A DNA stretch of 63,337 nucleotides from Candidatus Saccharimonadota bacterium (lineage in GTDB: Bacteria; Patescibacteriota; Saccharimonadia; Saccharimonadales; Saccharimonadaceae). A model generated the notes under the pieces. That model was not told the DNA's origin. It ran no database searches and saw only the letters and a list, made by a program, of their open reading frames with translations. Both the position numbers and the translations under genes were made by a program. The stretch spans positions 1-63,337 of the forward strand of contig JAFWHC010000005.1 in assembly GCA_017512095.1 (NCBI GenBank), given 5' to 3'. Below are positions 1-63,337 of the stretch, one piece after another. The first letter of the stretch is position 1. Each line of letters opens with the position of its first letter.

Positions 1-153
1 GCCTGAGTCTTCGTTATTATGAATAGGAGGACCGGAAAGAACGAGCAAGCTCTTCGATTTTTGCACAAACCGTTTTTGAAGGAACTGCTTAAATCTAGTC
101 CAAGTTGTTTGAAGACCCAGGCGGCAAGGAAGCCTTGCCGGAAATTTTGGCAT
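1..153 (-). other. Intergenic edge region with hairpin and a motif shared with 22.9 kb
   Basis: No convincing gene. Just downstream of the surface-protein gene (minus strand) is a perfect 8-bp hairpin (122-129 with 133-140) without a T-run, so its role as a terminator is uncertain. Positions 17-44 carry an imperfect copy of a 28-29 nt block also seen at 22917-22945, and both regions also share the decamer CGGTTTGTGC on the minus strand. This could be the start of a structured RNA cut by the window edge. Confidence 0.4.
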
Positions 154-2364
154 TTATGACGCCGACGATATGAAGCAGCGGACCCCATGCCCTTGCGCTC
201 GCGGCAGACTCACATTGGGGTTTGAGGCTGCCCCACCGAGAGATTGTGCCGAGGTGGTCGACTCGCTTTTCCGCGACCATAGATAAACGTACGAGTATCT
301 TATCTCGTTGGTAGCGAACGAATAGTATCCTGACGGTGTTAAGGAAAGTGGTATTTTCTGATTCTTGACACCGGAACCATTGCCGGCGTTATAGTTGTTT
401 GACAACAATTGATACCAGTTGCCCGTTATGGTCCAATTCTTAGGACACACTGTATTCTGCGCCGTGCCGGTCTCTTCAACTCCTATCGAGTCGGCAGTTG
501 CAGCGTACCAGTTGTAATAGTAGTATCCGTTGCCTTCGTGATATGCGGCCGTCTCCGAGGCGGACGGATCCCATGTTTCCATCGAGACCAAGTTAGTGTC
601 CGTTGACGTGAGAGGATTTGTTTCGTCAAAGTTGGCGAGGTTTAAATTTAGGTTTTGAACCATGTGGCACGATCCGTTGGCTAGCCTTCTGACGCTGTAG
701 CTGTTTCCGTCGCGGCTATCAATGAGGGCGAACGTGCCGATCCCTATCGCTGCGGAAGCTTCAGACGTAGCCTCGCCATCAACGACTTCCGTTTCTTCGC
801 CAGTGTCTGGGTCGGTCGTTGTCGTCATGATGTCTACTACTAGCTGGTTGCCACCGCTTATCCCTCTATAATCAAATATTCTCGCATCGGGGCTTACTTG
901 ATTGCCCCACATGTTAGTGTTCTTGCAGATTGCATTCGAAACCTGTTGCATTTCCGTGACATATGGTTTTTGTTTAATTTCGCCATCTTCATATTTTGGA
1001 TAAGTGCTTTGCAAACCGACGTAAGCGAAAGCTTCGCGCGTGCCAGTTGCGGTACCGTCAGATATTTTAGTAATATAGTTGTAATTATACGGACTAACTT
1101 TAATCCAAAAGTCATATCTACCCGCCGATGCTGCGGCGGCAAGAGCGGCGCGTTCTTCGCTGGTCAAGATGCCGGTTCCGGTAGCTGCTATTAGCGCATC
1201 ATCTTCGGCGAGGGCTGTGCTGGCGCTCCCGTCATCGGTAATCTCGCCCGTGATTGGCATGTCACAAGTGAGGGCGGCGCGATTATTGTTTATTTCAAAG
1301 TCGGTAACTGTGCAAGTTTTAGATTGAGGTCCTAGCTGGCTAACATCATAGTTTGCCGCCACCATTTCACCGTGTTTGACGACAAAGACTTCGATGTTTT
1401 GACTTGTGATAAGGCCCGTATCGGCACTCTCGGCCAAGTCGAAAGCTAGCGTCATAGAGAAAGGAGTCGTGCCATCGTCAGCGCCAAAACTTTTTTCTGT
1501 TATGATATTATTACTAACGGCGTCATCCAGCGAATTCGCCGAGGCTAGAGCTGTGTAGACAATTTGGTTTTCGTAAGTGCCAGCAAGGACGTCATTGTTA
1601 ACCATAACGCCATAGTAAACGTTAAAATGGTTAGCGTCGGTGTCGCCATTTTCCCCGCCAAAGCCGTCATTGTCTGTGGTCGTGGCTTTCCAAATTTGCT
1701 GAGGGGCAGAGAGAGTGGGGACTGCTGACCAAGTTACGTTTTTGTAAATGCTCTCCGCGTTAGCATAGGTTAATTCTTCATTTAATTTGTTGCTATAGAT
1801 TGACTCGGAGGCATAGGTGGGGGCGGAGGCGATGCCGGTGTTTTCTACGCCCGGAACGGAAAATCCCCAAGCGTAGTTCGTGAATTTGCTAGGCGTGCTG
1901 GTGAACGCCGAACCGATGGCCGGAATCGAGAAGCCGGAGTCTCCTTCGATTTGCAAGTCGTTAGAGGTTGGAGAGTTAGTAGAGATGTAAACCGTGTAAT
2001 ATTTTCCGGTCGATTCTATGCCAATAGTCTTTTTGAGGATTTTGAGTGTGCCGACGTTACCATTAGCGGCAGAGGTCGCGCCGGCGTCTATGCTGGTGGG
2101 GATAATCGTACCAAAGAGGACATCACCATGACCGGCGTCTAATATACTACCATTGCCATAATCGGGGTCGAGCGCAAGGGCAGTGGGGCGCCAGGTTACG
2201 TTGAAGGAAAGATTAACGGCGGCATTGGCCTCGGAGACTAAGGTTGGGACGAGAGCATAAACGAATAAAAAGACAGCGAGACTCGCAAGAGAGCCGCCAA
2301 GAAGCTTACGGTAGAGATTTCTTGATTTGATGTTGCCGAGAACGGCGGTTGTCTTGGTTTGCAT
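154..2364 (-). CDS. Large secreted surface protein with C-terminal FISUMP-like domain
   Basis: 736 residues. A hydrophobic segment at about residues 25-48 ending in an AxA-like site (SEANA) looks like a long signal peptide. The middle is beta-rich and threonine-rich and contains a GTYENQIVYT motif near residue 275, which recurs as GTYEGSIVYT at the C-terminus of the protein at 20624-21502. The last 180 residues resemble the Fibrobacter succinogenes major paralogous (FISUMP) domain: a Cys-Pro-x-Asn-Trp box, aromatic-rich stretches, a LWSR box and a terminal VRCF. There is no sorting motif. The start is set by AGGAGG 6 nt upstream of ATG. A 240-nt structured leader precedes it. Function unknown; a cell-surface adhesin or ligand-binding protein is an inference. 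Confidence 0.7.
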   Translation of the reverse strand: MQTKTTAVLGNIKSRNLYRKLLGGSLASLAVFLFVYALVPTLVSEANAAVNLSFNVTWRPTALALDPDYGNGSILDAGHGDVLFGTIIPTSIDAGATSAANGNVGTLKILKKTIGIESTGKYYTVYISTNSPTSNDLQIEGDSGFSIPAIGSAFTSTPSKFTNYAWGFSVPGVENTGIASAPTYASESIYSNKLNEELTYANAESIYKNVTWSAVPTLSAPQQIWKATTTDNDGFGGENGDTDANHFNVYYGVMVNNDVLAGTYENQIVYTALASANSLDDAVSNNIITEKSFGADDGTTPFSMTLAFDLAESADTGLITSQNIEVFVVKHGEMVAANYDVSQLGPQSKTCTVTDFEINNNRAALTCDMPITGEITDDGSASTALAEDDALIAATGTGILTSEERAALAAAASAGRYDFWIKVSPYNYNYITKISDGTATGTREAFAYVGLQSTYPKYEDGEIKQKPYVTEMQQVSNAICKNTNMWGNQVSPDARIFDYRGISGGNQLVVDIMTTTTDPDTGEETEVVDGEATSEASAAIGIGTFALIDSRDGNSYSVRRLANGSCHMVQNLNLNLANFDETNPLTSTDTNLVSMETWDPSASETAAYHEGNGYYYYNWYAATADSIGVEETGTAQNTVCPKNWTITGNWYQLLSNNYNAGNGSGVKNQKIPLSLTPSGYYSFATNEIRYSYVYLWSRKSESTTSAQSLGGAASNPNVSLPRAQGHGVRCFISSAS

Positions 2365-2641
2365 TTAGTCCTCCTTGGTTTCTTTTTCCTCGGAGGTGCG
2401 GTTTTTTCCTATAAACAAAATCGGCACCACGAGGTGTCGCAACTCAATAAGCATCCAGCCGTTTTACGCGAACTAAACACGAATCGGGTATCCTCATGAT
2501 GCCGAGTCTATGTTGAATTCACGTAAACAGCACTGGTGTGCTTGGTTATATTGAATGTACGGCTTGTTTATATATCTATAAACTTGCTTATTGAATTGCG
2601 ACTTATGGTTTTATTTTATCATGCTTAAAACGCTTTTACAA
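2365..2641 (-). promoter_or_regulatory. Promoter and long structured 5' leader of the FISUMP-like gene
   Basis: On the minus strand a -35 TTGTAA (2636-2641), 17-nt spacer and -10 TAAAAT (2613-2618) predict a transcript starting near 2606, about 240 nt before the ATG. The leader contains a 17-nt inverted repeat, 2586-2602 with 2436-2452, pairing at every position if one G-U pair is allowed. Inside it are a hairpin at 2569-2586, an AGCAC/GTGCT hairpin and an AGCCGT/ACGGCT pair. The SD lies outside this fold, next to the ATG. A cis-regulatory RNA or riboswitch-like element is likely but matches no class I recognise. Confidence 0.6.
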
Positions 2642-2672
2642 TAAAAATAATGTTGTAATTTTTACAACATTA
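2641..2672 (-). terminator. Intrinsic terminator of der
   Basis: A perfect 10-bp hairpin (2649-2658 with 2662-2671) is followed on the minus strand by a T-rich stretch (ATTTTTAT). It lies about 20 bases after the der stop codon. Confidence 0.75.
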
Positions 2673-2693
2673 TAACCATGACTTTTCGGAAGG

Positions 2694-4115
2694 TTATTTA
2701 TCTTCTGTGGTTTTGTCGTCGCGGAAGGAGAACATGATAGGAGTGCCCAGGAAGGGGTAGGCTTCGCGGAGTTTGTTCTCAAGGAAGCGTTTCCAGGACC
2801 AGTGGAGAGTTGAGAGGCCATGACCATGGACGACAAACCAGGGCGGGCAGGTGTCGGTTTGGACGATGTATTTTGGTTTTGGGCGTGTATTTTTTAGCCC
2901 GGCGGGAGCGTGCTCTAGGATGGCTTGGTTCAAAACTTTGTTGAGGTCGGAGGTTTTAAGTTCAATGTGGCGTGCCTCGTCAATGTCGAGGGCAAGGTCG
3001 AAGAGTTTGGTGACGTTTGCGCCGGTCTCGCTACTTGTGAGAAGAACGGGAGCGAAGGGGAGGAAGTTAAAGTCATATTCGAGGTCGTCGAGGATTTTGT
3101 CGGTGTTTTTTACAAGGTCGGTTTTTGTGACGACGACGATGATACCCTTTCCGGCTTCGACGATTTGGCCCGCCAGGCTTTGGTCAAGTTTAGAATGTGG
3201 TTCGGTGCCATCGACAAGGAGGGCGCAGATGTCGGATTCTTCGATGGCGGCGAGAGTGCGGAGGGCGGAGAATTTTTCTATACCGACTTCGCGTTTGCCG
3301 GGCTTTCTGAGGCCAGCCGTGTCAAGGATTTCTAGAGTTTTGCCTTTGAATTTTAGTTCGACGCGGTTGATGTCACGAGTGGTGCCCTGGCGAGAGCTAA
3401 CGAGAGCTTGTTGTTTTTTGGCTAAACTGTTGAAGAGGCTGGATTTGCCGACGTTCGGGCGGCCAATTAAAGCTATCGTAATCGCAGCTTTCCGTTCGGC
3501 TTTTGTCCTAGTGCTCGACTCGCAGTCGTCGGAATCACAACGATTAGTCCTGCGCTCGTCGACGACGTCACCTCGAACTCGCTTGGTAATCGTTGTCATT
3601 CCGACTGCTGGCGTCTGCGCATCCGGACAAATAGCCGAACACAAAGCTGCTTTGAGCGTAGCTATGCCGTATCCGGTGGTGGCGGAGACTTTGAAGGTCT
3701 GGTCGGGTTTGATGCCGAGGCTGCGGAATTCGTAGATGTCGAGCGAGCTGCCGAGGTCGCATTTGTTCAAAATGAGGAGGACGGGTTTTTGGGATTTTAA
3801 GGCCATTTTGGCGATGCGCTTGTCTTTTTCTGAAGGGTAAAGTGAGGAGTCGAGTGTGAGGAGGATGAGGTCGGCAGAGGCAATAGCGTCCATAATTTGG
3901 TCTTGGATAGATGCCTCAAAATCGTCAGCGGCGTCTTTAAGGCCGGCGGTGTCAATCATCAAAAAGCGGTCGTCGATGCGGGCAGTAACAGAGTCACGCG
4001 TTGTTCCCTCTTCGCGGGCGACGATGGCGATGTTTTTATGCGCGAAACGGTTAAGCAGGCTGGATTTACCAGCGTTAGTTTGACCAACAAGCGCGACGAT
4101 TGGAAAGCGTTTCAT
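2694..4115 (-). CDS. der: Ribosome biogenesis GTPase Der (EngA)
   Basis: 473 residues with two tandem GTPase domains. The first has a P-loop GQTNAGKSS at about 11-19, DTAGL at 55-59 and NKCD at 117-120; the second has GRPNVGKSS at about 218-226, then DTAGL and TKTD. A C-terminal KH-like domain follows. Der acts in 50S subunit assembly. The first P-loop departs from the usual GRPNVGKS, and an unusually polar charged linker (about 178-210) joins the two G domains. A TATAAT box ends 7 nt before the ATG with no SD, so the mRNA is probably leaderless. Identification is firm. Confidence 0.95.
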   Translation of the reverse strand: MKRFPIVALVGQTNAGKSSLLNRFAHKNIAIVAREEGTTRDSVTARIDDRFLMIDTAGLKDAADDFEASIQDQIMDAIASADLILLTLDSSLYPSEKDKRIAKMALKSQKPVLLILNKCDLGSSLDIYEFRSLGIKPDQTFKVSATTGYGIATLKAALCSAICPDAQTPAVGMTTITKRVRGDVVDERRTNRCDSDDCESSTRTKAERKAAITIALIGRPNVGKSSLFNSLAKKQQALVSSRQGTTRDINRVELKFKGKTLEILDTAGLRKPGKREVGIEKFSALRTLAAIEESDICALLVDGTEPHSKLDQSLAGQIVEAGKGIIVVVTKTDLVKNTDKILDDLEYDFNFLPFAPVLLTSSETGANVTKLFDLALDIDEARHIELKTSDLNKVLNQAILEHAPAGLKNTRPKPKYIVQTDTCPPWFVVHGHGLSTLHWSWKRFLENKLREAYPFLGTPIMFSFRDDKTTEDK

Positions 4116-4147
4116 GTATATTATTATAACATATTTTTTGCCACGGT

Positions 4148-5710
4148 CTACCAGCGGCGTTGGGTGCCTTGGTTGCCGTTCGTTTGGCCAGGCATCTGGC
4201 CGTTCATGCCGCCTGGACCCATGCCGCCATTCATCATGCCGGAGCCGACCTGAGTCGTTTTTTCGGCGAGCTTGGTCGTGGTGTATTCTTCGCCGTTGAC
4301 ATAGACCGTGTATTCGCCGTTTTCAACAAACTTGTCGGAACTTAAGACGGCGTGCTGAAAGGTTTTGGCGCTTGTGTGGGAGAGAATGAGATTGCCGCTC
4401 GTGTCTTTAACTTCGATGACTGTGCCGGCGGAGTAGGTTTGGTCGAAGAGGACGGAGATTGAGTAGCCGGCGCTGGAAGTTGCGGGGGCGACCGCCATGC
4501 CACTGGCACCGACGGCGACAAGTGAGCCACCGTTGAAGGTTACGGCACCTTCAGCGTCGAGCGCGCCGTTGCCGGAGTTGGTCGGACCGTCGACGGAGAC
4601 TTCGCCGCCGTTGATGGTGAGGGCGCCATTACTGTCGATACCGTCGCCGACGGAGCTGACGTGGAGTTTGCCGCCGTTGATGATAATGGCGTAGTTTGAT
4701 GAACTGGCTTGATAGTTTCTCATGTTTGGAGAGGAGCTGTCGTTGCCGCCAGCGGCGTTAATGCCGTCGTCACTCGCCGTGACGGAGATGTCGCCGCCGT
4801 TGATGGTGATTTTGGCGCCTTCGAGACCTTCGTAGGATTTCTTAATCGCGATGGTACCGCCGTTGATTTCGAGGCTGGATTCGGCGTGAATGCCATCGTC
4901 GCCAGCAGAAGCGATAATTGTGCCGCCGTCGATTTTGATCCAGCCTTTGGCGACTTCGTCGGAGTTGTTGGATTTGATGGCGTCGCCGCCGGAGGTAATG
5001 TCGAAAGTGCCATCAACGATGTAAACGGAATCGCGGCCGCGAATACCTTCGTCTTTGCTGCTGATAACATAGGTGCCGGAGTTGATTTTTAGGTCGTCTT
5101 TGCCGACAATGCCGTCTTCGTAGTTTGCTGTGACGGTGAGTTTGCCGGAGCCTTCGAGGACCATGTCGTCATGAGAAAAGAGAGTGGCACAGACGTCTTC
5201 GTCCCAACCTTGATAGATTGATCCGTCGGTGAGGGAGTTTTCTGAACCTGCGGCGAGTTCGATGGTGATGAGTTTTGCTTCGGCGATATAGATGGCGGGG
5301 CCAGAGTTGTTAGTAATTTTGACGCCATTCAGGATGAGCTTGACGGCGCCGGCAGTGTTAACTTCTAGGTAGCCGTCGGTGAGTTCGCCGGAAATTGTGT
5401 AGACGCCAGCTTGAGTGATAGAAGTTTTGCCGGTGCCGGAGAGGACGATTTCTGAGCCGTCGTATTTTTCCCAGTTGACGCCGGTGTCGTTGATGTTGTT
5501 GCTGAGGGTTGAGCCGCCGTCACTATTTGTGCCACCGAGAATTAAGGCAACGGTTGTAACGGCGGCGAGAATAACAACGATGATTACGATCGGGAGCCAA
5601 GTTTTGGATTTTTTAACGGGCTTTTCCGACATTTTTTGCGGAGATTGCTCCCGCGCTCTAATAGCGTCTTCACCCCTGTTTTCAGTGAAATTTTCTGAGT
5701 TTTCGTTCAT
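4148..5710 (-). CDS. Membrane-anchored carbohydrate-binding Cthe_2159-like protein
   Basis: 520 residues. A charged N-terminus is followed by one membrane segment at about 38-60, then a long repetitive beta-helix-like region with many repeats of the type INGG / DDGIH / GDGI typical of the Cthe_2159 carbohydrate-binding family, ending in a Gly/Met/Gln-rich tail. The ATG overlaps the stop of the DUF4956 gene by one base (TAATG), so the two are translationally coupled. The trio VTC domain, DUF4956 and Cthe_2159-like protein is a recurrent cluster in other bacteria. Polysaccharide or pectin-like polymer binding at the surface is family knowledge; the ligand here is unknown. Confidence 0.8.
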   Translation of the reverse strand: MNENSENFTENRGEDAIRAREQSPQKMSEKPVKKSKTWLPIVIIVVILAAVTTVALILGGTNSDGGSTLSNNINDTGVNWEKYDGSEIVLSGTGKTSITQAGVYTISGELTDGYLEVNTAGAVKLILNGVKITNNSGPAIYIAEAKLITIELAAGSENSLTDGSIYQGWDEDVCATLFSHDDMVLEGSGKLTVTANYEDGIVGKDDLKINSGTYVISSKDEGIRGRDSVYIVDGTFDITSGGDAIKSNNSDEVAKGWIKIDGGTIIASAGDDGIHAESSLEINGGTIAIKKSYEGLEGAKITINGGDISVTASDDGINAAGGNDSSSPNMRNYQASSSNYAIIINGGKLHVSSVGDGIDSNGALTINGGEVSVDGPTNSGNGALDAEGAVTFNGGSLVAVGASGMAVAPATSSAGYSISVLFDQTYSAGTVIEVKDTSGNLILSHTSAKTFQHAVLSSDKFVENGEYTVYVNGEEYTTTKLAEKTTQVGSGMMNGGMGPGGMNGQMPGQTNGNQGTQRRW

Positions 5711-6381
5711 TAGATTAATTGCTCCTTTGAGACATGCGAGAGAAGAACTTTGAGGTTGGAATTTTTAACGCGGATGGCGTCGAGAAATTCCTTTTCGTTC
5801 GCGGATTTTTTCAAGCAAACGTCGTAAGTTAGTTGATAGAGGCTGCCCATGTTGGTCGTTTTGGAACGGACGAGCTCATGGGAAGTGGTGTATTTTTTAA
5901 ATTCGGCGTCGAAAACGTGCGTGTAGTCGAGGTCCTCAGGAATAACGATTTCGAGAGTTTGGGGTTGGGCAGACATGTTGAAGATGTTGGTTTTTGAGAG
6001 AATAAGAATGACGGCGACTGTGAGAGCGGTGATGACGGCGGCGAAGAGAATGTGGCCCATGCCAAGAGCGAGACCGACCGCCATGGCGAAGAAAACGGAG
6101 GAGATTTCCTTGGAGTTGCCGGCGATGGAGCGGAAGCGGATGAGAGAGAAGGCGCCGAGGATGGCGATGGATGTGCCGAGGGAGCCGTTGACCATGAGCA
6201 TGACAACTTCGACGAGAAGCGGAAGAATGGTCAAGGTGATGAGGAAGTTGCGGCTGGTTTTGCTCGTCTTCATGTGGGTAAAGGCGATGACGAGGCCGAG
6301 AGCGATGGCGGCGGCGGAGCAGATTAAGATGGTTTTTATGTCGAGACCGGAACTGGCGGTGTCGAATACGCTGTTAAACAT
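5710..6381 (-). CDS. DUF4956 family membrane protein
   Basis: 223 residues with about four membrane segments in the first 135 residues and a cytoplasmic C-terminal domain. The loop with FSLIRFRSIAGNSKEIS (about residues 78-95) is the family's hallmark. Its start overlaps the end of the upstream VTC-domain gene by 8 nt, and its stop overlaps the start of the downstream Cthe_2159-like gene by 1 nt, so all three form one operon. The family has no established biochemical function; association with VTC-domain proteins suggests a membrane partner. Confidence 0.85.
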   Translation of the reverse strand: MFNSVFDTASSGLDIKTILICSAAAIALGLVIAFTHMKTSKTSRNFLITLTILPLLVEVVMLMVNGSLGTSIAILGAFSLIRFRSIAGNSKEISSVFFAMAVGLALGMGHILFAAVITALTVAVILILSKTNIFNMSAQPQTLEIVIPEDLDYTHVFDAEFKKYTTSHELVRSKTTNMGSLYQLTYDVCLKKSANEKEFLDAIRVKNSNLKVLLSHVSKEQLI

Positions 6382-7204
6382 TTTTTTGATTCCTTTCGTT
6401 TATTAATTGGTAGATTTTTCCATATTTTGAGAACCTTGTGGGGTAAATTTTGAGCCGGGAGAGCTCGGCGACGAACCAAGGCGGCATGGCGTTCATGGTT
6501 TTTACTTCCATGATGATGCTGTTCTTTGGACTGTCGGTTGAGGGGAAATATTTTTCGCATTTTGTGGATTTTTTAAAGTGCAGGTCTTTTTCGCGGAAAC
6601 GGAGATTTTCGTCGAAGGTGAGGCGGAATTCGGGATTGTCCCTGCCTTTGAAGGCAACGCGGTCGGCGGCAATGAAGAGCCTTGGCTCGAGCCCGTAATA
6701 GTCCATTAGGTAAGCGAGTTCGCGAGCGATTTGGAGTTGTTGAAATTCGCCTTTGTGAGACTTTTCGGCGAGAGAGATTAAGGATTCACCTTTGAGAAAT
6801 TTTTCGAAGTCGCGTTCTTTGAGGATGAGGCGGCGTTTGTTGCCGATTTTAGTTTTTTTGACGACGACTTTGGATTTTACTTCGAGGAAGACGTCGGATT
6901 TACCTTTTGGCATTTTGTACATGCGGGCGCGGAGCTTCTCGCGGAAAGCGGGGCGTTCGATTGAGTTGATGGCGAGGTCACTGTTTTTAGTGTCGAAGTA
7001 AATGCTTAGAACTTCTTCTTTGTAGAATTCGTCATGTTTGAGATTTTTTTCGATTTTCTTTAGGAGCGCGGTTTTTTCCTCTTTTGTGATGAGGTATTTT
7101 TCTTCGACACGCTCGATGGTCCGGTCATCACAAGCTTTGTCGACAATGGTTTTGCCGCTGACGCGAGGTTGTCGCTTTTTGGTGATAATTCCGGTTACGT
7201 TCAT
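6374..7204 (-). CDS. VTC domain-containing protein (polyphosphate polymerase domain)
   Basis: 276 residues forming a VTC/CYTH-type triphosphate tunnel. Basic and acidic tunnel residues appear in order: EEKYLI near 34, YFDT near 69, REKLRAR near 88, FLEVKSK near 106, KRRL near 119, ADRVAF near 181, IMEVK near 231 and a terminal SKYG. In yeast this domain makes polyphosphate from ATP; in bacterial VTC/DUF4956 clusters the product is not settled. The TATAAT box ends 6 nt before the ATG, so this first gene of the operon is probably leaderless. Confidence 0.85.
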   Translation of the reverse strand: MNVTGIITKKRQPRVSGKTIVDKACDDRTIERVEEKYLITKEEKTALLKKIEKNLKHDEFYKEEVLSIYFDTKNSDLAINSIERPAFREKLRARMYKMPKGKSDVFLEVKSKVVVKKTKIGNKRRLILKERDFEKFLKGESLISLAEKSHKGEFQQLQIARELAYLMDYYGLEPRLFIAADRVAFKGRDNPEFRLTFDENLRFREKDLHFKKSTKCEKYFPSTDSPKNSIIMEVKTMNAMPPWFVAELSRLKIYPTRFSKYGKIYQLINERNQKNV

Positions 7205-7260
7205 GATACTATTATACCTTAGAAAGCTTAAAAAACCTTGAAATTTTTAAGGTTTTGAAC

Positions 7261-7290
7261 AAAAATCCCCTCGGAAGTTTTTCCGAGGGG
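7261..7290 (-). terminator. Intrinsic terminator of the LPSTG surface-protein gene
   Basis: A perfect 10-bp stem (7267-7276 with 7281-7290) is followed on the minus strand by ATTTTT. Confidence 0.85.
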
Positions 7291-7344
7291 AAATTTGTTT
7301 AACAACGGCTTCAGGAGCGGTCAAGCTTTAGATTCGGCGACCGA

Positions 7345-8592
7345 TTAGAAGCGTTTGCGGCTAGCCAAGAAGTAACCACCGGCGGTGACGGCAGAGCCAG
7401 CACCGAGAGCAGTAACGACGATGTCGCTGGCACCCGTGGACGGGAGAACTGGTTCCGGTTCAGGAACGATTGGGTCGACCGGTTCTTCAGGCGTTGGGCA
7501 GCCTTTGTAGATAAGGACATCAGCGTAATCTTGCTTTAAAGTAGGATCAGCACCGATGTAGCCTTGACCCCAGGAGCGGAGAACGTTGTCGCCACCACAA
7601 CCGAGGTTGTCGTCTTTCATGGTAACTTGGAAAGTAACCACAGCGGCAGCACCAGCTTCGTAGTTGCCGATGTTGATACCGTCTTTAGTGGTTAAACCGT
7701 CAGACTCGAGAGTGATGCCACTCTTGTGATTGGAGTTGAAGAGTTTAGTAGAACCCTTAACGTAAGTTTGGTTGGAGCCAAGCTTGTCGAAGAGGATGAC
7801 GTCTTTCTCAAGAGAGTCGGAGGTGTTTTTGTAGGTGATTTTGTATTCAACAGTATCACCAGCTTTAGCGTAAACTTGTTTCTTCCATTCGGTTTCACCA
7901 GCAAGGCGAACTTGTTTGGTGATAGAGAAGTCGTATTCGAAGACGGCTTTGACACGGAAGGTGACGAAAGCGGAGTAGCCGAAACAGCCAGGGATTTCAC
8001 CGTTAAGTGAATCGTAGCCGAGGGCAGTGCCGCCCATCACGAGGTTATCGCTGAGTTTGGTGCCACTAATTTTGCCCTTGTTTTCGATAAGAGCGGAGCC
8101 CGTAACGTATTCAAGGTGGAAAGTGTTAGTGGAAGATTTGAACACAACTTCGTCCCAGATTTTGGACGGAGTAGCGTTGCTGGAAGTGATGGTACCAGCA
8201 ACAGTGAGAGATTTACCGGATTCGGTAGGGACGTAAACGTTGGCGTTGACGTCTTTCGCGACCATCTCGGTGCCGCGAGGGTTGTTGTTGTGGACATAAA
8301 GACGCACAACATATTCTTTGCCGTTTTCGACTTCGATGTCGTTAGCGTTCCAGACGTTAGCGGCGTCGGCGGCACGGGCTTGAACAAAGTAAAGCTCGTT
8401 CATGTCCGGGTTGTTGGAAATGGAGTTAAGGACGATTTTGTCATCGATAGCGCCATTGTTGATTTCTTCGATGGTGTAAGTCTTGCGACCGCCATCAGAG
8501 TCGCCCCAAGCGGAAACGTTGGTGGCAACGAGGGTGGTTCCAGCGAGAGCTGCGACGGCAGCAACGCCAAGAACGGATTTAATGTTTTTCAT
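7345..8592 (-). CDS. LPSTG-anchored surface protein with DUF11-like repeat
   Basis: 415 residues. Signal peptide 1-28 (cleavage after VSA), a beta-rich extracellular region, a DUF11-like (isopeptide-type) domain at about 225-345, a short Pro/Glu-rich linker and a classical C-terminal sorting signal: LPSTG at 383-387, a hydrophobic segment and RKRF. A class A sortase would link it to the wall; none is seen in the window. ATG is preceded by TAAGGAG. The leader has a CTTGGAAAGATTCCAAG hairpin. Possibly an S-layer-like or adhesive protein; the specific role is unknown. Confidence 0.85.
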   Translation of the reverse strand: MKNIKSVLGVAAVAALAGTTLVATNVSAWGDSDGGRKTYTIEEINNGAIDDKIVLNSISNNPDMNELYFVQARAADAANVWNANDIEVENGKEYVVRLYVHNNNPRGTEMVAKDVNANVYVPTESGKSLTVAGTITSSNATPSKIWDEVVFKSSTNTFHLEYVTGSALIENKGKISGTKLSDNLVMGGTALGYDSLNGEIPGCFGYSAFVTFRVKAVFEYDFSITKQVRLAGETEWKKQVYAKAGDTVEYKITYKNTSDSLEKDVILFDKLGSNQTYVKGSTKLFNSNHKSGITLESDGLTTKDGINIGNYEAGAAAVVTFQVTMKDDNLGCGGDNVLRSWGQGYIGADPTLKQDYADVLIYKGCPTPEEPVDPIVPEPEPVLPSTGASDIVVTALGAGSAVTAGGYFLASRKRF

Positions 8593-8744
8593 AATAACTC
8601 CTTACAGATTAGTTATAGATTAACATACTTAATAATATTTTTCCAGAGGTTTACAGAGAAAACTCTTGGAATCTTTCCAAGACTAGCCGAATTGTTAAAT
8701 GTCTTCTAGTCTAAAGCCGAATCATCTCAGATACAAATCTTAAC

Positions 8745-8800
8745 ATGGGATGTCCGGGCGGCGAATAAAACCGCCCGGAGGTAAGGTACCAAACATCCAT
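8745..8800 (-). other. GC-rich hairpin downstream of the Pro/Thr-rich gene
   Basis: An 8-bp GC stem (CCGGGCGG with CCGCCCGG) nested inside an outer GGATGT/ACATCC pair follows the stop codon on the minus strand. There is no T-run, so it may be a transcript-stabilising 3' structure or an atypical terminator. Confidence 0.45.
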
Positions 8801-10360
8801 TTATATAGAATCGGGGTCAAAATCCCCGTTGTTATTGCCGTCGCCACCGGTTGCAGGCTCCTGTGTAGGAGTGCTGTGCGTCGATTCGGGAGCTGGAGTG
8901 GGCTGCGTGTCCTCGCGGATAGGCGTCGGAGCGGCAGTTGCACATTCTTCAGTCGGACGAACCACGGCGGTAGGTACGGCGGTGGGCGCCGCAGTGACGA
9001 CGGGGGCGGCTGTGACCGCAGGAGCCGGCGTAGAAACCGGTGCGCTAGTCGTTTGCGGATCAGTGCTGTTCTGCGGGTTGGTCGGGCCGTGTCCGACGGG
9101 TGCGTCGCTTTCCTGAGGCCTGTCTCCCGGGTCCTTGGTTGGACGAGGAGTCGGAGTGGAACTGGGCGGAGTTGTCGAACTCGGAGGAGTGGTTGAGCTC
9201 GGCGGATTTGTCGAGCTTGGCGGGTTGGAGCCGCCGCTGCCACTCTTTTTCCATTTCCAGGTGCCACCTTCGGTCAGATTAACCCAGGCGCGCGTGCTGT
9301 ATTTGCCCTTTGCCTTAGCGTCGTTTGCCGTATTAGTGTAGCCCTGTTTCACAGAAACGAAGGTTTTATCGGCGCCCTTCGCATAGAAGGTGACGAGCAA
9401 ATCTTTGTTGTCCTTGTCATCGTCGTGATCTTCAAAACCGTGGAGGACGGAAGTTTTGACGCCGTTATAGATAACGTCGTTCATGTTGTTTTCCAAATCC
9501 CAATCGGTTGAAGTCTCGACGCGACCGCCGTAAAGCTTAGTGTAGAAGGCGACCAGTGTTTCGTTCACGACTTTATCATATTCCGTTGCCGGTTTTTGCA
9601 TCAGTTCGCGAGCGAGCCGGTTTTCTTCGTCAAGGCTCTTCGGTTTAATCAGGCCCATCTGCGTCCGCAGACGAATAACTTGCTGTGGGCTTTTGCAAAG
9701 CTCATGCAGCCAGTTGTAGACCTTTTCTTCCGTGGTTTTGCCATAAATCGGCGGACCATAGGAGTCTTCTGTGTCCTTGCCCGTCATAAAGTACGGGTCA
9801 TCAGCAGGAATGTAGCCGCCATGGTATTCGAAGGTTAAAAGATAAACCCACTTTCCGTTCACTTGGAACATGATTTTGTCGGTTTTGGCTTTAACCTGTT
9901 TACCATTCTTCTTGACGGGCTTACCGTTTTCATCAATCTGAGCAACTTTGATTTGGTTACCCGAGACGGTGTAAATGGCATGGCTCGCCGGAGCGGCGGT
10001 TGGGGCCTGAGTCGGAGTTACCGCCGGAACCTGCGTTGCCGGAGGCGCGGTGGGCGCGGGCGGCGCGGTTGGTTCGGGGGTAATGTAGACATAGACAACT
10101 TCCGGTTCCCCATTTTGCTCGGCGGCCGGCGCAGCGGTAGGCGTAACCTGAGGCTCGACGGTCGGCGTGGCAATAGGGGCGGGAGCGGTGAAGACCTTGC
10201 GAGGATTAGTGAAAATCTCGAAGGTCGGAGCGACATGGGTACCACCAGCGTAATAGATGATGGCCCAGGTGCCAAACCCGATAGCGATAATCAGCACGAG
10301 GGCGATTATCGTTATGATAAGGCGGGCGGTGAACGGGTAACGGGATTTGAAGTTTTTCAT
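8801..10360 (-). CDS. Membrane-anchored Pro/Thr/Ala-rich protein of unknown function
   Basis: 519 residues. I choose the ATG at 10360 (MKNFKSRYPF) because a purine-rich SD (GGAGAGAGG) lies just before it and the longer frame would overlap the upstream gene. One membrane segment at about 11-38, then a Pro/Thr/Ala stalk, a folded domain at about 125-350 with many Lys/Asp and aromatic residues, and a long low-complexity C-terminal tail of PPSST repeats and TAAPT-like repeats. The topology suggests an extracellular domain on stalks. I recognise no family. It is 13 nt downstream of the next gene and probably co-transcribed with it. Confidence 0.65.
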   Translation of the reverse strand: MKNFKSRYPFTARLIITIIALVLIIAIGFGTWAIIYYAGGTHVAPTFEIFTNPRKVFTAPAPIATPTVEPQVTPTAAPAAEQNGEPEVVYVYITPEPTAPPAPTAPPATQVPAVTPTQAPTAAPASHAIYTVSGNQIKVAQIDENGKPVKKNGKQVKAKTDKIMFQVNGKWVYLLTFEYHGGYIPADDPYFMTGKDTEDSYGPPIYGKTTEEKVYNWLHELCKSPQQVIRLRTQMGLIKPKSLDEENRLARELMQKPATEYDKVVNETLVAFYTKLYGGRVETSTDWDLENNMNDVIYNGVKTSVLHGFEDHDDDKDNKDLLVTFYAKGADKTFVSVKQGYTNTANDAKAKGKYSTRAWVNLTEGGTWKWKKSGSGGSNPPSSTNPPSSTTPPSSTTPPSSTPTPRPTKDPGDRPQESDAPVGHGPTNPQNSTDPQTTSAPVSTPAPAVTAAPVVTAAPTAVPTAVVRPTEECATAAPTPIREDTQPTPAPESTHSTPTQEPATGGDGNNNGDFDPDSI

Positions 10361-10373
10361 TTTCCTCTCTCCT

Positions 10374-11111
10374 TCATTTTCCCGCTCGAAGCATCTCGAG
10401 CAGTTGTTCTCGGCCTTCTTCGGTCTTTGCCAGCTGCTCGATGATGTATCTGTCGCGATCGACCGCGTCAGACTCTTCATCAGCTTTTGGCTTTGTCCGA
10501 CGACGGCGTTTAGTCGTTGTTTTCTCCTTGTTCGTTGGGGCGCTTGTGGTGCTTGGGACGCGGTAAACCTCGCCTGTTCTTTCTCGGTGCTGTGGCACTT
10601 CGACATGAACCGGAGCTTCCTCTTCTTCATCATCAAGGTCGTCGATTGAGTCCCTACAGATGAAGTGGATGCCCGCGATGCAGCCGACGGCTAGAGCGAT
10701 GCCAAGAATGTAGGTGAACACTCCGAGTTTCAACATGATTCCCAGAGCGAAACCTTCGGCCAGCCCGAGTGGGCCGGCCAGGTGTTTGAAGGCGATAGTT
10801 TTTTCTTCGTCTATGCTGCCCATGGCCGCATAAACGATGAGCGCTGCGATAATCGCGGTCAAAAGAAGCGAAACAAAGAAGTTGCCGCTCGCAATAGACC
10901 AGATTACCACAATGAGCCAGACTATTCCGCAGCCTATCAGAAAACAGATCTTCCGGTAGCGGTCGCGCTGTTTAACGCGCGCCTCCTTTCTGGACAGTCC
11001 GATTTCCATGCTCTGGGTCTTGGCGCGTTCGTTCATCACGTGAGCGAACTGCCAGAAGCAGATCAGGGAAAAAAGTACCAACAGAAAGATGTAGCCAAAG
11101 TTGTCCAACAT
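10374..11111 (-). CDS. Multi-pass membrane protein with basic C-terminal tail, unknown
   Basis: 245 residues from the ATG at 11111, which follows GGGAGGGG at a good distance; a longer frame to 11156 exists but has no SD. About five membrane segments lie between residues 5 and 150, followed by an acidic stretch (DDLDDEEEE), a Lys/Arg-rich KRRRR patch and a terminal helical segment. Transcribed from the perfect promoter at 11235-11263 with a 120-nt leader. No family recognised; it precedes the Pro/Thr-rich protein and may form a membrane complex with it. Confidence 0.65.
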   Translation of the reverse strand: MLDNFGYIFLLVLFSLICFWQFAHVMNERAKTQSMEIGLSRKEARVKQRDRYRKICFLIGCGIVWLIVVIWSIASGNFFVSLLLTAIIAALIVYAAMGSIDEEKTIAFKHLAGPLGLAEGFALGIMLKLGVFTYILGIALAVGCIAGIHFICRDSIDDLDDEEEEAPVHVEVPQHRERTGEVYRVPSTTSAPTNKEKTTTKRRRRTKPKADEESDAVDRDRYIIEQLAKTEEGREQLLEMLRAGK

Positions 11112-11234
11112 TGGGTCTTCCCCTCCCTTTTCGTAATAAATGGATGTTCCAGACAATGCGTTTGTGTCTGGGATGATTCGGTTTTAATGACCCTTTATAT
11201 AAGATTCTAACACGCTCTTATACAGACTGCCTTC

Positions 11235-11263
11235 ATTATAGCACACTTATGCTATTTTGTCAA
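11235..11263 (-). promoter_or_regulatory. Consensus sigma70-type promoter
   Basis: On the minus strand TTGACA (11258-11263), a 17-nt spacer and TATAAT (11235-11240) match the vegetative consensus exactly. It drives the membrane-protein/Pro-Thr-rich gene pair with a leader of about 120 nt. Confidence 0.85.
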
Positions 11264-11310
11264 TGATTATACCATAAGCTTGACTTGCCGCAAAAAGTTT
11301 GTTTTTGCCA

Positions 11311-11336
11311 TAAAAATGACCCCTCAGAGAGGGGTC
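11311..11336 (-). terminator. Intrinsic terminator
   Basis: Stem GACCCCT/AGGGGTC (11318-11324 with 11330-11336), then ATTTTTA on the minus strand, just after the stop of the 11352-11978 gene. Confidence 0.8.
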
Positions 11337-11351
11337 GGGGTTGGGGGAGAT

Positions 11352-11978
11352 TTACTTCAGGGGGCTCTTCATGTTGTCGAGAGCAAACTGGATTTCTTCT
11401 TCAGTTGCTTCGAACCAGTGCCCGTCCTGCTCGACAGGCTCGTGCTTGACGAATTCGCCCTTGTCATCCTTGTAGGTGACGGCCTCGACGACAAACCACT
11501 TGTCGGTGAAACCAAGGCGTTTGGCGGCCTCCTCGGGCTTCAGCTTGACATGGGTCAGCTTTTCGGCCTGCTCGATGAGCTGTTCATCGTCAAAGTAGAT
11601 CGGGCTCACCGGGTCGGCGTCCTTGTGGACCCAGAAGCGGCCGGCGGGGCGGAGCTTCGACTTCGGATCTTCCAGAGTCGGCTCAACAGCGTCGCGCCAT
11701 TTCGGGTTGTCGAACTGAATGTCGTGGGCGCTGAATTCGCTGCGATTGCCATCCTTGTCGATGAACAGGGCAAAGACGTACTTCGAGGGGTTGGCGGGTC
11801 CTTTCAGGTTCAGGGGTGTAAAGGGGTTCTGAGGCATGTTCTTGCGATAATCCATTCTCTTGTCCTTCCTCCCAGTTGTATTTCCAGTCGGGCTAGCCGA
11901 CCTGGATTCGGTGTTGGTGGGCTCGGGTGAGCCGGTCTCAAAGATGTCGTCAATCCAGTTTCTGTGCCTGCGCGTCAT
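11352..11978 (-). CDS. Small acidic/basic soluble protein, unknown
   Basis: 208 residues from the ATG at 11978; the ATG two codons earlier (11984) is almost on top of the GGGAGGG SD, so the second is preferred. No signal peptide or membrane segment. The first 45 residues look disordered (Ser/Thr/Arg-rich), and the rest is a charged alpha/beta domain with many Phe/Trp. It is a single-gene unit between a perfect promoter (12048-12076) and a terminator (11311-11336). I recognise no family. Confidence 0.65.
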   Translation of the reverse strand: MTRRHRNWIDDIFETGSPEPTNTESRSASPTGNTTGRKDKRMDYRKNMPQNPFTPLNLKGPANPSKYVFALFIDKDGNRSEFSAHDIQFDNPKWRDAVEPTLEDPKSKLRPAGRFWVHKDADPVSPIYFDDEQLIEQAEKLTHVKLKPEEAAKRLGFTDKWFVVEAVTYKDDKGEFVKHEPVEQDGHWFEATEEEIQFALDNMKSPLK

Positions 11979-12047
11979 GTTCATTCCCTCCCATTTTTAG
12001 GTACTTTAGCCAGTTCGCCCTCCCCGGCGAACAATAGTAACATTTTC

Positions 12048-12076
12048 ATTATAACACAAGCTTGATTTTTTGTCAA
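12048..12076 (-). promoter_or_regulatory. Consensus sigma70-type promoter
   Basis: On the minus strand TTGACA (12071-12076), 17-nt spacer and TATAAT (12048-12053). The leader contains a GTTCGCC/GGCGAAC hairpin before the SD of the 11352-11978 gene. Confidence 0.85.
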
Positions 12077-12108
12077 TAAGCTCGCGTGGTTTTGGTTTGT
12101 TTGGCGGC

Positions 12109-12137
12109 TTCTTAGGGGAGCGGTTGTATGGTATAAT
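12109..12137 (+). promoter_or_regulatory. Promoter of the short-chain dehydrogenase gene
   Basis: Plus strand -35 TTCTTA (12109-12114), 17-nt spacer and -10 TATAAT (12132-12137); an AAAGGAGGAAAG SD precedes the ATG. Confidence 0.65.
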
Positions 12138-12194
12138 GATGGTATGGCGTGGCTTTCAAAAGCCCGGAGTTATTAAGTTTGAAAAGGAGGAAAG

Positions 12195-12956
12195 ATGTTT
12201 AATCTTAAGGGACAAGTTGCGGTCGTGACGGGGGCAAGCAGTGGGCTCGGAAGGCAAATGGCAGAAGCGTTTGCAAAACAGGGGGCCGACCTTGCGGTTT
12301 TGGCGCGGCGCGTGGAGCGGCTTGAGGAGCTTAAAACAAAGCTCGAGAAAGAATACAAAGTCCGCGTGCTGCCGGTTAAGGTTGACGTGACGTCGTCGGA
12401 TGAGATTTCTGAAGCGGCGGAAAAAGTCGAAAAGGAGTTTGGAAAGGTAAATATCCTGCTTAACTGCGCTGGGAGTTCGAAAGATAAGGGCGTGCTTGAA
12501 ATGGCCGACGATGAATGGGATTTTACCATTGCGACGGATTTGACCTCCGTATTTAAGATGACGCGGGCGTTCGGGAAGATTATGGCGAAGGCTGGCTATG
12601 GACGGATTATCAATATCGCGTCGATGTATGGCCTAGTTGGAAATACCGAGATTCATACGGTTGCTTATCATTCCTCAAAAGGCGGCGTAGTGAACTTTAC
12701 GCGGGCCGTGGCGGCGGAGCTTGCAACTTCCGGCATAACCTGCAATGCGATTTGCCCGGGGTATTTTGAGACGGAGCTCACGAAAGCCGTGCTCGACACG
12801 CCGAAGTTCCAGGAGTTTGCTAAGGTGCATGTGCCGATGCAGAGATATGGAAAACCGGGCGAGCTCGATGCGGCGGCGGTGTTCCTAGCGTCGAAAGAAG
12901 CATCGTATGTTACGGGTGCGATTTTGCCCGTGGACGGCGGATATACCTGTATATAA
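12195..12956 (+). CDS. Short-chain dehydrogenase/reductase (classical SDR, FabG/gluconate-5-dehydrogenase-like)
   Basis: 253 residues, the usual length of classical SDRs. The NAD(P)-binding TGASSGLG motif lies at about 13-20, NCAG near 90, the catalytic Ser in the IASMYG region near 143 and the catalytic YHSSK near 158-162; PGYFET follows and a VDGGYT box ends the protein. The arginine-rich ARRVER after beta2 hints at NADP preference. A clear SD and promoter precede it and a terminator follows directly, so it is monocistronic. Substrate cannot be fixed: sugar acid or ketone reductases and FabG look alike at this level. Confidence 0.85.
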   Translation: MFNLKGQVAVVTGASSGLGRQMAEAFAKQGADLAVLARRVERLEELKTKLEKEYKVRVLPVKVDVTSSDEISEAAEKVEKEFGKVNILLNCAGSSKDKGVLEMADDEWDFTIATDLTSVFKMTRAFGKIMAKAGYGRIINIASMYGLVGNTEIHTVAYHSSKGGVVNFTRAVAAELATSGITCNAICPGYFETELTKAVLDTPKFQEFAKVHVPMQRYGKPGELDAAAVFLASKEASYVTGAILPVDGGYTCI

Positions 12957-12957
12957 T

Positions 12958-12984
12958 AAAAAGCGCCCTTCGGGGCGTTTTTTG
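12958..12984 (+). terminator. Intrinsic terminator of the SDR gene
   Basis: Hairpin CGCCC-TTC-GGGGCG followed by TTTTTT, immediately after the stop codon. Confidence 0.85.
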
Positions 12985-13057
12985 GTGCGGGTAGAGAGAA
13001 TCGAACTCTCATCTCAAGTTTGGAAAACTTGCATACTAACCACTGTACTATACCCGC
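12983..13057 (-). tRNA. tRNA-Gly (anticodon TCC)
   Basis: Cloverleaf on the minus strand with acceptor GCGGGTA/TACCCGC, anticodon stem CAAGT/ACTTG around loop TTTCCAA (anticodon TCC), GTTCGATTC T-loop and an encoded 3' CCA (12983-12985). Confidence 0.95.
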
Positions 13058-13069
13058 AAAGTTCGAATC

Positions 13070-13147
13070 TGGGGTGGGATATCGGGATCGAACCGACGAC
13101 CTTCTGGACCACAATCAGACGCTCTAACCATCTGAGCTAATCCCACC
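13070..13147 (-). tRNA. tRNA-His (anticodon GTG)
   Basis: Minus-strand cloverleaf with the extra G at -1 (13147) opposite C73, acceptor GTGGGAT/ATCCCAC, loop TTGTGGT (anticodon GTG), GGTTCGATCC T-arm and encoded CCA (13070-13072). It sits 12 nt from tRNA-Gly and is likely co-transcribed with it. Confidence 0.95.
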
Positions 13148-13178
13148 AGATCTGTATCTTATTGTAGCATAATCAAAG

Positions 13179-13967
13179 TTATTTGGGAAGAAGGAAGTAG
13201 ACGCCGGCGCCGACGGCAGCACCAAGAATAATCGTGATGATGATGACGAGCCAGGTTGGGACGCCGCGTTTCTTTTTAGTGTCGTCGATGACTTTGACGG
13301 ACTTTTTCTTGGGCTTATCAGCGTCTTTTGCTGCGTCTTCTTTGGGGGTGGCGTGTTTTTGATAGACGTTTTTGCGGGAAGACGGGTCGTCGCTGACGCC
13401 GAGGAAGGAAAGCTTTTCGTAGCTATCTTTCTTTTTGGCGGGGACAGAATCAGAGAGGGGGCGTTTGTCGATGGTGTAGTTTGGGAGAAACGGCGATTTG
13501 CCACCGAGAGAATAGGCGTTGTTGTCGGGGGCAGCTGCGGCGGTTTTTGTGGAGCCGGAAAGGGCGGCAGAGGCCTTTAGGGCGAGGTCGTCGTTTTTGA
13601 CATTTGGAGCCTTTTTAGCGTTCGGGTCGATAGCCTCGGCGTAAAGGTCGCGCGAAGTTGCGGGAGTGCGAGAGATATACGGCTTTTCTTCCTTTTTTCT
13701 GACGGTGACCTTAGTGCTCGTGGTTTCGATGCGGGGTTTTCTTTCGGGGTGCGGGTCGGCAGCGTGTTTTATGGCTTGCACGTGGACACCCTTCGGCGGA
13801 ATTTGGTCAGCAACAGAATGAACCTTCTCGACCTTTGGAGCGGGTTTTGTGACAGGACGAGAAGCCGGGCGAGACGCCAAAGGATCTGCGTTAGCGCGAG
13901 GTTTGTGGCTAACGAAGTCCATGTAGCGAACAGGCTGTTTGGCTTTAGGTTCTTTAGGGTCGGTCAT
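13179..13967 (-). CDS. Tail-anchored, mostly disordered protein
   Basis: 262 residues from the ATG at 13967 (MTDPKEPK), which lies inside the last codons of tpiA (14-nt overlap in another frame). Nearly the whole protein is Lys/Pro/Ala-rich and predicted disordered; the only hydrophobic stretch is the last 22 residues after KKRGVPTW, so it is a tail-anchored membrane protein facing the cytoplasm. A TATAAT box inside tpiA could also start transcription. No family recognised; such proteins could organise the division site or envelope, but that is speculation. Confidence 0.7.
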   Translation of the reverse strand: MTDPKEPKAKQPVRYMDFVSHKPRANADPLASRPASRPVTKPAPKVEKVHSVADQIPPKGVHVQAIKHAADPHPERKPRIETTSTKVTVRKKEEKPYISRTPATSRDLYAEAIDPNAKKAPNVKNDDLALKASAALSGSTKTAAAAPDNNAYSLGGKSPFLPNYTIDKRPLSDSVPAKKKDSYEKLSFLGVSDDPSSRKNVYQKHATPKEDAAKDADKPKKKSVKVIDDTKKKRGVPTWLVIIITIILGAAVGAGVYFLLPK

Positions 13968-14736
13968 TTTTAACTCGTTTAGCAATTTCTATTATATCAG
14001 TAAATTCCGGAGCAATCAAACTGGCGCCGCCGATGAGGAGGCCATTGCAATCGTCGAGAAGGAGATAAGATTCGGCGTTAGTGGACTTGACGCTACCGCC
14101 AAAGAGGAGCGGGGTTTCCTCGGCGGTGGACTTGCCATAAGTTTCCTTGAGGACGGAGCGAATAAGCGCGAATGCGTCTTTAACGTCGAGCGGAGAGGCA
14201 ACTTTGGCGGCCTTGCCGTGGCCGGAAATGGCCCAGACAGGTTCGTAGGCGATGATACATTTAGAGATGTCTTCGGCGGAAACCTCGGAGAGCCCGCCAA
14301 GAACTTGGTCGCGAAGGACGTCAGCGGTTTCGCCGAAGGTGCGCTCGGATTCGGTTTCGCCAACGCAAAGGATAGGCGTTAAACCATTCCGGAGAGCGGC
14401 AGCAACTTTGGCGCGGATATCTTTATCGGATTCGTTGAAGACGTAGCGGCGTTCAGAGTGACCCACGATAGCGTAGTCGACGAGAGAGCGAAGCTGGGCG
14501 ATGGAAACTTCGCCTGTGTAGGCGCCGAAATCGCGATGATAAAAATTTTGTGCGGCGAGCTTAATTTTGCGCCGGTCGGTTTGGAGCGAGAGAGTTTGTA
14601 ACGCCATCAAAGACGGCGAGACGACGACTTCAATATCACGGTAGCCGTGAACCTTTTGAAGAAGTTTGTGTAGGAAGAGCGAGGACTCGCCTACGGTAAA
14701 GTTCATTTTCCAGTTGCCAATAATATAAGTCTTCAT
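13954..14736 (-). CDS. tpiA: Triosephosphate isomerase
   Basis: 260 residues from the ATG at 14736. The frame extends upstream, but TAGAAT ends 7 nt before this ATG and the protein then begins with the canonical KTYIIGNWKMN. It interconverts dihydroxyacetone phosphate and glyceraldehyde 3-phosphate. Active-site residues are visible: Lys in NWKMN (about 11), His in GHSERR near 100 and Glu in YEPVWAI near 172, plus the phosphate-gripping GGS and GGAS loops. Glycolysis is the likely main route. Its end overlaps the next gene. Confidence 0.95.
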   Translation of the reverse strand: MKTYIIGNWKMNFTVGESSLFLHKLLQKVHGYRDIEVVVSPSLMALQTLSLQTDRRKIKLAAQNFYHRDFGAYTGEVSIAQLRSLVDYAIVGHSERRYVFNESDKDIRAKVAAALRNGLTPILCVGETESERTFGETADVLRDQVLGGLSEVSAEDISKCIIAYEPVWAISGHGKAAKVASPLDVKDAFALIRSVLKETYGKSTAEETPLLFGGSVKSTNAESYLLLDDCNGLLIGGASLIAPEFTDIIEIAKRVKNDRP

Positions 14737-14837
14737 ACTAATTATTCTACCCCGCATTCTTAAAAAACGCAAGCGAATAAGGTCGATTTTTGCGCGAATT
14801 GCCTCCGCGCTCCAATAAGCCGCTTAACAGGGGTCAG

Positions 14838-15641
14838 CTAAGCTTCGCAGAAGTGATTGGTGATGCCGAGAATGCCGCGAAGAGCGAAGGCGGTGTCTTC
14901 GTGAGAACGGACAGTGATGGTGTCGATGCCCATTTGTTTCACGGGGTAGTCGTTGCCGCCGGGCTGGGTCATGTCGCCGAAGTAAAGGACGTCTTCCTTT
15001 TTGACTCCGAGCTCCTCGAGAAGATGGGTCATGCCGAAGACTTTGTTCATGCCGGGAGTGATAGCGTTGATGCTGGTGGTGCCGCCGATTTCATAATCAA
15101 ACTCAGGCGCAAGCTCTTTGGCGCGCTTAACGATGGCTTCACGTTTTTTACAATCGGGATCCCAAGCATATTTTTCCTTTGTGCCGGCTTTTTGGCCGAG
15201 GGCCGAGAAGGTAACTTGAGAGAGGCGGTTTTCGATGATTTCGTCGCCATCGGCAAGCTTGTCCTCTTCCCAGAAGCCGAGTTCTTTAGCGGCGGTTTCG
15301 ATGGCGTTGGCGATTTTTTTGACCTGCTCGTCGGTTAGCGGGAAGCTATAGATTTGTTGCCAGTTCTTTTCGTCATATTGATCGGAAATTCCATATTTAT
15401 AATATTGTGTGCCCTGGGCGACGAAGAGATGAAGGTTGATAAGGTCGGCAGGAGTGGCGCCGCGCTCGACGAGGCGATTGACGATTTGGACTAAGAATTG
15501 GTCGAATTTCTGACCGGAAATCGGGCAGATGGCAAAGCCAGCCCTGAGGCAAGCGATAAGCAAGTCGGCGATTTCGTCGGGAATAGGGGTTTTGGCGACG
15601 TTTAGGGTTTGGTCAACGTCGAAAGATAGGACTTTTTTCAT
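14838..15641 (-). CDS. HAD-IIB hydrolase, eukaryotic-type phosphomannomutase-like
   Basis: 267 residues. The HAD motif I FDVDQTL is at 8-14, SGQK near 42, a long type IIB cap follows, and the C-terminal motif with GDMTQPGGNDYP near 222-233 and GGTTSINAITPGMNK near 185-199 is very like eukaryotic phosphomannomutases and sugar-phosphate phosphatases of the Cof/SPP kind. Mannose-6-phosphate/mannose-1-phosphate interconversion or sugar-phosphate hydrolysis is the probable reaction. It starts 11 nt downstream of the pseudopilin gene, so the two are probably co-transcribed. Exact substrate uncertain. Confidence 0.75.
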   Translation of the reverse strand: MKKVLSFDVDQTLNVAKTPIPDEIADLLIACLRAGFAICPISGQKFDQFLVQIVNRLVERGATPADLINLHLFVAQGTQYYKYGISDQYDEKNWQQIYSFPLTDEQVKKIANAIETAAKELGFWEEDKLADGDEIIENRLSQVTFSALGQKAGTKEKYAWDPDCKKREAIVKRAKELAPEFDYEIGGTTSINAITPGMNKVFGMTHLLEELGVKKEDVLYFGDMTQPGGNDYPVKQMGIDTITVRSHEDTAFALRGILGITNHFCEA

Positions 15642-15652
15642 TTGGTTCTCCT

Positions 15653-16051
15653 TTAGTTACGATTACGTTTGATATAGCTATCTTCTTTTTCTAGCTCAGC
15701 ACGGAGAGTGTAGCTCTTGCATTTTCCGTCTTTACAGTTCGTGGCTTCATAAGAGTAAGAGCCGAGGTCGGCGTTGATGTAAAAGCCGTTGGGGTCTGTG
15801 AATAGTTCGGGGTCGATAACGGTGAGGACGGATTCATTGATTTCTTCGGGGTAGTATTTGTTGGTGGCGTAGAAGCTTTCTTCAAGAGCGTAGTACATGG
15901 CGTTGATGGCGGTTTTGCGTTTTTCATCGCGAGACATGGCGTCGACGTTTCCTTTTTGGATAAAGAAGAGAACGAGAAGGAGCGAGGCGAAAGCGCAGAC
16001 AACGAGAAGCTCAGGGACAGTGAAAGCTTTTTTAAAAGAGTGTGATTTCAT
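15653..16051 (-). CDS. Type IV pilin-like (pseudopilin) protein
   Basis: 132 residues. The N-terminus has a short basic leader followed by AFTVPELLVV and about 15 hydrophobic residues: the class III prepilin signal cleaved by a prepilin peptidase before Phe with Glu at +5. The C-terminal domain has a Cys pair (NCKDGKC) that may form a disulfide. A TATAAT box ends 6 nt before the ATG. It would be a minor or major subunit of a type IV pilus or competence pseudopilus; the assembly genes are not in this window. Confidence 0.85.
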   Translation of the reverse strand: MKSHSFKKAFTVPELLVVCAFASLLLVLFFIQKGNVDAMSRDEKRKTAINAMYYALEESFYATNKYYPEEINESVLTVIDPELFTDPNGFYINADLGSYSYEATNCKDGKCKSYTLRAELEKEDSYIKRNRN

Positions 16052-16097
16052 ATAAGAATTATAGCATATTCTTTGGAATTATGATAAAATAATCGGC

Positions 16098-16183
<86 letters not shown>

Positions 16184-16195
16184 AAAAATAAAAAT

Positions 16196-16220
16196 CCGAA
16201 GATTTATCTTCGGGATTTTT
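16196..16220 (+). terminator. Terminator of tRNA-Ser
   Basis: Perfect 8-bp hairpin CCGAAGAT/ATCTTCGG (16196-16203 with 16206-16213), then GATTTTT. Confidence 0.8.
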
Positions 16221-16252
16221 GTTTTTGAAGGAAGAAAAAGAGGGCGAAGCCT

Positions 16253-16273
16253 TCTTGTCCCTTCCGCCAAAAA
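16253..16273 (+). repeat. Direct repeat of the tRNA-Ser 3' end (putative attachment site)
   Basis: Twenty-one bases identical to 16167-16187, which span the end of the T-arm, the acceptor strand and CCA of tRNA-Ser. The copy lies 86 bp downstream, directly before the accessory island. Such duplication is typical of tRNA-targeting integrases. No integrase gene and no further copy was seen. Confidence 0.7.
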
Positions 16274-16298
16274 TAGACCCCGAAGGGTCTAGTTTTTT
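16274..16298. terminator. Bidirectional terminator
   Basis: TAGACCC-CGAA-GGGTCTA with T-runs on both sides (GTTTTTT on plus, TTTTT on minus). It would end the HIRAN/HipA transcript and shield tRNA-Ser. Confidence 0.75.
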
Positions 16299-16349
16299 AT
16301 TTCTTTTCTTTTTTCTTCCCCCAGATAATCTTGAAGATGATGAGGAAAA
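16297..16349 (-). pseudogene. Orphan 3' end of a DUF916-like surface gene (copy T4)
   Basis: On the minus strand, immediately after the HIRAN gene, the sequence translates to NVFLIIFKIIWGKKKEKK and a stop. This matches the last 18 residues of the intact protein at 18935-19843 nearly exactly, with no gene body in front of it. Confidence 0.8.
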
Positions 16350-16364
16350 CATTCACCTTTCTGG

Positions 16365-17075
16365 CTAATTATTCTTTGCAAAAAGTAATTTTACTCTGAC
16401 TAATACTAGCTCGTCGTCAAAGCGTGGTTCGCGACGGATTTTCAGTATCATGGCAGAGTATTTTTGTTTGTTCTTCAAACGCGGAGCCAATTCCGCAGCA
16501 TAGTATCGTGGCACATATCCTATATGGGTTCTTTTTTGGCCTGTTGCCTGATTATAGAATACTTTTATTGCATTATCGTCCTTGTCGTTAAGAGGATCAA
16601 GTTGCAATTCTAAAGAATCATCGTCGTTCATATCGTTCTTACATTCGCCTATGTCGCTATGTCTAGTCCCGGCCAAATCGAATTCAATCTTATCCTCGTC
16701 GAATACCGGCACAAATTCGAAAGTATCATTTCTTAACCTCCCGCGCGTTGCCGTTAGGATTTCATAGTCGCTCGACTCCTCTGTCAGATCGTAGTTGTTT
16801 AGAATTTCCAGATAGTCTGGGCGCTTCGGGTCAGGAAGACGCATAGCGATACTTGGAAATAGCTCATTTGGTTTACTCACGTATTCCTCGTCGTATTTTT
16901 CAAATCCTGGAAATGTAGTGAATCCCGCCTTTATAGCGTCGTTTAGTTCAGGGTTTTCGTATTTGAATTCGAACCTGGTCTGACCATCTTTCGAAACGGC
17001 AGAAAGCGTCCCTATTCTATATCTTCGCCTTGATTTCTCTGCTGGATTTTTCCAAATCAACCAAAGATTTCGCAT
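16365..17075 (-). CDS. HIRAN-domain protein paired with HipA-like kinase
   Basis: 236 residues. The C-terminal third has the HIRAN signature LDPLNDKDDNAI (about 157-168) followed by HIGYVPRYYAAELAPRL (about 182-198). HIRAN domains bind DNA ends or single-stranded DNA in known proteins. The N-terminal half (YRIGTLSAV start, GFTTFPGF and PDPKRPDYL segments) resembles the N-terminal region of HipA. The start overlaps the HipA-like gene by 19 nt and has its SD (AAAGGAG) inside that gene, so it is translated from the same mRNA. It may be the partner or antitoxin-like component. AT-rich codon use differs from the flanking housekeeping genes. Confidence 0.75.
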   Translation of the reverse strand: MRNLWLIWKNPAEKSRRRYRIGTLSAVSKDGQTRFEFKYENPELNDAIKAGFTTFPGFEKYDEEYVSKPNELFPSIAMRLPDPKRPDYLEILNNYDLTEESSDYEILTATRGRLRNDTFEFVPVFDEDKIEFDLAGTRHSDIGECKNDMNDDDSLELQLDPLNDKDDNAIKVFYNQATGQKRTHIGYVPRYYAAELAPRLKNKQKYSAMILKIRREPRFDDELVLVRVKLLFAKNN

Positions 17076-17947
17076 ATTCTTTCTCTCCTTTCTACTAAAT
17101 ACTTAATTATTAGAGTTTTTCTTAAATCGCTAATTAGCTCGTCGGGAATTTTTTTAACAATCGCGACAATATCTTTATCCAGCAATTGCTTTATTCGTTC
17201 TTTTTCTTTAATGGCGACAGCCGGGCATTCGTCCTTTAATACTTTCAATATCTCAAAGTGTCCCATTTTGTGTTGATGACCGTCGAAGATATGAGACTTA
17301 CTTCTAGTTATATAGGAGTTCCACATTTCCAGATTATTAGCCATATATTCAAGTCTATCCTCGTTTATGTTATGGAATAGGCTTCCGCTATTATCATAAA
17401 ACGGAGATAATCTTATGCTTATTTTGTTGGGGCTATTCGGATACAAATATCCCCAATTATTCTCGTGTCTGTCACCCATTCCTATAAGGGCGTCAAAAAA
17501 CATTAAAGAAACGAACTCATCATACAATTTTTTATCAATCTTGTCAAGATTACTTCTTATTTTCTCTAGCGTGTATTCGGTCTTGCAATTTTCTTTAGTG
17601 ATGCCGAATTTCATACCATAATCTTGGTGCGCTATTCCTTCGTTTAAATTCGTAAAATACTTATTAAAGATGCCTAAGTTGCCGCATCTATCTCTTGCTA
17701 ATTCCACTTCTGCGCAATTATAACCGAGGACCCTAGCAAGCTCGTATGCGATTTTCTCCGAAACCGAATCATAGCATTCGCCATTATTTTTAAGACGAGT
17801 TATATTTTGGCGCTTAAAGAAGCCTCTTTGCTTGCCGTAGATTGCTTCGAATTTTTCATCTTTCCCGCTGAGTCCAATTGCTGAAAGCTCAGAAATTCTA
17901 AAAGTTTTACTTGGTTTCAAAATCGGGTAGCGTCTAGGCAATGTCAT
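17057..17947 (-). CDS. HipA/CtkA-like serine/threonine kinase (toxin-like)
   Basis: 296 residues. It has a catalytic loop GMGDRHENNWG at about 167-177 (Asp, His and Asn of the HipA/PI-kinase-like fold) and a metal-binding LSPFYDNSGSLF at about 192-203, the usual HipA C-terminal pattern, while the N-terminal HipA region appears to be on the separate HIRAN gene. HipA kinases phosphorylate aminoacyl-tRNA synthetases or other targets and stop growth; the target here is unknown. TATTAT ends 6 nt before the ATG (leaderless). It is AT-rich, inside the tRNA-Ser island, and no HipB-like HTH gene is adjacent, which is atypical. Confidence 0.75.
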   Translation of the reverse strand: MTLPRRYPILKPSKTFRISELSAIGLSGKDEKFEAIYGKQRGFFKRQNITRLKNNGECYDSVSEKIAYELARVLGYNCAEVELARDRCGNLGIFNKYFTNLNEGIAHQDYGMKFGITKENCKTEYTLEKIRSNLDKIDKKLYDEFVSLMFFDALIGMGDRHENNWGYLYPNSPNKISIRLSPFYDNSGSLFHNINEDRLEYMANNLEMWNSYITRSKSHIFDGHQHKMGHFEILKVLKDECPAVAIKEKERIKQLLDKDIVAIVKKIPDELISDLRKTLIIKYLVERRERICEIFG

Positions 17948-17995
17948 ATTATTATAATATCATTTTTTTTTAAAATGATTAAGCCTTAGCTTTTC

Positions 17996-18081
17996 TTCTA
18001 TTGCTAACAATCTTGAAAAAACATGGGGATAGCAAGGATGGTAAGGAGTAGGAGCCAGAGGAGGTAAACAATGCTGGGTTT
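17996..18081 (-). pseudogene. Decayed orphan 3' end of DUF916-like gene (copy T3)
   Basis: Minus-strand translation gives SIVYLLWLLLLTILAI and then decays with a stop, an eroded form of the C-terminal anchor VIVYPLWLLL...FLIIF. It directly follows small-RNA copy 2, just as copy T2 follows small-RNA copy 1. Confidence 0.65.
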
Positions 18082-18084
18082 GTC

Positions 18085-18166
18085 AAAAAAAGAAGTCCCT
18101 TGCGGGATTCTTTTGGATGAGTGAAGGTAGTTGATTCAATTCAGTATCTTATGCCGTTCACTCAAT
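18085..18166 (-). ncRNA. Small RNA candidate, copy 2
   Basis: A TATAAT box (18173-18178) overlaps the stop codon of the nuclease gene. The predicted 82-nt RNA has a 5' stem GAGTGAA/TTCACTC and ends in a terminator AAAAGAATCCC-GCAA-GGGACTTCTTTT. It is about 85 percent alike by eye to copy 1 (18773-18851); the stem pair G-C here is A-T there, a compensatory change. The apparent ORF in copy 1 is broken here, favouring an RNA. Confidence 0.6.
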
Positions 18167-18173
18167 GTCTTAA

Positions 18174-18581
18174 TTATAGCACAATCACTCTTTTATGTCC
18201 AATATTTTGAGCTTTTTTTGTGATAATTTTAAGGCGTTTAATTTTTGATCTTTCTTTTTTCAAAAATTCTTTGGTTCTTGAAATTCCTTTTTCGTCCGTG
18301 AGTTTCGTACGGTTCAGGTCGAGAAGAATATTTTCGGACTGTTGACTAGCCGATCGAAGATTATTTTGTATCGTATGTTTGCCGCCACCTTCTGGGGACT
18401 TTAACTCCCAGCGGATGTTCGTTTTTAGAATGTACAGGTCCGGCGTCTTGCTCGATGCGCGGCGCATAAAGATAATGTCGCTTTGAAAATAGTCAGCGAT
18501 GAACTGTGCGATTTTCTTTTCGTGCGGACGAGGACTAGAGGTTCCAGTTTCTTCGTAGTGGACTTTGTACTCTTTTGGCAT
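18174..18581 (-). CDS. PD-(D/E)XK nuclease, CdiA C-terminal tRNase-like
   Basis: 135 residues from the ATG at 18581 (MPKEYKVHYEE); a TATAAT box ends 6 nt before it, so it is leaderless and the longer frame is rejected. Key residues fit a PD-(D/E)XK fold: Glu/His in PHEKKIAQFIADYF, TPDLYI near 62, RWELKSPEGGGKHTI near 71-85, then QQSENILLDLNRTKL near 95. The WELKSP strand and the following helix are characteristic of the CdiA C-terminal tRNase family. No signal peptide, and no immunity or antitoxin protein gene adjacent; instead it is flanked by direct repeats containing small-RNA copies and orphan tails. Function as a toxin is inference. Confidence 0.7.
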   Translation of the reverse strand: MPKEYKVHYEETGTSSPRPHEKKIAQFIADYFQSDIIFMRRASSKTPDLYILKTNIRWELKSPEGGGKHTIQNNLRSASQQSENILLDLNRTKLTDEKGISRTKEFLKKERSKIKRLKIITKKAQNIGHKRVIVL

Positions 18582-18590
18582 ATTTATATT

Positions 18591-18769
18591 ATATCTTAAA
18601 GCACAGATACGGAAAAGCCCCACTTGGGGAGAGTGAGGCTTTGTGCGTTTTGAGGTGGAGCAGGTTATTTCTTTTCTTTCTTCTTTCCCCAGAGGATTTT
18701 GAAGATGATGAGGAAGATGGCGAGGAGGATGAGGAGGAGCCAGAGTGGGTAGACGATGACGAGCTTAAC
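18591..18769 (-). repeat. Duplicated 3' gene end with terminator (copy T2)
   Basis: Positions 18591-18755 repeat 18861-19031 at an offset of 270 bp with few differences. The unit comprises the last 30-odd codons of the DUF916-like gene (KLVIVYPLW to GKKKEKK, stop at 18665-18667) and its terminator (18613-18642). Upstream it is joined to small-RNA copy 1 rather than to a gene body. A leaderless TTG-initiated frame of 61 codons (18665-18850) could run from the small RNA into the tail; the same frame is broken in copy T3. Confidence 0.8.
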
Positions 18770-18772
18770 AAT

Positions 18773-18851
18773 AAAAAAGAAGTCCCTTGCGGGATTCTTT
18801 TGGATGAATGAAGGTAGTTGATGTAAGCACATCTTATGCCTTTCATTCAAT
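18773..18851 (-). ncRNA. Small RNA candidate, copy 1
   Basis: TATAAT at 18858-18863 predicts a start near 18851. The RNA folds as GAATGAA...TTCATTC, then a terminator AAAAGAATCCC-GCAA-GGGACTTCTTTTTT. It lies between the full DUF916-like gene and orphan tail T2, upstream of the nuclease gene; copy 2 lies just downstream of the nuclease. It may be an RNA regulator or antitoxin; alternatively the region encodes a 61-residue leaderless membrane peptide. Confidence 0.6.
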
Positions 18852-18882
18852 ACTTATATTATATATTAAAGCGCAGATACGG

Positions 18883-18912
18883 AAAAGCCCCACTTTGGGA
18901 GAGTGAGGCTTT
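18883..18912 (-). terminator. Terminator of the DUF916-like gene
   Basis: AAAGCC-CACT hairpin closing with AGTG-GGGCTTTT on the minus strand, 23 nt after the stop; repeated in copy T2 at 18613-18642. Confidence 0.7.
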
Positions 18913-18934
18913 GTGCGTTTTGAGGTGGAGCAGG

Positions 18935-19843
18935 TTATTTCTTTTCCTTTTTCTTTCCCCAGAGGATTTTGAAAATGATGAGGAAGATGGCAAGGAAGAT
19001 GAGGAGCAGGAGCCAGAGAGGGCAGACGATGACAATTTTGTCGACGATGTTGTCGATTCCTTCAAACGAAGCCTTGAAGATGACGTGGAAAATCCCGATT
19101 GCTGGAGTTTCGTTCCAAGTTACGACTGTCGTGCGGGTAGCTTCTGGGAGAATAGTATTTGTCGTCGGGTCTTCTTCGTTTGTAAACACTTCCTCTTTAG
19201 AAAACAAAGGGAAAACTTGAAGCGTATACGTCCCGTCAGAATGGACGTTGCCAGTGTTTTTAATGCTGGCAGTTCCGGCGATTTTGCCGGAGAATAAGAA
19301 CCCTGGAACGCTGACGCTGTTGAACTCTCCGCCTCGGACTGTTTCTCCCGCCACTTCGGCGTAAAGAACGTGCGCTATGGCGTATTCCGCCTTGATGTTG
19401 ATGCCTTCGCCGACCGTCGCTTGATTGTCGGAAGAAACGTTAATAATGGCATATTGTCCGCCAGCCGGGGCGGTTTCTGGGACGTCGATGTAGAACTGGA
19501 TAATCTCCGTTTCGTTCGGGTAGACTACCCCTGTCGCATTTTCTATCGTGATCCAATCGACAATCTGGTTATAATCGCCGTTGTTCTCGAATATGACGTC
19601 ATAGTCATCGTTGACTGTGAACGGAACGATGGACGTTTTGTATGGAAAAGCATATTCGTTAGAAACGGGGTTTGTAACTTTGAACGTTCCGTAAAACCTT
19701 TCTCCCGGAGTCAGGGCGACTTTTTGGTTCATGGGTGAGATTTGGAACGAGCTTTCTTTTTCTTCGGCAAATACTGCCATTGGTGTCAAAGCCGCAAAGA
19801 CAGAGATGATTAGAGCGAGAATGAGTTTTCTTTTTTGTTGCAT
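18935..19843 (-). CDS. DUF916-like (WxL-interacting type) surface protein with C-terminal membrane anchor
   Basis: 302 residues. Signal peptide 1-26 (cleaved after VFA), a DUF916-like immunoglobulin-type domain (SFQISPMNQKVALTPGE start, IDVPETAPAGGQYAIINV near 120-140), a second beta domain (NTGNVHSDGTYTLQVFPLF near 195-213), then a membrane helix at about 272-292 and GKKKEKK at the end. Thus type I membrane topology with an extracellular beta-sandwich pair. The relatives bind peptidoglycan or WxL proteins; that is inference here. ATG follows AGGAGG closely. A paralogue with the same domains runs off the right edge of the window, and the last 18-35 codons are repeated several times nearby. 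Confidence 0.75.
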   Translation of the reverse strand: MQQKRKLILALIISVFAALTPMAVFAEEKESSFQISPMNQKVALTPGERFYGTFKVTNPVSNEYAFPYKTSIVPFTVNDDYDVIFENNGDYNQIVDWITIENATGVVYPNETEIIQFYIDVPETAPAGGQYAIINVSSDNQATVGEGINIKAEYAIAHVLYAEVAGETVRGGEFNSVSVPGFLFSGKIAGTASIKNTGNVHSDGTYTLQVFPLFSKEEVFTNEEDPTTNTILPEATRTTVVTWNETPAIGIFHVIFKASFEGIDNIVDKIVIVCPLWLLLLIFLAIFLIIFKILWGKKKEKK

Positions 19844-19860
19844 ATACCTCCTAGTAAAGC

Positions 19861-20496
19861 TTATTTATCAATTGATGATTCGCAAGAGAAGCCCTGCGCT
19901 TCGTAGTTCTTTTTATATTCCGAAATGTTTCCTGGGATGCTTCCGTCTTTGTCGACGCTTAGCATAAAATAGGGTGCGGCAATCTGGTCGAGTTCGTTCT
20001 TCTCGGCAAAGAGAGAGATGATAAGATCCGAATCGTAACGTGCGAATTTGTTCTTAAACTTGCTGACGCTATATCCTGAAGCCGAGAGCGACTTGTTAAA
20101 CTCTGCGTGAGATTTCGCCTCGTAACCGTAGGCTTCATCGGAAGAAGCGTAGTTTAGCGTGTAGGTGAGAGAGATGGATTTAAGCTCTTCTACGTCTCGA
20201 AATATTGCGTTGATTTTTACTTCTTTGTCCTTTGCGTCGGCGCCGCTAAGCTTTTCCGGGGTAAGTTCCGTAGAGACGCATGTTAATGATTCGGTCTTTA
20301 CGTTCTCTGGGTAGCGCCCGGAAACTGTTGTTTTACCTCGAAGCAACCAGATGATGATAAGAACAATGATGACTATTAGCAACAGAAAGCCGAGGAGTTT
20401 AGGAATGCGACGATTCTTCTTCTCTGACTTTTCTTTAGGTTTATTATCATTTTTCTGTCCGTAGTGTTCGGGCTTAAAGTATAATTTTTCTTCCAA
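19861..20496 (-). CDS. Single-pass membrane protein, unknown
   Basis: 211 residues starting with TTG at 20496 after a GGAGA SD; no ATG fits. A Lys-rich cytoplasmic N-terminus of about 32 residues precedes one membrane segment (about 33-53), then a 155-residue extracellular domain with two Cys (about 73 and 205) that could form a disulfide. Seventeen bases separate its stop from the start of the DUF916-like gene, so they form an operon. No family recognised; an accessory factor of the surface protein is plausible. Confidence 0.65.
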   Translation of the reverse strand: MEEKLYFKPEHYGQKNDNKPKEKSEKKNRRIPKLLGFLLLIVIIVLIIIWLLRGKTTVSGRYPENVKTESLTCVSTELTPEKLSGADAKDKEVKINAIFRDVEELKSISLTYTLNYASSDEAYGYEAKSHAEFNKSLSASGYSVSKFKNKFARYDSDLIISLFAEKNELDQIAAPYFMLSVDKDGSIPGNISEYKKNYEAQGFSCESSIDK

Positions 20497-20520
20497 AAAA
20501 TCTCCGTTTCTCCCTACCCT

Positions 20521-20604
20521 TAGTTATAAATCTTTTCTTAGAACTCTAAGGCTAGAGTACTAAGGAAAAACTTATATGGTTCCTCCCCCATAGGGGGAGG
20601 AATA
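20521..20604 (-). promoter_or_regulatory. Two hairpins between surface-protein genes
   Basis: A perfect GC-rich hairpin TTCCTCCCCC-TAT-GGGGGAGGAA (20580-20603) follows the upstream gene, with no T-run, and an imperfect hairpin (CTTAG..CTCTA with TAGAG..CTAAG, about 20536-20564) lies in the leader of the TTG-start gene. Attenuation or transcript processing is possible. Confidence 0.45.
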
Positions 20605-20623
20605 AACTCAGCCGAACTTCAGA

Positions 20624-21502
20624 TTAGAGTTGGATGAGGGTGTAGACGATGGAACCTTCGTAGGTACCAGCTTCTTGATTAGCGTCGATAGAGACACCGT
20701 AGGTAATCGTTAAGCGATCACCGAGGGTGGAAGTAGCACCATTTTGTGTAGCGATGATGCCGGTGTTGGCAATATCGGTACTAAACGAGCTCTTAGCAAC
20801 TTCGATTGCGCCACCTGCGCCAACAGCCGAGAGACCTTCCGTCGTGTTGAGAGTGGAATCAGTGATATTTGCGTCAGCAGTAGTCGTGGTGTCGGCTGCG
20901 AAGAAGTTGTAAGCGGAGCTGGAAGCGTCGCTCATGGCATAGTCACCATCGAATGGAATCGGATCCGTAGCAGCGGTCTTGGCGAGGTTTGCGTCAGGTA
21001 CAGCCTTAATCTGGTAGCCAGTGGCGTTATTACAGATGATGGCAAGGGTGGTCTTAGCGAAGGTGCCGTTGACCGTATTGGTTTCCATCACGCCATAAGC
21101 GGTGTCAGCAACGGCGGTGGTATTTGTTGGGGCGACGGATGGAACAGGGTTCTGAGCGTCAGTTGTATCCTGGGTGTCGTAGGCGGTAGCAACAGCTACG
21201 TCTTCGCCAGAAGCATTGAGCCACTTACCATAGCTTTTGCCAGCATCGATGTTGGAGGACGGAGTGTCTTCAACAACTCCAGTCTCAGAGTTGAGACCAG
21301 TACCGTTAGTGTGAGAGCCTGGGTTGACGACAGTACCGTCGGCATAAGTGTGGCCGAAGGAGCAGACTTCCTCAATCGTGACGTTCAAAGTATCCTTGTG
21401 GGTGTTAGGATAGTAAGAACCGGTTGCGAAGGTTGCGAGCGGGGCGAGAGCAACTGCGAGAGAAGCAACGACGCCGGCGCCAGCAATAAGTTTTTTTGAC
21501 AT
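20624..21502 (-). CDS. Secreted beta-rich surface protein (WxL-like C-terminal motif)
   Basis: 292 residues. Signal peptide 1-27 (cleaved after TFA). The mature protein is Thr/Ala/Asp-rich with two Cys (48 and about 161). The C-terminal 60 residues end in GTYEGSIVYTLIQL, matching a motif in the FISUMP-like protein, and resemble the terminal strands of WxL-type cell-surface domains. It has an SD (AAAAGGAC) and an extended -10 (TGATATAAT near 21563). Being next to a DUF916-like gene, it is a good candidate for its surface partner. No membrane anchor of its own. Confidence 0.65.
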   Translation of the reverse strand: MSKKLIAGAGVVASLAVALAPLATFATGSYYPNTHKDTLNVTIEEVCSFGHTYADGTVVNPGSHTNGTGLNSETGVVEDTPSSNIDAGKSYGKWLNASGEDVAVATAYDTQDTTDAQNPVPSVAPTNTTAVADTAYGVMETNTVNGTFAKTTLAIICNNATGYQIKAVPDANLAKTAATDPIPFDGDYAMSDASSSAYNFFAADTTTTADANITDSTLNTTEGLSAVGAGGAIEVAKSSFSTDIANTGIIATQNGATSTLGDRLTITYGVSIDANQEAGTYEGSIVYTLIQL

Positions 21503-21640
21503 AATAATTAGTGTCCTTTTGTGTTATTATCCGAGAACACTAAGTCTTCCTAACACCATTATATCACAAGTCCGAAAGCCATGCGCTATATTTGTCATGA
21601 ATTTTATCCCTGTTGAGCAAGTTTTTTAACCAAAAGAGGC

Positions 21641-21836
21641 TTGACACCAAAAACCTTAAGCGTATAATAAAAAATACAAAGGTCAATAAATAATATGTTT
21701 TGTTTATGTTAATAATTGACCTTATCTAACTTTAGACATAGTCGTAGAATCCTGGGCAAGAGGCCTTCCGCTTATCGGTTATTTTCCAAAATACCGCCGA
21801 TAAAAAAGCCCCGCGAAGTACAAGCGGGGCGTTTTG
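21641..21836 (+). ncRNA. Candidate structured non-coding RNA with strong promoter
   Basis: TTGACA (21641-21646), 16-nt spacer and TATAAT (21663-21668) on the plus strand predict a start near 21675. The 160-nt product has AAGGTCAA/TTGACCTT closing a first domain, a hairpin TTATCGG..TATTTT-CC-AAAATA..CCGATAA near 21771-21802 and ends at the GC hairpin 21808-21830 followed by GTTTT. No ORF with an SD exists; a plus-strand frame into the next gene is antisense shadow. It matches no RNA family I recognise. Confidence 0.55.
21802..21835. terminator. Bidirectional terminator between RNA candidate and dsbA-like gene
   Basis: GCCCCGC/GCGGGGC stem (21808-21814 with 21824-21830) with TTTTTT on the minus side and TTTT on the plus side. 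Confidence 0.8.
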
Positions 21837-21856
21837 GCTTCACGAGCAGAGGAATG

Positions 21857-22585
21857 TTATTTTCCGAGTTTGGAGTTGATGTATTTGCGGAAGAAAGCTT
21901 GGATGCCAGTTTTGGTTTGTTCAGCGCTAGCGAAGTCGAGCTCTTTGCCGTCAGAATCAACGAAGGATGGGGTGGCGGAAAGATTGAACGACTCGGCGAT
22001 GGTCTTGTCGAAGTTCACTTTAGCCTTGACGCGGTCGCTAGCCATGTCGGACTTGAACTGGTCGATGTCTCCAGCGCCCTTAGTAACAGAAGTGAAATAG
22101 TTGACAAAGTATTCAGTGCGTTTGTCACCGGTGGCATAGAACCATTCGGCTTGGTTGGCAAAAACCAGAGAACCATATTCTGCCCAATAGCCCTGGAGGC
22201 CAGCAGCCTCAACGGCGGAAGCGGCGGCGATGGCGTTAGGATGGATGCCGGTAAGTGGATAAACACGGAAAACAATTGCAAGGTCATCACCGTATTCCTT
22301 GAGGAGTTCGCTCATCCATGGGTCAAAGAGAGCGCAGGCCGAGCACTGATAGTCGGCGTATTCGTAGAGAACCACTTTGGCCTTTTTGAGGTCGCCTTTA
22401 ACGTGGTCGGCGATTTGACCGTTGTCATCATTTGCGTCGATAGGCTTCGTGGTGTCGTAGTTTGAAATGTCGAGCGCGGGCGTTTCTTCGCTCTTTTTGG
22501 TGACCTGAGGAACGATAACGACGGCGCCGATGAAGAGCGCGACAATGATAATAAGAATGATAAGGAGAGTACGATTATTTTTCAT
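21857..22585 (-). CDS. Membrane-anchored DsbA-like thiol oxidoreductase
   Basis: 242 residues from the ATG at 22585 (MKNNRTLL); TATAAT ends 6 nt before it, so the longer frame is rejected. A membrane anchor at about 5-28 puts a thioredoxin-fold domain outside the cell. The redox motif CSAC is near residue 81-84 and the cis-proline loop (SATPSF) near 205; the helical insertion between them is typical of DsbA. It would form disulfides in exported proteins, several of which in this window have paired Cys. A DsbB/VKOR partner is not in the window. Confidence 0.85.
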   Translation of the reverse strand: MKNNRTLLIILIIIVALFIGAVVIVPQVTKKSEETPALDISNYDTTKPIDANDDNGQIADHVKGDLKKAKVVLYEYADYQCSACALFDPWMSELLKEYGDDLAIVFRVYPLTGIHPNAIAAASAVEAAGLQGYWAEYGSLVFANQAEWFYATGDKRTEYFVNYFTSVTKGAGDIDQFKSDMASDRVKAKVNFDKTIAESFNLSATPSFVDSDGKELDFASAEQTKTGIQAFFRKYINSKLGK

Positions 22586-22612
22586 GAGACGATTATAGCA
22601 CACCTCGCGGCA

Positions 22613-22639
22613 CAAAAAAAGTTCCCCCGGAGAGGAACT
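22613..22639 (-). terminator. Terminator of the 30-residue ORF
   Basis: AGTTCC...GGAACT hairpin (22620-22639), then TTTTTTT on the minus strand. Confidence 0.75.
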
Positions 22640-22670
22640 GAAATAACCCCATCAAGTCTAGAAACGAGTT

Positions 22671-22763
22671 CTAGATTTCGATAAACTCTTGCCAAGGGGC
22701 AGGAGCTATCTTAGACTGTTTACGCGCGGCCTTGCGGCTTGTGCGTTTTAGCCTGATACGCAT
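22671..22763 (-). CDS. Small basic protein of 30 residues
   Basis: Begins MRIRLKRTSRKAARK and ends PAPWQEFIEI: a strongly basic first half and a neutral/acidic end with one Trp. AGGAGG lies 11 nt before the ATG. It has its own promoter (TTGCGC at 22858-22863, 17-nt spacer, TAAAAT at 22835-22840), a 65-nt leader with an inverted repeat (TCGCTCT at 22792-22798 with AGAGCGA at 22820-22826) and a terminator. The complete expression unit argues for a real gene. It could be a small ribosome- or RNA-binding protein or a leader peptide; no family recognised. Confidence 0.6.
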   Translation of the reverse strand: MRIRLKRTSRKAARKQSKIAPAPWQEFIEI

Positions 22764-22863
22764 TAGGCAAATTGCCTCCTGTTAATGTTTGTCGCTCTAT
22801 ATCGACTTCTGACTTTTTGAGAGCGATAGTGTGTATTTTAGCAAAGGATTAAAAATTGCGCAA
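22764..22863 (-). promoter_or_regulatory. Promoter and leader of the 30-residue ORF
   Basis: TTGCGC (22858-22863), 17 nt, TAAAAT (22835-22840). The leader hairpin TCGCTCT/AGAGCGA lies upstream of the SD. Confidence 0.65.
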
Positions 22864-22892
22864 GACTTGAAATTCTGCGCGTTTATGATTTT

Positions 22893-23050
22893 GTGGAGCC
22901 CTAGAGCTCGAGAATGTTATGAATAGAAGGACAGTAAAAGAACGATTACTCCTCGAGAGAAGTCTAATAGGGCTGTCCGAATGGTCCCGAACTCTAGAAC
23001 ACACATGTTCCTAATCCAAGAACGTCTGTTCGTTTGGAATTGGCTTGTGC
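22893..23050 (-). ncRNA. Candidate structured RNA upstream of the 30-residue ORF
   Basis: A possible promoter (TTTACA at 23081-23086, 18 nt, TATATT at 23057-23062) precedes a region without any ORF that folds densely on the minus strand: AATTCCAA-x-GAAC-AGAC-GTTC-TTGGATT, then GGAACA-TGTG-TGTTC, and a long-range AGCCCTA/TAGGGCT pair. Its 3' part (22917-22945) shares a 28-29 nt block with 17-44. Known bacterial RNAs (tmRNA, RNase P, SRP) were considered but their signatures are absent. Confidence 0.45.
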
Positions 23051-23100
23051 ATTTTTAATATAGCACAAACCGAGAGGTTTTGTAAAGCTCGTTCAAAGCG

Positions 23101-24732
23101 TTAATCAGTTGTATTGCGGAAAATAATTTTCTTGAGTTTCTTGAAAACTGGTGCTGCTTCGTCGATATTTAGAAAATAACAAGATAGGAGATAGGCGGCA
23201 AGAGAGACAAAAGTGATAACGCAGAATTTTGGAAAAGTAGCGAGGAACGAGTTGTCGCTTGCCATAAGGGGCAGGAATTTGGTCATAGAATAAGCAACGC
23301 AGGCAGTGATAAAGCCGGCGATAAACATTTTGCGAACGGCCTTAATGAGGTCTTTATTAATGAGCTTGCCTTTCGAACGGTGATGAAGGATGCCGAGGAG
23401 TAGCAAAACTTCAAAGACGGCGCCGATAGATTGCGCCCAGCCTAAACCTTCCGGGCCAAAACCGATGCAATAGAATAAAATCATGAGACCAATGGTTGTG
23501 CCGATAGCGATAATACTGACGATGAGGGGCGTTTTTGTGTCTTGATAGGCATAGAAACCACGCGTGGCGATGTGGAAGATGCTTTGGGCAAAGATGGCCA
23601 CAACGAGCGTGCCCAGAAGGGTCGAGATGAGCATGTCGCCGCCGTTCATAATAAAGTTAACGACGTAGCCGCGCGCGAAGAAAGCAATAACGGAAACCGG
23701 CATAGCAATCCAAATGATGCTGCGGAGCGCAGTGCGGAAAGTGTCATGGAATTGTTCTTTATCGCCACGGCCGAGTTCTTTAGTTAGTTGCGGGAAGAAG
23801 GCGGTCGAAATCGCCACGCCGATAAGCGAGACTGGCATTTGGTGCAGCGTGTTGGCCTGCTGGAAGCTGCGCAGAACGCCGGCGCCCATGCGAGAAGAAA
23901 GGTTGGTCGAGACGAGCGTGTTGACGTAATCGATTCCCTGGTCGAGCGAGCGAGCGGGGAGAAGTTTGAGGACGCCGCGGAAACCCTGGTTCTTCCAGTT
24001 GATTTTGAAGTTATAGTCGAAGCCGAGGCCAAAGAGACCGATGAGGCTGGTGATGAGCTGAAGAACGGCGCCAAAAACAACGCCAAGCGCGACGCCCATA
24101 ATTCCGCCGTCGAAGATTTGCCAGCCGAAGAGATTGATGCCGCCGGTGAAAACCGTAATGCCGAGAAGAATGCCGATGTTATACATGGCCGGGGCGAGAG
24201 CGTAAAAGACGAAGCGACCAACGGCTTGTTGCATAGAGGCGAGAACCGTGGAGATGGAAAAGAGGAACGGATTTATCGCGATGACACGCATCATGTTGAC
24301 GGCGAGAATTGTGCCAGATTCGTCGAGGCCTGGTCCAACAACATAGCGAACGAGCGGATCGGCAAAAACCATGATGAGGATACTAGCCACGAAGGTGATG
24401 AGAGCGAGAAAATTGAGAAGTGAGGCGGAAAGTTCCCAAGCGGATTTTTTGTTGCCCTTCATAAGACGCTCGTTAAAAACCGGAATGAACGAGACAGCGA
24501 GCGCGCCGGAGGTTAAGATGAAGAACATGAAATCGGGGATAGTGAAGGCGGCGGTGTAGGCGTCAATGCCGGTTGGGTAGGTTTTTAGGTAATAGGAGTT
24601 TAGTAGGCGGTCGCGAAAAATGCCGAGAAGTGAAGAAAGAAGCGTCGAGCCAGCAAGGAGAATCGCCGCAGCTTTGACGGAAAGTTTCATGTTGGCAAGA
24701 GCGGTGACGGATTTGAATTTTAACTTAGCCAT
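23101..24732 (-). CDS. murJ: Lipid II flippase MurJ (MviN)
   Basis: 543 residues with about 14 membrane segments, the normal MurJ length. The N-terminal region (SSLLGIFRDRLLNSYY, then FTIPDFMF near 67 and ALAVSFIPVFNE near 78-89) carries the conserved Arg and Pro positions of the MOP-superfamily flippase that moves lipid-linked peptidoglycan precursor across the membrane. TATAAT ends 6 nt before the ATG, suggesting a leaderless mRNA, although aspS lies just upstream in the same direction with a terminator between them. Presence of MurJ implies that the cell makes peptidoglycan. Confidence 0.93.
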   Translation of the reverse strand: MAKLKFKSVTALANMKLSVKAAAILLAGSTLLSSLLGIFRDRLLNSYYLKTYPTGIDAYTAAFTIPDFMFFILTSGALAVSFIPVFNERLMKGNKKSAWELSASLLNFLALITFVASILIMVFADPLVRYVVGPGLDESGTILAVNMMRVIAINPFLFSISTVLASMQQAVGRFVFYALAPAMYNIGILLGITVFTGGINLFGWQIFDGGIMGVALGVVFGAVLQLITSLIGLFGLGFDYNFKINWKNQGFRGVLKLLPARSLDQGIDYVNTLVSTNLSSRMGAGVLRSFQQANTLHQMPVSLIGVAISTAFFPQLTKELGRGDKEQFHDTFRTALRSIIWIAMPVSVIAFFARGYVVNFIMNGGDMLISTLLGTLVVAIFAQSIFHIATRGFYAYQDTKTPLIVSIIAIGTTIGLMILFYCIGFGPEGLGWAQSIGAVFEVLLLLGILHHRSKGKLINKDLIKAVRKMFIAGFITACVAYSMTKFLPLMASDNSFLATFPKFCVITFVSLAAYLLSCYFLNIDEAAPVFKKLKKIIFRNTTD

Positions 24733-24749
24733 GAGATTATTATATCATC

Positions 24750-24786
24750 AAAAACCGCTCGTGGAGAGAGTTTACGAGCGGTTTTT
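24750..24786 (-). terminator. Terminator of aspS
   Basis: Stem 24752-24762 with 24774-24784 (AAACCGCTCGT/ACGAGCGGTTT) followed by T on the minus strand; it overlaps the spacer before murJ. Confidence 0.75.
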
Positions 24787-24789
24787 GAG

Positions 24790-26592
24790 TTATTCTTCGT
24801 CTTCGATTATTGCGAGGTGGGATTCGTCGAGCTGGGACTGGTCGACGACGGACGGAGAGTTCATCATGAGATCGATGCCAGAGCCGTTCTTCGGGAAGGC
24901 GATGATGTCGCGGATGTTCTTGGCGTTTTCTAGAACCATGAAGATGCGGTCGATGCCGAAGGCGCAGCCAGCGTGAGGCGGAGCGCCGAATTTGAAGGCG
25001 TTTAGCATCCCGCCAAAGCGAGCTTCAACATAGGCGTTGTTGTAGCCCAAGATGTTGAAGACCTTATACATAATGTCCGGATTGTAGTTTCTGACGGCGC
25101 CGGAGCAAATCTCGAAGCCGTTCATAACCATGTCGTATTGGTCGGCGACGATAGCAAGTTTTTCCGCGTCGGTCTTTGCCGATTCGAGAGCCGCGAGGCC
25201 GCCTTTTGGCATTGAGAATGGGTTGTGACCGAAGTCGAGTTTTTTATTCTTCTCGTCCCATTCGTAGAACGGAAAGTCAACAATCCAGGTCAGCGCGACC
25301 TCATCGTCTTTTTTAAGCTCGAAATGGTCGGCGAAAGAAATGCGAAGTTGTCCGAGGACCTTATTAACCTTTTCTCTCTCGTCGGCGCCAAAGAAGACGG
25401 CGTCGCCTTCGACTGCACCCGTGAGTTTTTGAACGTCTTTGATTTCTTGTTCACGCATAAACTTTAAAATCGGGGATTTCGGGCCTTCGGCTGTATATAA
25501 TATATAGGCAAGACCACCAGCACCGAGTTTTCTGGCTTCTTCTGTGAAAGCGTCGATTTGCGAACGAGTTAGAGCAGCGCCGCTTTTAACACAGAGAGCC
25601 TTAACGCACGGTTGTTTGAAAACTTTGAAATCGGTTTTTACAAAGACATCAGTAAGTTCGACGAGTTCCATGCCGTAACGAAGATCGGGTTTGTCGACGC
25701 CGTAGGTATTCATGGCGAAGTCATAAGGAATGCGAGGGATAGTGTTTCCCTTTTCGATAAATTGCTTGGCAGGTTCGGAACGGAGGACGAGTTTTTTCTT
25801 CGCAAAGTCGGTCGCAAGCTTCTCGATAAGAGGTTCGGTGGTTTTTCTAACGGTTTCGCCGTCTTCGACGAAAGACATTTCGCAGTCAAGCTGATAAAAG
25901 TCGCCATAGAGACGGTCGGCACGCGGGTCCTCGTCGCGGAAGCACGGGGCAATTTGGAAATATCTTTCAACACCGCCAACCATGAGCAGTTGTTTGAACT
26001 GTTGTGGAGCTTGGGGGAGAGCATAGAACTGTCCGGGATGAAGGCGAGACGGAATCAGGAAGTCGCGAGCGCCTTCGGGAGAAGAGTTGGCGAGAATCGG
26101 CGTCGTAATTTCCGTAAAGCCGGCGTCGTACATATAGTCGCGGAGATATTTATAGTAGCGTGAGCGCTCCTTTAGGAGGCGCTGCATCGAGGGGCGGCGG
26201 AGGTCGAGATAGCGATATTTAAGGCGAAGATCTTCACCAGATTCGGTGCCTTCGTCGTGCGTGTTGACGGCGGGAGTTTCTGAGCGGTTCAATAGTTCGA
26301 GGGTGTCGACAACAAGCTCGATGTCGCCGGTCGGGATGTTGGGGTTTTTAAGTTCAGGGGCGCGCTCGCGGATTTTACCAGTGGCACGGAGGACAAATTC
26401 GTCGCGGACGGATTCGGCGAGATGGAAGGACTCTTCGGTGTCAGGCGTGACGACGAGTTGGATGAGGCCGGCAAAGTCGCGGAGGTCAATAAAGATGAGA
26501 CCGCCGTGGTCGCGGCGAGAGTTGACCCAGCCGGCAACGGTGACAGTTTTACCTAAAAAGTTTTTGAGTTCGAGAGACTTCTGATAGTTCAT
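24790..26592 (-). CDS. aspS: Aspartyl-tRNA synthetase, bacterial type
   Basis: 600 residues from the second ATG (26592, MNYQKSLELK). The first ATG at 26601 is part of the TATAAT box (GATATAATGACC), so transcription would begin 7 nt later, at the second ATG. The N-terminal OB-fold (VTVAGWVNSRRDHGGLIFIDLRD in part, near 14-36), class II motif 2 (FRDEDPRADR near 215), the bacterial GAD insertion domain (about 290-410) and motif 3 (APPHAGCAFGIDR near 560) are all present. It charges tRNA-Asp; discriminating versus non-discriminating type cannot be told here. Confidence 0.95.
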   Translation of the reverse strand: MNYQKSLELKNFLGKTVTVAGWVNSRRDHGGLIFIDLRDFAGLIQLVVTPDTEESFHLAESVRDEFVLRATGKIRERAPELKNPNIPTGDIELVVDTLELLNRSETPAVNTHDEGTESGEDLRLKYRYLDLRRPSMQRLLKERSRYYKYLRDYMYDAGFTEITTPILANSSPEGARDFLIPSRLHPGQFYALPQAPQQFKQLLMVGGVERYFQIAPCFRDEDPRADRLYGDFYQLDCEMSFVEDGETVRKTTEPLIEKLATDFAKKKLVLRSEPAKQFIEKGNTIPRIPYDFAMNTYGVDKPDLRYGMELVELTDVFVKTDFKVFKQPCVKALCVKSGAALTRSQIDAFTEEARKLGAGGLAYILYTAEGPKSPILKFMREQEIKDVQKLTGAVEGDAVFFGADEREKVNKVLGQLRISFADHFELKKDDEVALTWIVDFPFYEWDEKNKKLDFGHNPFSMPKGGLAALESAKTDAEKLAIVADQYDMVMNGFEICSGAVRNYNPDIMYKVFNILGYNNAYVEARFGGMLNAFKFGAPPHAGCAFGIDRIFMVLENAKNIRDIIAFPKNGSGIDLMMNSPSVVDQSQLDESHLAIIEDEE

Positions 26593-26624
26593 AGAGGTCA
26601 TTATATCATATTCCTCCTGTTAAA

Positions 26625-26654
26625 AATAGACCCCGCCTAAGCGGGGTCAAAAAA
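26625..26654 (-). terminator. Terminator after the secreted-peptide gene
   Basis: Perfect GACCCCGC-CTAA-GCGGGGTC hairpin (26629-26636 with 26641-26648) with T-runs on both strands. Confidence 0.8.
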
Positions 26655-26698
26655 ATTCAATCGTGTCTTTATCTCGTAGCATTCAGTAGCGCTATAGT

Positions 26699-27166
26699 TT
26701 AATTATTGCTTTTCCAGTATATGTTGCTAAAAATAATTGCTTCATTAATATTTGATGGATTCTTAAGTACGAACCTATAGGTGCCAGTCCCGGTCATTGC
26801 CCAATAAGTCTTGAACCACTGACCCAAAACTTGACCGGTGGCATCTCCATAAGCTATACTATAACCATTTTTGCAGCTATACGTATACGTATATCCTACA
26901 TCCGACCAGAATCCCAAGAAGTTTTGCTTTTGTAGGCTAATCTGGAATGTTCCGTTAAGAGTGCTGTAGGCGCTAGCCTCAAACGAGATGACTTGTCCGT
27001 CTGTAAAGTTGTATCCGGCGCTTTCATAACTGCTTACCGCGCCCCAAGTGAGATGACTTCCGTAATAAGCAACGGTTGCAACGGCTGGAGTTAAGTTCAT
27101 TGCACAAAGTATAGTGCATAACATTACGGCTACTATTCGTTTGCATTTTCTGGACAAAAATATCAT
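26699..27166 (-). CDS. Small secreted protein next to an ABC exporter (bacteriocin-like candidate)
   Basis: 155 residues from the ATG at 27166, chosen for a GAGG SD 6 nt upstream and because the protein then starts with a signal peptide (KRIVAVMLCTILCAMNL, cleaved near ATVA about residue 32). An upstream ATG at 27208 has no SD. The mature part is rich in Gly, Tyr, Trp, Ser and Thr with a single Cys. It has its own perfect -35 promoter (27234-27262) and a terminator. Downstream position after an ABC ATPase/permease pair, AT-rich codons and size suggest an exported peptide such as a lactococcin-972-like bacteriocin; this is inference, not homology. Confidence 0.6.
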   Translation of the reverse strand: MIFLSRKCKRIVAVMLCTILCAMNLTPAVATVAYYGSHLTWGAVSSYESAGYNFTDGQVISFEASAYSTLNGTFQISLQKQNFLGFWSDVGYTYTYSCKNGYSIAYGDATGQVLGQWFKTYWAMTGTGTYRFVLKNPSNINEAIIFSNIYWKSNN

Positions 27167-27233
27167 TCCTTTCCTCGAATTTCGATTGAATCTTAAGGTG
27201 CTCTTCATTCATTCAAGAGATAAAGACTATTTT

Positions 27234-27262
27234 ATAGTACCACCATCTTAAGAATATGTCAA
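27234..27262 (-). promoter_or_regulatory. Promoter of the secreted-peptide gene
   Basis: TTGACA (27257-27262), 17-nt spacer and TACTAT (27234-27239) on the minus strand; start near 27226, leader about 60 nt. Confidence 0.75.
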
Positions 27263-27319
27263 GTGAACACAAAATTAAATTCTTGCTATTTCTGTTTTTT
27301 TCAAAATCTTCAATGACAT

Positions 27320-28507
27320 TTATTGCTTTAATCTCTTGGAAATGTTTTTCAGCGACAACTGATCTATGGTTAATATTAAACATGTTACACCGGAAAAATA
27401 AATCGCTACAACTAAGAAAATAAGGCTGGGGTCAAAACCTATAAGTATGCCGGTTTGAATGTCTGTCATATATGTCTGACTTAGAATGTCGGATATCTTT
27501 GATGCGTTAATTGTACTATAAAATATAGCAGATATTCCTCCAGCTAAGACAGAAAAGACTAGCGCGCTTGAGCATAACCCTATGATGTATGTAGAAAAAA
27601 TACCAAAAACATCACGAGGTTTTGCCCCAATAGAGCGATAAAGCGCTATATTGCTAGATTCTTCATTTATGAGCTTAATGAAAGTAAAAACCATTATGAC
27701 GACAGATATTATAACTAGTATGGTCCCTACTGTGCTGAGGAGTTTTTTGACGATACCATATGAATTATAGATGCTGATAACATTGCCGATGGGCTCTATG
27801 ATGGTTTCAGCAGAATTATTCTCTTCGTAAAATGCTATTGCATTGTCGATGTTCTTAAACGAAAGCACTGGACGGACAAAAACAAGTTCATTATTACACG
27901 AATCGCCATCCATGGCGCAAGCGCTTTTTTGCTTTTGTAAATCTGTTTCTGGCGGGACGATACTTATTTGCTTGTTGACGTTGGAGAACATTAGCTCTAG
28001 AAAATTAAATTCTCCAGGATTTTTTATAAAAGACGGAATCTCTTCGATTGAAGCACTGTGAGCATTTTTTTTCTTTATACCGTCAATAAATATTTCTGGA
28101 AAAACAGTTATATACCGATATTCTTGGGGGTGGTAATCTTGATACTGGTTCGCCATAGCATTCTGTATGGCTTTTTCGTCATCCGTGAGTTGAGTTTTGT
28201 ATATTTTAATCTCCCCTTTAAAATCGGCTTGGTACTTCTTTGCATATAACTCAGCTTGTTCTCTCATTTCAGACACACTACTACATTTATCCTCATTGAA
28301 ATCACATTGTCCAAAAGCCAATATCGCTTCTCCTCCAGTAGCCCCTAGCGAGCTTTCAAAGAGCAGATTCTTGAACCCAGCATAAAGAATAGTGGAAAAG
28401 AATAACAAAGAGAATAATACACCAACGGTGATTACCGACATTAAGCTTCGTTTTTTGTGAGAGGTTATTTTCTTTACTCCTAGCGTTATGGCGTCGATTA
28501 GCATCAT
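27320..28507 (-). CDS. FtsX/MacB-like ABC transporter permease
   Basis: 395 residues: membrane helix at about 20-46, a 200-residue extracytoplasmic domain with four Cys (FGQCDFNEDKC near 66-76 and SACAMDGDSC near 195-205, likely disulfides), then three C-terminal helices with the FtsX-like motif ALYRSIGAKPRDVFGIF near 290-306. Its ATG overlaps the stop of the ATPase gene, and its SD lies in the last ATPase codons. Such type VII transporters work as mechanotransmitters, peptide exporters or immunity pumps. The C-terminal half is the family signature; the periplasmic domain is not recognised. Confidence 0.8.
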   Translation of the reverse strand: MMLIDAITLGVKKITSHKKRSLMSVITVGVLFSLLFFSTILYAGFKNLLFESSLGATGGEAILAFGQCDFNEDKCSSVSEMREQAELYAKKYQADFKGEIKIYKTQLTDDEKAIQNAMANQYQDYHPQEYRYITVFPEIFIDGIKKKNAHSASIEEIPSFIKNPGEFNFLELMFSNVNKQISIVPPETDLQKQKSACAMDGDSCNNELVFVRPVLSFKNIDNAIAFYEENNSAETIIEPIGNVISIYNSYGIVKKLLSTVGTILVIISVVIMVFTFIKLINEESSNIALYRSIGAKPRDVFGIFSTYIIGLCSSALVFSVLAGGISAIFYSTINASKISDILSQTYMTDIQTGILIGFDPSLIFLVVAIYFSGVTCLILTIDQLSLKNISKRLKQ

Positions 28508-29145
28508 AATATCTCTCCTCCTTTTATGATGGCAATTTTTGTTGCATAGCTTTTAGCTAAATCATCGTGTGAAGAAATTACTACCGTAAGCTCGGTTTTC
28601 TCCCAAAGAATCTTCAATAATTTAAGGACTCTTTCGGCATTTGCCCTATCGAGGTTGTTAGTCGGTTCGTCGGCAAGAATAATTTTGGGATTATTAAAAA
28701 TTGCGCGTGCAATACAGACGCGCTCGGCCTGACCACCGGAAATCTCATTCGGTTTATTATCTAATATGTCAGTAATACCAAAGATTCTTGATAGTATATC
28801 AAGTCGTTTCAATCGCTCATTTTTCTTCGCTCCACAAAAGATTCCCGGCAATTCGATGTTTTTTGAGATGTCCAAACTATTGTCGAGGTAAAACCCTTGA
28901 AAAACATATCCTGTCTCACAAGGTTTTATTGGTTTTCCCCCCATTAAAATTGATCCTGAATCCGGTTTTTCTAGCCCAGCTATCATATTAAGGAGCGTAG
29001 TTTTTCCGACTCCTGATTCTCCGGTAATCAAGAGAAATTCGTGTTCATTAATAATATAGTTTGTATTCTTAAAAATTATTTTATTGTTATATATTTTTCT
29101 TAATCCAGTTATTACTATATCATTTTTTGAAGAATTCTTTTCCAT
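28504..29145 (-). CDS. ABC transporter ATP-binding protein (LolD/MacB type)
   Basis: 213 residues, a compact type VII ATPase. Walker A GESGVGKTT near 42-50, Q-loop YVFQGF near 79, signature ISGGQAERV near 135-143, Walker B IILADEPT near 155-162, and switch His in SSHD near 190. SD AAGAAGGG precedes the ATG. It starts about 20 nt downstream of the ftsH stop and is probably transcribed with or after ftsH. Codon use is AT-rich (many ATA, AAT, TTA), unlike FtsH beside it, which suggests that the ABC pair was acquired. Confidence 0.9.
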   Translation of the reverse strand: MEKNSSKNDIVITGLRKIYNNKIIFKNTNYIINEHEFLLITGESGVGKTTLLNMIAGLEKPDSGSILMGGKPIKPCETGYVFQGFYLDNSLDISKNIELPGIFCGAKKNERLKRLDILSRIFGITDILDNKPNEISGGQAERVCIARAIFNNPKIILADEPTNNLDRANAERVLKLLKILWEKTELTVVISSHDDLAKSYATKIAIIKGGEIL

Positions 29146-29164
29146 TAATTACCCTTCTTGGCAT

Positions 29165-31105
29165 CTATTCGTGCAATTTAGCAGAGGCGGGAAGTTCGGC
29201 GCCCTTCAAAACTTCAACCAAATCCTTTTCTTCCAGGGTTTCTTTTTCAAGAAGTTCTTTAGCAAGGGCGTCGAGGACGTCGCGGTTGGCCTTCAGGACG
29301 GCTTCGGCGCGAGCAGCAGCTTCTTCAGAGAGCTTCTTAATTTCTTCGTCGATAAGCTCGGCGGTTTTTTCACTATACGGCTTGCCAGTTTGAATTGTGT
29401 AGTAACCAGTTTCGCCTTCCGGGTAGACAAGGTTGCGAGTTTTTGTGCCCATACCTTCTTCGACAATCATTTCTTTAGCCAAGCTTGCGACGTTTTGAAG
29501 GTCCGAGCCGGCGCCGGTCGTGACAGCTTCAGGCCCGAAAATGAGTTTTTCGGCGATGCGACCACCCATAGCACGAGCGAGGATATCTTTTAGCTCGTAA
29601 ATGCTCTTATAACTTTTGTCTTCGGGCGGAAGAAACCAGGTCACGCCGCCAGTGCGACCACGAGGGATAATTGTGACTTTGTGGACGGGGTCGGAATCGG
29701 GAAGGACGTGGCCGACGACAGCATGGCCCGCTTCGTGGTAAGCAGTAACCTGGCGTTCGTGTTCATTCATAACTTTGGACTTTCTTTCCGGACCGATAGC
29801 GACGCGCTCGAAGGCCTCGGTTAAATCGTCGTTCGAAATAGCCTTATGGCCAAGGCGAGCGGCGGTGATGGCGGCTTCGTTTGCGATGTTTGCGAGGTCA
29901 GCACCAGAAGAGCCAGCAGTTTTTGCGGCGAGAGAATCGAGGTCTAAGCCGGCATCGACTGGCTTGCCCTTGAAGTGGACTTTAAGAATTTCTAGACGAT
30001 CTTTGCGTTCGGGGAGAGTAACATTGACGTGACGGTCGAAGCGACCGGGGCGAAGAAGCGCTTTGTCGAGCATGTCGACACGGTTAGTGGCGGCGATGAC
30101 AATAACGCCGGATTCGTTGTCGAAGCCATCCATTTCGACGAGAATTTGGTTCAAAGTCTGCTCATCTTCGCGTCCGGCGCCACCGCGTGCATCACGTTTG
30201 TGGGCGACAGCGTCAATTTCATCGATGAAGATGATGGACGGGGAGTTTTTCTTGGCTTTTTGGAAAAGGTCGCGAACACGAGAAGCGCCAACGCCTACGA
30301 ACATTTCGGCGAATTCAGAACCGGAAATTGAGAAGAATGGGACGCTGGCTTCGCCGGCGACGGCGCGCGCCATCAAAGTTTTTCCCGTGCCTGGGTCGCC
30401 AGCGAGGAGCACGCCGCGCGGGATTTTGGCACCGAGAGCATTATATTTCTTCGGGTGCTTGAGAAAGTCGACGATTTCTTGCAAATCCTGTTTGGCAGCT
30501 TCGTTACCAGCAACATCTTTGAAGGTAACTTTTTTCTTATCTGGGCCGTAAACGTGAGCTTTGACTTTTCCGAAGCCGATGTTTTGAGAATTCATGTTTT
30601 GAGCCTGGCGCATCATGTAGGAGAAGAAAATAATAAGCGCAAGAACCGGGAGGACAATGAAGGCGGCGTCGATTATGGTTCCCCAGACGTCAGTTGGTTC
30701 GACATATTCTATGATGGGGTAAGCGTTTTTACAATCGGCTTTTTCCGCTTCGTCTTCGATGTTGGCGCAGTAGTCTACTAGACCTTGGTCGTAAAGCGTG
30801 CCAGAGCCGTCTTTGAGTGATTCTTCGGTTGGCTGGTCTTTGTCTTTTAGAGTGATTTTGAGCTTATTGCCAGAAACGGTGATTTTTTTAATGTTGCCGC
30901 TAGGGTCATTGGCGCGAGCGATGACGGAGCTAAGCGGGACGGTCTCTAACTTAGCGGGAGCATTGTTGTGAAAAACCGAGTTAAACAATGCGGAACAAAG
31001 AAGCGCAATGAAGGCGAGAAAGATTAATGAACGAATAAAGTTCGAAGCCTTGGCGGCGCCAGAAGGTTTCGGGGCTGGTTTAGGAGAAACATTTGATTTT
31101 GGCAT
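29165..31105 (-). CDS. ftsH: ATP-dependent zinc metalloprotease FtsH
   Basis: 646 residues. Two membrane segments (about 26-45 and 142-164) flank an extracytoplasmic domain; the AAA module has GDPGTGKT near 238, Walker B IIFIDEID near 295 and the second region of homology; the protease has HEAGH near 455 and the third zinc ligand further on. FtsH degrades misfolded membrane proteins and some regulators. TACAAT ends 6 nt before the ATG (leaderless). The extracytoplasmic part contains a short insert ([17 protein letters not shown] region) with Cys residues, unusual for FtsH. Confidence 0.95.
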
Positions 31106-31135
31106 AGTATTATTGTAGCATAGATATCAATTAAT

Positions 31136-32245
31136 ATGAGTAAAAAATTGCCGAGAATTTTGTTCGTGGTTTTAACGATAGGAGTCGTTATTGGCGCAGT
31201 GATAAATGCCGCGCTATTATCGGACGAAGAACGCGAAAACGTGGCGAAAGCAGAACCGATAGGTTTGGCGCTTAGCGTGCGTGATAAATTTGCGGGAAGC
31301 GTCAATGATACGCTCGGAGGGAAAGAGGCTAAGCTTGGGCTGGCTTATCTTGCCGGCATGAAAGGCGGTCTTGATAAAGAGACGTTGGAGATGCTCCGCG
31401 CTGTTGGATTGTCACATATCGTTGTGGCGAGCGGAACGCATCTGGGGATTATTGTCGATTTTGCTAGAAAACGATTTGGAAAGATTTCGCGGTTTGCAGG
31501 AGCCTTATTTGGCGCTGTGTTTATTTTTATCTTTGGGCAAATCATTGGCTGGACAGCGAGCATTACGCGGGCGGCAGTCGTGGCTGGGCTTTCGATACTT
31601 GGCTGGTATTACGGCAGGAAGCTTGAGGCTTGGCGAGTGATTCTTTTTGCGATGGCGGTGACGCTACTCGTGAACCCGCTCTATATTATCGACCTTGGTT
31701 GGCAGCTTTCATTTGCGTCGTTTGTCGGAATTATGATTCTCGCGCCGATGATGGTGGAGTTTTTCTATGGACGGGGGAGAAAAGCGAGGATGCCTTCTGC
31801 TGTGGCAGAGATAATAATTGCAAGCATCGCGGCAACGGTGATGTGCGCGCCGATTACGATTTTCTATTTCGGATCGATTTCGATAATTGCGGTCGTTGCG
31901 AATTTGCTGATTTTGCCAACAATCCCACTCGCGATGGGGCTAACTTTTTTGACTGGGCTGGTTGGGTTTTTGCCGGCGTTTTTCCTGTTTGACTGGATTA
32001 AGTTTATTGTTGTAAAAATTACAACATTGCTGTTAGATTATCATTTGGTGGTGGTCGAGTTTTTCTCTAAACAACGAGGTTTTATTCTTCAAGTCCCGAA
32101 AGAGAATCCGTTAGTATATATATTATATATACCGGTTGCGGTTTTAATTATTATGTATTATGTACGTCGGTTCCGAAGGCGACGCACAGCAAAACTCCGG
32201 GTGCGGAGCGACCCGGAGAGATGGTTGCCATTTTCTACGGTTTAG
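31136..32245 (+). CDS. Minimal ComEC/Rec2-like competence channel
   Basis: 369 residues, about nine membrane helices. The ComEC core is recognisable from LSHIVVASGTHLGI near 98-111, the SITRAAVVAG block near 141 and LGWQLSFASFVGIMILAP near 187-204. The N-terminal OB-fold/DUF4131 part and the C-terminal metallo-beta-lactamase domain of full ComEC (about 750 residues) are missing, so it would supply only the DNA channel. The basic C-terminus (RRFRRRR) faces the cytoplasm. It is divergent from ftsH with a 30-bp intergenic region, and converges on the adhesin gene with overlapping stops. With the pseudopilin it suggests natural DNA uptake. Confidence 0.8.
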   Translation: MSKKLPRILFVVLTIGVVIGAVINAALLSDEERENVAKAEPIGLALSVRDKFAGSVNDTLGGKEAKLGLAYLAGMKGGLDKETLEMLRAVGLSHIVVASGTHLGIIVDFARKRFGKISRFAGALFGAVFIFIFGQIIGWTASITRAAVVAGLSILGWYYGRKLEAWRVILFAMAVTLLVNPLYIIDLGWQLSFASFVGIMILAPMMVEFFYGRGRKARMPSAVAEIIIASIAATVMCAPITIFYFGSISIIAVVANLLILPTIPLAMGLTFLTGLVGFLPAFFLFDWIKFIVVKITTLLLDYHLVVVEFFSKQRGFILQVPKENPLVYILYIPVAVLIIMYYVRRFRRRRTAKLRVRSDPERWLPFSTV

Positions 32246-35200
32246 AAGCCGATTTTCCGACGAGACTTTAGGCGGTAAGCTCCCCAAGCACCGAAGCTCA
32301 CGAGAGTGATGGCGGGAACGATAATGAAGAGACCGTTTTGTTTGGCGCCGTCAAGGAGACGGGTGAAGAGGCCAGTGTTTGGAGTGGTAACCTTGACCCA
32401 GACGGTTTGGTTGTTGTCGTTTAGGTCTTTGTGGTCGGCGATAATGTTTTCTTCTTTAAGGGCGGGGACTTCTTCTTCAGTTGGCTCTTCGCCTTCTTCT
32501 GGTTCGACGGGTTCGACGGGTTCATCGTCGATGTAGAGGGTCTCGAAGACGACGATTTCTTTGCCGGAGAGGCCGGTAGTGTCGATGGTAAATTCGATGG
32601 TTTCTGTGCCGGCGTCACGGGTGGCGATGAAGGTGTAGGTAACCTCGGTGATGCCGCTTGCAGTCATACGTTCACCAGTGGTTTTGCTGACGAGATAGCC
32701 ATGGAGAGTGTAAGAAGTGCCAGCGACAAGGCCACTATATTCTACTTTATCCGTGATGACGGCTTCGATGTCGTTCATGAGTTCTTTGTCACTGTCAGAC
32801 TTGTCGACAGCAGTGGTGTGGATTTCTGGGTCGGCGACAGTGATGGTTTGGTCAGCGTCTTCGAGGTCTTTATGCTCAGCGACAAGTTCTTCGTTCCCTT
32901 CTTCGTCAATGAGGTAGAGCTCTTCGAAGACAACGAGTTGTTCGCCAATATATTCGCGAGAATCGAACTCGAAGGTAATTTCTACGGCACCGGTGGTTTC
33001 TGCGTAACCTTCTTCGCCAACCATGAAGGTCTTTTCTCCTTCAATGCCTGGAATAGCTTCGCCAGTGCTCTTGCGGACAAGCCAGCCTTTGGCCTTATAG
33101 GTCTTGCCCATTGTGACGCCTTCATACTTGAGGTGGTCGATGACCTGGACATTGCCGACACCGATGATTTGGTCGTTGTCGTAGGCATCGACGGCTTGAG
33201 TGCCAACGCGCATGGAGACACGGACGGTTTGGTCGGCATCTTCTGGGTCTTCGTGTTTGGTGACGACCTGAGTCGTGTCGGGATTGCCGTCAGAATCCGT
33301 CGGGATGGAGCTTTGGTCACCGGCGAAGAGATATTCGAAGACGACGATTTCTATGCCGGGGAAATCATAAGCGTCAACTGGGAATTCTATAGTGACATCA
33401 CCATTGTCTGACCTTCGGGGAGTGGTAAAGGTGGAATAGGATTCGATGCGGTTGCCATCGCTATCAAGGAGAGGTTTGTTGTTGGTTTTGTCCCAGAGAT
33501 AACCGTAGAGGGTGTACTGTTCGTCCATGAGGAGACCGTCATAATGGACAGTATCGATGATGGTTTGGCCGTTCTCGTGGTCGATAACGTTGTCGCCGTC
33601 GGCTTTGTCTTTTGCGACGGTGCCGATTGAGGCAACTTTGACAGTGAAGGTTTGGGTGCCTTCGTTCAGGGCCTCTTCGTGGACATCAAGCAGACGACCA
33701 TCGCCATGTTTACTCTCAGCGCGGTAGAGGCGTTCGTAAACAACAAAGCTTTTGCCTTGGAGAGAAACGGTGTTAAGGTTGATTTCTATGGCGACGGTTC
33801 CCTTGCCCTTACTGTCAGCTTTGAAGGTTTTGGAGTTCTCGACGGATTCGTCATCGATTTCCAGGACGGAGTTGGTTTCTGGGTTGTAGATGGAGGCGAC
33901 GACAGTATACCATTCGCCTTCGACGAGACCTTCGTATTCGATGTAATCCTTCATGATAACATCGCCAACGCCGAGCATGTTGGAATCTTGAGTCATGTCG
34001 TCGGCAACCTTCCAGGTGGCGGTGGTGTGGATTTTGGGGCGACCGATTGGAATAGTTTGGTCGGCGTCGGCAGCATCTTTGTGTTCGGCGATGAGAACGT
34101 TGTTTTTGTATAGCTCGTCGAAAGCGATGAAGACCGGTTGAGTACTAGCATTATAATCGAACATTAGAACGGTGTCGAAGAAGGAGAAGGTGAGGTCGGT
34201 CTTGCCGGTGGCATCGGCGGTGAAGGTGGCGGTGCCGGTGATATCGGCGCCGGAATTATCCTGGATTGGCGTGCCGGAGGCATTAACGAGTGTGCCCTTG
34301 AGGGTGTAGGTCTTGCCGTTGACGAGGTTGGTGTAGGAAACTTCGTCGATGACGGTCGTGGTGCCGAGCGGGAGTTCACGAGTGCGGTTTTGGACATCAT
34401 AGGCGATAGTGCTGATAGTCGGGGTTTTGACGGTGATGATTTGGGCGGTGTCGTCCTTGTCTTCGTGTTTGCCGATTTGGGTGCTACCGTGATAGAGGTA
34501 TTCGAAGACGACAAGGTCGAGGCCAACGAGGTTGGAATCGTGAAGTGTGGTCGAGTCGAAGGCGGCGCTGACGACGTCCACTGTGCCGCTGACGCCCGAG
34601 GCTTGGAAGTCTTTGGTGCCGGTGGCGATTTCTACAGACGGGTCACTGCGTTTGACGACTTTCATGACAAGGGTATAGGAGTCGTTCGGGACGAGACCGT
34701 CGTAGGCGACAGTATCTTTGATTTTAATGCCTTCATCGACTTCAACGAATTTATCGCCGTCGGCGTTGTCGACAGCCGTGGTGCCGACAGTCGGAGTTTT
34801 GACGGTGACGGTTTGGTCGCCATCGGTGAGCTCGGCGTGCTCGGCGATTTTATTGTTGCCATAATAAAGGTATTCATAGACGATGATCTTCTTGCCAACA
34901 TAGGCAGAAGTGTCGACGTTGAAGGTGACGGTTGCTGAACCAGTTTCTCCTGAGGCGGTGAAATCTTTGTTGGCGGAGCCGATTTCTGCGCCAGACTCGT
35001 CGATGAGTTTGCCTTCGAGGCGATAGACGTCGCCAGAAACGAGGCCAGTGAAGCTGATTGTGTCCTGAATAGTCGTGTTACCGACTTCAACTTCTTTTAT
35101 GGAAGTGTCGCGACCGTTGACGGCAGTGGTGGCGATTTCTGGCGTAAGCACCGAAACGGTTTCTCCGTTGTTGGCGGTGCCGACGTGTGTGGCGATGGTG

Positions 35201-37779
35201 GCGCCGGAAGAGTTTTTGAGCGTGACGGTGACGGAGAGACTTTGACCAATATAGGCCGTGGAGTTGAAGGAGAAGCTGAGGCTGGTCGTGACGGTGGCGC
35301 CGGTGGCAGCGGACATGGTGTAGTTTGCCGAACTGGTTGCAACTATGTTGCCGGATGGGTCCTTGAGTGCGCCCTCAAGGGTGTAGCTTTGACCGCTGGT
35401 AAGACCGATGATTTGGATTGCATCGTTGACCGTGACAGTGCCGGCAGCGACAACTTTATTATCGGCGCGGGTGCTCGTGGCAGTGGTTTCTATTTGAACG
35501 TTTTTAACTTTGACTTGCTCGTTTGTGTCCTGGAGGTTAGCATTGTGAATGAAGATGCGGACCCAGTCAGGGCTCGAAGATGTGCCATTGTTTTTGTAAA
35601 GGACTTGGACGATGCCGAGGGTTTGGTCGATGTAGCTGCTGGTGTCGAAAGACGTAAAGACCATGTCGAGATTGCCGCAAGTGCCAGAGCTATCGGCGGT
35701 GAAGGTCGAGGCACCGGTTGAGCCGACAGTGGTGCTGCCAGAGACTTTATATAAAGTTCCTTCGAGCTTATATTGGGCGCCGCTTTGGAGACCAGAGCAA
35801 GTGACACGGTCGGTGACACTGGCGTTGGGGGAAATTTCTAGCTCCTTGTCGGGGCTATCTGCTGTGCTGTTAGAGTTTCTGGCGACGGTGACGAGGCCGG
35901 GAGTGTCGGGGATGGTATCGTTTTTAGTGCCGGCAGCGACAGTACCGGTACCGTTGATGGTGACGTCGAAAGAAATGAGGTCGTAAGCGTTGTTAGAGTT
36001 GCCGCGGACTTCGGTAACAGTGTAGGTGCCATAAATCATGTTTGGGCTGGTGGCGGCGCCGTTTGAATCGGTCGGGCCGACAGTGTAAGTAATAGCGGAG
36101 TTGGATTTGTTGACGGCGGTAAAGGTGATGCCGGCGAGATTGCGAGTACCAGCAGCGCCGGCGGCGGTCATTTCGTAGCCAGTTTTAGTGAGGCTGAATT
36201 CGCCTTCAATGATATTGTTATAGAAGGTGCACGGAGAGGAACCAGAAGAACAGGCGGTCGTACTGGTGGACATGTCGACGGTGGCGGGGTTAGTGGCGGT
36301 GTTGCCGCTGTTTAGCGTGACGGTAAGAGTGGCGCTGTTGGTACTAAAACCAGTGGTGGCGGTCTTTTCCGAAATTGTGTAGGTGCCGACCGGGAGGGCA
36401 GTGTTCGTTGTGCCGGTGCCGTCGGAGCCGATAGTAATGGTTGCAACCTCAGTGTTGGATGAGTTTTTGACGGAGAAGACAGTACCTTGGATGGTTAGTC
36501 CGGCGTAGGAGACAGAGTTTTGACCGGAAATGAGTTTTTTGATTTTGATGTAGGCGGTGGGGACGGGCGTGTTTTCTACGACAACGGTGTCGCCATTACT
36601 AATAACTTCTGCGCCATAACAGTAACCGTAGGTGCCTTGGGTGCTGAGTGGGGATTGGCAGGTGTAGCCGGAAGGATATGTAACTTCATACCAGCGAATC
36701 TTTGTTGAGCCGACGGTAATATATTGCGTGTAGCCGGTTGAGCCAGTTGTGAAGGGGCCTTGGCAGTTTTCGTCGGAGTCATTGTCGCCAATTTCGCAGA
36801 CGCGGAAGGCGGCGCCAGAAAGTCCCGTGGAAGTGTTTGCGCTGCTGACTTTGCGAATACGAACGCTGTAGGTTGACGGACCTTTGTATTCAAGCCAACC
36901 GACGGTCTGGTGGGTGGCGTCGACCCAAGTAGTATAGGATTCAAATTCGTCGGCGGCGTTAGGATAATTTGCCGCAAACCAGTTGTTGATGTCGGAAGCA
37001 ACGCCTTGAACAACGGAAATGTCGCTTGAATTAAGAGCAAAGTAATCGTTTGCGTAAACGCCACTTGCAGCCATGTGTCCGATAGCGAAGATAGCGTCAC
37101 GCATATCAACTAGGGAGTGTGCGGCGTCTTTAACGCAGCTTGTGGAATAATAATTTGAACAACCATAATAATAGTCAGTGTACTTTGTTTTTTCTTCTTG
37201 GTCGGCACAAGTCGGAGAATAGCTAGCGCGTGGATCTGAAGCAGGGCTCGAGCATCTGCCGCCATAGCTTAAAGTGCTGCTGCCTGTAATTAGGTGAGTG
37301 ATACTCTGAGCCTTTGAGCTCCAATCATATTGTGCGCTAAAAAGATTATAGTAATTTGGACCGCCAGCAGCGACAGAGGCATCGGAGTAGCTCGGAACAG
37401 TAGCGAGCATGATGTTTTTGACATTGGAGGTGTTAATCGCAGCTGTGCCCGAACCGGTAGGCGTAGAGCGCGAAGCCTGAAGACACATGGCATCGTTGCC
37501 GTTAACATTGTACCAACGAGTTGACCACGGCTTATAGTTCGGATCGTTATTTAGACCATAATAAATAGCGTTGCTGTCATAGGTGTAGCCGCGGTAGTTG
37601 TTAGCGACGGAGATAGTCGTAGCATCACCAGCGGAAGTAATTGCGCGGACGGCGGAGTAGATGCCAAAGCCGAGACCGGCAATCATTAATGTAAAAACTG
37701 GAATGGCGAGTTTTTTATTTTGCCAAACATTTGCAAAAGCTTTGCGAAACCTACCAGATTTCTTTACCTCTAAATGCAT
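32242..37779 (-). CDS. Giant surface adhesin with nine VaFE repeats and TPNTG sorting signal
   Basis: 1845 residues. Membrane signal-anchor at about 25-48; an N-terminal head (50-320) with several Cys and an AMCLQAS segment that may be a thioester-type adhesin domain; two Cna-B/SpaA-like domains (about 320-620); then nine VaFE (T-Q ester bond) repeats of about 120-135 residues, each beginning TTA/TVA and carrying VVFE or a variant (VVYE, IVYE, AFDE) plus a terminal EHKD..DADQT. The end is TPNTG (from about 1799), a hydrophobic helix and KSRRK. This builds a long, covalently cross-linked stalk for attachment to a host cell. TATAAT lies 8 nt before the ATG. Confidence 0.88.
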   Translation of the reverse strand: MHLEVKKSGRFRKAFANVWQNKKLAIPVFTLMIAGLGFGIYSAVRAITSAGDATTISVANNYRGYTYDSNAIYYGLNNDPNYKPWSTRWYNVNGNDAMCLQASRSTPTGSGTAAINTSNVKNIMLATVPSYSDASVAAGGPNYYNLFSAQYDWSSKAQSITHLITGSSTLSYGGRCSSPASDPRASYSPTCADQEEKTKYTDYYYGCSNYYSTSCVKDAAHSLVDMRDAIFAIGHMAASGVYANDYFALNSSDISVVQGVASDINNWFAANYPNAADEFESYTTWVDATHQTVGWLEYKGPSTYSVRIRKVSSANTSTGLSGAAFRVCEIGDNDSDENCQGPFTTGSTGYTQYITVGSTKIRWYEVTYPSGYTCQSPLSTQGTYGYCYGAEVISNGDTVVVENTPVPTAYIKIKKLISGQNSVSYAGLTIQGTVFSVKNSSNTEVATITIGSDGTGTTNTALPVGTYTISEKTATTGFSTNSATLTVTLNSGNTATNPATVDMSTSTTACSSGSSPCTFYNNIIEGEFSLTKTGYEMTAAGAAGTRNLAGITFTAVNKSNSAITYTVGPTDSNGAATSPNMIYGTYTVTEVRGNSNNAYDLISFDVTINGTGTVAAGTKNDTIPDTPGLVTVARNSNSTADSPDKELEISPNASVTDRVTCSGLQSGAQYKLEGTLYKVSGSTTVGSTGASTFTADSSGTCGNLDMVFTSFDTSSYIDQTLGIVQVLYKNNGTSSSPDWVRIFIHNANLQDTNEQVKVKNVQIETTATSTRADNKVVAAGTVTVNDAIQIIGLTSGQSYTLEGALKDPSGNIVATSSANYTMSAATGATVTTSLSFSFNSTAYIGQSLSVTVTLKNSSGATIATHVGTANNGETVSVLTPEIATTAVNGRDTSIKEVEVGNTTIQDTISFTGLVSGDVYRLEGKLIDESGAEIGSANKDFTASGETGSATVTFNVDTSAYVGKKIIVYEYLYYGNNKIAEHAELTDGDQTVTVKTPTVGTTAVDNADGDKFVEVDEGIKIKDTVAYDGLVPNDSYTLVMKVVKRSDPSVEIATGTKDFQASGVSGTVDVVSAAFDSTTLHDSNLVGLDLVVFEYLYHGSTQIGKHEDKDDTAQIITVKTPTISTIAYDVQNRTRELPLGTTTVIDEVSYTNLVNGKTYTLKGTLVNASGTPIQDNSGADITGTATFTADATGKTDLTFSFFDTVLMFDYNASTQPVFIAFDELYKNNVLIAEHKDAADADQTIPIGRPKIHTTATWKVADDMTQDSNMLGVGDVIMKDYIEYEGLVEGEWYTVVASIYNPETNSVLEIDDESVENSKTFKADSKGKGTVAIEINLNTVSLQGKSFVVYERLYRAESKHGDGRLLDVHEEALNEGTQTFTVKVASIGTVAKDKADGDNVIDHENGQTIIDTVHYDGLLMDEQYTLYGYLWDKTNNKPLLDSDGNRIESYSTFTTPRRSDNGDVTIEFPVDAYDFPGIEIVVFEYLFAGDQSSIPTDSDGNPDTTQVVTKHEDPEDADQTVRVSMRVGTQAVDAYDNDQIIGVGNVQVIDHLKYEGVTMGKTYKAKGWLVRKSTGEAIPGIEGEKTFMVGEEGYAETTGAVEITFEFDSREYIGEQLVVFEELYLIDEEGNEELVAEHKDLEDADQTITVADPEIHTTAVDKSDSDKELMNDIEAVITDKVEYSGLVAGTSYTLHGYLVSKTTGERMTASGITEVTYTFIATRDAGTETIEFTIDTTGLSGKEIVVFETLYIDDEPVEPVEPEEGEEPTEEEVPALKEENIIADHKDLNDNNQTVWVKVTTPNTGLFTRLLDGAKQNGLFIIVPAITLVSFGAWGAYRLKSRRKIGF

Positions 37780-37911
37780 ATGTATATATTATACAGCTTC
37801 TGCTTTTAAAAATCTAGAGTTTTGGTAAAATGATTTTAAGACCGCTATGCGGATTTGTTCTCGCACACGTCTAGCTATTTCCCAAGTTAGAAAAGAAAAG
37901 GAGGGGGACCC

Positions 37912-39396
37912 ATGGCCAACCTGGAACAGAAAACCTATCATGACTATCTGGTGCCTGGGCTTGATGCGCTGATTAGTGAACCGAATTTGATTGAGATGGA
38001 CCCTGAGGACAGCGATAAGATTGAAGCGAAATGCAAGAGGATGCTGATTCCGGAGTTTTATATTGACCAGCTGAAGGTGTTTGGGCGGGAGCATGATTAC
38101 ACGGCACGTGGAAAGAATTCGACAATTTTGATGTCGAACATTAACCAGATTATCGCAATGTCCCGAGCAAACGAAAACGGGTATGCCACGTTTTACAACG
38201 GAATGGAAGCTCAGGTGATTCCCTATCGCTTTGACCCGACCTTTCCTAGGTTTGACCCGGAGAGTTCCACGCAGCAGACAATTCTGACGGCGAGATATCT
38301 CTTGACCGAGGAAGGCAGAAAGACCGTTACGGTCGGGTTTAACCAGAAGCGAATCTCTCGCGATTCCCTTGCGGTTTTGACGGGCGACCCGTCGCTGTCC
38401 GCTAAGACGATGATGAACAACATTGATGTCGCCTTCATTTCCAACGAAACATACACCGGACGGAGAAAACTCCGGCTTCCGTATGAGGCGTCGAGCCTTT
38501 GGTGTTCGAACCATCGGATTACGCCGCGTGATTTTGCGGATCTGTTCCCTGGCGAACCGCCGCTCAAACCGCAGGAATTTGTTGAGTTTGAGAGCGAATT
38601 CTACCAGATGAATGACAAGTCGTTCCGCAACATTGGTCGGATGGACCCCAAGGAGAACGCTTTGATACCGCTCAAATATCGCGATATTCACGGAGGGGAG
38701 AACCCGAAGAAGATTCATCCCAGGAACGCCGGACAGGCAATGATGGTGGAGGCTCTGATGATGCCCTGGGACGAAGCGCCGATTGTGGTGGTGCTCGGGG
38801 CGCTCGGAACTGGAAAAACCTATCTCTCTGCAGGATTTGCATACTATACATGTTTCTTGGATGAGAAAGCGCCGGAAGAACGGATTTTTGTCTGCCCGCA
38901 CGACCCGGCGCTTGGCGCCGATACGGGATTCCTGCCCGGCGACGCCACGGCGAAAGCGCGAGCGAACGCCATGTCGTTTGAGGACAATATGCTCGAGATT
39001 ATCCAGAAACAGTATAGCGACAAAGAAAAACTCGGCTCGTTCGGAAAAGCAAAGAAGGATTTTGAGGACAAAATCAAAGATGGACTCATTCAGTATGATT
39101 CGATTGTGAGAATGGGCGGACGCACGTTGCCGAACACGGTTTATGTGATTGACGAAGCGCAGGACACAGAACGCTATCAGATTAAACAGCTTGTCGGGCG
39201 GACAGGCGACTGGTCTAAGGTTATCGTGGCGGGAGACCCGACGCAGGTGACGAATCGGCACCTGACGCCGAACAACAACGGCCTGGTCCACGCGGCGGCG
39301 AAGCTTGCGAATCATCCGAACGTGATTGTGGTTTCTTTTACGGTCGACGAAGTGACGCGGTCGCTCGCGGCGCGGATTGCGGCGCAGTATTTGTAA
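37912..39396 (+). CDS. PhoH-family ATPase with degenerate N-terminal PIN-like domain
   Basis: 494 residues. The C-terminal half is a PhoH P-loop ATPase: GALGTGKT near 299-306, VIDEAQD near 412-418, GDPTQ near 442-446, and the terminal arginine-finger-like VTRSLAARIA. The N-terminal 170 residues align loosely with the PIN domain of PhoH2 (TILTARYLL, then TVTVGFNQKRISRDS), but the acidic cluster is poorly conserved. PhoH2 proteins are RNA helicase/ribonucleases; here only the motor is certain. A strong SD (AAAAGGAGGGGG) precedes the ATG. Single-gene unit with double terminators. Confidence 0.8.
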   Translation: MANLEQKTYHDYLVPGLDALISEPNLIEMDPEDSDKIEAKCKRMLIPEFYIDQLKVFGREHDYTARGKNSTILMSNINQIIAMSRANENGYATFYNGMEAQVIPYRFDPTFPRFDPESSTQQTILTARYLLTEEGRKTVTVGFNQKRISRDSLAVLTGDPSLSAKTMMNNIDVAFISNETYTGRRKLRLPYEASSLWCSNHRITPRDFADLFPGEPPLKPQEFVEFESEFYQMNDKSFRNIGRMDPKENALIPLKYRDIHGGENPKKIHPRNAGQAMMVEALMMPWDEAPIVVVLGALGTGKTYLSAGFAYYTCFLDEKAPEERIFVCPHDPALGADTGFLPGDATAKARANAMSFEDNMLEIIQKQYSDKEKLGSFGKAKKDFEDKIKDGLIQYDSIVRMGGRTLPNTVYVIDEAQDTERYQIKQLVGRTGDWSKVIVAGDPTQVTNRHLTPNNNGLVHAAAKLANHPNVIVVSFTVDEVTRSLAARIAAQYL

Positions 39397-39431
39397 TTTC
39401 TTTTCTACTAACTTTCCGAATAAAGTTATAT

Positions 39432-39480
39432 GATACTTTTTTCGGAGAAAAAAGTATCCCCCTGTTTCAGGGGGATTTTT
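39432..39480 (+). terminator. Tandem terminators after the PhoH gene
   Basis: A 12-bp perfect hairpin GATACTTTTTTC-GGA-GAAAAAAGTATC (39432-39458) directly followed by ATCCCCCTG-TTT-CAGGGGGAT (39456-39476) and TTTTT. The two stems share three bases, so they are mutually exclusive folds. Confidence 0.8.
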
Positions 39481-39487
39481 CTTGTAG

Positions 39488-40435
39488 CTATTTTATGACG
39501 AGCCAGTCGTCGAAGTTGAAGTCGCTGCCCGAGACCAACCCCACGGCGAGGAGAGGCGAGTGGGATTCTTTATAGTCTTTATAGTATTTTAGGAAAGATT
39601 CGGCGGCGAAAGTCATTTGTTTTAGTTTTTCTTTTGTAACCATGTCGAGAGAGGTGCCGCGATATTGGTTTTTTCTATACTTAACTTCTGTGAAGTAGAT
39701 TTTGTCGTTCTTCGTTGAGACAATGTCGATTTCGTAAAATTTGGTTTTGTGATTGCGGGCGATGATTGTGTGACCGTGATTTTTTAAGTAGTCAGCGACG
39801 ATGTTTTCGGCGCGGTCACCTTTCATTTTCGTAGTTACAACATTTGGTTTTTGAATTGGTCTGAAGGAATTACGATGCTCCGGACAAGGGCCGTATTTTT
39901 CCAGCATTTCTTTATGAAGTTTCGTGCCGTAGCCAACGTGTTTTTCGAAACCGTAACCTGGGTATTTTTCGGCGAGGTCTTTCATGTAATGGTCGCGGGC
40001 GACTTTGGCGATGATTGAAGCGGCAGAAATTTCTTTGATGAGAAGGTCGCCTTTTTTGAGGGTTGTGACGTAGTTTTCTAACTTTGTACCTTTTAAGAAG
40101 TTTTGCGTGCCGTCGATAATAATTTCCGTGAACGGTACCTTCTGTTTTTGAACTTCTTCGACAGCGCGACGCGTGACGAGGCGTAGGCTTTCCGACAGGC
40201 CGAATTCGTCGATTTCTTGACTTGAGACCCAACCGAGACCGGTCGCGAGGGCGTTTTTGAGGATCGTTGCGGAGTATTCTTCGCGTTTTTTCTCGGAGAG
40301 TTTCTTGGAGTCGGTTAAAGGTGAAACCCAGTCGGGGTAGTTTCCGGTTTCGTCCTTTGGCAAAATGACCGCACCAATAACGAGCGGGCCAGCCCAAGGT
40401 CCGCGACCAACTTCGTCGATTCCCAAAATAGACAT
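39488..40435 (-). CDS. rnhB: RNase HII fused to YraN-like nuclease-fold domain
   Basis: 315 residues. Residues 1-195 are RNase HII: GIDEVGRGPWAGP with the catalytic Asp-Glu near 6-7, the second Asp in IIIDGTQNF near 105, and SAASIIAKVARD near 138. Residues 205-315 are a YraN/UPF0102 domain with GDRAENIVADYL, ENHGHTI-like text, the PD-(D/E)XK residues in EIDIVSTKNDKIYFTEVKYR. RNase HII removes misincorporated ribonucleotides. rnhB and yraN are neighbours in many genomes; here they are one frame. A TATTAT/TATAAT-like tract abuts the ATG. Confidence 0.9.
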   Translation of the reverse strand: MSILGIDEVGRGPWAGPLVIGAVILPKDETGNYPDWVSPLTDSKKLSEKKREEYSATILKNALATGLGWVSSQEIDEFGLSESLRLVTRRAVEEVQKQKVPFTEIIIDGTQNFLKGTKLENYVTTLKKGDLLIKEISAASIIAKVARDHYMKDLAEKYPGYGFEKHVGYGTKLHKEMLEKYGPCPEHRNSFRPIQKPNVVTTKMKGDRAENIVADYLKNHGHTIIARNHKTKFYEIDIVSTKNDKIYFTEVKYRKNQYRGTSLDMVTKEKLKQMTFAAESFLKYYKDYKESHSPLLAVGLVSGSDFNFDDWLVIK

Positions 40436-40450
40436 ATATTATATATAATA

Positions 40451-41791
40451 CTACAAACTCTCGTTAATGAGATAAGTTCGTTCGGCAAGATCTTGCATGA
40501 TATAAATCATGTTCCAACGGTTCCCCTCGGTCGACAAGAAAGTCATGAAAAACGGGCTGTTCGAAAACATAATGCCGGACTCGTGGTAATTGTTCGCATA
40601 GAGGCCGTTCTTGTACATATGCGTTGGGCTGCCAGGAAAGCTGAGATTATCCCAATAGCTATTGATAAAATAGTGTTTGAGGTCTTCGCCGTAAGTTGGG
40701 TTGTTGATGAGCTCCCAAAGTTTAGTCCATTCAGCGAGTTGGTCGGCAACCGTGGTATCGCAGAAATATTCGGTGTCACCGTAATGAACTGAGCCGCGAA
40801 GATGATGAGTCATGCCGATTGAATCGGCATAGGCGCGAAGGTTGCCCAGGCCAAGGCTTGCGGCAAGCGAAGTGTGAGCGGAGTTGTTGCTGTAGGTTAT
40901 GGTATTTGTAATAAGGCTGCGTTCGCTGGCTGTGCGCGGACCGCCAAAATGGTCGTATACATACATGGCATCAATAGTCTTGACGAGCGAGGCACCGTAA
41001 TATGGTTTGTCGGGTTGGAAAGAATATTCGATGTTTTTTTCGAAGTTTTTAAAACCGAAACTAATGTCCCAGCCGTTTCTGATAATATAATCGCGGAGTT
41101 CGTCGAAGGTCGCGATTGGCTCAGACGTGAAGGCGGCATAGTTATAGACGAAGATGCGGCGGGAAGTTTCGGCGACGTTGCCGGCGGCGTCTTGGACTTT
41201 GTAAGTTATTGTCTGAACGCCAAGGTGGGATGTGTCGACGACGCCATCGGTTTTTATGGCAGCAGTTAGGTCGCCATCGTGGGCGTCGGAGGCGGAAGCG
41301 CCGGGATCTTCGAAGGTTTCGCCAACATAGAGCCCGACGATTTCAGGGCCGTTTAAAGAAATTTCTGGCGGAGTGATGTCACGGATAACAATTTCGCGAG
41401 AGTCAGTGTGAGTTTCGCCGAGATAATTGAGCGTATAAGAGATTTCATAATCACCGATGGTGCGATTTTTTATTTCCTCGGTGTTTGGGTTTTCAATAAT
41501 AACTTCGTCTGTGATGTCGTGGCAGCGAGAAAAGACGCAATATCTTGCGATGTAGCCAGGCTCTTCAAAGGTGCCGTTTGTTTCGGAAAAGTCGAAAGAT
41601 TTGTTGCCAATAAGTTTTAATTCGACATAAGCGGTTTGGTAAGCCCTATAACCTGCAAAACCAGTGCCAACAAAAAAGGCGACGACGAGCAGGATAAGTA
41701 TAAATTGCAGGCGCCAGCTCTTAGCGGTGTGAGCACGGTGACGCGGTAAGACGCCGGAGTCGACGTTCTGTTCTTGACCTCCATTTCCCAT
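40451..41791 (-). CDS. Membrane-anchored serine hydrolase with two DUF5011-like domains
   Basis: 446 residues. A membrane anchor at about 29-49, two Ig-like DUF5011/HYR domains (about 55-130 and 135-215, with DITPPEISLNG and GDLTAAI...YKVQDAAGNVAE), then a class A beta-lactamase/D,D-peptidase-like domain: SLVK (SxxK) near 269-272, SNN (SxN-like) near 297, and a late segment in place of the KTG box. It probably acts on the cell wall or is a penicillin-binding relative. A Cys pair (CVFSRC) sits in the first Ig domain. TATAAT ends 6 nt before the ATG. Confidence 0.75.
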   Translation of the reverse strand: MGNGGQEQNVDSGVLPRHRAHTAKSWRLQFILILLVVAFFVGTGFAGYRAYQTAYVELKLIGNKSFDFSETNGTFEEPGYIARYCVFSRCHDITDEVIIENPNTEEIKNRTIGDYEISYTLNYLGETHTDSREIVIRDITPPEISLNGPEIVGLYVGETFEDPGASASDAHDGDLTAAIKTDGVVDTSHLGVQTITYKVQDAAGNVAETSRRIFVYNYAAFTSEPIATFDELRDYIIRNGWDISFGFKNFEKNIEYSFQPDKPYYGASLVKTIDAMYVYDHFGGPRTASERSLITNTITYSNNSAHTSLAASLGLGNLRAYADSIGMTHHLRGSVHYGDTEYFCDTTVADQLAEWTKLWELINNPTYGEDLKHYFINSYWDNLSFPGSPTHMYKNGLYANNYHESGIMFSNSPFFMTFLSTEGNRWNMIYIMQDLAERTYLINESL

Positions 41792-41820
41792 AAGCTTATT
41801 ATAACACTTTTGTTTAAAAC

Positions 41821-41849
41821 AAAAAACGCCCGATTTGTTTTATCGGGCG
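41821..41849 (-). terminator. Terminator of rplS
   Basis: CGCCCGAT/ATCGGGCG stem (41827-41834 with 41842-41849) and TTTTTT on the minus strand. Confidence 0.85.
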
Positions 41850-41869
41850 CGATGAGTTTTTCTAAGAGA

Positions 41870-42343
41870 TTATTCTTCGGGTTCGGCGGAACCTTTAGGG
41901 TTTTCGACAGATTCTTCCTTGGTTTCTTCGGTTTCTTTTTCGGCTTCGAGAACCACTTCGGCGTCTTTCAAAGTGTTGACAGCGGCGCGGTCAAAATCTT
42001 TGCCGGCGAGGCGAGCGGATTTGCCACTGCGTTCACGGAGGTAGGAAAGGTTGTTGCGGCGGACTTTAGCGCGGCGGACAACCTCAACCTTCTCAACGAG
42101 CGGAGAGTGAAGGAGGAAAGATTTTTCGACACCAACGCCACTCGCGATTTTTCTGACAACGATGCGAGCAGTGTGGGATTCTTTGCGGTCGACACGGACA
42201 ACGACGCCTTCGAAAACCTGAGAGCGGAACTTTTCGCCTTCTTTAATTTTTTGGGTAACCTTGACGGTGTCGCCAGAGCGGACGTCAACAATAGCGGACT
42301 TTTTCTGGGCGTCACCGATTTTTTGTAAGATAGAAAAACTCAT
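41870..42343 (-). CDS. rplS: Ribosomal protein bL19 with acidic C-terminal extension
   Basis: 157 residues. Residues 1-113 are a normal bL19 (SGDTVKV, GEKFRSQVFEGVV, RKIASGVGVEKSF, SPLVEKVEVVRRAKVRRNNLSYLRERSGKSARL in part). The last 40-odd residues are Glu-rich and absent from typical L19 (about 115 residues). bL19 sits at the 30S-50S interface. AAAGG precedes the ATG. Single-gene unit followed by a terminator. Confidence 0.95.
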   Translation of the reverse strand: MSFSILQKIGDAQKKSAIVDVRSGDTVKVTQKIKEGEKFRSQVFEGVVVRVDRKESHTARIVVRKIASGVGVEKSFLLHSPLVEKVEVVRRAKVRRNNLSYLRERSGKSARLAGKDFDRAAVNTLKDAEVVLEAEKETEETKEESVENPKGSAEPEE

Positions 42344-42418
42344 TTTATATTAACCTTTATTAGACAATTGTCAGTATTTTATCATATTTTCGAGGAAAAT
42401 GGAAGGGGTTAGACAAGA

Positions 42419-42440
42419 AAAAGCCCCTTAACGGGGCTGA
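42419..42440 (-). terminator. Intrinsic terminator
   Basis: AGCCCC-GTTAA-GGGGCT and TTTTTC on the minus strand, just after the stop of the 42448-43458 gene. Confidence 0.8.
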
Positions 42441-42447
42441 CGGAGAA

Positions 42448-43458
42448 TTAAGCGAACTTTTTAAGATAGACGCGTAGGCCGCACGGTGCATTTGCGTACG
42501 TACTAAATGAGATCTTAAGGTCCTCGATTTCGAAACCGAGACTGTCTTTTTCAGCTGCGGCTATATTATAAGCTTCAACACTCTCAACAACGTGCGCGAT
42601 AGCCGTATCGGAACTCGGATATGCAATCGGATAGCTATATGGACCAAACAGGCTCCAAAGTGGCGGCTGGCTATAGGCGATTTCGTCGCCACAAATGATG
42701 AGGTCAAACAAGACGCGACCATGTGGAGTTAGAAGACAATCGGCTTCTGCCAAGGCCAGGCTTAAACCAGATTGGACATAGGCGCTACAGCCGTCGTCGA
42801 GAATAAAAACGTTCTGACTCTTAACATACTTGGCAAGGTTCTTAGGTTCTTCGTAAAGCATTGGCAACGGCGAATCGTGGTGACTAAGGTCGGCATAGCC
42901 GATACGCGTGTCAACAAGTTCATGGAAGTTGCGCGCCTGAATGTGGTCATTAAATAGTGTCTTAGGCGGAATAATATCCTTTGGATTAAGGCGAGTAATC
43001 TGGCACTGGCGCAATCCAAAAGCCCGTTCGGGGACAGTATCACTGCCGTAGATGACGAGGTTGGGGAGGTTTTGCGTCTTATGGTAAATCCAGCCGATGT
43101 GCTTAACATAGTCTTTTAGTTTTTGGCGCGTATGAGCAGACAGCGGGTCGGCTTCTAGTGCTTCAGCAAAGCTCGAATCCGGGCTAATATTGTACGGTGA
43201 GCCAGAAATGGGCCAGGCGATGCCAGCGTAAAAATCCTCGATGCGAGAATGGTCGCCTTTAAATGACCACCAACAAAAATTAATTAAGTCGTTAAACGCA
43301 TGATCACCAACACAATGAATGAACATAATTTCCAAATCATGGTTTTTTATGGCGGAGGTGAGGTAATCCTGAAAACTAGAAATCGAATGTTCGACGCCGT
43401 GACGAGTGAGAATCTCTGAGACCTGACGAGTGATTTCCTTGTAGACGAACTGATTCAT
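42448..43458 (-). CDS. Conserved-looking cytoplasmic protein, unknown
   Basis: 336 residues, no signal peptide or membrane segment. It has scattered Cys and His, a FIHCVGDHAFNDLINFCWWSF region near 46-66 that is unusually rich in aromatic/Cys/His, and a later NVFILDDGCSAYVQSGLSLAL stretch near 215 resembling a Rossmann-type strand-loop-helix. The last 40 residues could be a beta-hairpin typical of methyltransferases, but no SAM motif is clear. The SD AAGGAG is good. The leader has a promoter (TAGACA, 16 nt, TATAAT near 43542) and a hairpin CTTAGTTT/AAAACTAAG. Function not assigned. Confidence 0.7.
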   Translation of the reverse strand: MNQFVYKEITRQVSEILTRHGVEHSISSFQDYLTSAIKNHDLEIMFIHCVGDHAFNDLINFCWWSFKGDHSRIEDFYAGIAWPISGSPYNISPDSSFAEALEADPLSAHTRQKLKDYVKHIGWIYHKTQNLPNLVIYGSDTVPERAFGLRQCQITRLNPKDIIPPKTLFNDHIQARNFHELVDTRIGYADLSHHDSPLPMLYEEPKNLAKYVKSQNVFILDDGCSAYVQSGLSLALAEADCLLTPHGRVLFDLIICGDEIAYSQPPLWSLFGPYSYPIAYPSSDTAIAHVVESVEAYNIAAAEKDSLGFEIEDLKISFSTYANAPCGLRVYLKKFA

Positions 43459-43569
43459 GGCAAATTCTCCTTTTTAAACTGCAAGGCATCTTTTATGACG
43501 CCTAAAATTACTTAGTTTTCTACGAAACTAAGCTTAGATATTATACCATATTCTATATTTTTGTCTAGA

Positions 43570-44148
43570 TTAGCTAGTCTTAAGGGCGAGACGAATGCGC
43601 TCATCAACGGGAAGGGCCGGGTCGACATTTTCGAGAGCTTTGGTCGCTTCTTTAAGCGGAAAGCCAAGAGCGATAAGAGCATCAAGCGCTTCGTCGTTCT
43701 CCGGCTTTTGTTCTTTTGTTTTAACAATGGTAGCGCCATAATGGGTCGGGAGGCCAACTTTATCAGAGAGGTCGACGATGACACGTTCGGCGGATTTTTT
43801 GCCGACGCCGGCGGCTTTCGAGACGAAGGCGGAGTCGGCGTTCGCGATAGCGTTACGGACTTCTTCGGGGCTGGCGAGAGAAAGGATAGACATGGCGGCT
43901 TTTGGGCCGATACCGTTGACGGAGATGAGGAGCTCGAAGAGTTTTTTAGCGGCGAGCGACGTGAAGCCAAAAAGCGCCTCGTCGGTTTCGGAGATTTTAT
44001 GGTAGGTGTAGATTTTGATTTCGTCGTTTAAGTTGAGGTTGTCAAAATCTTGGCTGGAGACGGCAACTTCGTAGCCAACGCCGTGGACGTCGATGGTGAG
44101 GCTGTTCGCGAATTTTTCTTCAATAATTCCTTTGAGATGACTAATCAT
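43570..44148 (-). CDS. ruvA: Holliday junction branch migration protein RuvA
   Basis: 192 residues. The OB-fold is followed by two helix-hairpin-helix motifs (NGIGPKAAMSIL near 78-89 and AGVGKKSAERVIVDL near 112-126) and the C-terminal UBA-like domain III (DALIALGFPLKEATKAL) that touches RuvB. It binds four-way junctions with RuvB. A TATAAT box overlaps the ruvC stop codon and ends 8 nt before this ATG, so ruvA may have a leaderless transcript in addition to operon read-through. ruvB is not in the window. Confidence 0.95.
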   Translation of the reverse strand: MISHLKGIIEEKFANSLTIDVHGVGYEVAVSSQDFDNLNLNDEIKIYTYHKISETDEALFGFTSLAAKKLFELLISVNGIGPKAAMSILSLASPEEVRNAIANADSAFVSKAAGVGKKSAERVIVDLSDKVGLPTHYGATIVKTKEQKPENDEALDALIALGFPLKEATKALENVDPALPVDERIRLALKTS

Positions 44149-44157
44149 GATTATTTA

Positions 44158-44637
44158 TTATATCACTTTCATAAACATTGAGTGGACGATGGCGGCGGCG
44201 ACAGCGTCGGCAGCGTCATCGGGCTTTATTACCTCGTCCATTTTTAAGAACACGCGGACCATTTCCTGCATCTGTTTTTTGTCAGCGTGACCATAGCCAG
44301 TCATAGCTTTCTTTATCTCATTAGGTGAATATTCATAAATTGGGAGGTTCGACTGGGCCGCGACAAGCATGACGACGCCGCGAGCCTCGGCGACAGAGAT
44401 GCCAGTGGTGATGTTTTGCATGAAAAAAAGTTTTTCGATTGAGATGCAGTCGGGTTTATCTTCTTTGATTATCTCATGGAGCGAATCGTAAATGTCGAGG
44501 AGGCGGTCTTTTAGGGGCGTGTGAGGAGGGGTGGTGATGGCGCCAGAATCAATCAAATTTGGGGCGCCCTTTTTTCTGACTTCGAGCACGCCGAAGCCGC
44601 AAATGCCTGTGCCTGGGTCGACGCCTAGTATTCTCAT
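44158..44637 (-). CDS. ruvC: Crossover junction endodeoxyribonuclease RuvC
   Basis: 159 residues. Catalytic acidic residues are visible: Asp7 in GVDPGTG, Glu in SIEKLFF near 66-72, and the Asp pair in PDDAADA near 141-147. Resolves Holliday junctions made by RuvAB. One base separates it from radA upstream and nine from ruvA downstream, so it is part of a recombination operon. Confidence 0.95.
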   Translation of the reverse strand: MRILGVDPGTGICGFGVLEVRKKGAPNLIDSGAITTPPHTPLKDRLLDIYDSLHEIIKEDKPDCISIEKLFFMQNITTGISVAEARGVVMLVAAQSNLPIYEYSPNEIKKAMTGYGHADKKQMQEMVRVFLKMDEVIKPDDAADAVAAAIVHSMFMKVI

Positions 44638-44638
44638 G

Positions 44639-45991
44639 TTATTTAACGTGATTAATTAGGGTTTGGCGAAGGTCTTTGACGGGAATCACGAATTTGTCCT
44701 TAATCGTCGCGGGAGCGATGGCGCGGGTGAAGCCAAGCTTCTTTGCCTCGGCGATGCGTTGGTCGGGACGAAAGGCGGAGCGGATTTCCCCGCCGAGGCC
44801 AACTTCACCAAAAACAACGTAGTTTTCGTCGAGTTTACGACCGGCGACGGCGGAAGCGATGGCGAGGCAGACGGCGAGGTCGGCGCCAGAGTCGTTAAGC
44901 TTCATGCCGCCGACGACGTTAACGAAGATGTCGTATTCGCCGAGCTTTAGCTTTGTCCTTCTTTCAAGGACGGCAATCAAAAGCTTCAGACGGTTCAAAT
45001 CAAAGCCGGAGGCGGTGCGATTGGGGTATCCGAAGGTGGTTTTACTAGCCAAAGCTTGGATTTCGACGAGAATCGGGCGTGTGCCCTCAAGCGTTGCAAG
45101 AATAATCGAGCCGTCGGTGTTTTGGCGTTCGGCGAGGAGGGCGGCGGAAGGGTTTTCGACCTCTTTAAGACCCGCGTTTGCCATCTCGAAGATCGCGGCT
45201 TCCGACGTCGAGCCGAAGCGATTTTTGATTGCGCGGACGGTCTTAAACCCGCCGTAGCGGTCGCCTTCAAAGTTGACGACGACGTCGACAAGATGCTCAA
45301 GAACTTTCGGACCAGCGAGGGTTCCTTCTTTTGTGACGTGGCCGACGATGACGACGGCGGTGTCGGTCGCCTTGGCAGCGCGAATAACCAGGTTGCCGCA
45401 GCTCGTAACCTGAGACACAGAGCCGGGAGCAGAGGAAATTTCGGCGAGGGAGAGGGTCTGAATCGAGTCGACGACGACGAAGTCGAATTCGGCGCTTTCG
45501 ATGGTTTTAGCGATGTCGTTGCCGGAAGTCGACGAAGCGAAGTTTAGCTTGTCGGACTCGGCGCCAAGGCGGACGGCACGGAGTTTAACCTGGCCGGCTG
45601 ACTCCTCGCCGGAGATATAGAGAACGTTGTTAGTTTTTGCAATATGTGCACAGATTTGCATGAGAAGGGTAGACTTGCCAATGCCAGGTTGACCAGTGAG
45701 GAGAGTGACGGAGCCCTTGAGGAAGCCGCCGCCAAGGACAGTATCGAGGTCTTTGAAGGGAGTTTTGAGACGCTCTTTCGCGTCGGAAGGGACGATGCTT
45801 TTGATATTGACGTAGTCAAGTTTTTTGCCAGAAACTTTGGCGTTCGCGAGGGCGCCTTTTCTTTCTTCGGATTCGGCGGGAAGGGTTTCGACAAGAGTAT
45901 TCCAACTGCCGCAATTTGAGCATTGACCGGTCCATTTAGCAAAAACCGTGCCACATTCTGTGCAAGTATATTGCGCCCGCGTTTTTGCCAT
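44639..45991 (-). CDS. radA: DNA repair protein RadA (Sms)
   Basis: 450 residues. N-terminal zinc ribbon CTECGTVF...CSNCG (about 10-35), RecA-like core with Walker A GQPGIGKST near 97-105, the RadA-specific KNRFG near 258-262, and a C-terminal Lon-type (catalytically dead) domain. It promotes branch migration in recombination and transformation. It starts one base after the galU stop region, so galU-radA-ruvC-ruvA is one operon. Confidence 0.95.
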   Translation of the reverse strand: MAKTRAQYTCTECGTVFAKWTGQCSNCGSWNTLVETLPAESEERKGALANAKVSGKKLDYVNIKSIVPSDAKERLKTPFKDLDTVLGGGFLKGSVTLLTGQPGIGKSTLLMQICAHIAKTNNVLYISGEESAGQVKLRAVRLGAESDKLNFASSTSGNDIAKTIESAEFDFVVVDSIQTLSLAEISSAPGSVSQVTSCGNLVIRAAKATDTAVVIVGHVTKEGTLAGPKVLEHLVDVVVNFEGDRYGGFKTVRAIKNRFGSTSEAAIFEMANAGLKEVENPSAALLAERQNTDGSIILATLEGTRPILVEIQALASKTTFGYPNRTASGFDLNRLKLLIAVLERRTKLKLGEYDIFVNVVGGMKLNDSGADLAVCLAIASAVAGRKLDENYVVFGEVGLGGEIRSAFRPDQRIAEAKKLGFTRAIAPATIKDKFVIPVKDLRQTLINHVK

Positions 45992-45992
45992 T

Positions 45993-46829
45993 TTATTTTA
46001 GTCCGCAGACGACGTTGTTGGCGTGGACCCAGCCTTCGATAGAGCCGCCGTCGAGATATTCGCCAGTGGTTGGAGCAACGCGAACAATGCCGCCTTTTTC
46101 GACGAAGGTTGCGAGCGGGTCGGTTGCCATGTATTCTTGGTCTTTTGGCCCAAAATCGTGCGAATTAACGTATTCAACCATTTCCTGAATCAGTTTTGGC
46201 GACATGATGTATTTGCTAACGTGGACGAGGTTTGAATTAACATCTTCGAGAGCGGGTTTTTCGACAATTTTGGTGAGCTTGCCGTCTTTAACGTCAATCA
46301 TGCCGTATTTAACGACTTCTTCCCTTGCGACTTCGACGCCGAGAATGGCGGATTCGGATTCGCTTTCAATGGATTTCAAAAGCGATTCAGCGGCAGATTC
46401 GCCGTTCGGGTTCCAGATAAAATCATCACCAAAGAAAACAAAAACAGGTTCGTTGATATTATATTCTTCGGCGACCATGGCGACGGGGACAGCGGTGCCG
46501 TATTTTGCGGAAGGGTCTTGAGAAGTGTAGTGGATTTTGACGCCGTCAGGGAGGGTTTTCGCGAGTTTCAAACGGTCTTCTTTGCCGCGTTCTTCGAGAT
46601 AGAGATTGAGTGCGAGATTGTCTTTATAATATTCGCGGACTTGGCAAGGCTCGACGTTGGAGATGACCATGTAGATGTCTTTGACGCCGGCTTTAATCAG
46701 CTCTTGAACGGAATAGTCGACGAGCGGACGATTGCCGACGGGGAGCATGGATTTTTCGATGATTTTCGTGATAGGGAGACGGCGAGTGCCCCAGCCCGCA
46801 ACGGGAATGATAGCTTTGGTGATAGGCAT
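45993..46829 (-). CDS. galU: UTP-glucose-1-phosphate uridylyltransferase
   Basis: 278 residues from the ATG at 46829 (MPITKAIIPVAG), chosen for an ACGGAGG SD and because the protein then starts directly with the nucleotide-binding AGWGTRRLPITK. KSMLPVGNRPLVDYSVQEL and the acidic FFGDDFIW follow the usual GalU order. It makes UDP-glucose for glycolipids or capsule. A TATATT box sits in the leader. The next gene radA begins right at its stop codon. Confidence 0.9.
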   Translation of the reverse strand: MPITKAIIPVAGWGTRRLPITKIIEKSMLPVGNRPLVDYSVQELIKAGVKDIYMVISNVEPCQVREYYKDNLALNLYLEERGKEDRLKLAKTLPDGVKIHYTSQDPSAKYGTAVPVAMVAEEYNINEPVFVFFGDDFIWNPNGESAAESLLKSIESESESAILGVEVAREEVVKYGMIDVKDGKLTKIVEKPALEDVNSNLVHVSKYIMSPKLIQEMVEYVNSHDFGPKDQEYMATDPLATFVEKGGIVRVAPTTGEYLDGGSIEGWVHANNVVCGLK

Positions 46830-46858
46830 GAGAAAACCTCCGTTTAGAATATATACGG

Positions 46859-48445
46859 TTATTTTACAACAATAAGGGATTTTCGCCAAGACTTTGGCGG
46901 GTTTTTAAGGCCCAGAAGAGTCGCAATAGTAGCGGCGACATTAGAAAGACCAGCGTCTTTCATATCATTTATGATATATTTTTTACGGTTTTCAGTGTTG
47001 TCATAGAAGATGCAGGGAACTTTATTCGTCGTGTGAGATGTTTTTGGCTTATCATCTTTGTCGATGAGCTCTTCGGCGTTACCGTGGTCGGCGGTAATAA
47101 TCATCATGCCACCGAGCTCGTCGATTTTTTTAGCGAGGCGCTGGAGCCCTATGTCGATGGCTTCCATCGCGGCGATAGTTGGCTCAATTTCGCCAAAGTG
47201 ACCAACCATGTCGCCACCCGGGAAATTAAGACGAATGAACTTAAACTTGTCGAGGTTTTCGAGAACCACGTCGGTGATTTCGGCGGATTTCATCCACGGG
47301 CGGGTGTCAAACGGAAGGATGTCGGAGTCGATTTTAAGATGTTCTTCCCCTTCTGCTTTGTCGTAACTGTTGCCGTTGAAATAATAAGTGATGTGCCCGA
47401 ATTTTACAGTTTCCGAGACGGCGAGCTGAGAGATGTTATTTTTGCCGAGGAACTGATTGAGCGGGTCGTGAATTTGAACTGGTGGAACAAGCTGGAACTC
47501 GGGAACGTGAGTGTCGGAGTTGTATTCGGTCATGCCGGCGAAGACAACGTCGCTCGGAGAATAATCGCCACGGTCAAAATAGGGGAAGTCGATATATGTG
47601 AAAGCCTGGGCGATTTCGATGGCGCGGTCGGCGCGGAAATCATAATAGATAAAGCTGTCACCTTTTTCGACCTTGCCGACGGGTTCGTCGTTTTTGTCGA
47701 CGACGACAAAGGCGGGGAGATATTGGTCTTGGACTTTCGGGTCTTTCTTTCGGAAGGTCTCGACAGCTTCTTTGGCGGACCTGAAATGATTTTCAGAGAA
47801 GCCGCGGAACATATCCCAACCTTTTTTGACCATGCCCCAGTCGTTTTCATAACGGTCAGCGACGGCAATCATGCGGCCGGCGCCAGAGGCGATTTTGTAG
47901 TCGCGGTTTCGAGCTTCGAAGCGTTTCAGGAAAGTTTCGAGGCGGTTGATATATTTCGGCTCGGATTGAGGCGGAACGTCGCGGCCGTCGAAGACGAGGT
48001 GGACGCGGATTTTGGCGACGCCTTGAGCGTCTGCCATGATAATCATTTTTTCGAGATGGGCGATAGTGGAGTGGACGTTGCCGTCGGAGAAGATGCCGGA
48101 AAAGTGGAGGGTGGACTTGTTTTTAAGGACGTTTTCGATGACTTTTGTCCAAGCGGCGGAATCCCAAATTTTACCACTCGCGAAGGAGTCTTCGATTTCG
48201 GCGATGCCCTGTTTGATGATTTGTCCGGAGCCGAGGGCGTTGTGGCCAACTTCGCTGTTGCCCATGTCACCCTTTAAAATCCCAACGGCTTCGCCAGAAG
48301 CTTCGAGCGGGATGTTTAGATATTCTTGAGAAACTTTGTCGAGGAATTCGGTGTGGGCGAGAGAAACGGCGTTGCCCTTTCCCTCGGGCGCAATGCCGAC
48401 GCCGTCCATGACTACTAAAACTATTGGTCCATCATATTTAAGCAT
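46859..48445 (-). CDS. gpmI: 2,3-bisphosphoglycerate-independent phosphoglycerate mutase
   Basis: 528 residues, the normal iPGM length. Metal ligand Asp in VLVVMDGVG-like start, catalytic Ser in GNSEVGHNALGSGQ near 62-75, HLVFDGRDVPP near 128, and the late ADHGNAEEL near 455 that binds manganese. It converts 3-phosphoglycerate to 2-phosphoglycerate. TATAAT ends 6 nt before the ATG (leaderless). It precedes galU by 29 nt on the same strand. Confidence 0.95.
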   Translation of the reverse strand: MLKYDGPIVLVVMDGVGIAPEGKGNAVSLAHTEFLDKVSQEYLNIPLEASGEAVGILKGDMGNSEVGHNALGSGQIIKQGIAEIEDSFASGKIWDSAAWTKVIENVLKNKSTLHFSGIFSDGNVHSTIAHLEKMIIMADAQGVAKIRVHLVFDGRDVPPQSEPKYINRLETFLKRFEARNRDYKIASGAGRMIAVADRYENDWGMVKKGWDMFRGFSENHFRSAKEAVETFRKKDPKVQDQYLPAFVVVDKNDEPVGKVEKGDSFIYYDFRADRAIEIAQAFTYIDFPYFDRGDYSPSDVVFAGMTEYNSDTHVPEFQLVPPVQIHDPLNQFLGKNNISQLAVSETVKFGHITYYFNGNSYDKAEGEEHLKIDSDILPFDTRPWMKSAEITDVVLENLDKFKFIRLNFPGGDMVGHFGEIEPTIAAMEAIDIGLQRLAKKIDELGGMMIITADHGNAEELIDKDDKPKTSHTTNKVPCIFYDNTENRKKYIINDMKDAGLSNVAATIATLLGLKNPPKSWRKSLIVVK

Positions 48446-48519
48446 AAGTATATTATATCATGGCGCGTCGGATGTTTCCATAAATGGCGCTGAACTATTA
48501 CTGGTTGCGCTGTTCGAGT

Positions 48520-51500
48520 TTAACGATGATATTTTTTCTTAATTATGTGAGAAACTACAAATATAAGAATGAGCGAGACGGTGGTAAGGATAATCCCGAG
48601 GAGAGTCTGGGAACGGTCAATACTACTAAGGGATTCAGGCTTGGCGGCGTAACTGCCTGTGTTAGGGATTTTAACGTCGGGAGAGGCGGGGGTGGAACCG
48701 TTCTCTGTCGGAATGATTGGGAAGATTGGGTCGTCGGGGACTTCTGGATCGGTTGGATCGGTTGGATCGGTCGGATCGGTCGGATCGGTCGGAGGAGTAG
48801 TTGACTTTGTCTTATAGCGAACAGTGAAGTAAACATCCGATTCTCTGACAACGAACATATCGTCATCGCTAGCGATATGAATGTCTTCAACTATGTATTT
48901 ACTAGGGTCATAACCAAGAATGATAAGTAGATATTCAGCGCTCTCTTTTGGATCTATCTTGCTGTTAGTGTAAGCATAGGACAAGTCAAGGTTTTTAGCT
49001 ATTTCCTCGTTATCGACAACGGCGGTGAAGAAAAGTTTGCGCACGGCTCCGTCAAGTCGATAAACCGTATCCGGACCGCCGTTTGGATCGGTGACGGTTA
49101 TTATAAGCTCTGTCGGACCACCGCTACCCAAGGTTATAAGTCCAGTTTCCTCGTCATAGGTAGCAGAAACTGGCTCGCTCCAGCCATACGGCTCGACAGA
49201 AAAGTCAGCATTCTTCAGGAAATCGAGATTGGAAATATTCATGACGGCACTGCCGACGCCAGATTCGTCTTCGCGCCATTCGAGATACGTGGAAGTTTTA
49301 ACAAGTGGCGTTTCTGAATTGTTGAGTATTTTTAGGTCGGAAAGATTTGGGGCGTTCGACAGGTCAAGCTCGGCCAAGTTAGTATCCATTACAACAAGCG
49401 ATTCAAGAGCCTCGTTTTTAGAGAGGTTAATCCGTTTCAATTTATCTTCTTCAGATGCGCCGCTTCGAAGGCTTAAGGATTTTAGATTAATAAGCTTTTC
49501 GATTCCACGAGCATCGGCGACCGGGAAGGTTGGACTTGAAGGCTCAACTTCGGACTGAGTACAGTCGAGCTCGGTCATTGGATAAACGTCGTCCTCGAGA
49601 CTAATCGTTTCTTCGGTTAGAGATGTACCGTTTTTAGCATTTAGATTATAAACGATACACGCACGGAGGTTCGCATCTGGAAAAACTTCAGCAAAAGTAG
49701 AGGCGGTTTTTAGAGTAATCGTAAGGGGAATATCATCAACTGGGGCGTAATTCACGGTATCGCTCGGCGTAAAGCGGACGAGATATTCGGTCTTCCCTTC
49801 TTCGACGATTTCTTCGGGATTCATCCAGGAGAAACCTTCAGGGAGTTCGATTTCGTCAAGATATTGGCCTGGATAGGCAGAGATGTCGGTTGGGAGGGTA
49901 TAATCCTCGACAGTAAGATAGTCTGCATTATAATATACATTAAACTTAAGGTTCTTATAGCCACTAACTGTATCGAATGTAAAGACAAGATGGTTGTAAC
50001 CACCTATAATCGCTTCGGAACTTCCGTCGTTATATTCTACAGAAAAGTTGCTGATGATTTCTGATTCGTCGAGAATTTTGCCACTTTCTTCATCGTAATA
50101 ATAAACTGTAATTATGGTGTTATCTGGAGTAGCCTTATCTTTTGCTTTATACCGTTCATCCTCGGGAATATGTTCAAATCCAAAATAGGAAATCGCAGGG
50201 GGTTCTTCGGTTAGTTCGTCCATTAGGACGTAAGGCCAGTCAAACTCAACAACGCGGTCTTTTGCGTAGGTATTATCCCAAACCCAGAAAACTTCATTCG
50301 AAGGGATACTAGGCGTGTCGCCTAGTGGGTTTACGTCAAACGCTCTTTTAGTCATGGACGTAAGTGAACGAGGAAGAATGACCTTCGTTAGATAGAAATT
50401 TTCTATGAACGCTCCGTCTTCGATTGTTTCTACGCCTTCGGGGATTTCTACGGTTGCCAAGGTGTCGAGACTCTGAAAGGCGCCCTTCGCGATAGACTTG
50501 ACCGTGACGGGAATGTTTCCGTTTTTAGTCCCGACAATTAATTTATCTTCGGCGGTCAAGACAATCGTATTGCTGTTAAATCTGCTGTCATAAATGGGGT
50601 TATCCTCCGCGACAGCAATCGAAGTTAAGGAGTTCGTATTAGAAAAGGCATTCTCTCCGATTTCTTCAAGGGAGGCTGGGAGCGAAATTGATTCGAGGGA
50701 GCTTTGCGCAAAGGCACCCTCGCCAATTTTCTTAATACCTTCTTTGAGAATAATGGATTTAATTCCGCTTGATGCAAAGGCTCGGTCGCCGATTGACGTA
50801 ACCGCATCTGGAAGTTCGATCGATTCTAAGGACGCACAGCCGTCAAATGCCGAATTTGGGATACCGCTTACTCTACTCGAGAGAGTGATACTCTCTAGGG
50901 ATGGGTCACGATAGAAGGGGCCCCATCCGTATTCTTCAATTCTGTTTCCGTTAATGTCTGTATAAACGTAAGGCTCAAAGTAAATCGTCGCATCGAGGGT
51001 TGTTAGGTTGGGTAAGTTGGCGAGGCTCATGTTTCCAACTATGATTTCATCAGCAAGGCTTTTTATGTAGGTGACGTTCGAAAAGGCGCCATTTCCGGTT
51101 TCGGTACCGTTAATACTGGGACGTTTGAAATTACTTGGAAAGATGAGGGTTTCGTATTGTTTGGAGTCGTTATTGCCGTCATTCGCACAGTAGAAACCAG
51201 TTTCTTCGAATCCGCCCCTAAACATACAGCCAGCGTCACTTGCGGAGACAACATAGCCGTCGATAGTGTCTGGGAAATATAGGGTTTTAATGTTGAGGTT
51301 ATGTTCTTTGTAGGAATCCAGCGTTGCGTAATAATCGTACTGACTAACGTATGTTCTGTAGCCCCAGCCCGACTCCCAGTTTTCTGGATTTGTAACTTTG
51401 AAGGATGTGTTTAAGTCGCCAAGGGAAACCTCAACAGTTTGCTCGCCGGAAGCGTAAGGGTCATAGCCACGAATTTCGATTTTTGTACCAAAGTCGCCGA

Positions 51501-52911
51501 GGGAACGGACGGTCTCGGAGCCGTCGGATTTTTTGATTTTGATTTCGGTTGCGAGGATGTTGGTTAGGCTACCGTAGTTATAGGGAGTTAAAGTCGGTTC
51601 GGCGATTTCGATGCCGTTTTCGACGGCAGTCTCGAAAATTGAGAATTCGTCGCAAAGAGCGCTCTCGCTCGTACAAAGTTTTGCGCCGCTAAAGTTAATA
51701 AGTCCGTTTCCATAGCGATTATCGCGACCAAGGAAACCAAGGTCAACGGCGCGGGTTTTAAGAAACTCGATAGTTTGTTCAAGTGTAAAATCTTTATTAA
51801 AGCTTTTTGCGATGGCGGCGGCGGCAGAGACGTGTGGGGCGGCCATAGACGTACCACTCTGAACGCCATTAATCGAAAGAATATCGACACCGGGAGCCGC
51901 AAAATCAATCATTTTGCCGTAGTTAGAAAAATCCGAGGCGAAAGTTAAAGTTGAGTCGAGAGCAGAAACGGAAATTGTATTGTCGAAACTCGACGGGAAG
52001 CTCTCGTCACTCGTCGACTCATTACCAGCGGAAGCAACAAGAACGATATTTTTAGACCTAGCGCCCTCCATGGCTAAGTATTCTGCTTCTTCGTATTGAT
52101 ACCCACCGAAGCTCATATTGACAACATCAGCAACTTCGTAATAAGAGATATAGTCTAAGCCCGCAATAATGTCGGAGGAATATAGACTCCGACCCTCAGA
52201 AAGACGAACTGGATAAATCTTAACGCTAGCGGGAGTACCTTCAGCGACGGTTCCGGCGGTATGGGAGCCATGACCGAATTCGTCGACCATATAGGTTTTT
52301 GAGGAGGTGATTACGTCGTAAGTTCCGGCGAGTTTTTCTTCGCCAAAATGAGACTTAAACAGCTCGACATCAAGGCCGGTATCCGCAACAGCGACGACAA
52401 CATCGGCGGCATCGTAATCGTTCTCTAGAATTTCCTTGGCGTGGTCAAGACCCATCGCAGAAATCCCCCAGGACATATATCCGTCTCCTGATTCTTCGCC
52501 GTCGTCATGGATTTCTCGGATAACGTTCTCGGAAACGGTCAAGGTTGGATCGGAATTGAGTTGGGAGAAGGCAAGGTCCTTCATTTCTGAGGTTTCAAAT
52601 TCGAGGAAATATTGGTTGTTAGCGGCGGCAATGACGGATTTGGCGCCGTAAGTGTTTTTAGGAGGCTCGGCAGAGGAAACAATCAAGATATTTTCCTTAT
52701 TGTCGCTCTCGGCCAAGGTAGAATAATCCTCGAGATATTTTTCCATGAAAGATTCAGGAAGTTCGGAAATGTTAACTAGAGGATTCGTTTCGGTCGCGGA
52801 GGACTTTGGCTCAGCAGAGGAAAGTTTTAGTACGCCGAATGTCAAAATCGCAACAAGAAACGAAGCAAAAAGAAAAGATTTTGACGACAAAGAAAAATAG
52901 TGTTTTTGCAT
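48520..52911 (-). CDS. Secreted subtilisin-like protease with leucine-rich repeats and IPNTG anchor
   Basis: 1463 residues. Signal peptide 1-33; an S8 peptidase domain at about 150-410 with the triad Asp in VADTGLD near 174, His in GHGSHTAG near 214 and Ser in SGTSMAAPHV near 354; then BspA-type leucine-rich repeats (about 600-850; LESIELPDAVTSIGDRAFASS type), more beta domains, a second LRR-like stretch (about 1190-1290), a PTD tandem repeat and the sorting-like IPNTG (from about 1415), hydrophobic helix and KKKYHR. Likely a wall-linked protease acting on host or partner proteins. Promoter TTGCAA-17-TATATT at 52980-53008. Confidence 0.85.
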   Translation of the reverse strand: MQKHYFSLSSKSFLFASFLVAILTFGVLKLSSAEPKSSATETNPLVNISELPESFMEKYLEDYSTLAESDNKENILIVSSAEPPKNTYGAKSVIAAANNQYFLEFETSEMKDLAFSQLNSDPTLTVSENVIREIHDDGEESGDGYMSWGISAMGLDHAKEILENDYDAADVVVAVADTGLDVELFKSHFGEEKLAGTYDVITSSKTYMVDEFGHGSHTAGTVAEGTPASVKIYPVRLSEGRSLYSSDIIAGLDYISYYEVADVVNMSFGGYQYEEAEYLAMEGARSKNIVLVASAGNESTSDESFPSSFDNTISVSALDSTLTFASDFSNYGKMIDFAAPGVDILSINGVQSGTSMAAPHVSAAAAIAKSFNKDFTLEQTIEFLKTRAVDLGFLGRDNRYGNGLINFSGAKLCTSESALCDEFSIFETAVENGIEIAEPTLTPYNYGSLTNILATEIKIKKSDGSETVRSLGDFGTKIEIRGYDPYASGEQTVEVSLGDLNTSFKVTNPENWESGWGYRTYVSQYDYYATLDSYKEHNLNIKTLYFPDTIDGYVVSASDAGCMFRGGFEETGFYCANDGNNDSKQYETLIFPSNFKRPSINGTETGNGAFSNVTYIKSLADEIIVGNMSLANLPNLTTLDATIYFEPYVYTDINGNRIEEYGWGPFYRDPSLESITLSSRVSGIPNSAFDGCASLESIELPDAVTSIGDRAFASSGIKSIILKEGIKKIGEGAFAQSSLESISLPASLEEIGENAFSNTNSLTSIAVAEDNPIYDSRFNSNTIVLTAEDKLIVGTKNGNIPVTVKSIAKGAFQSLDTLATVEIPEGVETIEDGAFIENFYLTKVILPRSLTSMTKRAFDVNPLGDTPSIPSNEVFWVWDNTYAKDRVVEFDWPYVLMDELTEEPPAISYFGFEHIPEDERYKAKDKATPDNTIITVYYYDEESGKILDESEIISNFSVEYNDGSSEAIIGGYNHLVFTFDTVSGYKNLKFNVYYNADYLTVEDYTLPTDISAYPGQYLDEIELPEGFSWMNPEEIVEEGKTEYLVRFTPSDTVNYAPVDDIPLTITLKTASTFAEVFPDANLRACIVYNLNAKNGTSLTEETISLEDDVYPMTELDCTQSEVEPSSPTFPVADARGIEKLINLKSLSLRSGASEEDKLKRINLSKNEALESLVVMDTNLAELDLSNAPNLSDLKILNNSETPLVKTSTYLEWREDESGVGSAVMNISNLDFLKNADFSVEPYGWSEPVSATYDEETGLITLGSGGPTELIITVTDPNGGPDTVYRLDGAVRKLFFTAVVDNEEIAKNLDLSYAYTNSKIDPKESAEYLLIILGYDPSKYIVEDIHIASDDDMFVVRESDVYFTVRYKTKSTTPPTDPTDPTDPTDPTDPEVPDDPIFPIIPTENGSTPASPDVKIPNTGSYAAKPESLSSIDRSQTLLGIILTTVSLILIFVVSHIIKKKYHR
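48746..48790 (-). repeat. Five 9-bp tandem repeats
   Basis: Five copies of a 9-bp unit (GGATCGGTT/C) inside the protease gene encode the Pro-Thr-Asp linker. Copy-number change would alter stalk length in frame. Confidence 0.85.
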
Positions 52912-52979
52912 ATTTATTTTTATGAGTTAAAGTTTCTTTGTTTGTTTTTGCCGGAAACTAGCACCTTCTACTTACTCTA

Positions 52980-53008
52980 AATATAGCATGAGCGCGATAT
53001 AATTGCAA
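52980..53008 (-). promoter_or_regulatory. Promoter of the subtilase gene
   Basis: TTGCAA (53003-53008), 17 nt, TATATT (52980-52985) on the minus strand. Confidence 0.7.
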
Positions 53009-53020
53009 TACTTTGCATCA

Positions 53021-53046
53021 AAAAAGTTCCCTTTCGGGAACTTTTA
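53021..53046 (-). terminator. Terminator of the agmatine operon
   Basis: AAAAGTTCCC-GAAA-GGGAACTTTT with flanking T on the minus strand, directly after the aguA stop. Confidence 0.85.
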
Positions 53047-53051
53047 AGTGG

Positions 53052-54173
53052 CTAGGCTTTTGGTACTTGCTGTGTGATGCAGTGAATGTTGCCGCCGCCA
53101 AGTAGGATTTCGCGGGCGTAAACCGTTTCAATGGTCTTGTCCGGGAAGCAATCTTGAAGGATGTTGATTGCGGCTTGGTCGTGTTCGTCGTTGAAGACAG
53201 GCAAAATCACGGCGCCGTTACAGTTGTAATAGTTGATGTAGCTCGCCGGCAAGCGATCGCCTTCATTGCGCGGGAAAGTGCCTTCGACGACATCGACGCC
53301 TTCGGATTCTTCCTTGGTAATCGTGATTGGGTTTGGGACATGGATTTTGATGATTTCCAGTTTCCTGCCCTTGGCATCGGTGACTGATTCAAGGTATTCT
53401 AAATCTTTTTTGCTGCGCTCGTGTTGCGGGTCCTGCTCGTTATCCTCCCATGCGAGGACGACCTTGCCTGGGGCGACGAACTGACAGACGTTATCAACGT
53501 GGCCATTGGTGTCTTCGTCCTTATAAATTCCGTATGGAATCCAGAGGACTTTTTCGGCACCGCAATAATCGAGAAGATATTTTTCAATCTCTTCTTTCGT
53601 GAGGTCTGGGTTTCTACCTTTATCGAGGCAGGTTTCTTCCGTGACGAGGAGCGTGCCTTCGCCATCAGAGTGAACCGAGCCGCCTTCGAGGACGAAGTCG
53701 TCGGTGCGGTAGCGGTCGGCACCTTCAATGGCACAGACTTTGGCGGCGATTTGGTCGTCGAAGTCCCACGGGAAGTAAATCCCGTTATAGAGTCCGCCGT
53801 AGCCATTAAACTTCCAGTCAACCGCGCGAAGGTCGCCTTCACCGTTAATCACGAAAGTTGGGCCGGTGTCGCGAATCCAGGAGTCGTTGTTGCTAATTTC
53901 TACGACGTGAACGTTCTCTAGGTTCATGCCGAGAACGTGAGCATACTGCGACTCGTTGACACCGAGAACGACAGGTTCGTGCTTTGCAATTGCTTTAATC
54001 ACTTCAACAAACGCGTGTTGCGCGGGCTTAGCCCCGCCCCGCCAGTTGTCGGGGCGTTCGGGCCAAAGCAGATAGGTCGCAACGTGTTCGCTGAGCTCTG
54101 ACGGCATGTAGAAGCCGTCCTGTTTTGGAGTCCTATCGTTTATTCGCACGGCGGAGTGCCTTTCTTGCTTCAT
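53052..54173 (-). CDS. aguA: Agmatine deiminase
   Basis: 373 residues from the ATG at 54173 (MKQERHS), the start expected for this family; it overlaps the antiporter's end by about 40 nt. Motifs: DGFYMPSE near 20, WIRDTGPTF near 97, GHVDN near 220 and the catalytic Cys in GGGNIHCITQQ near 366. It hydrolyses agmatine to N-carbamoylputrescine and ammonia. It is the last gene of an operon with a putrescine carbamoyltransferase and an antiporter. Confidence 0.93.
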   Translation of the reverse strand: MKQERHSAVRINDRTPKQDGFYMPSELSEHVATYLLWPERPDNWRGGAKPAQHAFVEVIKAIAKHEPVVLGVNESQYAHVLGMNLENVHVVEISNNDSWIRDTGPTFVINGEGDLRAVDWKFNGYGGLYNGIYFPWDFDDQIAAKVCAIEGADRYRTDDFVLEGGSVHSDGEGTLLVTEETCLDKGRNPDLTKEEIEKYLLDYCGAEKVLWIPYGIYKDEDTNGHVDNVCQFVAPGKVVLAWEDNEQDPQHERSKKDLEYLESVTDAKGRKLEIIKIHVPNPITITKEESEGVDVVEGTFPRNEGDRLPASYINYYNCNGAVILPVFNDEHDQAAINILQDCFPDKTIETVYAREILLGGGNIHCITQQVPKA

Positions 54174-55587
54174 CTTTCTTACCAGCGCGGAAGACGAGAA
54201 CCTCGCCAATGACGATGCAGACGATAGAGCTGATGATTAGAACTTTGTTGTCGAGAATAGCTTCCATGTCAAACTCTGGAATGAGCGTGAAGAAGAGGGA
54301 GATGAAGAGCATGATGACAGGAACGATGCCCATGAGAGCAATCTTGCCAGCGCCACCTTTGATCCAGTAACCCTTCTTGTCTTGGATGCCTTTTTTGTGA
54401 AGCTTCATGAAGGCAAAGAACATCGGGACATAGCCAATGAGGAGGCAGAAGAGCGAGAGATCGAAGAAGGCCCAGAACATGTTCGTGAGTTCTTCGGCTT
54501 CGGGGAAGACATAGGCGAGAATGATGCCAGCGACGGCGAGAACCGCAGCGACAACACTCGTCCAGATGGAGACGATGTAGGGAGCGCCGTCCTTGTTGGT
54601 CTTGGTCCAGGATTTCGGGAAGATACCGTCTTTGGCGGCATAAGCCGTGACGGAGTAAACGCCGAATTGCCAGGAAGAAATGTTCGCAATAAGGGTATAA
54701 AGGAAGAGACAAGCGACGACGGTGACGATGGCGGAAATTGCGCTGGCGGAGAGGCCGACGGTCTCGAGCAGGATTTGATAGGAGTCAAGCAAGCCAGAGT
54801 TGGTAGCGAGTTCCTCGAACGGAACAGCGACGCCAATGCCGAAGCTTGGTAAGATGTAGAAGAGAGCGATTAAGACAGCGCCGAGGATAATCGCTTGAGG
54901 AATTTGTTTCTTTGGGTTGTCCATATCATCAATGAACGTGCCGACAACTTCGAAGCCAAGCATGTTGAAGATGATAAGCGAAACAAAGCTGACACCAGCC
55001 CAGTCAAAGCCGCCGCCTTCAGCGATGAGCGGAACGAAATCGTGCCAGCTTTCGATTGGGTTAGCGGAACCTTGTTTAATGAAGACGTAGATGCCCATGG
55101 CACCAATACCGGCGAGGACAATGAACTTCACAATTGCGCCGAGGTTGGCAACCCAGGCGGACTGGGAAATGCGGAGATTGCCCAGGATTGTGACGAGGAC
55201 GATGTAGCCGAGCTGGATGAGGAGCGCCGTGACGAGCGTAACTTCAATGCCAAAGGCCGTCATTATTAAAGTTGTCGCGAGGTCAGCGAGCGAGGCGATC
55301 CAAAGTGGGAAGTTTACCCAGTAGAACCAAGCAACGCGGCCAGCCCATTTTTTGCCAAGGGCTTTTTTAACCCAGGTATACATACCACCCTCACTTGGAT
55401 ATTGTGTACCGAGCTCGGCGGAAATTAAGGCGTAGGGGATAAAGAAGCCGAGAATCATAATTACCCACCACGCGTACTGAGAGTTCCCGATGGCGGCGGT
55501 CGGCGCGACGGCGTCAATCACGAGAACGATACAGACTGTCGCGAGTACGGCGCTGAACAGCCTGAACTTTGGCTTTTTAGCTGGCAT
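54133..55587 (-). CDS. aguD: Agmatine/putrescine antiporter (APC family)
   Basis: 484 residues with 12 membrane segments. The APC N-terminus (helix 1 with VLATVCIVLVIDAV and PTAAIGNS, then SAELGTQYPSEGGMYTWVKKALG near 58-80) and helix 6/7 motifs are clear. Context between putrescine carbamoyltransferase and agmatine deiminase makes agmatine-in/putrescine-out exchange the likely reaction. Its ATG overlaps the stop of ptcA by one base. Confidence 0.85.
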   Translation of the reverse strand: MPAKKPKFRLFSAVLATVCIVLVIDAVAPTAAIGNSQYAWWVIMILGFFIPYALISAELGTQYPSEGGMYTWVKKALGKKWAGRVAWFYWVNFPLWIASLADLATTLIMTAFGIEVTLVTALLIQLGYIVLVTILGNLRISQSAWVANLGAIVKFIVLAGIGAMGIYVFIKQGSANPIESWHDFVPLIAEGGGFDWAGVSFVSLIIFNMLGFEVVGTFIDDMDNPKKQIPQAIILGAVLIALFYILPSFGIGVAVPFEELATNSGLLDSYQILLETVGLSASAISAIVTVVACLFLYTLIANISSWQFGVYSVTAYAAKDGIFPKSWTKTNKDGAPYIVSIWTSVVAAVLAVAGIILAYVFPEAEELTNMFWAFFDLSLFCLLIGYVPMFFAFMKLHKKGIQDKKGYWIKGGAGKIALMGIVPVIMLFISLFFTLIPEFDMEAILDNKVLIISSIVCIVIGEVLVFRAGKKDEARKALRRANKR

Positions 55588-56606
55588 TAGTTGCCCTCCT
55601 TTTGTTGTTTAATATAGTCGAGCGTTTCTTGAGCTTTCTTGCCAAAGTAAAGCACAAGGCCACGCTGAGCGGTCAAGCGGTTTTCCGCCTGATCGAAGCA
55701 AATTGAGTTTTCGCCGTCCATGACAGAATCGGTCACTTCCTCGCCGCGGTTTGCCGGGAGGCAGTGCATGAACTTACAATTGGGATTTTCTGTTGCCGCC
55801 ATTAGGTCGTCGTTAACCTGGAAGGTCGGGAAGAAATCTTGCATGTAAACTTCTTTTGGAGTTTCTTTGTCGTAAAGGCCGTACCAAACGTCGGTATAGA
55901 CGAAGTCGGCGCCTTTTAGACAGTCACGGTTTGACGTGAACTCGACGGAGCCGCCGTATTTTTCGACGTTTCGTCCGCCAATCGCGCGGAATTTTTCTTC
56001 AAGTAATTTATGATCGGGACCGTAGTGGACGAAGTTCATGCCGAGCTTAGTCGTAATCATCATGAGGCTAGCACAGACTTGCGTGCAATCGCCAACGAAG
56101 ACGACTTTGACGTCGTTCCACTTTTTCTCCGGAGGGAGATTGTCGAGAATAGTGATGATGTCGCCCATTTCTTGGGTCGGGTGGTTGTAGTCAGACATGC
56201 CGTTGATGACGGGGATGTCGGCGTATTTGGCGAGAGCGACGACGGATTCGTGACGGTCGACGCGAGCCATCGCTATGTCACACATGCGGCCGAAGACGCG
56301 CGCGGTGTCTTCGATGGTTTCGTGTGCGCCGAGCTGAATTGCGCCCGGAGCCAGGTTCAAAGCGTGTCCACCAAGCTGGCTCATCGCCACCTCAAAGGAG
56401 ACACGGGTTCGCGTGGACTTCTGCTCAAAGAGCATCGCGAGATTCTTATGATACATCGTGTCGAGAGTCCCACCCGACTTGATGAAGTCACGAACCACAA
56501 CGGAAGTTTTGACGATGTCGAGGATTTCGTCCTGGTCAAAGTCTTCGGTCGTGATGTAATCCTTTTTCGAAGGAGTATCGTGACTCAGCTTATATAAATT
56601 ATCCAT
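55587..56606 (-). CDS. ptcA: Putrescine carbamoyltransferase
   Basis: 339 residues. Carbamoyl-phosphate motif STRTRVSFE near 64-72, HPTQE near 142, and HCLPANRGEEV near 285. The region where ornithine carbamoyltransferases have DVWxSMG reads YTDVWYGLYD (near 238-247), as in putrescine carbamoyltransferases. It splits carbamoylputrescine into putrescine and carbamoyl phosphate. TATAAT ends 7 nt before the ATG. Ornithine specificity is less likely given the next two genes. Confidence 0.88.
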   Translation of the reverse strand: MDNLYKLSHDTPSKKDYITTEDFDQDEILDIVKTSVVVRDFIKSGGTLDTMYHKNLAMLFEQKSTRTRVSFEVAMSQLGGHALNLAPGAIQLGAHETIEDTARVFGRMCDIAMARVDRHESVVALAKYADIPVINGMSDYNHPTQEMGDIITILDNLPPEKKWNDVKVVFVGDCTQVCASLMMITTKLGMNFVHYGPDHKLLEEKFRAIGGRNVEKYGGSVEFTSNRDCLKGADFVYTDVWYGLYDKETPKEVYMQDFFPTFQVNDDLMAATENPNCKFMHCLPANRGEEVTDSVMDGENSICFDQAENRLTAQRGLVLYFGKKAQETLDYIKQQKEGN

Positions 56607-56665
56607 AAGTTTAATTATATATTAAATTCTGTCAAACCACAAGCGGAATGGAATAGCTTTTGTCG

Positions 56666-59203
56666 CTAAATATAGTTCGTGCGGTCGTCATTACTCATTT
56701 GCGCAAGCACGCCGGCATAGTTTGCTGGATTGTTACGAATCTCAGTAAACTGCGTGTTGAAACGTTGTCGGACTCGTCCGACTGCGCTTCGGCGGCCTGC
56801 AGCCGATGAGAGGGCTTGGCGAGTTGAATCAAACATGGTAGCAGACTGTGCAATCGAGATTCGGTTTGCAATTGCCTGTTGTTCCGCGTCACTATAAGCC
56901 ATGTTTGTGAGAAATTGATTGAATTTGTTGGCTTGATCTGAGGCAGTTAAGGAAGTCGAAGCACGAGCGACGACATTAGTCTGAAGACCAGCGAACGCGG
57001 CGCGGTTTGTTGAAGCAACGTGAGACATAAATGCGTAAACATCTTTATCCGCGTTCGCGAGCGAGGTTTCGCCTTTAGCGTTGAGCTGCGCAGCCAAAGC
57101 GCCGCTATCAATGAAGGTCTTAAAATCACCAGTCCCGCCAGCGCCTTTATACTTAGTGTATTCTTTCATGAAGGTATCGCCAGAGCTACCCATTTCTCGC
57201 TCAATCGAAGCGCGCATGGTCGGATCGGACATCACTGCGGCGTTATTGTAGAGTGCAGTTAACGCTTCTTCTCTGCCTCCTTTTTGGAGAAGATCACGGA
57301 AGGCAGCAACAAAGCGTTGTGGGTCGAGCTTTCTCAATGCGTCGTTAAGCTCGTTGTTGACGGTCGTCTTATCAGAATCTTGATACATTCCTTGGTATTG
57401 GCGAATGGTGCCACCAGAAACCTGCTGCGCTTGCTGATACGCCATGTTGCGGACGCCGTAGAGAGCGCGGCCTACTCGACTGGTCGGAGGAGTGATACCG
57501 CCAGTGGCGCTGCCATAGCGTCTTTGGTGGCGGTTAATAATGCGGTTAGCGCGAGCATTCTGACGATTCATATTTGCGTAGCGCATGGTATTTGAGTTTG
57601 CGGTTCGCTGAGCCAGACCCCCAGCCCAACGACCTCGAAGTCCATTAAGAGCCGCTCCAAGCTGACCGGTGGCGCGATAGGCATTTCTGGTTAAGCCAGG
57701 AATGAGGAAAAGTGGGCCAGCCTCGGCGACCATAGCAACGAGAATGATGAATAAGTTGTTCTCTGCGGCGCCAGAAGCGAGGATGATTTTTGAAGCAAGA
57801 CGTCCGCCAGCAATCATTAGCGCAGCGATTGGATATAAAACGAGCATACCGCGAAGAAGTTGCGCCCAACGGTCAAATAAATTCTTTGTATTGGGCAAGG
57901 TGTAGCATACGAATGCAAGCGGAGAAATAGCGACGAGGAGAACGACGACAGTTTGGCGCATTGCAAGCATAAAGAAAAGGAAGAGTACGGAAACAAGAGC
58001 GCCTACTAGAACTGGCACAACCGCGAGAAGAGCCCCGGAAATCATTGTCCAGAGAGCACCCGCGCCACCAGCTACGATGCCAGTTACGGTGAGACCGCCG
58101 AGGACGGCTAAGACAGTAAAGATTATACTTGTGGCATAACCAATGCCAGAAAGTGCCGAAGCGCTCGTGACGTCTATATTTATGTCGTTTATTAAGCTGT
58201 AAACGCCCGAGCCGGCAATGTTGGAGATGTCAACCAACAGTTGGCAGATGTAGAAGGAAAGGTTAACTAAAATAGCGGCAGTGATAAGCTTTGGGAGTGT
58301 CTTCTTGATGCCATAGTTATCAATACCGATACCGGTTATTTGAGAGAAGATGACGACTAGGAGCAGAATAACAAAAATTACGTTGGCAAAATCGCGAAAA
58401 ACAGACCACGCTTGGAACGTGCCATTGTTGGCGCCGGTAGCATCAAAGAGGCCAGAGCGAATTTGAAGAGAGGGTTCGATAATAGTTTCGTATGCCCAAA
58501 CGCTGGCGCTGGCAGCAAGCTCAAGCACGGGGCATAGAACCCAACCCAAAGCACCAGCAGTGCTGTGGCAAGTGGCTTCGGTTGTTGGCTCGGTCGGCTG
58601 GCCAGCAGGTTCTCTAGAAGGGTCGTAGTATTGTGTCGTGACGGTTGAAGAGGGGATAGTAGTGCCGACCGTGTTGGTCGAAGAATAGTAATAGCCCCTT
58701 GGCGGGCCGGCATCTACCGCCAACAGCTCTGCATATAGGCAGCCCGGGCCGTTGTTGTTGGGGTTGAGCGTGCAAGTGACCCCATCGGGAACAATTTGAA
58801 TGATCGCCTGGATTTGTAAATCATTTGTTTTGCTTGAAGGAATATCAACAGTAGCAACAGGCGTGCCATTATTAGAAACGATGAGTTTACAGTTTTTGCT
58901 ACCGTCCGCTTCACAGTCAGTGTAGTTAGTGCCGCTCGAATCGCCGCCAACAATCATGTAACTTATAGTAACGTCATTGTTACCGTTGTTTGCGAACAGG
59001 GTTTTAGCAGGGACAGTTGTGGTTGCGATGCGATTTTTGTTGCGGTCGTAAAGTTCTATTGTGTAGTTCTTGTTATTATCAACGTCAGCAGAGGCGGGAG
59101 TTGTAAAGCTAAAGATGGTTAGAAAGCTCGGAATTATGAGAAGTGCGGCGAGGGCAGCTAAGGCTAAAGATTTGAATTTCTTACAAAAAATTCTCGAGTA
59201 CAT
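56666..59203 (-). CDS. VirB6/TrbL-like type IV secretion membrane protein
   Basis: 845 residues. Signal peptide (about 1-39, AAL..TTPASA), an extracellular N-terminal domain to about 230 with paired Cys, then six to eight membrane helices at about 260-500 with WGAL-like Gly/Ala-rich loops (VTGIVAGGAGALWTMISGALLAVVPVLVGAL in part), then a long polar Gln/Arg/Asn-rich tail (500-845). This layout is that of CPR VirB6-like channel proteins. The long tail is likely cytoplasmic. TATAAT ends 6 nt before the ATG. Other T4SS genes are not in the window. Confidence 0.75.
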   Translation of the reverse strand: MYSRIFCKKFKSLALAALAALLIIPSFLTIFSFTTPASADVDNNKNYTIELYDRNKNRIATTTVPAKTLFANNGNNDVTISYMIVGGDSSGTNYTDCEADGSKNCKLIVSNNGTPVATVDIPSSKTNDLQIQAIIQIVPDGVTCTLNPNNNGPGCLYAELLAVDAGPPRGYYYSSTNTVGTTIPSSTVTTQYYDPSREPAGQPTEPTTEATCHSTAGALGWVLCPVLELAASASVWAYETIIEPSLQIRSGLFDATGANNGTFQAWSVFRDFANVIFVILLLVVIFSQITGIGIDNYGIKKTLPKLITAAILVNLSFYICQLLVDISNIAGSGVYSLINDINIDVTSASALSGIGYATSIIFTVLAVLGGLTVTGIVAGGAGALWTMISGALLAVVPVLVGALVSVLFLFFMLAMRQTVVVLLVAISPLAFVCYTLPNTKNLFDRWAQLLRGMLVLYPIAALMIAGGRLASKIILASGAAENNLFIILVAMVAEAGPLFLIPGLTRNAYRATGQLGAALNGLRGRWAGGLAQRTANSNTMRYANMNRQNARANRIINRHQRRYGSATGGITPPTSRVGRALYGVRNMAYQQAQQVSGGTIRQYQGMYQDSDKTTVNNELNDALRKLDPQRFVAAFRDLLQKGGREEALTALYNNAAVMSDPTMRASIEREMGSSGDTFMKEYTKYKGAGGTGDFKTFIDSGALAAQLNAKGETSLANADKDVYAFMSHVASTNRAAFAGLQTNVVARASTSLTASDQANKFNQFLTNMAYSDAEQQAIANRISIAQSATMFDSTRQALSSAAGRRSAVGRVRQRFNTQFTEIRNNPANYAGVLAQMSNDDRTNYI

Positions 59204-59251
59204 ATATATATTATATATGTAAACTTAAGCGTTTTCAAGCAGAAAGTTAGT

Positions 59252-60193
59252 TTAGCGGGTGATGATGGTGCCAGATTTGAGCTTTAAGGCGTCTTCGAGA
59301 TTGTCGAGGGAGCAGATGATGCCGACTTTGCCCTTTTTGGCAAATTCGGTGGCGGCAGTGATTTTCGGGAGCATCGAGCCGGCCTTGAAGAAGCCTTGTC
59401 TAGAGTAATATTCGGCTTCTTTGCTTGTCAGATTTTTTAGTGCTGATTGTTCGGGCTTGCCAAAGTTAATATAAGCGAAGTCGACGGCAGTAACAGAGAG
59501 GAATAGGTCGGCTTTTATCAGCTCGGCGAGTTTTTCGGCGGCGAAATCTTTGTCGATGACAGCATCGACGCCTTTGATGAGACGTAAGATTTTTGTGCGG
59601 TAGACAGGAACACCGCCGCCGCCAGCGGCGATGACGATAGCGCCGGATTTAACGAGGTCGAGGATTTCGCGTTTTTCGACGATGGACTTTGGTTTCGGGC
59701 TTGGAACGACGCGACGATAGCCGCGACCGGAGTCTTCCTTGACGATCCAGCCTTTTTCCTTGGCGAGTTTTAAGGCTTCCTTTTCGGTATAGAACTGACC
59801 AACGGGCTTGGTCGGGTTTTTGAAGGCGGGGTCGTTTTTATCAACTTCGACCTGAGTGACGACGGTGGCAACTTTTTTATTTTTTCCTTCCTTTAAGAAT
59901 GCGTTTTGAATTGACTGTGCAAGCCAATAACCAATTTGGCCCTGGCTCATCGCGACGGCAGTTTCGAGGGGCATAGCGGGAGCTTTTTCTGAAGCGGCTT
60001 GTTCTTCGTGAATCAAAATGTTTCCAACTTGGGGACCGTTGCCGTGGGCGAGAACGATTTCATATTTTGAGCTAAGCTCGGCGATGAGTTTGCCAACTTT
60101 CTCGGCGACCTTTTTTTGTGCCTCGGCCGACACCTCGCCATTTTTTTGCAAGGCGTTACCGCCGAGGGCGATGACGACACGTTTTTTTGTCAT
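59252..60193 (-). CDS. arcC: Carbamate kinase
   Basis: 313 residues. VIALGGNAL at 6-14, LAHGNGPQVG near 49-58, IAAGGGGVPVY near 205-215 and VIDKDFAAEKLAEL near 228 are the usual carbamate kinase motifs. It makes ATP from carbamoyl phosphate, the last step of the agmatine pathway encoded just downstream (separated by the VirB6-like gene). It has an SD (AAAGGAAAC) and lies 17 nt after pgi, so they share a transcript. Confidence 0.93.
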   Translation of the reverse strand: MTKKRVVIALGGNALQKNGEVSAEAQKKVAEKVGKLIAELSSKYEIVLAHGNGPQVGNILIHEEQAASEKAPAMPLETAVAMSQGQIGYWLAQSIQNAFLKEGKNKKVATVVTQVEVDKNDPAFKNPTKPVGQFYTEKEALKLAKEKGWIVKEDSGRGYRRVVPSPKPKSIVEKREILDLVKSGAIVIAAGGGGVPVYRTKILRLIKGVDAVIDKDFAAEKLAELIKADLFLSVTAVDFAYINFGKPEQSALKNLTSKEAEYYSRQGFFKAGSMLPKITAATEFAKKGKVGIICSLDNLEDALKLKSGTIITR

Positions 60194-60210
60194 ATAGTTT
60201 CCTTTCTATT

Positions 60211-61470
60211 TTAGAATCCCGGTTTACCGAGGAGTTTGAACATTTCTTTTTTGTATTTTTCTACACCTGGTTGGTCAAATGGGTCGACGCCGTGAAGACG
60301 CGCGGAGATGGCGCAAGCGGTCTCGAAGAAGAAGATAAGAAAGCCAAGGACAAGCTCACTAATGCCAAATTCCGCTTCGGTGTCACGGACTTCGATGACA
60401 AAGGTGCTGATGCCGCCGGTGTCGTGGGCCTTAAGCGTAGCTTCGAGAGCCTTTTCTGAGATTTCCGTGAGGGGTTTTCCCTCAAGATAATCAAGGCCGT
60501 CTTTCGAGTTTTTCTCGGCGGGGACGGTTAGCGGGGATTTTTCTGGCGAGAAGCGAAGGAAGGTTTCAAAGATATTGCGGCGACCGTCTTGCATATATTG
60601 GCCGAGGGAATGGAGATCGGTTGAGTAAACGACGCTGGCCGGGAAGATGCCCTGTTTGTCTTTCCCTTCCGATTCGCCAAAAAGCTGTTTCCACCATTCG
60701 TTGAAATAGACCAGACTCGGCTCGAAGTGGGCGAGGACTTCGACGTCGCAACCACATTCGTCATAAAGATAGAAGCGGGAAAAGGCATATTCAACGAGCA
60801 TGGAGTCTTCGAGATTGTCGAGGCTCAGTTGGGTTTCTTTGCAGTGACGAGCGCCTTCGAGGAGCTTATCGATGTCAACGCCAGCGCAGGCTAACGGGAA
60901 AAGACCGACGGCGGTCAGGACGGAGTAGCGACCGCCAACGCCGAGAGGAACCTCGAAAGTTTCGTAGCCGTTCTCTAGGGATTCGTCGTGGAGAGCGCCG
61001 GACTCAGGGTCGGTTGTGGCAATAATACGGTTTTTAGCTTCTTTTTCGCCGTATTTTTTAATAAGGGCGTTTTTGAGGATACGGAAAGCGATGGCGGGTT
61101 CAGTTGTGGTGCCGGACTTGCTAATGACGTTGAGTGAAAAATCTTTGCCTTCTAGGGTTTTTAAGATTTTTTTGAGTTCCTTAGAAGAGAGGGAGTTTCC
61201 AGCGAAGAGGAGTTTACATTTAGTTTTGTCATCGGTCGACTTGTCGAGCGCTTCGTAAACAGCGCGAGCGCCGAGGTAGCTCCCGCCGATGCCGATGCAG
61301 ACGAGATAGTCGGAATTTTCCTGGACCTTTCTCGCGACTTCTTTGATTTTTGCGAGTTCATCTTGGTTCGCGCCGTCGGGTAGGTCAAACCAGTCACCCA
61401 TCGGGTCGTCTTTAATTTCTTCAATTAGTTCGGCAGCAAGGCCATAGTCTAAATCAATGGTATTTCTCAT
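60211..61470 (-). CDS. pgi: Glucose-6-phosphate isomerase
   Basis: 419 residues from the ATG at 61470 (MRNTIDLDYG), with TATTAT 6 nt upstream; the longer open frame upstream is spurious because it overlaps the next gene. Motifs: CIGIGGSYLGARA near 58-70, the phosphate-binding SKSGTTTEPA near 120-129, catalytic Glu in GVGGRYSVL near 176, and a C-terminal Lys in the PGVEKYK region. It is the short bacterial type. Glycolysis or pentose phosphate connection. Confidence 0.93.
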   Translation of the reverse strand: MRNTIDLDYGLAAELIEEIKDDPMGDWFDLPDGANQDELAKIKEVARKVQENSDYLVCIGIGGSYLGARAVYEALDKSTDDKTKCKLLFAGNSLSSKELKKILKTLEGKDFSLNVISKSGTTTEPAIAFRILKNALIKKYGEKEAKNRIIATTDPESGALHDESLENGYETFEVPLGVGGRYSVLTAVGLFPLACAGVDIDKLLEGARHCKETQLSLDNLEDSMLVEYAFSRFYLYDECGCDVEVLAHFEPSLVYFNEWWKQLFGESEGKDKQGIFPASVVYSTDLHSLGQYMQDGRRNIFETFLRFSPEKSPLTVPAEKNSKDGLDYLEGKPLTEISEKALEATLKAHDTGGISTFVIEVRDTEAEFGISELVLGFLIFFFETACAISARLHGVDPFDQPGVEKYKKEMFKLLGKPGF

Positions 61471-61543
61471 GTATATATAATAACATAAGAAGAGCAAAAA
61501 GTCCGCCCCGTGTTGTTTCTTGAGAAGGCGGGTTTTGGATGGG

Positions 61544-61975
61544 CTATTTTTTCTTGGTCTTAGATTCTTTGACTTCGGCTTCTTCGACTTTGTCGACGTC
61601 GATGCCGTGGGCGTTGACGTGGATGGTGAATTTGTTTTTAGATTCCTTGGTTTTGTCGGCGAAGAGGTTTTTGAAAATAATCGAGAGGCCGATGACAGCG
61701 AGGAGGGCGGCGACGATAACTTTCCAGGCGATGTCCCAGCCGAAGACGTTTTGGGAGGCAAGGAGGAGGATGGCGCCGAGGGCGAGCATGAAGAGGTTGG
61801 CGAATTTGCTGTCTTTGTCGGAGAAGAGGCCGATGAGGCTTGGGATGATGATGAAGAGAGTCCACCAGCCGTTAAAGAACAGTTCGAAGCTGAACAGGCC
61901 GAGAGCTTTGCCGCCAAAGTAGATGCCCAGTGCTAAAATTGCTATTCCCCAGATGATTGATTTGGTGCGTTTCAT
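61544..61975 (-). CDS. Small membrane protein with LiaF/DUF5668-like helices
   Basis: 143 residues: four short helices at about 8-28, 33-50, 58-76 and 81-104 in the arrangement of LiaI/LiaF-like N-terminal regions (IIWGIAILALGIYF start), then a charged, Lys/Glu-rich C-terminal tail. TATAAT ends 9 nt before the ATG. In Firmicutes such proteins sense or respond to envelope stress; the role here is inferred only from topology. Confidence 0.65.
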   Translation of the reverse strand: MKRTKSIIWGIAILALGIYFGGKALGLFSFELFFNGWWTLFIIIPSLIGLFSDKDSKFANLFMLALGAILLLASQNVFGWDIAWKVIVAALLAVIGLSIIFKNLFADKTKESKNKFTIHVNAHGIDVDKVEEAEVKESKTKKK

Positions 61976-62014
61976 AATAATTGTATTATATCATGAGCTG
62001 AATTATTTTTGGTA

Positions 62015-62056
62015 TTTCTTTTTGGCGGAGAGGATGCGGAAGATGGTTGAGGTTGA
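62015..62056 (-). pseudogene. Orphan 3' end of DUF916-like gene (copy T5)
   Basis: The stretch 62022-62056 is almost identical to the end of the gene running off the right edge and translates to FRILSAKKKYQK then stop, matching FRILSAKKKDKK. No gene body precedes it. Confidence 0.75.
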
Positions 62057-62276
62057 TTGTAAGGAATGAATAAGTTAGAATGAAGGAGTGTTGTTCCTTT
62101 GGAGATTAGCGAGCCATATGGGCTATAAGTTCCCCAATTTGTAGTCCTCGGGGGGTTCACTAAAAAGGTTTATTCTAGGTAAGAATCAGAGCCCTAGAAA
62201 GGATGAGTATATGCACCAGTTTGGTTTGATTATAATCAATATTGGACGTAAAAAGTCCGGCAAATCAAAGAAAAAT
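62051..62276 (+). promoter_or_regulatory. Promoter and structured leader of a 23-residue ORF
   Basis: TTGATT, 17-nt spacer and TAGAAT on the plus strand (about 62053-62080) start a transcript near 62087. The 125-nt leader has AGCC/GGGCT, CCCC/GGGG and TTCTAGG/CCTAGAA hairpins, the last just before the SD AAAGGA. It looks like an attenuator or riboswitch-like leader, or a structured RNA in its own right. Confidence 0.4.
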
Positions 62277-62282
62277 AAATAG
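62211..62282 (+). CDS. Small basic ORF of 23 residues
   Basis: MHQFGLIIINIGRKK start and a Lys-rich end (SGKSKKNK); the stop lies inside the following hairpin. SD AAAGGA is 7 nt upstream. Like the 30-residue ORF near 22.7 kb it has its own promoter, structured leader and hairpin, but the two peptides are not alike in sequence. A real peptide is possible; a non-coding RNA is the alternative. Confidence 0.4.
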   Translation: MHQFGLIIINIGRKKSGKSKKNK

Positions 62283-62301
62283 CTAGTTTTACTAGCTATT
62301 T
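62277..62301. terminator. Perfect 10-bp bidirectional hairpin
   Basis: AAATAGCTAG-TTTTA-CTAGCTATTT. On the minus strand it is followed by ATTTTTC; it ends a short minus-strand RNA (promoter TTGCAA-17-TATAAT near 62350-62375) and may also end the plus-strand 23-residue ORF transcript. Confidence 0.7.
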
Positions 62302-62387
62302 AAACAACACATTCGAGGCGTTCCTAGAGCGTCTCTTTTATGGTTTTATTATATCAAGAAACTCTAGATTTTGCAAGATAGGTGGGG
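62302..62387 (-). ncRNA. Candidate short minus-strand RNA
   Basis: Minus-strand TTGCAA, 17-nt spacer and TATAAT (about 62349-62376) would start a roughly 70-nt transcript that ends at the 62277-62301 terminator and has no ORF. It is placed directly downstream of orphan tail T6. Confidence 0.4.
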
Positions 62388-62455
62388 CTATTTCTTTTCT
62401 CTTTTCTTTCCCCAAAGAATTTTGAAGATGATGAGGAAGATGGCGAAAGCAACAA
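62388..62455 (-). pseudogene. Orphan 3' end of DUF916-like gene (copy T6)
   Basis: Translates to VAFAIFLIIFKILWGKKREKK and stop, like the end of the 18935-19843 protein. Upstream on the minus strand a promoter-like TATTCT and a hairpin with an outer AAGGGGC/GCCCCTT stem directly follow the nuclease stop, exactly the order seen in the 18-kb island. Confidence 0.8.
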
Positions 62456-62520
62456 GAAAGGGGCTTGGCCTTGCGGAATTGACCACAAAGTCGCCCCTTC
62501 TACTTAATAGAATAGCACAT

Positions 62521-62952
62521 CTATTTTTCGATGTCAAGGATTTCTTCGCTGGACACGATTACCATCATTCGCCGAATTGCATGGTTGTTGACAAGCATTT
62601 CGACAAGAAAATCTTTAGCCTTAGTTCTGTCGTCGGATTTAATCCTGCGCAAATCGAAAATGATGTGGTCAGCTTGATGCGAAGCTTCATTGATGCGTTT
62701 CTTGATGGTTTTTTCGCGAAACTTTTCCGGAGACTTCATTTCCCAGGTGGTTCCAAGCATAGAAATATCGGCGTTATGGGTCTCCGGAGTGTTATTTTGC
62801 TTGGCTGGCTCAATGTCAAAGCCGAATTGAGCGAGCAGGATAATCGTTTCGTATTCGTGCGTCTCAAAATGAACGTCATTGGAGAAAATTCTGCCAACTT
62901 TCTTTTTAGGCATAGGCTCTAGTTTTCGAATTTTTAGTTTTCTCTTGCGCAT
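62521..62952 (-). CDS. PD-(D/E)XK nuclease-like protein related to the 18-kb nuclease
   Basis: 143 residues. A Lys/Arg-rich start (MRKRKLKIRKLEPMPKKKVG), then HEYETIILLAQFGFDI (the first acidic/helical element), NADISM near 85, TWEMKSPEKFREKTI near 93-107, and HQADHIIFDLRRIK near 115-128. The order and spacing match the nuclease at 18174-18581 and the CdiA C-terminal tRNase pattern. Its promoter (TTGTAA-17-TAAGAT) is embedded in two nested inverted repeats and ends 9 nt before the ATG. No immunity protein gene is adjacent. Confidence 0.65.
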   Translation of the reverse strand: MRKRKLKIRKLEPMPKKKVGRIFSNDVHFETHEYETIILLAQFGFDIEPAKQNNTPETHNADISMLGTTWEMKSPEKFREKTIKKRINEASHQADHIIFDLRRIKSDDRTKAKDFLVEMLVNNHAIRRMMVIVSSEEILDIEK

Positions 62953-62999
62953 GCTGCCGTTATCTTAACAGATACGGCAGTCTTTTACAAGCGCAAGAG
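62942..62999 (-). promoter_or_regulatory. Palindromic promoter/operator of the nuclease gene
   Basis: TTGTAA (62985-62990), 17 nt, TAAGAT (62962-62967) on the minus strand. Inner repeat CTGCCGT/ACGGCAG (62954-62960 with 62974-62980) brackets the -10; outer repeat CTCTTGCGC/GCGCAAGAG (62942-62950 with 62991-62999) covers the start codon. Strongly suggests autorepression or RNA-level control. Confidence 0.7.
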
Positions 63000-63006
63000 C
63001 GAAAAA

Positions 63007-63337
63007 TTATTTCTTGTCTTTCTTTTTGGCGGAGAGGATGCGGAAGATGAGGAGGAAGATGGCGAGGAGGATAAGGAAGAGGAGCCAGAGGGGGCAGACG
63101 ATAACGAGCTTGTCGACTTTAGACTCGACACCTTCGTATTCGACATTATAGATGACATGGAAGATGCCGACGGAAGGGGTGCCATCCCATTTTACCGACG
63201 AGAAAACGGTTCTTTCTGGCATAATCCATGTCTCCTTCGGCTCTTCTTCGTTCGTGAAGACTTCTTCACTAGAGAAGAGTGGGAAAATTTGCATAGTTTG
63301 TTTTGCTTTAGAGTGAACGTTGCCCTCGTTATGAATA
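63007..63337 (-). CDS. DUF916-like surface protein, C-terminal part (5' end beyond window)
   Basis: About 110 visible residues, no start inside the window. The text IHNEGNVHSKAKQTMQIF then PLFSSEEVFTNEEEP aligns with the second domain of the 18935-19843 protein (KNTGNVHSDGTYTLQVFPLF). The last membrane helix and basic end (VIVCPLWLLFLILLAI, FRILSAKKKDKK) are the template for orphan tail T5. It is therefore a paralogue about 43 kb away from the other island. Confidence 0.75.
   Translation of the reverse strand, partial: IHNEGNVHSKAKQTMQIFPLFSSEEVFTNEEEPKETWIMPERTVFSSVKWDGTPSVGIFHVIYNVEYEGVESKVDKLVIVCPLWLLFLILLAIFLLIFRILSAKKKDKK

Follow-up and report, generated by a model that had tools for sequence, protein, structure and literature searches.

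Here, we describe a leader RNA on the minus strand of the window (the whole analysed stretch of 63,337 nucleotides, contig JAFWHC010000005.1 of a gut Candidatus Saccharimonadota bacterium), which probably acts in cis as a transcription attenuator controlling surface proteins, with a pseudoknot competing against a terminator. Almost nothing is known of how genes are regulated in Saccharibacteria, which live as ultrasmall epibionts. The structure of the leader, with its long closing stem P1, we regard as close to certain. Comparative evidence shows the conservation of P1, of the inner hairpin P4, of a pseudoknot between a loop strand (A1) and a tail strand (T), of an alternative T hairpin with its U-tract, of the promoter register and of the association with a gene, all at the level of homologous sequences; from these we infer that T would terminate, that the pseudoknot would be the antiterminator and not the terminator, and that some signal would choose between them. 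An attenuator with the pseudoknot as antiterminator is the most economical account of three conserved, partly exclusive pairings and a U-tract. In order of transcription, the features are:

2613 to 2641, minus strand: promoter, with a -35-like TTGTAA (2641-2636) and an extended -10 TG-A-TAAAAT (2621-2613), from a consensus scan
2585 to 2602, minus strand: 5' arm of P1, the stem of the first-pass annotation (18 bp), from the fold and covariation
2566 to 2583, minus strand: P3-like hairpin GUUUAUA-GAUA-UAUAAAC, from the MFE fold
2559 to 2564, minus strand: 5' arm of P2, AGCCGU, partner 2462-2457, from the MFE fold
2529 to 2542, minus strand: small additional hairpin AGCAC-ACCA-GUGCU, from the MFE fold
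2516 to 2527, minus strand: 5' arm of P4, partner 2474-2463, from the MFE fold; all 15 P4 pairs covary in homologues
2492 to 2505, minus strand: A1, the pseudoknot loop strand UCGGCAUCAUGAGG, complementary to T, from aligned A1/T pairs
2463 to 2474, minus strand: 3' arm of P4, from the MFE fold
2457 to 2462, minus strand: 3' arm of P2, ACGGCU, from the MFE fold
2436 to 2453, minus strand: 3' arm of P1, its final base doubling as the first base of the terminator-like hairpin, from the fold
2421 to 2434, minus strand: T, the pseudoknot tail strand CCUCGUGGUGCCGA, partner of A1, from aligned A1/T pairs
2417 to 2436, minus strand: terminator-like hairpin CACC-UCGU-GGUG followed by CCGAUUUU, by direct count; a terminator scan recognises homologues
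2388 to 2400, minus strand: A2, a degenerate second copy of the A1 sequence (CGCACCUCCGAGG), its CCUCC facing the Shine-Dalgarno sequence, by homologue recognition
2370 to 2374, minus strand: Shine-Dalgarno sequence GGAGG, predicted to pair with CCUCC at 2396-2392
154 to 2364, minus strand: downstream gene for a 736-aa protein with an N-terminal signal or hydrophobic segment, from its open reading frame and a profile match

The first-pass annotation had paired 2586-2602 with 2436-2452 over 17 positions with one G-U. Indeed, the minus strand forms this pairing (its G-U position reads A-C in the plus strand), and P1 reaches 18 bp by adding 2585/2453, one pair beyond the earlier count, with 2602-2585 (GUCGCAAUUCAAUAAGCA) and 2453-2436 (UGCUUAUUGAGUUGCGAC) as arms and one G-U. 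The strand, the 133 nt enclosed and the further hairpins within the stem were all as described. The annotation had also called such a stem very unlikely by chance, and P1 is the sole inverted repeat of at least 16 nt with more than 90% complementarity in the 63-kb window, the others being 71-86% complementary; a 17-mer search with 3 mismatches returned its two arms as the only matches. The leader (2365-2641) folds at -91.9 kcal/mol on the minus strand, with a z-score of -8.8 and none of 200 shuffles equally low; on the plus strand the z-score is -4.9. What the annotation had missed is that an inner hairpin loop (2505-2492) is complementary to 2434-2421, immediately 3' of P1. The A1:T duplex of the window copy amounts to about -25.4 kcal/mol.

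Is this layout common to related leaders? The first relatives came from a DNA search of 99 related genomes. By folding, two leaders from one genome (G059) and one from another (G051) have the same layout with quite different sequences, and in these as in the window the inner hairpin loop (window CGGCAUCAUGAGG) is complementary to the stretch following the stem (window CCUCGUGGUGCCG). A pattern search for that stretch, allowing at most 3 mismatches, found 45 places in 19 of the 118 genomes of the genus, nearly all of them leaders of the same build; one, L029, lies within a coding region. Over the loci collected up to that point, a rule-based search for pseudoknot, stem and U-tract identified 124 distinct copies, compared with 2 in the same DNA read backwards.

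The first-pass annotation had staked its proposal on homologous leaders keeping the stem. They do so by compensatory change, in 24, then 100, leaders and in 12 more of other genera and families. When the 24 were aligned plainly with MAFFT, 86.8% of cells were paired against 73.2% in shuffles, the observed values being reached by none of 500 shuffles, and sliding the partner by 1-3 columns left a pairing of 39-46%. Here, paired cells made up 97% of the outer and 84% of the inner part of P1, 73% of P4, in which 15 of 15 pairs were doubly changed, and 95% of the pseudoknot. The covariance model R1 aligned 109 matches, 9 of which are weak antisense hits that arise because the element is nearly palindromic. 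In the 107 distinct rows of this alignment, 90.9% of cells pair (68.4% in shuffles) with a covariation score of 0.606 (0.195 in shuffles), and the pseudoknot helix, which is absent from the R1 model, was 93.1% paired and had double changes at 7 pairs. In the 100 sense copies, most P1 pairs are formed by 98-100% and take three or four Watson-Crick types; across homologous leaders P1 keeps pairing while almost every base changes. An independent outgroup set, the 12 leaders from other genera and families, has the same three helices, with the pseudoknot 96.2% paired. The conserved secondary structure with covariation that defines a cis-regulatory leader RNA was therefore found.

The A1:T pseudoknot spans 13-18 bp. 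At its positions 3, 4 and 7, G.U is used freely and A.C avoided, which shows that the sense RNA, not a DNA palindrome, is selected. The letters of A1 and T vary between species and change together (CCGUAAGG/CCUUGCGG, CCAUGAGG/CCUCGUGG, CCAUUAGG/CCUAGUGG); outside these two strands, all that we found was a U-rich loop in P3 and weak sequence preferences behind A1. The A1-T pairing scored 0.962 in cis, 0.937 in trans within a genome and 0.905 between genomes. Within genomes, cis pairing has a small but significant advantage over trans; an intramolecular partner is therefore favoured, and pairing in trans only was rejected. We see a slim chance that the leaders of one cell share a species-specific code and make up a network in which any A1 could pair any T of the genome, either through trans action between transcripts or through cassette exchange behind any leader at T; if true, surface proteins would be displayed in a coordinated or mutually exclusive manner, in an epibiont that has hardly any other regulation. 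An upstream ORF starting after the AGGA in A1 was also considered and rejected, as a dozen copies inspected by eye had no consistent start or frame.

The promoter-like TTGTAA-17-TAAAAT of the window, with a TG preceding the second hexamer, ends at 2613, and transcription is expected to start near 2606, a few bases before P1. In 96 homologues, the spacing of TG (84/95%) and TATAAT (66-96% per base) from P1 is constant, so that the transcript should start at the first bases of P1. In each of the 85 copies with sufficient sequence, an ORF with a Shine-Dalgarno sequence lies at most 260 nt downstream (median 66 nt), and a hydrophobic N-terminal segment is present in 82 of these 85 proteins compared with 24 of the 55 long ORFs of the window. 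The leader is thus located as an attenuator would be, between promoter and start codon and on the sense strand. The 736-aa protein of the window matches the FISUMP profile TIGR02145 with an E-value of 1.2e-5, below the curated cut-off; in other genera most of the downstream genes encode small proteins of the membrane or secreted type (DUF4352, TM2-like, an OmpA-like protein). Single leader copies in other families stand before a DNA methylase gene (L095) and a restriction-enzyme-like or nuclease-like gene (L219, by reading the sequence), and the device is therefore not confined to surface genes. The annotation had suggested a riboswitch-like or other cis-acting RNA controlling a FISUMP-like surface gene. 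A cis-acting RNA is well supported by compensatory stem changes, the fixed promoter distance and the secreted or membrane proteins encoded behind it; as to the riboswitch-like part, no conserved unpaired aptamer core was seen, and control of the gene is suggested by the mutually exclusive conserved pairings.

T also contributes one half of a local hairpin, GCACC-(4 to 6 nt)-GGUGC, with U5 behind it. We counted these hairpins directly; a MAFFT alignment of the T regions was unable to place the loop indels. Of 124 copies, 110 have at least 5 bp in this hairpin and a loop of 4-6 nt, and in distinct T sequences it was found in 81% and 96%, compared with 14% and 21% with a shuffled 5' arm. Its fifth pair is G-C within the genus and A-U elsewhere: other genera have the hairpin GACACC/GGUGUC and a P1 starting with GUC rather than GUGC, the end of P1 and both hairpin arms having changed together. 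A terminator scan selects exactly the T hairpin in L013 and L190, and the U-tract after it is invariant in homologues. Most copies have 5-6 bp; the hairpin of the window copy, of 4 bp and with four U behind it, would terminate weakly. T is hence shared between the A1 pseudoknot and the GCACC/GGUGC hairpin with U5, and the mutually exclusive terminator and antiterminator pairings of an attenuator are predicted, with 4 bp in the window copy.

On this basis, we propose that transcription would start at P1 or a few bases before it, and that P1 (18-24 bp) would close a domain comprising a short hairpin and the long hairpin P4, with A1 displayed in the P4 loop. T would emerge as the polymerase leaves P1. 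A free A1 could then capture T in a pseudoknot of 13-18 bp that leaves no loop, 3' arm or U-tract for the terminator hairpin, which would lead to read-through into the surface gene. With A1 occupied or the domain misfolded, T would fold on itself (GCACC/GGUGC plus U5, taking the last bases of P1) and transcription would stop. The pseudoknot greatly exceeds the T hairpin in stability (median -25.3 versus -7.5 kcal/mol), so that such a switch needs kinetic control or a factor, and the T hairpin would win only with A1 slow or occupied. The device is testable at once in vitro with a laboratory polymerase. Several observations speak against the attenuator: the weak T hairpin of the window copy, the large gap in stability between pseudoknot and hairpin, the additional pairing of the U-tract with the A-tract of A1, the fact that no conserved unpaired aptamer core was seen, and the presence of methylase and nuclease-like genes among the downstream genes in other genera.

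Could the leader instead be a constitutive 5' structure, whose blunt terminal helix and pseudoknot shield the message from 5'-end-dependent decay without any switching? P1 does lie at the expected 5' end of the transcript in a fixed register, and the sequences of P1 and P4 vary freely provided that pairing holds, as in a purely structural element. We nevertheless consider this unlikely, because it fails to explain why GCACC, which is dispensable for the pseudoknot, is kept pairing with GGUGC, why both change together to GACACC/GGUGUC in other genera, and why the U-tract is invariant.

Less probable still is that control is mainly translational, with T pairing to A2 by the start codon, or A2 and its neighbours pairing to the Shine-Dalgarno sequence, and the pseudoknot merely deciding which. 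Downstream of T, many leaders carry A2 as a recognisable third version of the strand (23 of 110 homologues at a score of at least 9, none in shuffles), and pairing of the Shine-Dalgarno sequence is raised above shuffles, strongly in the window copy (paired probability 1.0 versus 0.62) and modestly but significantly across leaders (0.59 versus 0.50, p = 7e-4), 37% of which have it strongly paired compared with 5% in shuffles. However, this pairing is not universal, many copies being at background; A2 is absent or degenerate in several groups, and most outgroup leaders have a short spacer between T and the start codon and no A2. We rather think it likely that A2 and the Shine-Dalgarno pairing, as predicted, would form a second layer of control by the start codon in many copies, including that of the window.

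Given that A1 pairs its A-tract with the U-tract, the A1:T helix itself could be the terminator stem, an intrinsic terminator of A-tract, GC stem, U-tract and long loop that formation of P1 and P4 would oppose. AAAAAYGGCAYCAUGAGG/CCUCGUGGUGCCGUUUUU has the layout of such a stem with its A- and U-tracts, and RNAalifold favours A1:T over P1 if pseudoknots are forbidden. Yet the helix fits together with P1 and P4 as a pseudoknot, all being kept together, its loop as a terminator would be about 50-60 nt, and the small T hairpin is conserved separately; we find this reading very unlikely.

How widespread is the putative attenuator? Matches to R1 place the leader in 53 of the 118 genomes of the genus (33 of the 77 good ones), with at least 25 copies in four of them, in 25 of 294 genomes of the order and in 21 of 147 of the class. 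R2, a model built from the outgroup set, matched 45 of 246 genomes of the order, with one match beyond the class. The relatives are Candidatus Saccharibacteria MAGs, largely from ruminant guts. With as many as 25 or more copies before secreted proteins in genomes of 0.7-0.9 Mb, the leader would be a main regulator of the surface proteome. A recent review states that the mechanisms governing the differentiation of Saccharibacteria between states remain completely unknown (PMC11665869). The genome of the window has one copy, and no convincing second one was found there. None of 16 relatives has a leader adjoining der, which marks the leader of the window and its gene as an accessory insertion at this place. 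Two exact-pattern scans of the IMG/VR viral contigs gave no match, and a virus-borne element was rejected on this ground.

Within der/EngA (3490-3645, minus strand) lies an imperfect palindrome of roughly 145 bp, present in 4 genome copies of 83-85% identity; it is in frame in the Der GTPase, between two domains, and at least two other copies are also in frame with the same peptide, TPAVxxTTxTKRVRGDVVDERRT. Palindromic in-frame elements of this sort, to which we liken it, occur in Rickettsia. The der genes of three relatives (L234, L235, L237) are shorter and apparently lack the palindrome. Upstream of the leader (2648-2671) is an AT-rich terminator-like palindrome, TGTTGTAA..TTACAACA, with five other places in the genome (L002-L006), and at 4148-7204 a Cthe_2159 carbohydrate-binding protein is clustered with a DUF4956 membrane protein and a VTC-domain protein.

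When species are compared, each locus keeps its leader. Within G055 and G139 (L121-L127, L064), paralogous surface genes share near-identical 180-bp segments of T, UTR and signal peptide, which suggests frequent recombination or gene conversion; in the G055 paralogues this segment is 88-95% identical, the leader and promoter are unrelated, and identity drops again in the mature protein. A cassette swap at every locus, hinted at by identities in short windows, was rejected, as most pairs keep the gene body in long-region alignments and diverge in UTR and signal peptide alone; among the pairs so aligned, only L228/L229 switch cleanly at T. Mosaic exchange may explain why A1 and T are the sole invariant sequences, as they would need to be compatible after exchange. 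That the palindromic T and its flanks are primarily a DNA recombination site for exchange of surface-gene cassettes, the RNA structure being secondary, is extremely improbable: paralogues of one genome do share T, UTR and signal peptide and not the leader or upstream DNA, and the interspecies homology of L228/L229 ends exactly at the U-tract, with a gene behind it that is found behind another leader 7 kb away, but G.U tolerance with A.C avoidance, promoter register and compensatory changes in P1 and P4 are properties of RNA, and L226/L227, which keep the gene body and differ in UTR and signal peptide alone, and L223/L224, collinear throughout, are as ordinary gene conversion would yield.

In comparison with known systems, the leader belongs to a previously uncatalogued RNA family. 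Rfam 15 gave no match to it above chance at gathering or relaxed thresholds, the gathering scores of known families, including fluoride, preQ1 and T-box, were not reached, and no description of Saccharibacterial leader RNAs turned up in the literature searched. Like a T-box, it is a large 5' leader with a predicted competition between terminator and antiterminator, and T contains UGGU in some species. Unlike a T-box, it has no Rfam match, UGGN is not kept (CGGU in G055 and others) and the partner of T lies in cis; a T-box-like pairing with the 3' end of a tRNA was rejected, UGGN not being conserved and T reading GCGGUGCC in G055, G139, G102 and G142. The ompA and aprE leaders carry 5' stabiliser hairpins with a terminal stem at the 5' end of the transcript. 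Our leader has such a terminal stem as well, but adds a conserved pseudoknot, a terminator-like hairpin and a U-tract. In the fluoride (crcB) and preQ1-I riboswitches, a pseudoknot between loop and 3' tail uses the strand that otherwise builds the intrinsic terminator (PMC11077080), and the loop-tail pseudoknot of the leader would likewise compete for the strand of the predicted intrinsic terminator. It differs from these in having no Rfam match, in a pseudoknot of 13-18 bp, in that no conserved unpaired ligand core was seen, and in its dozens of copies per genome before surface genes; the bacterial RNA repertoire gains from it a loop-tail pseudoknot of very large size whose covariation is unusually clear. 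Finally, the Vpma surface genes of Mycoplasma agalactiae, in a reduced genome too, have a common 5' UTR and signal-peptide segment and diverge beyond it, in a locus with one promoter and the Xer1 recombinase (PMC2268961). The Saccharibacterial surface genes, in their own reduced genomes, share the segment of UTR and signal peptide and differ beyond it in the same way, but in contrast to the single promoter of Vpma, every leader copy has its own promoter and its own leader RNA.
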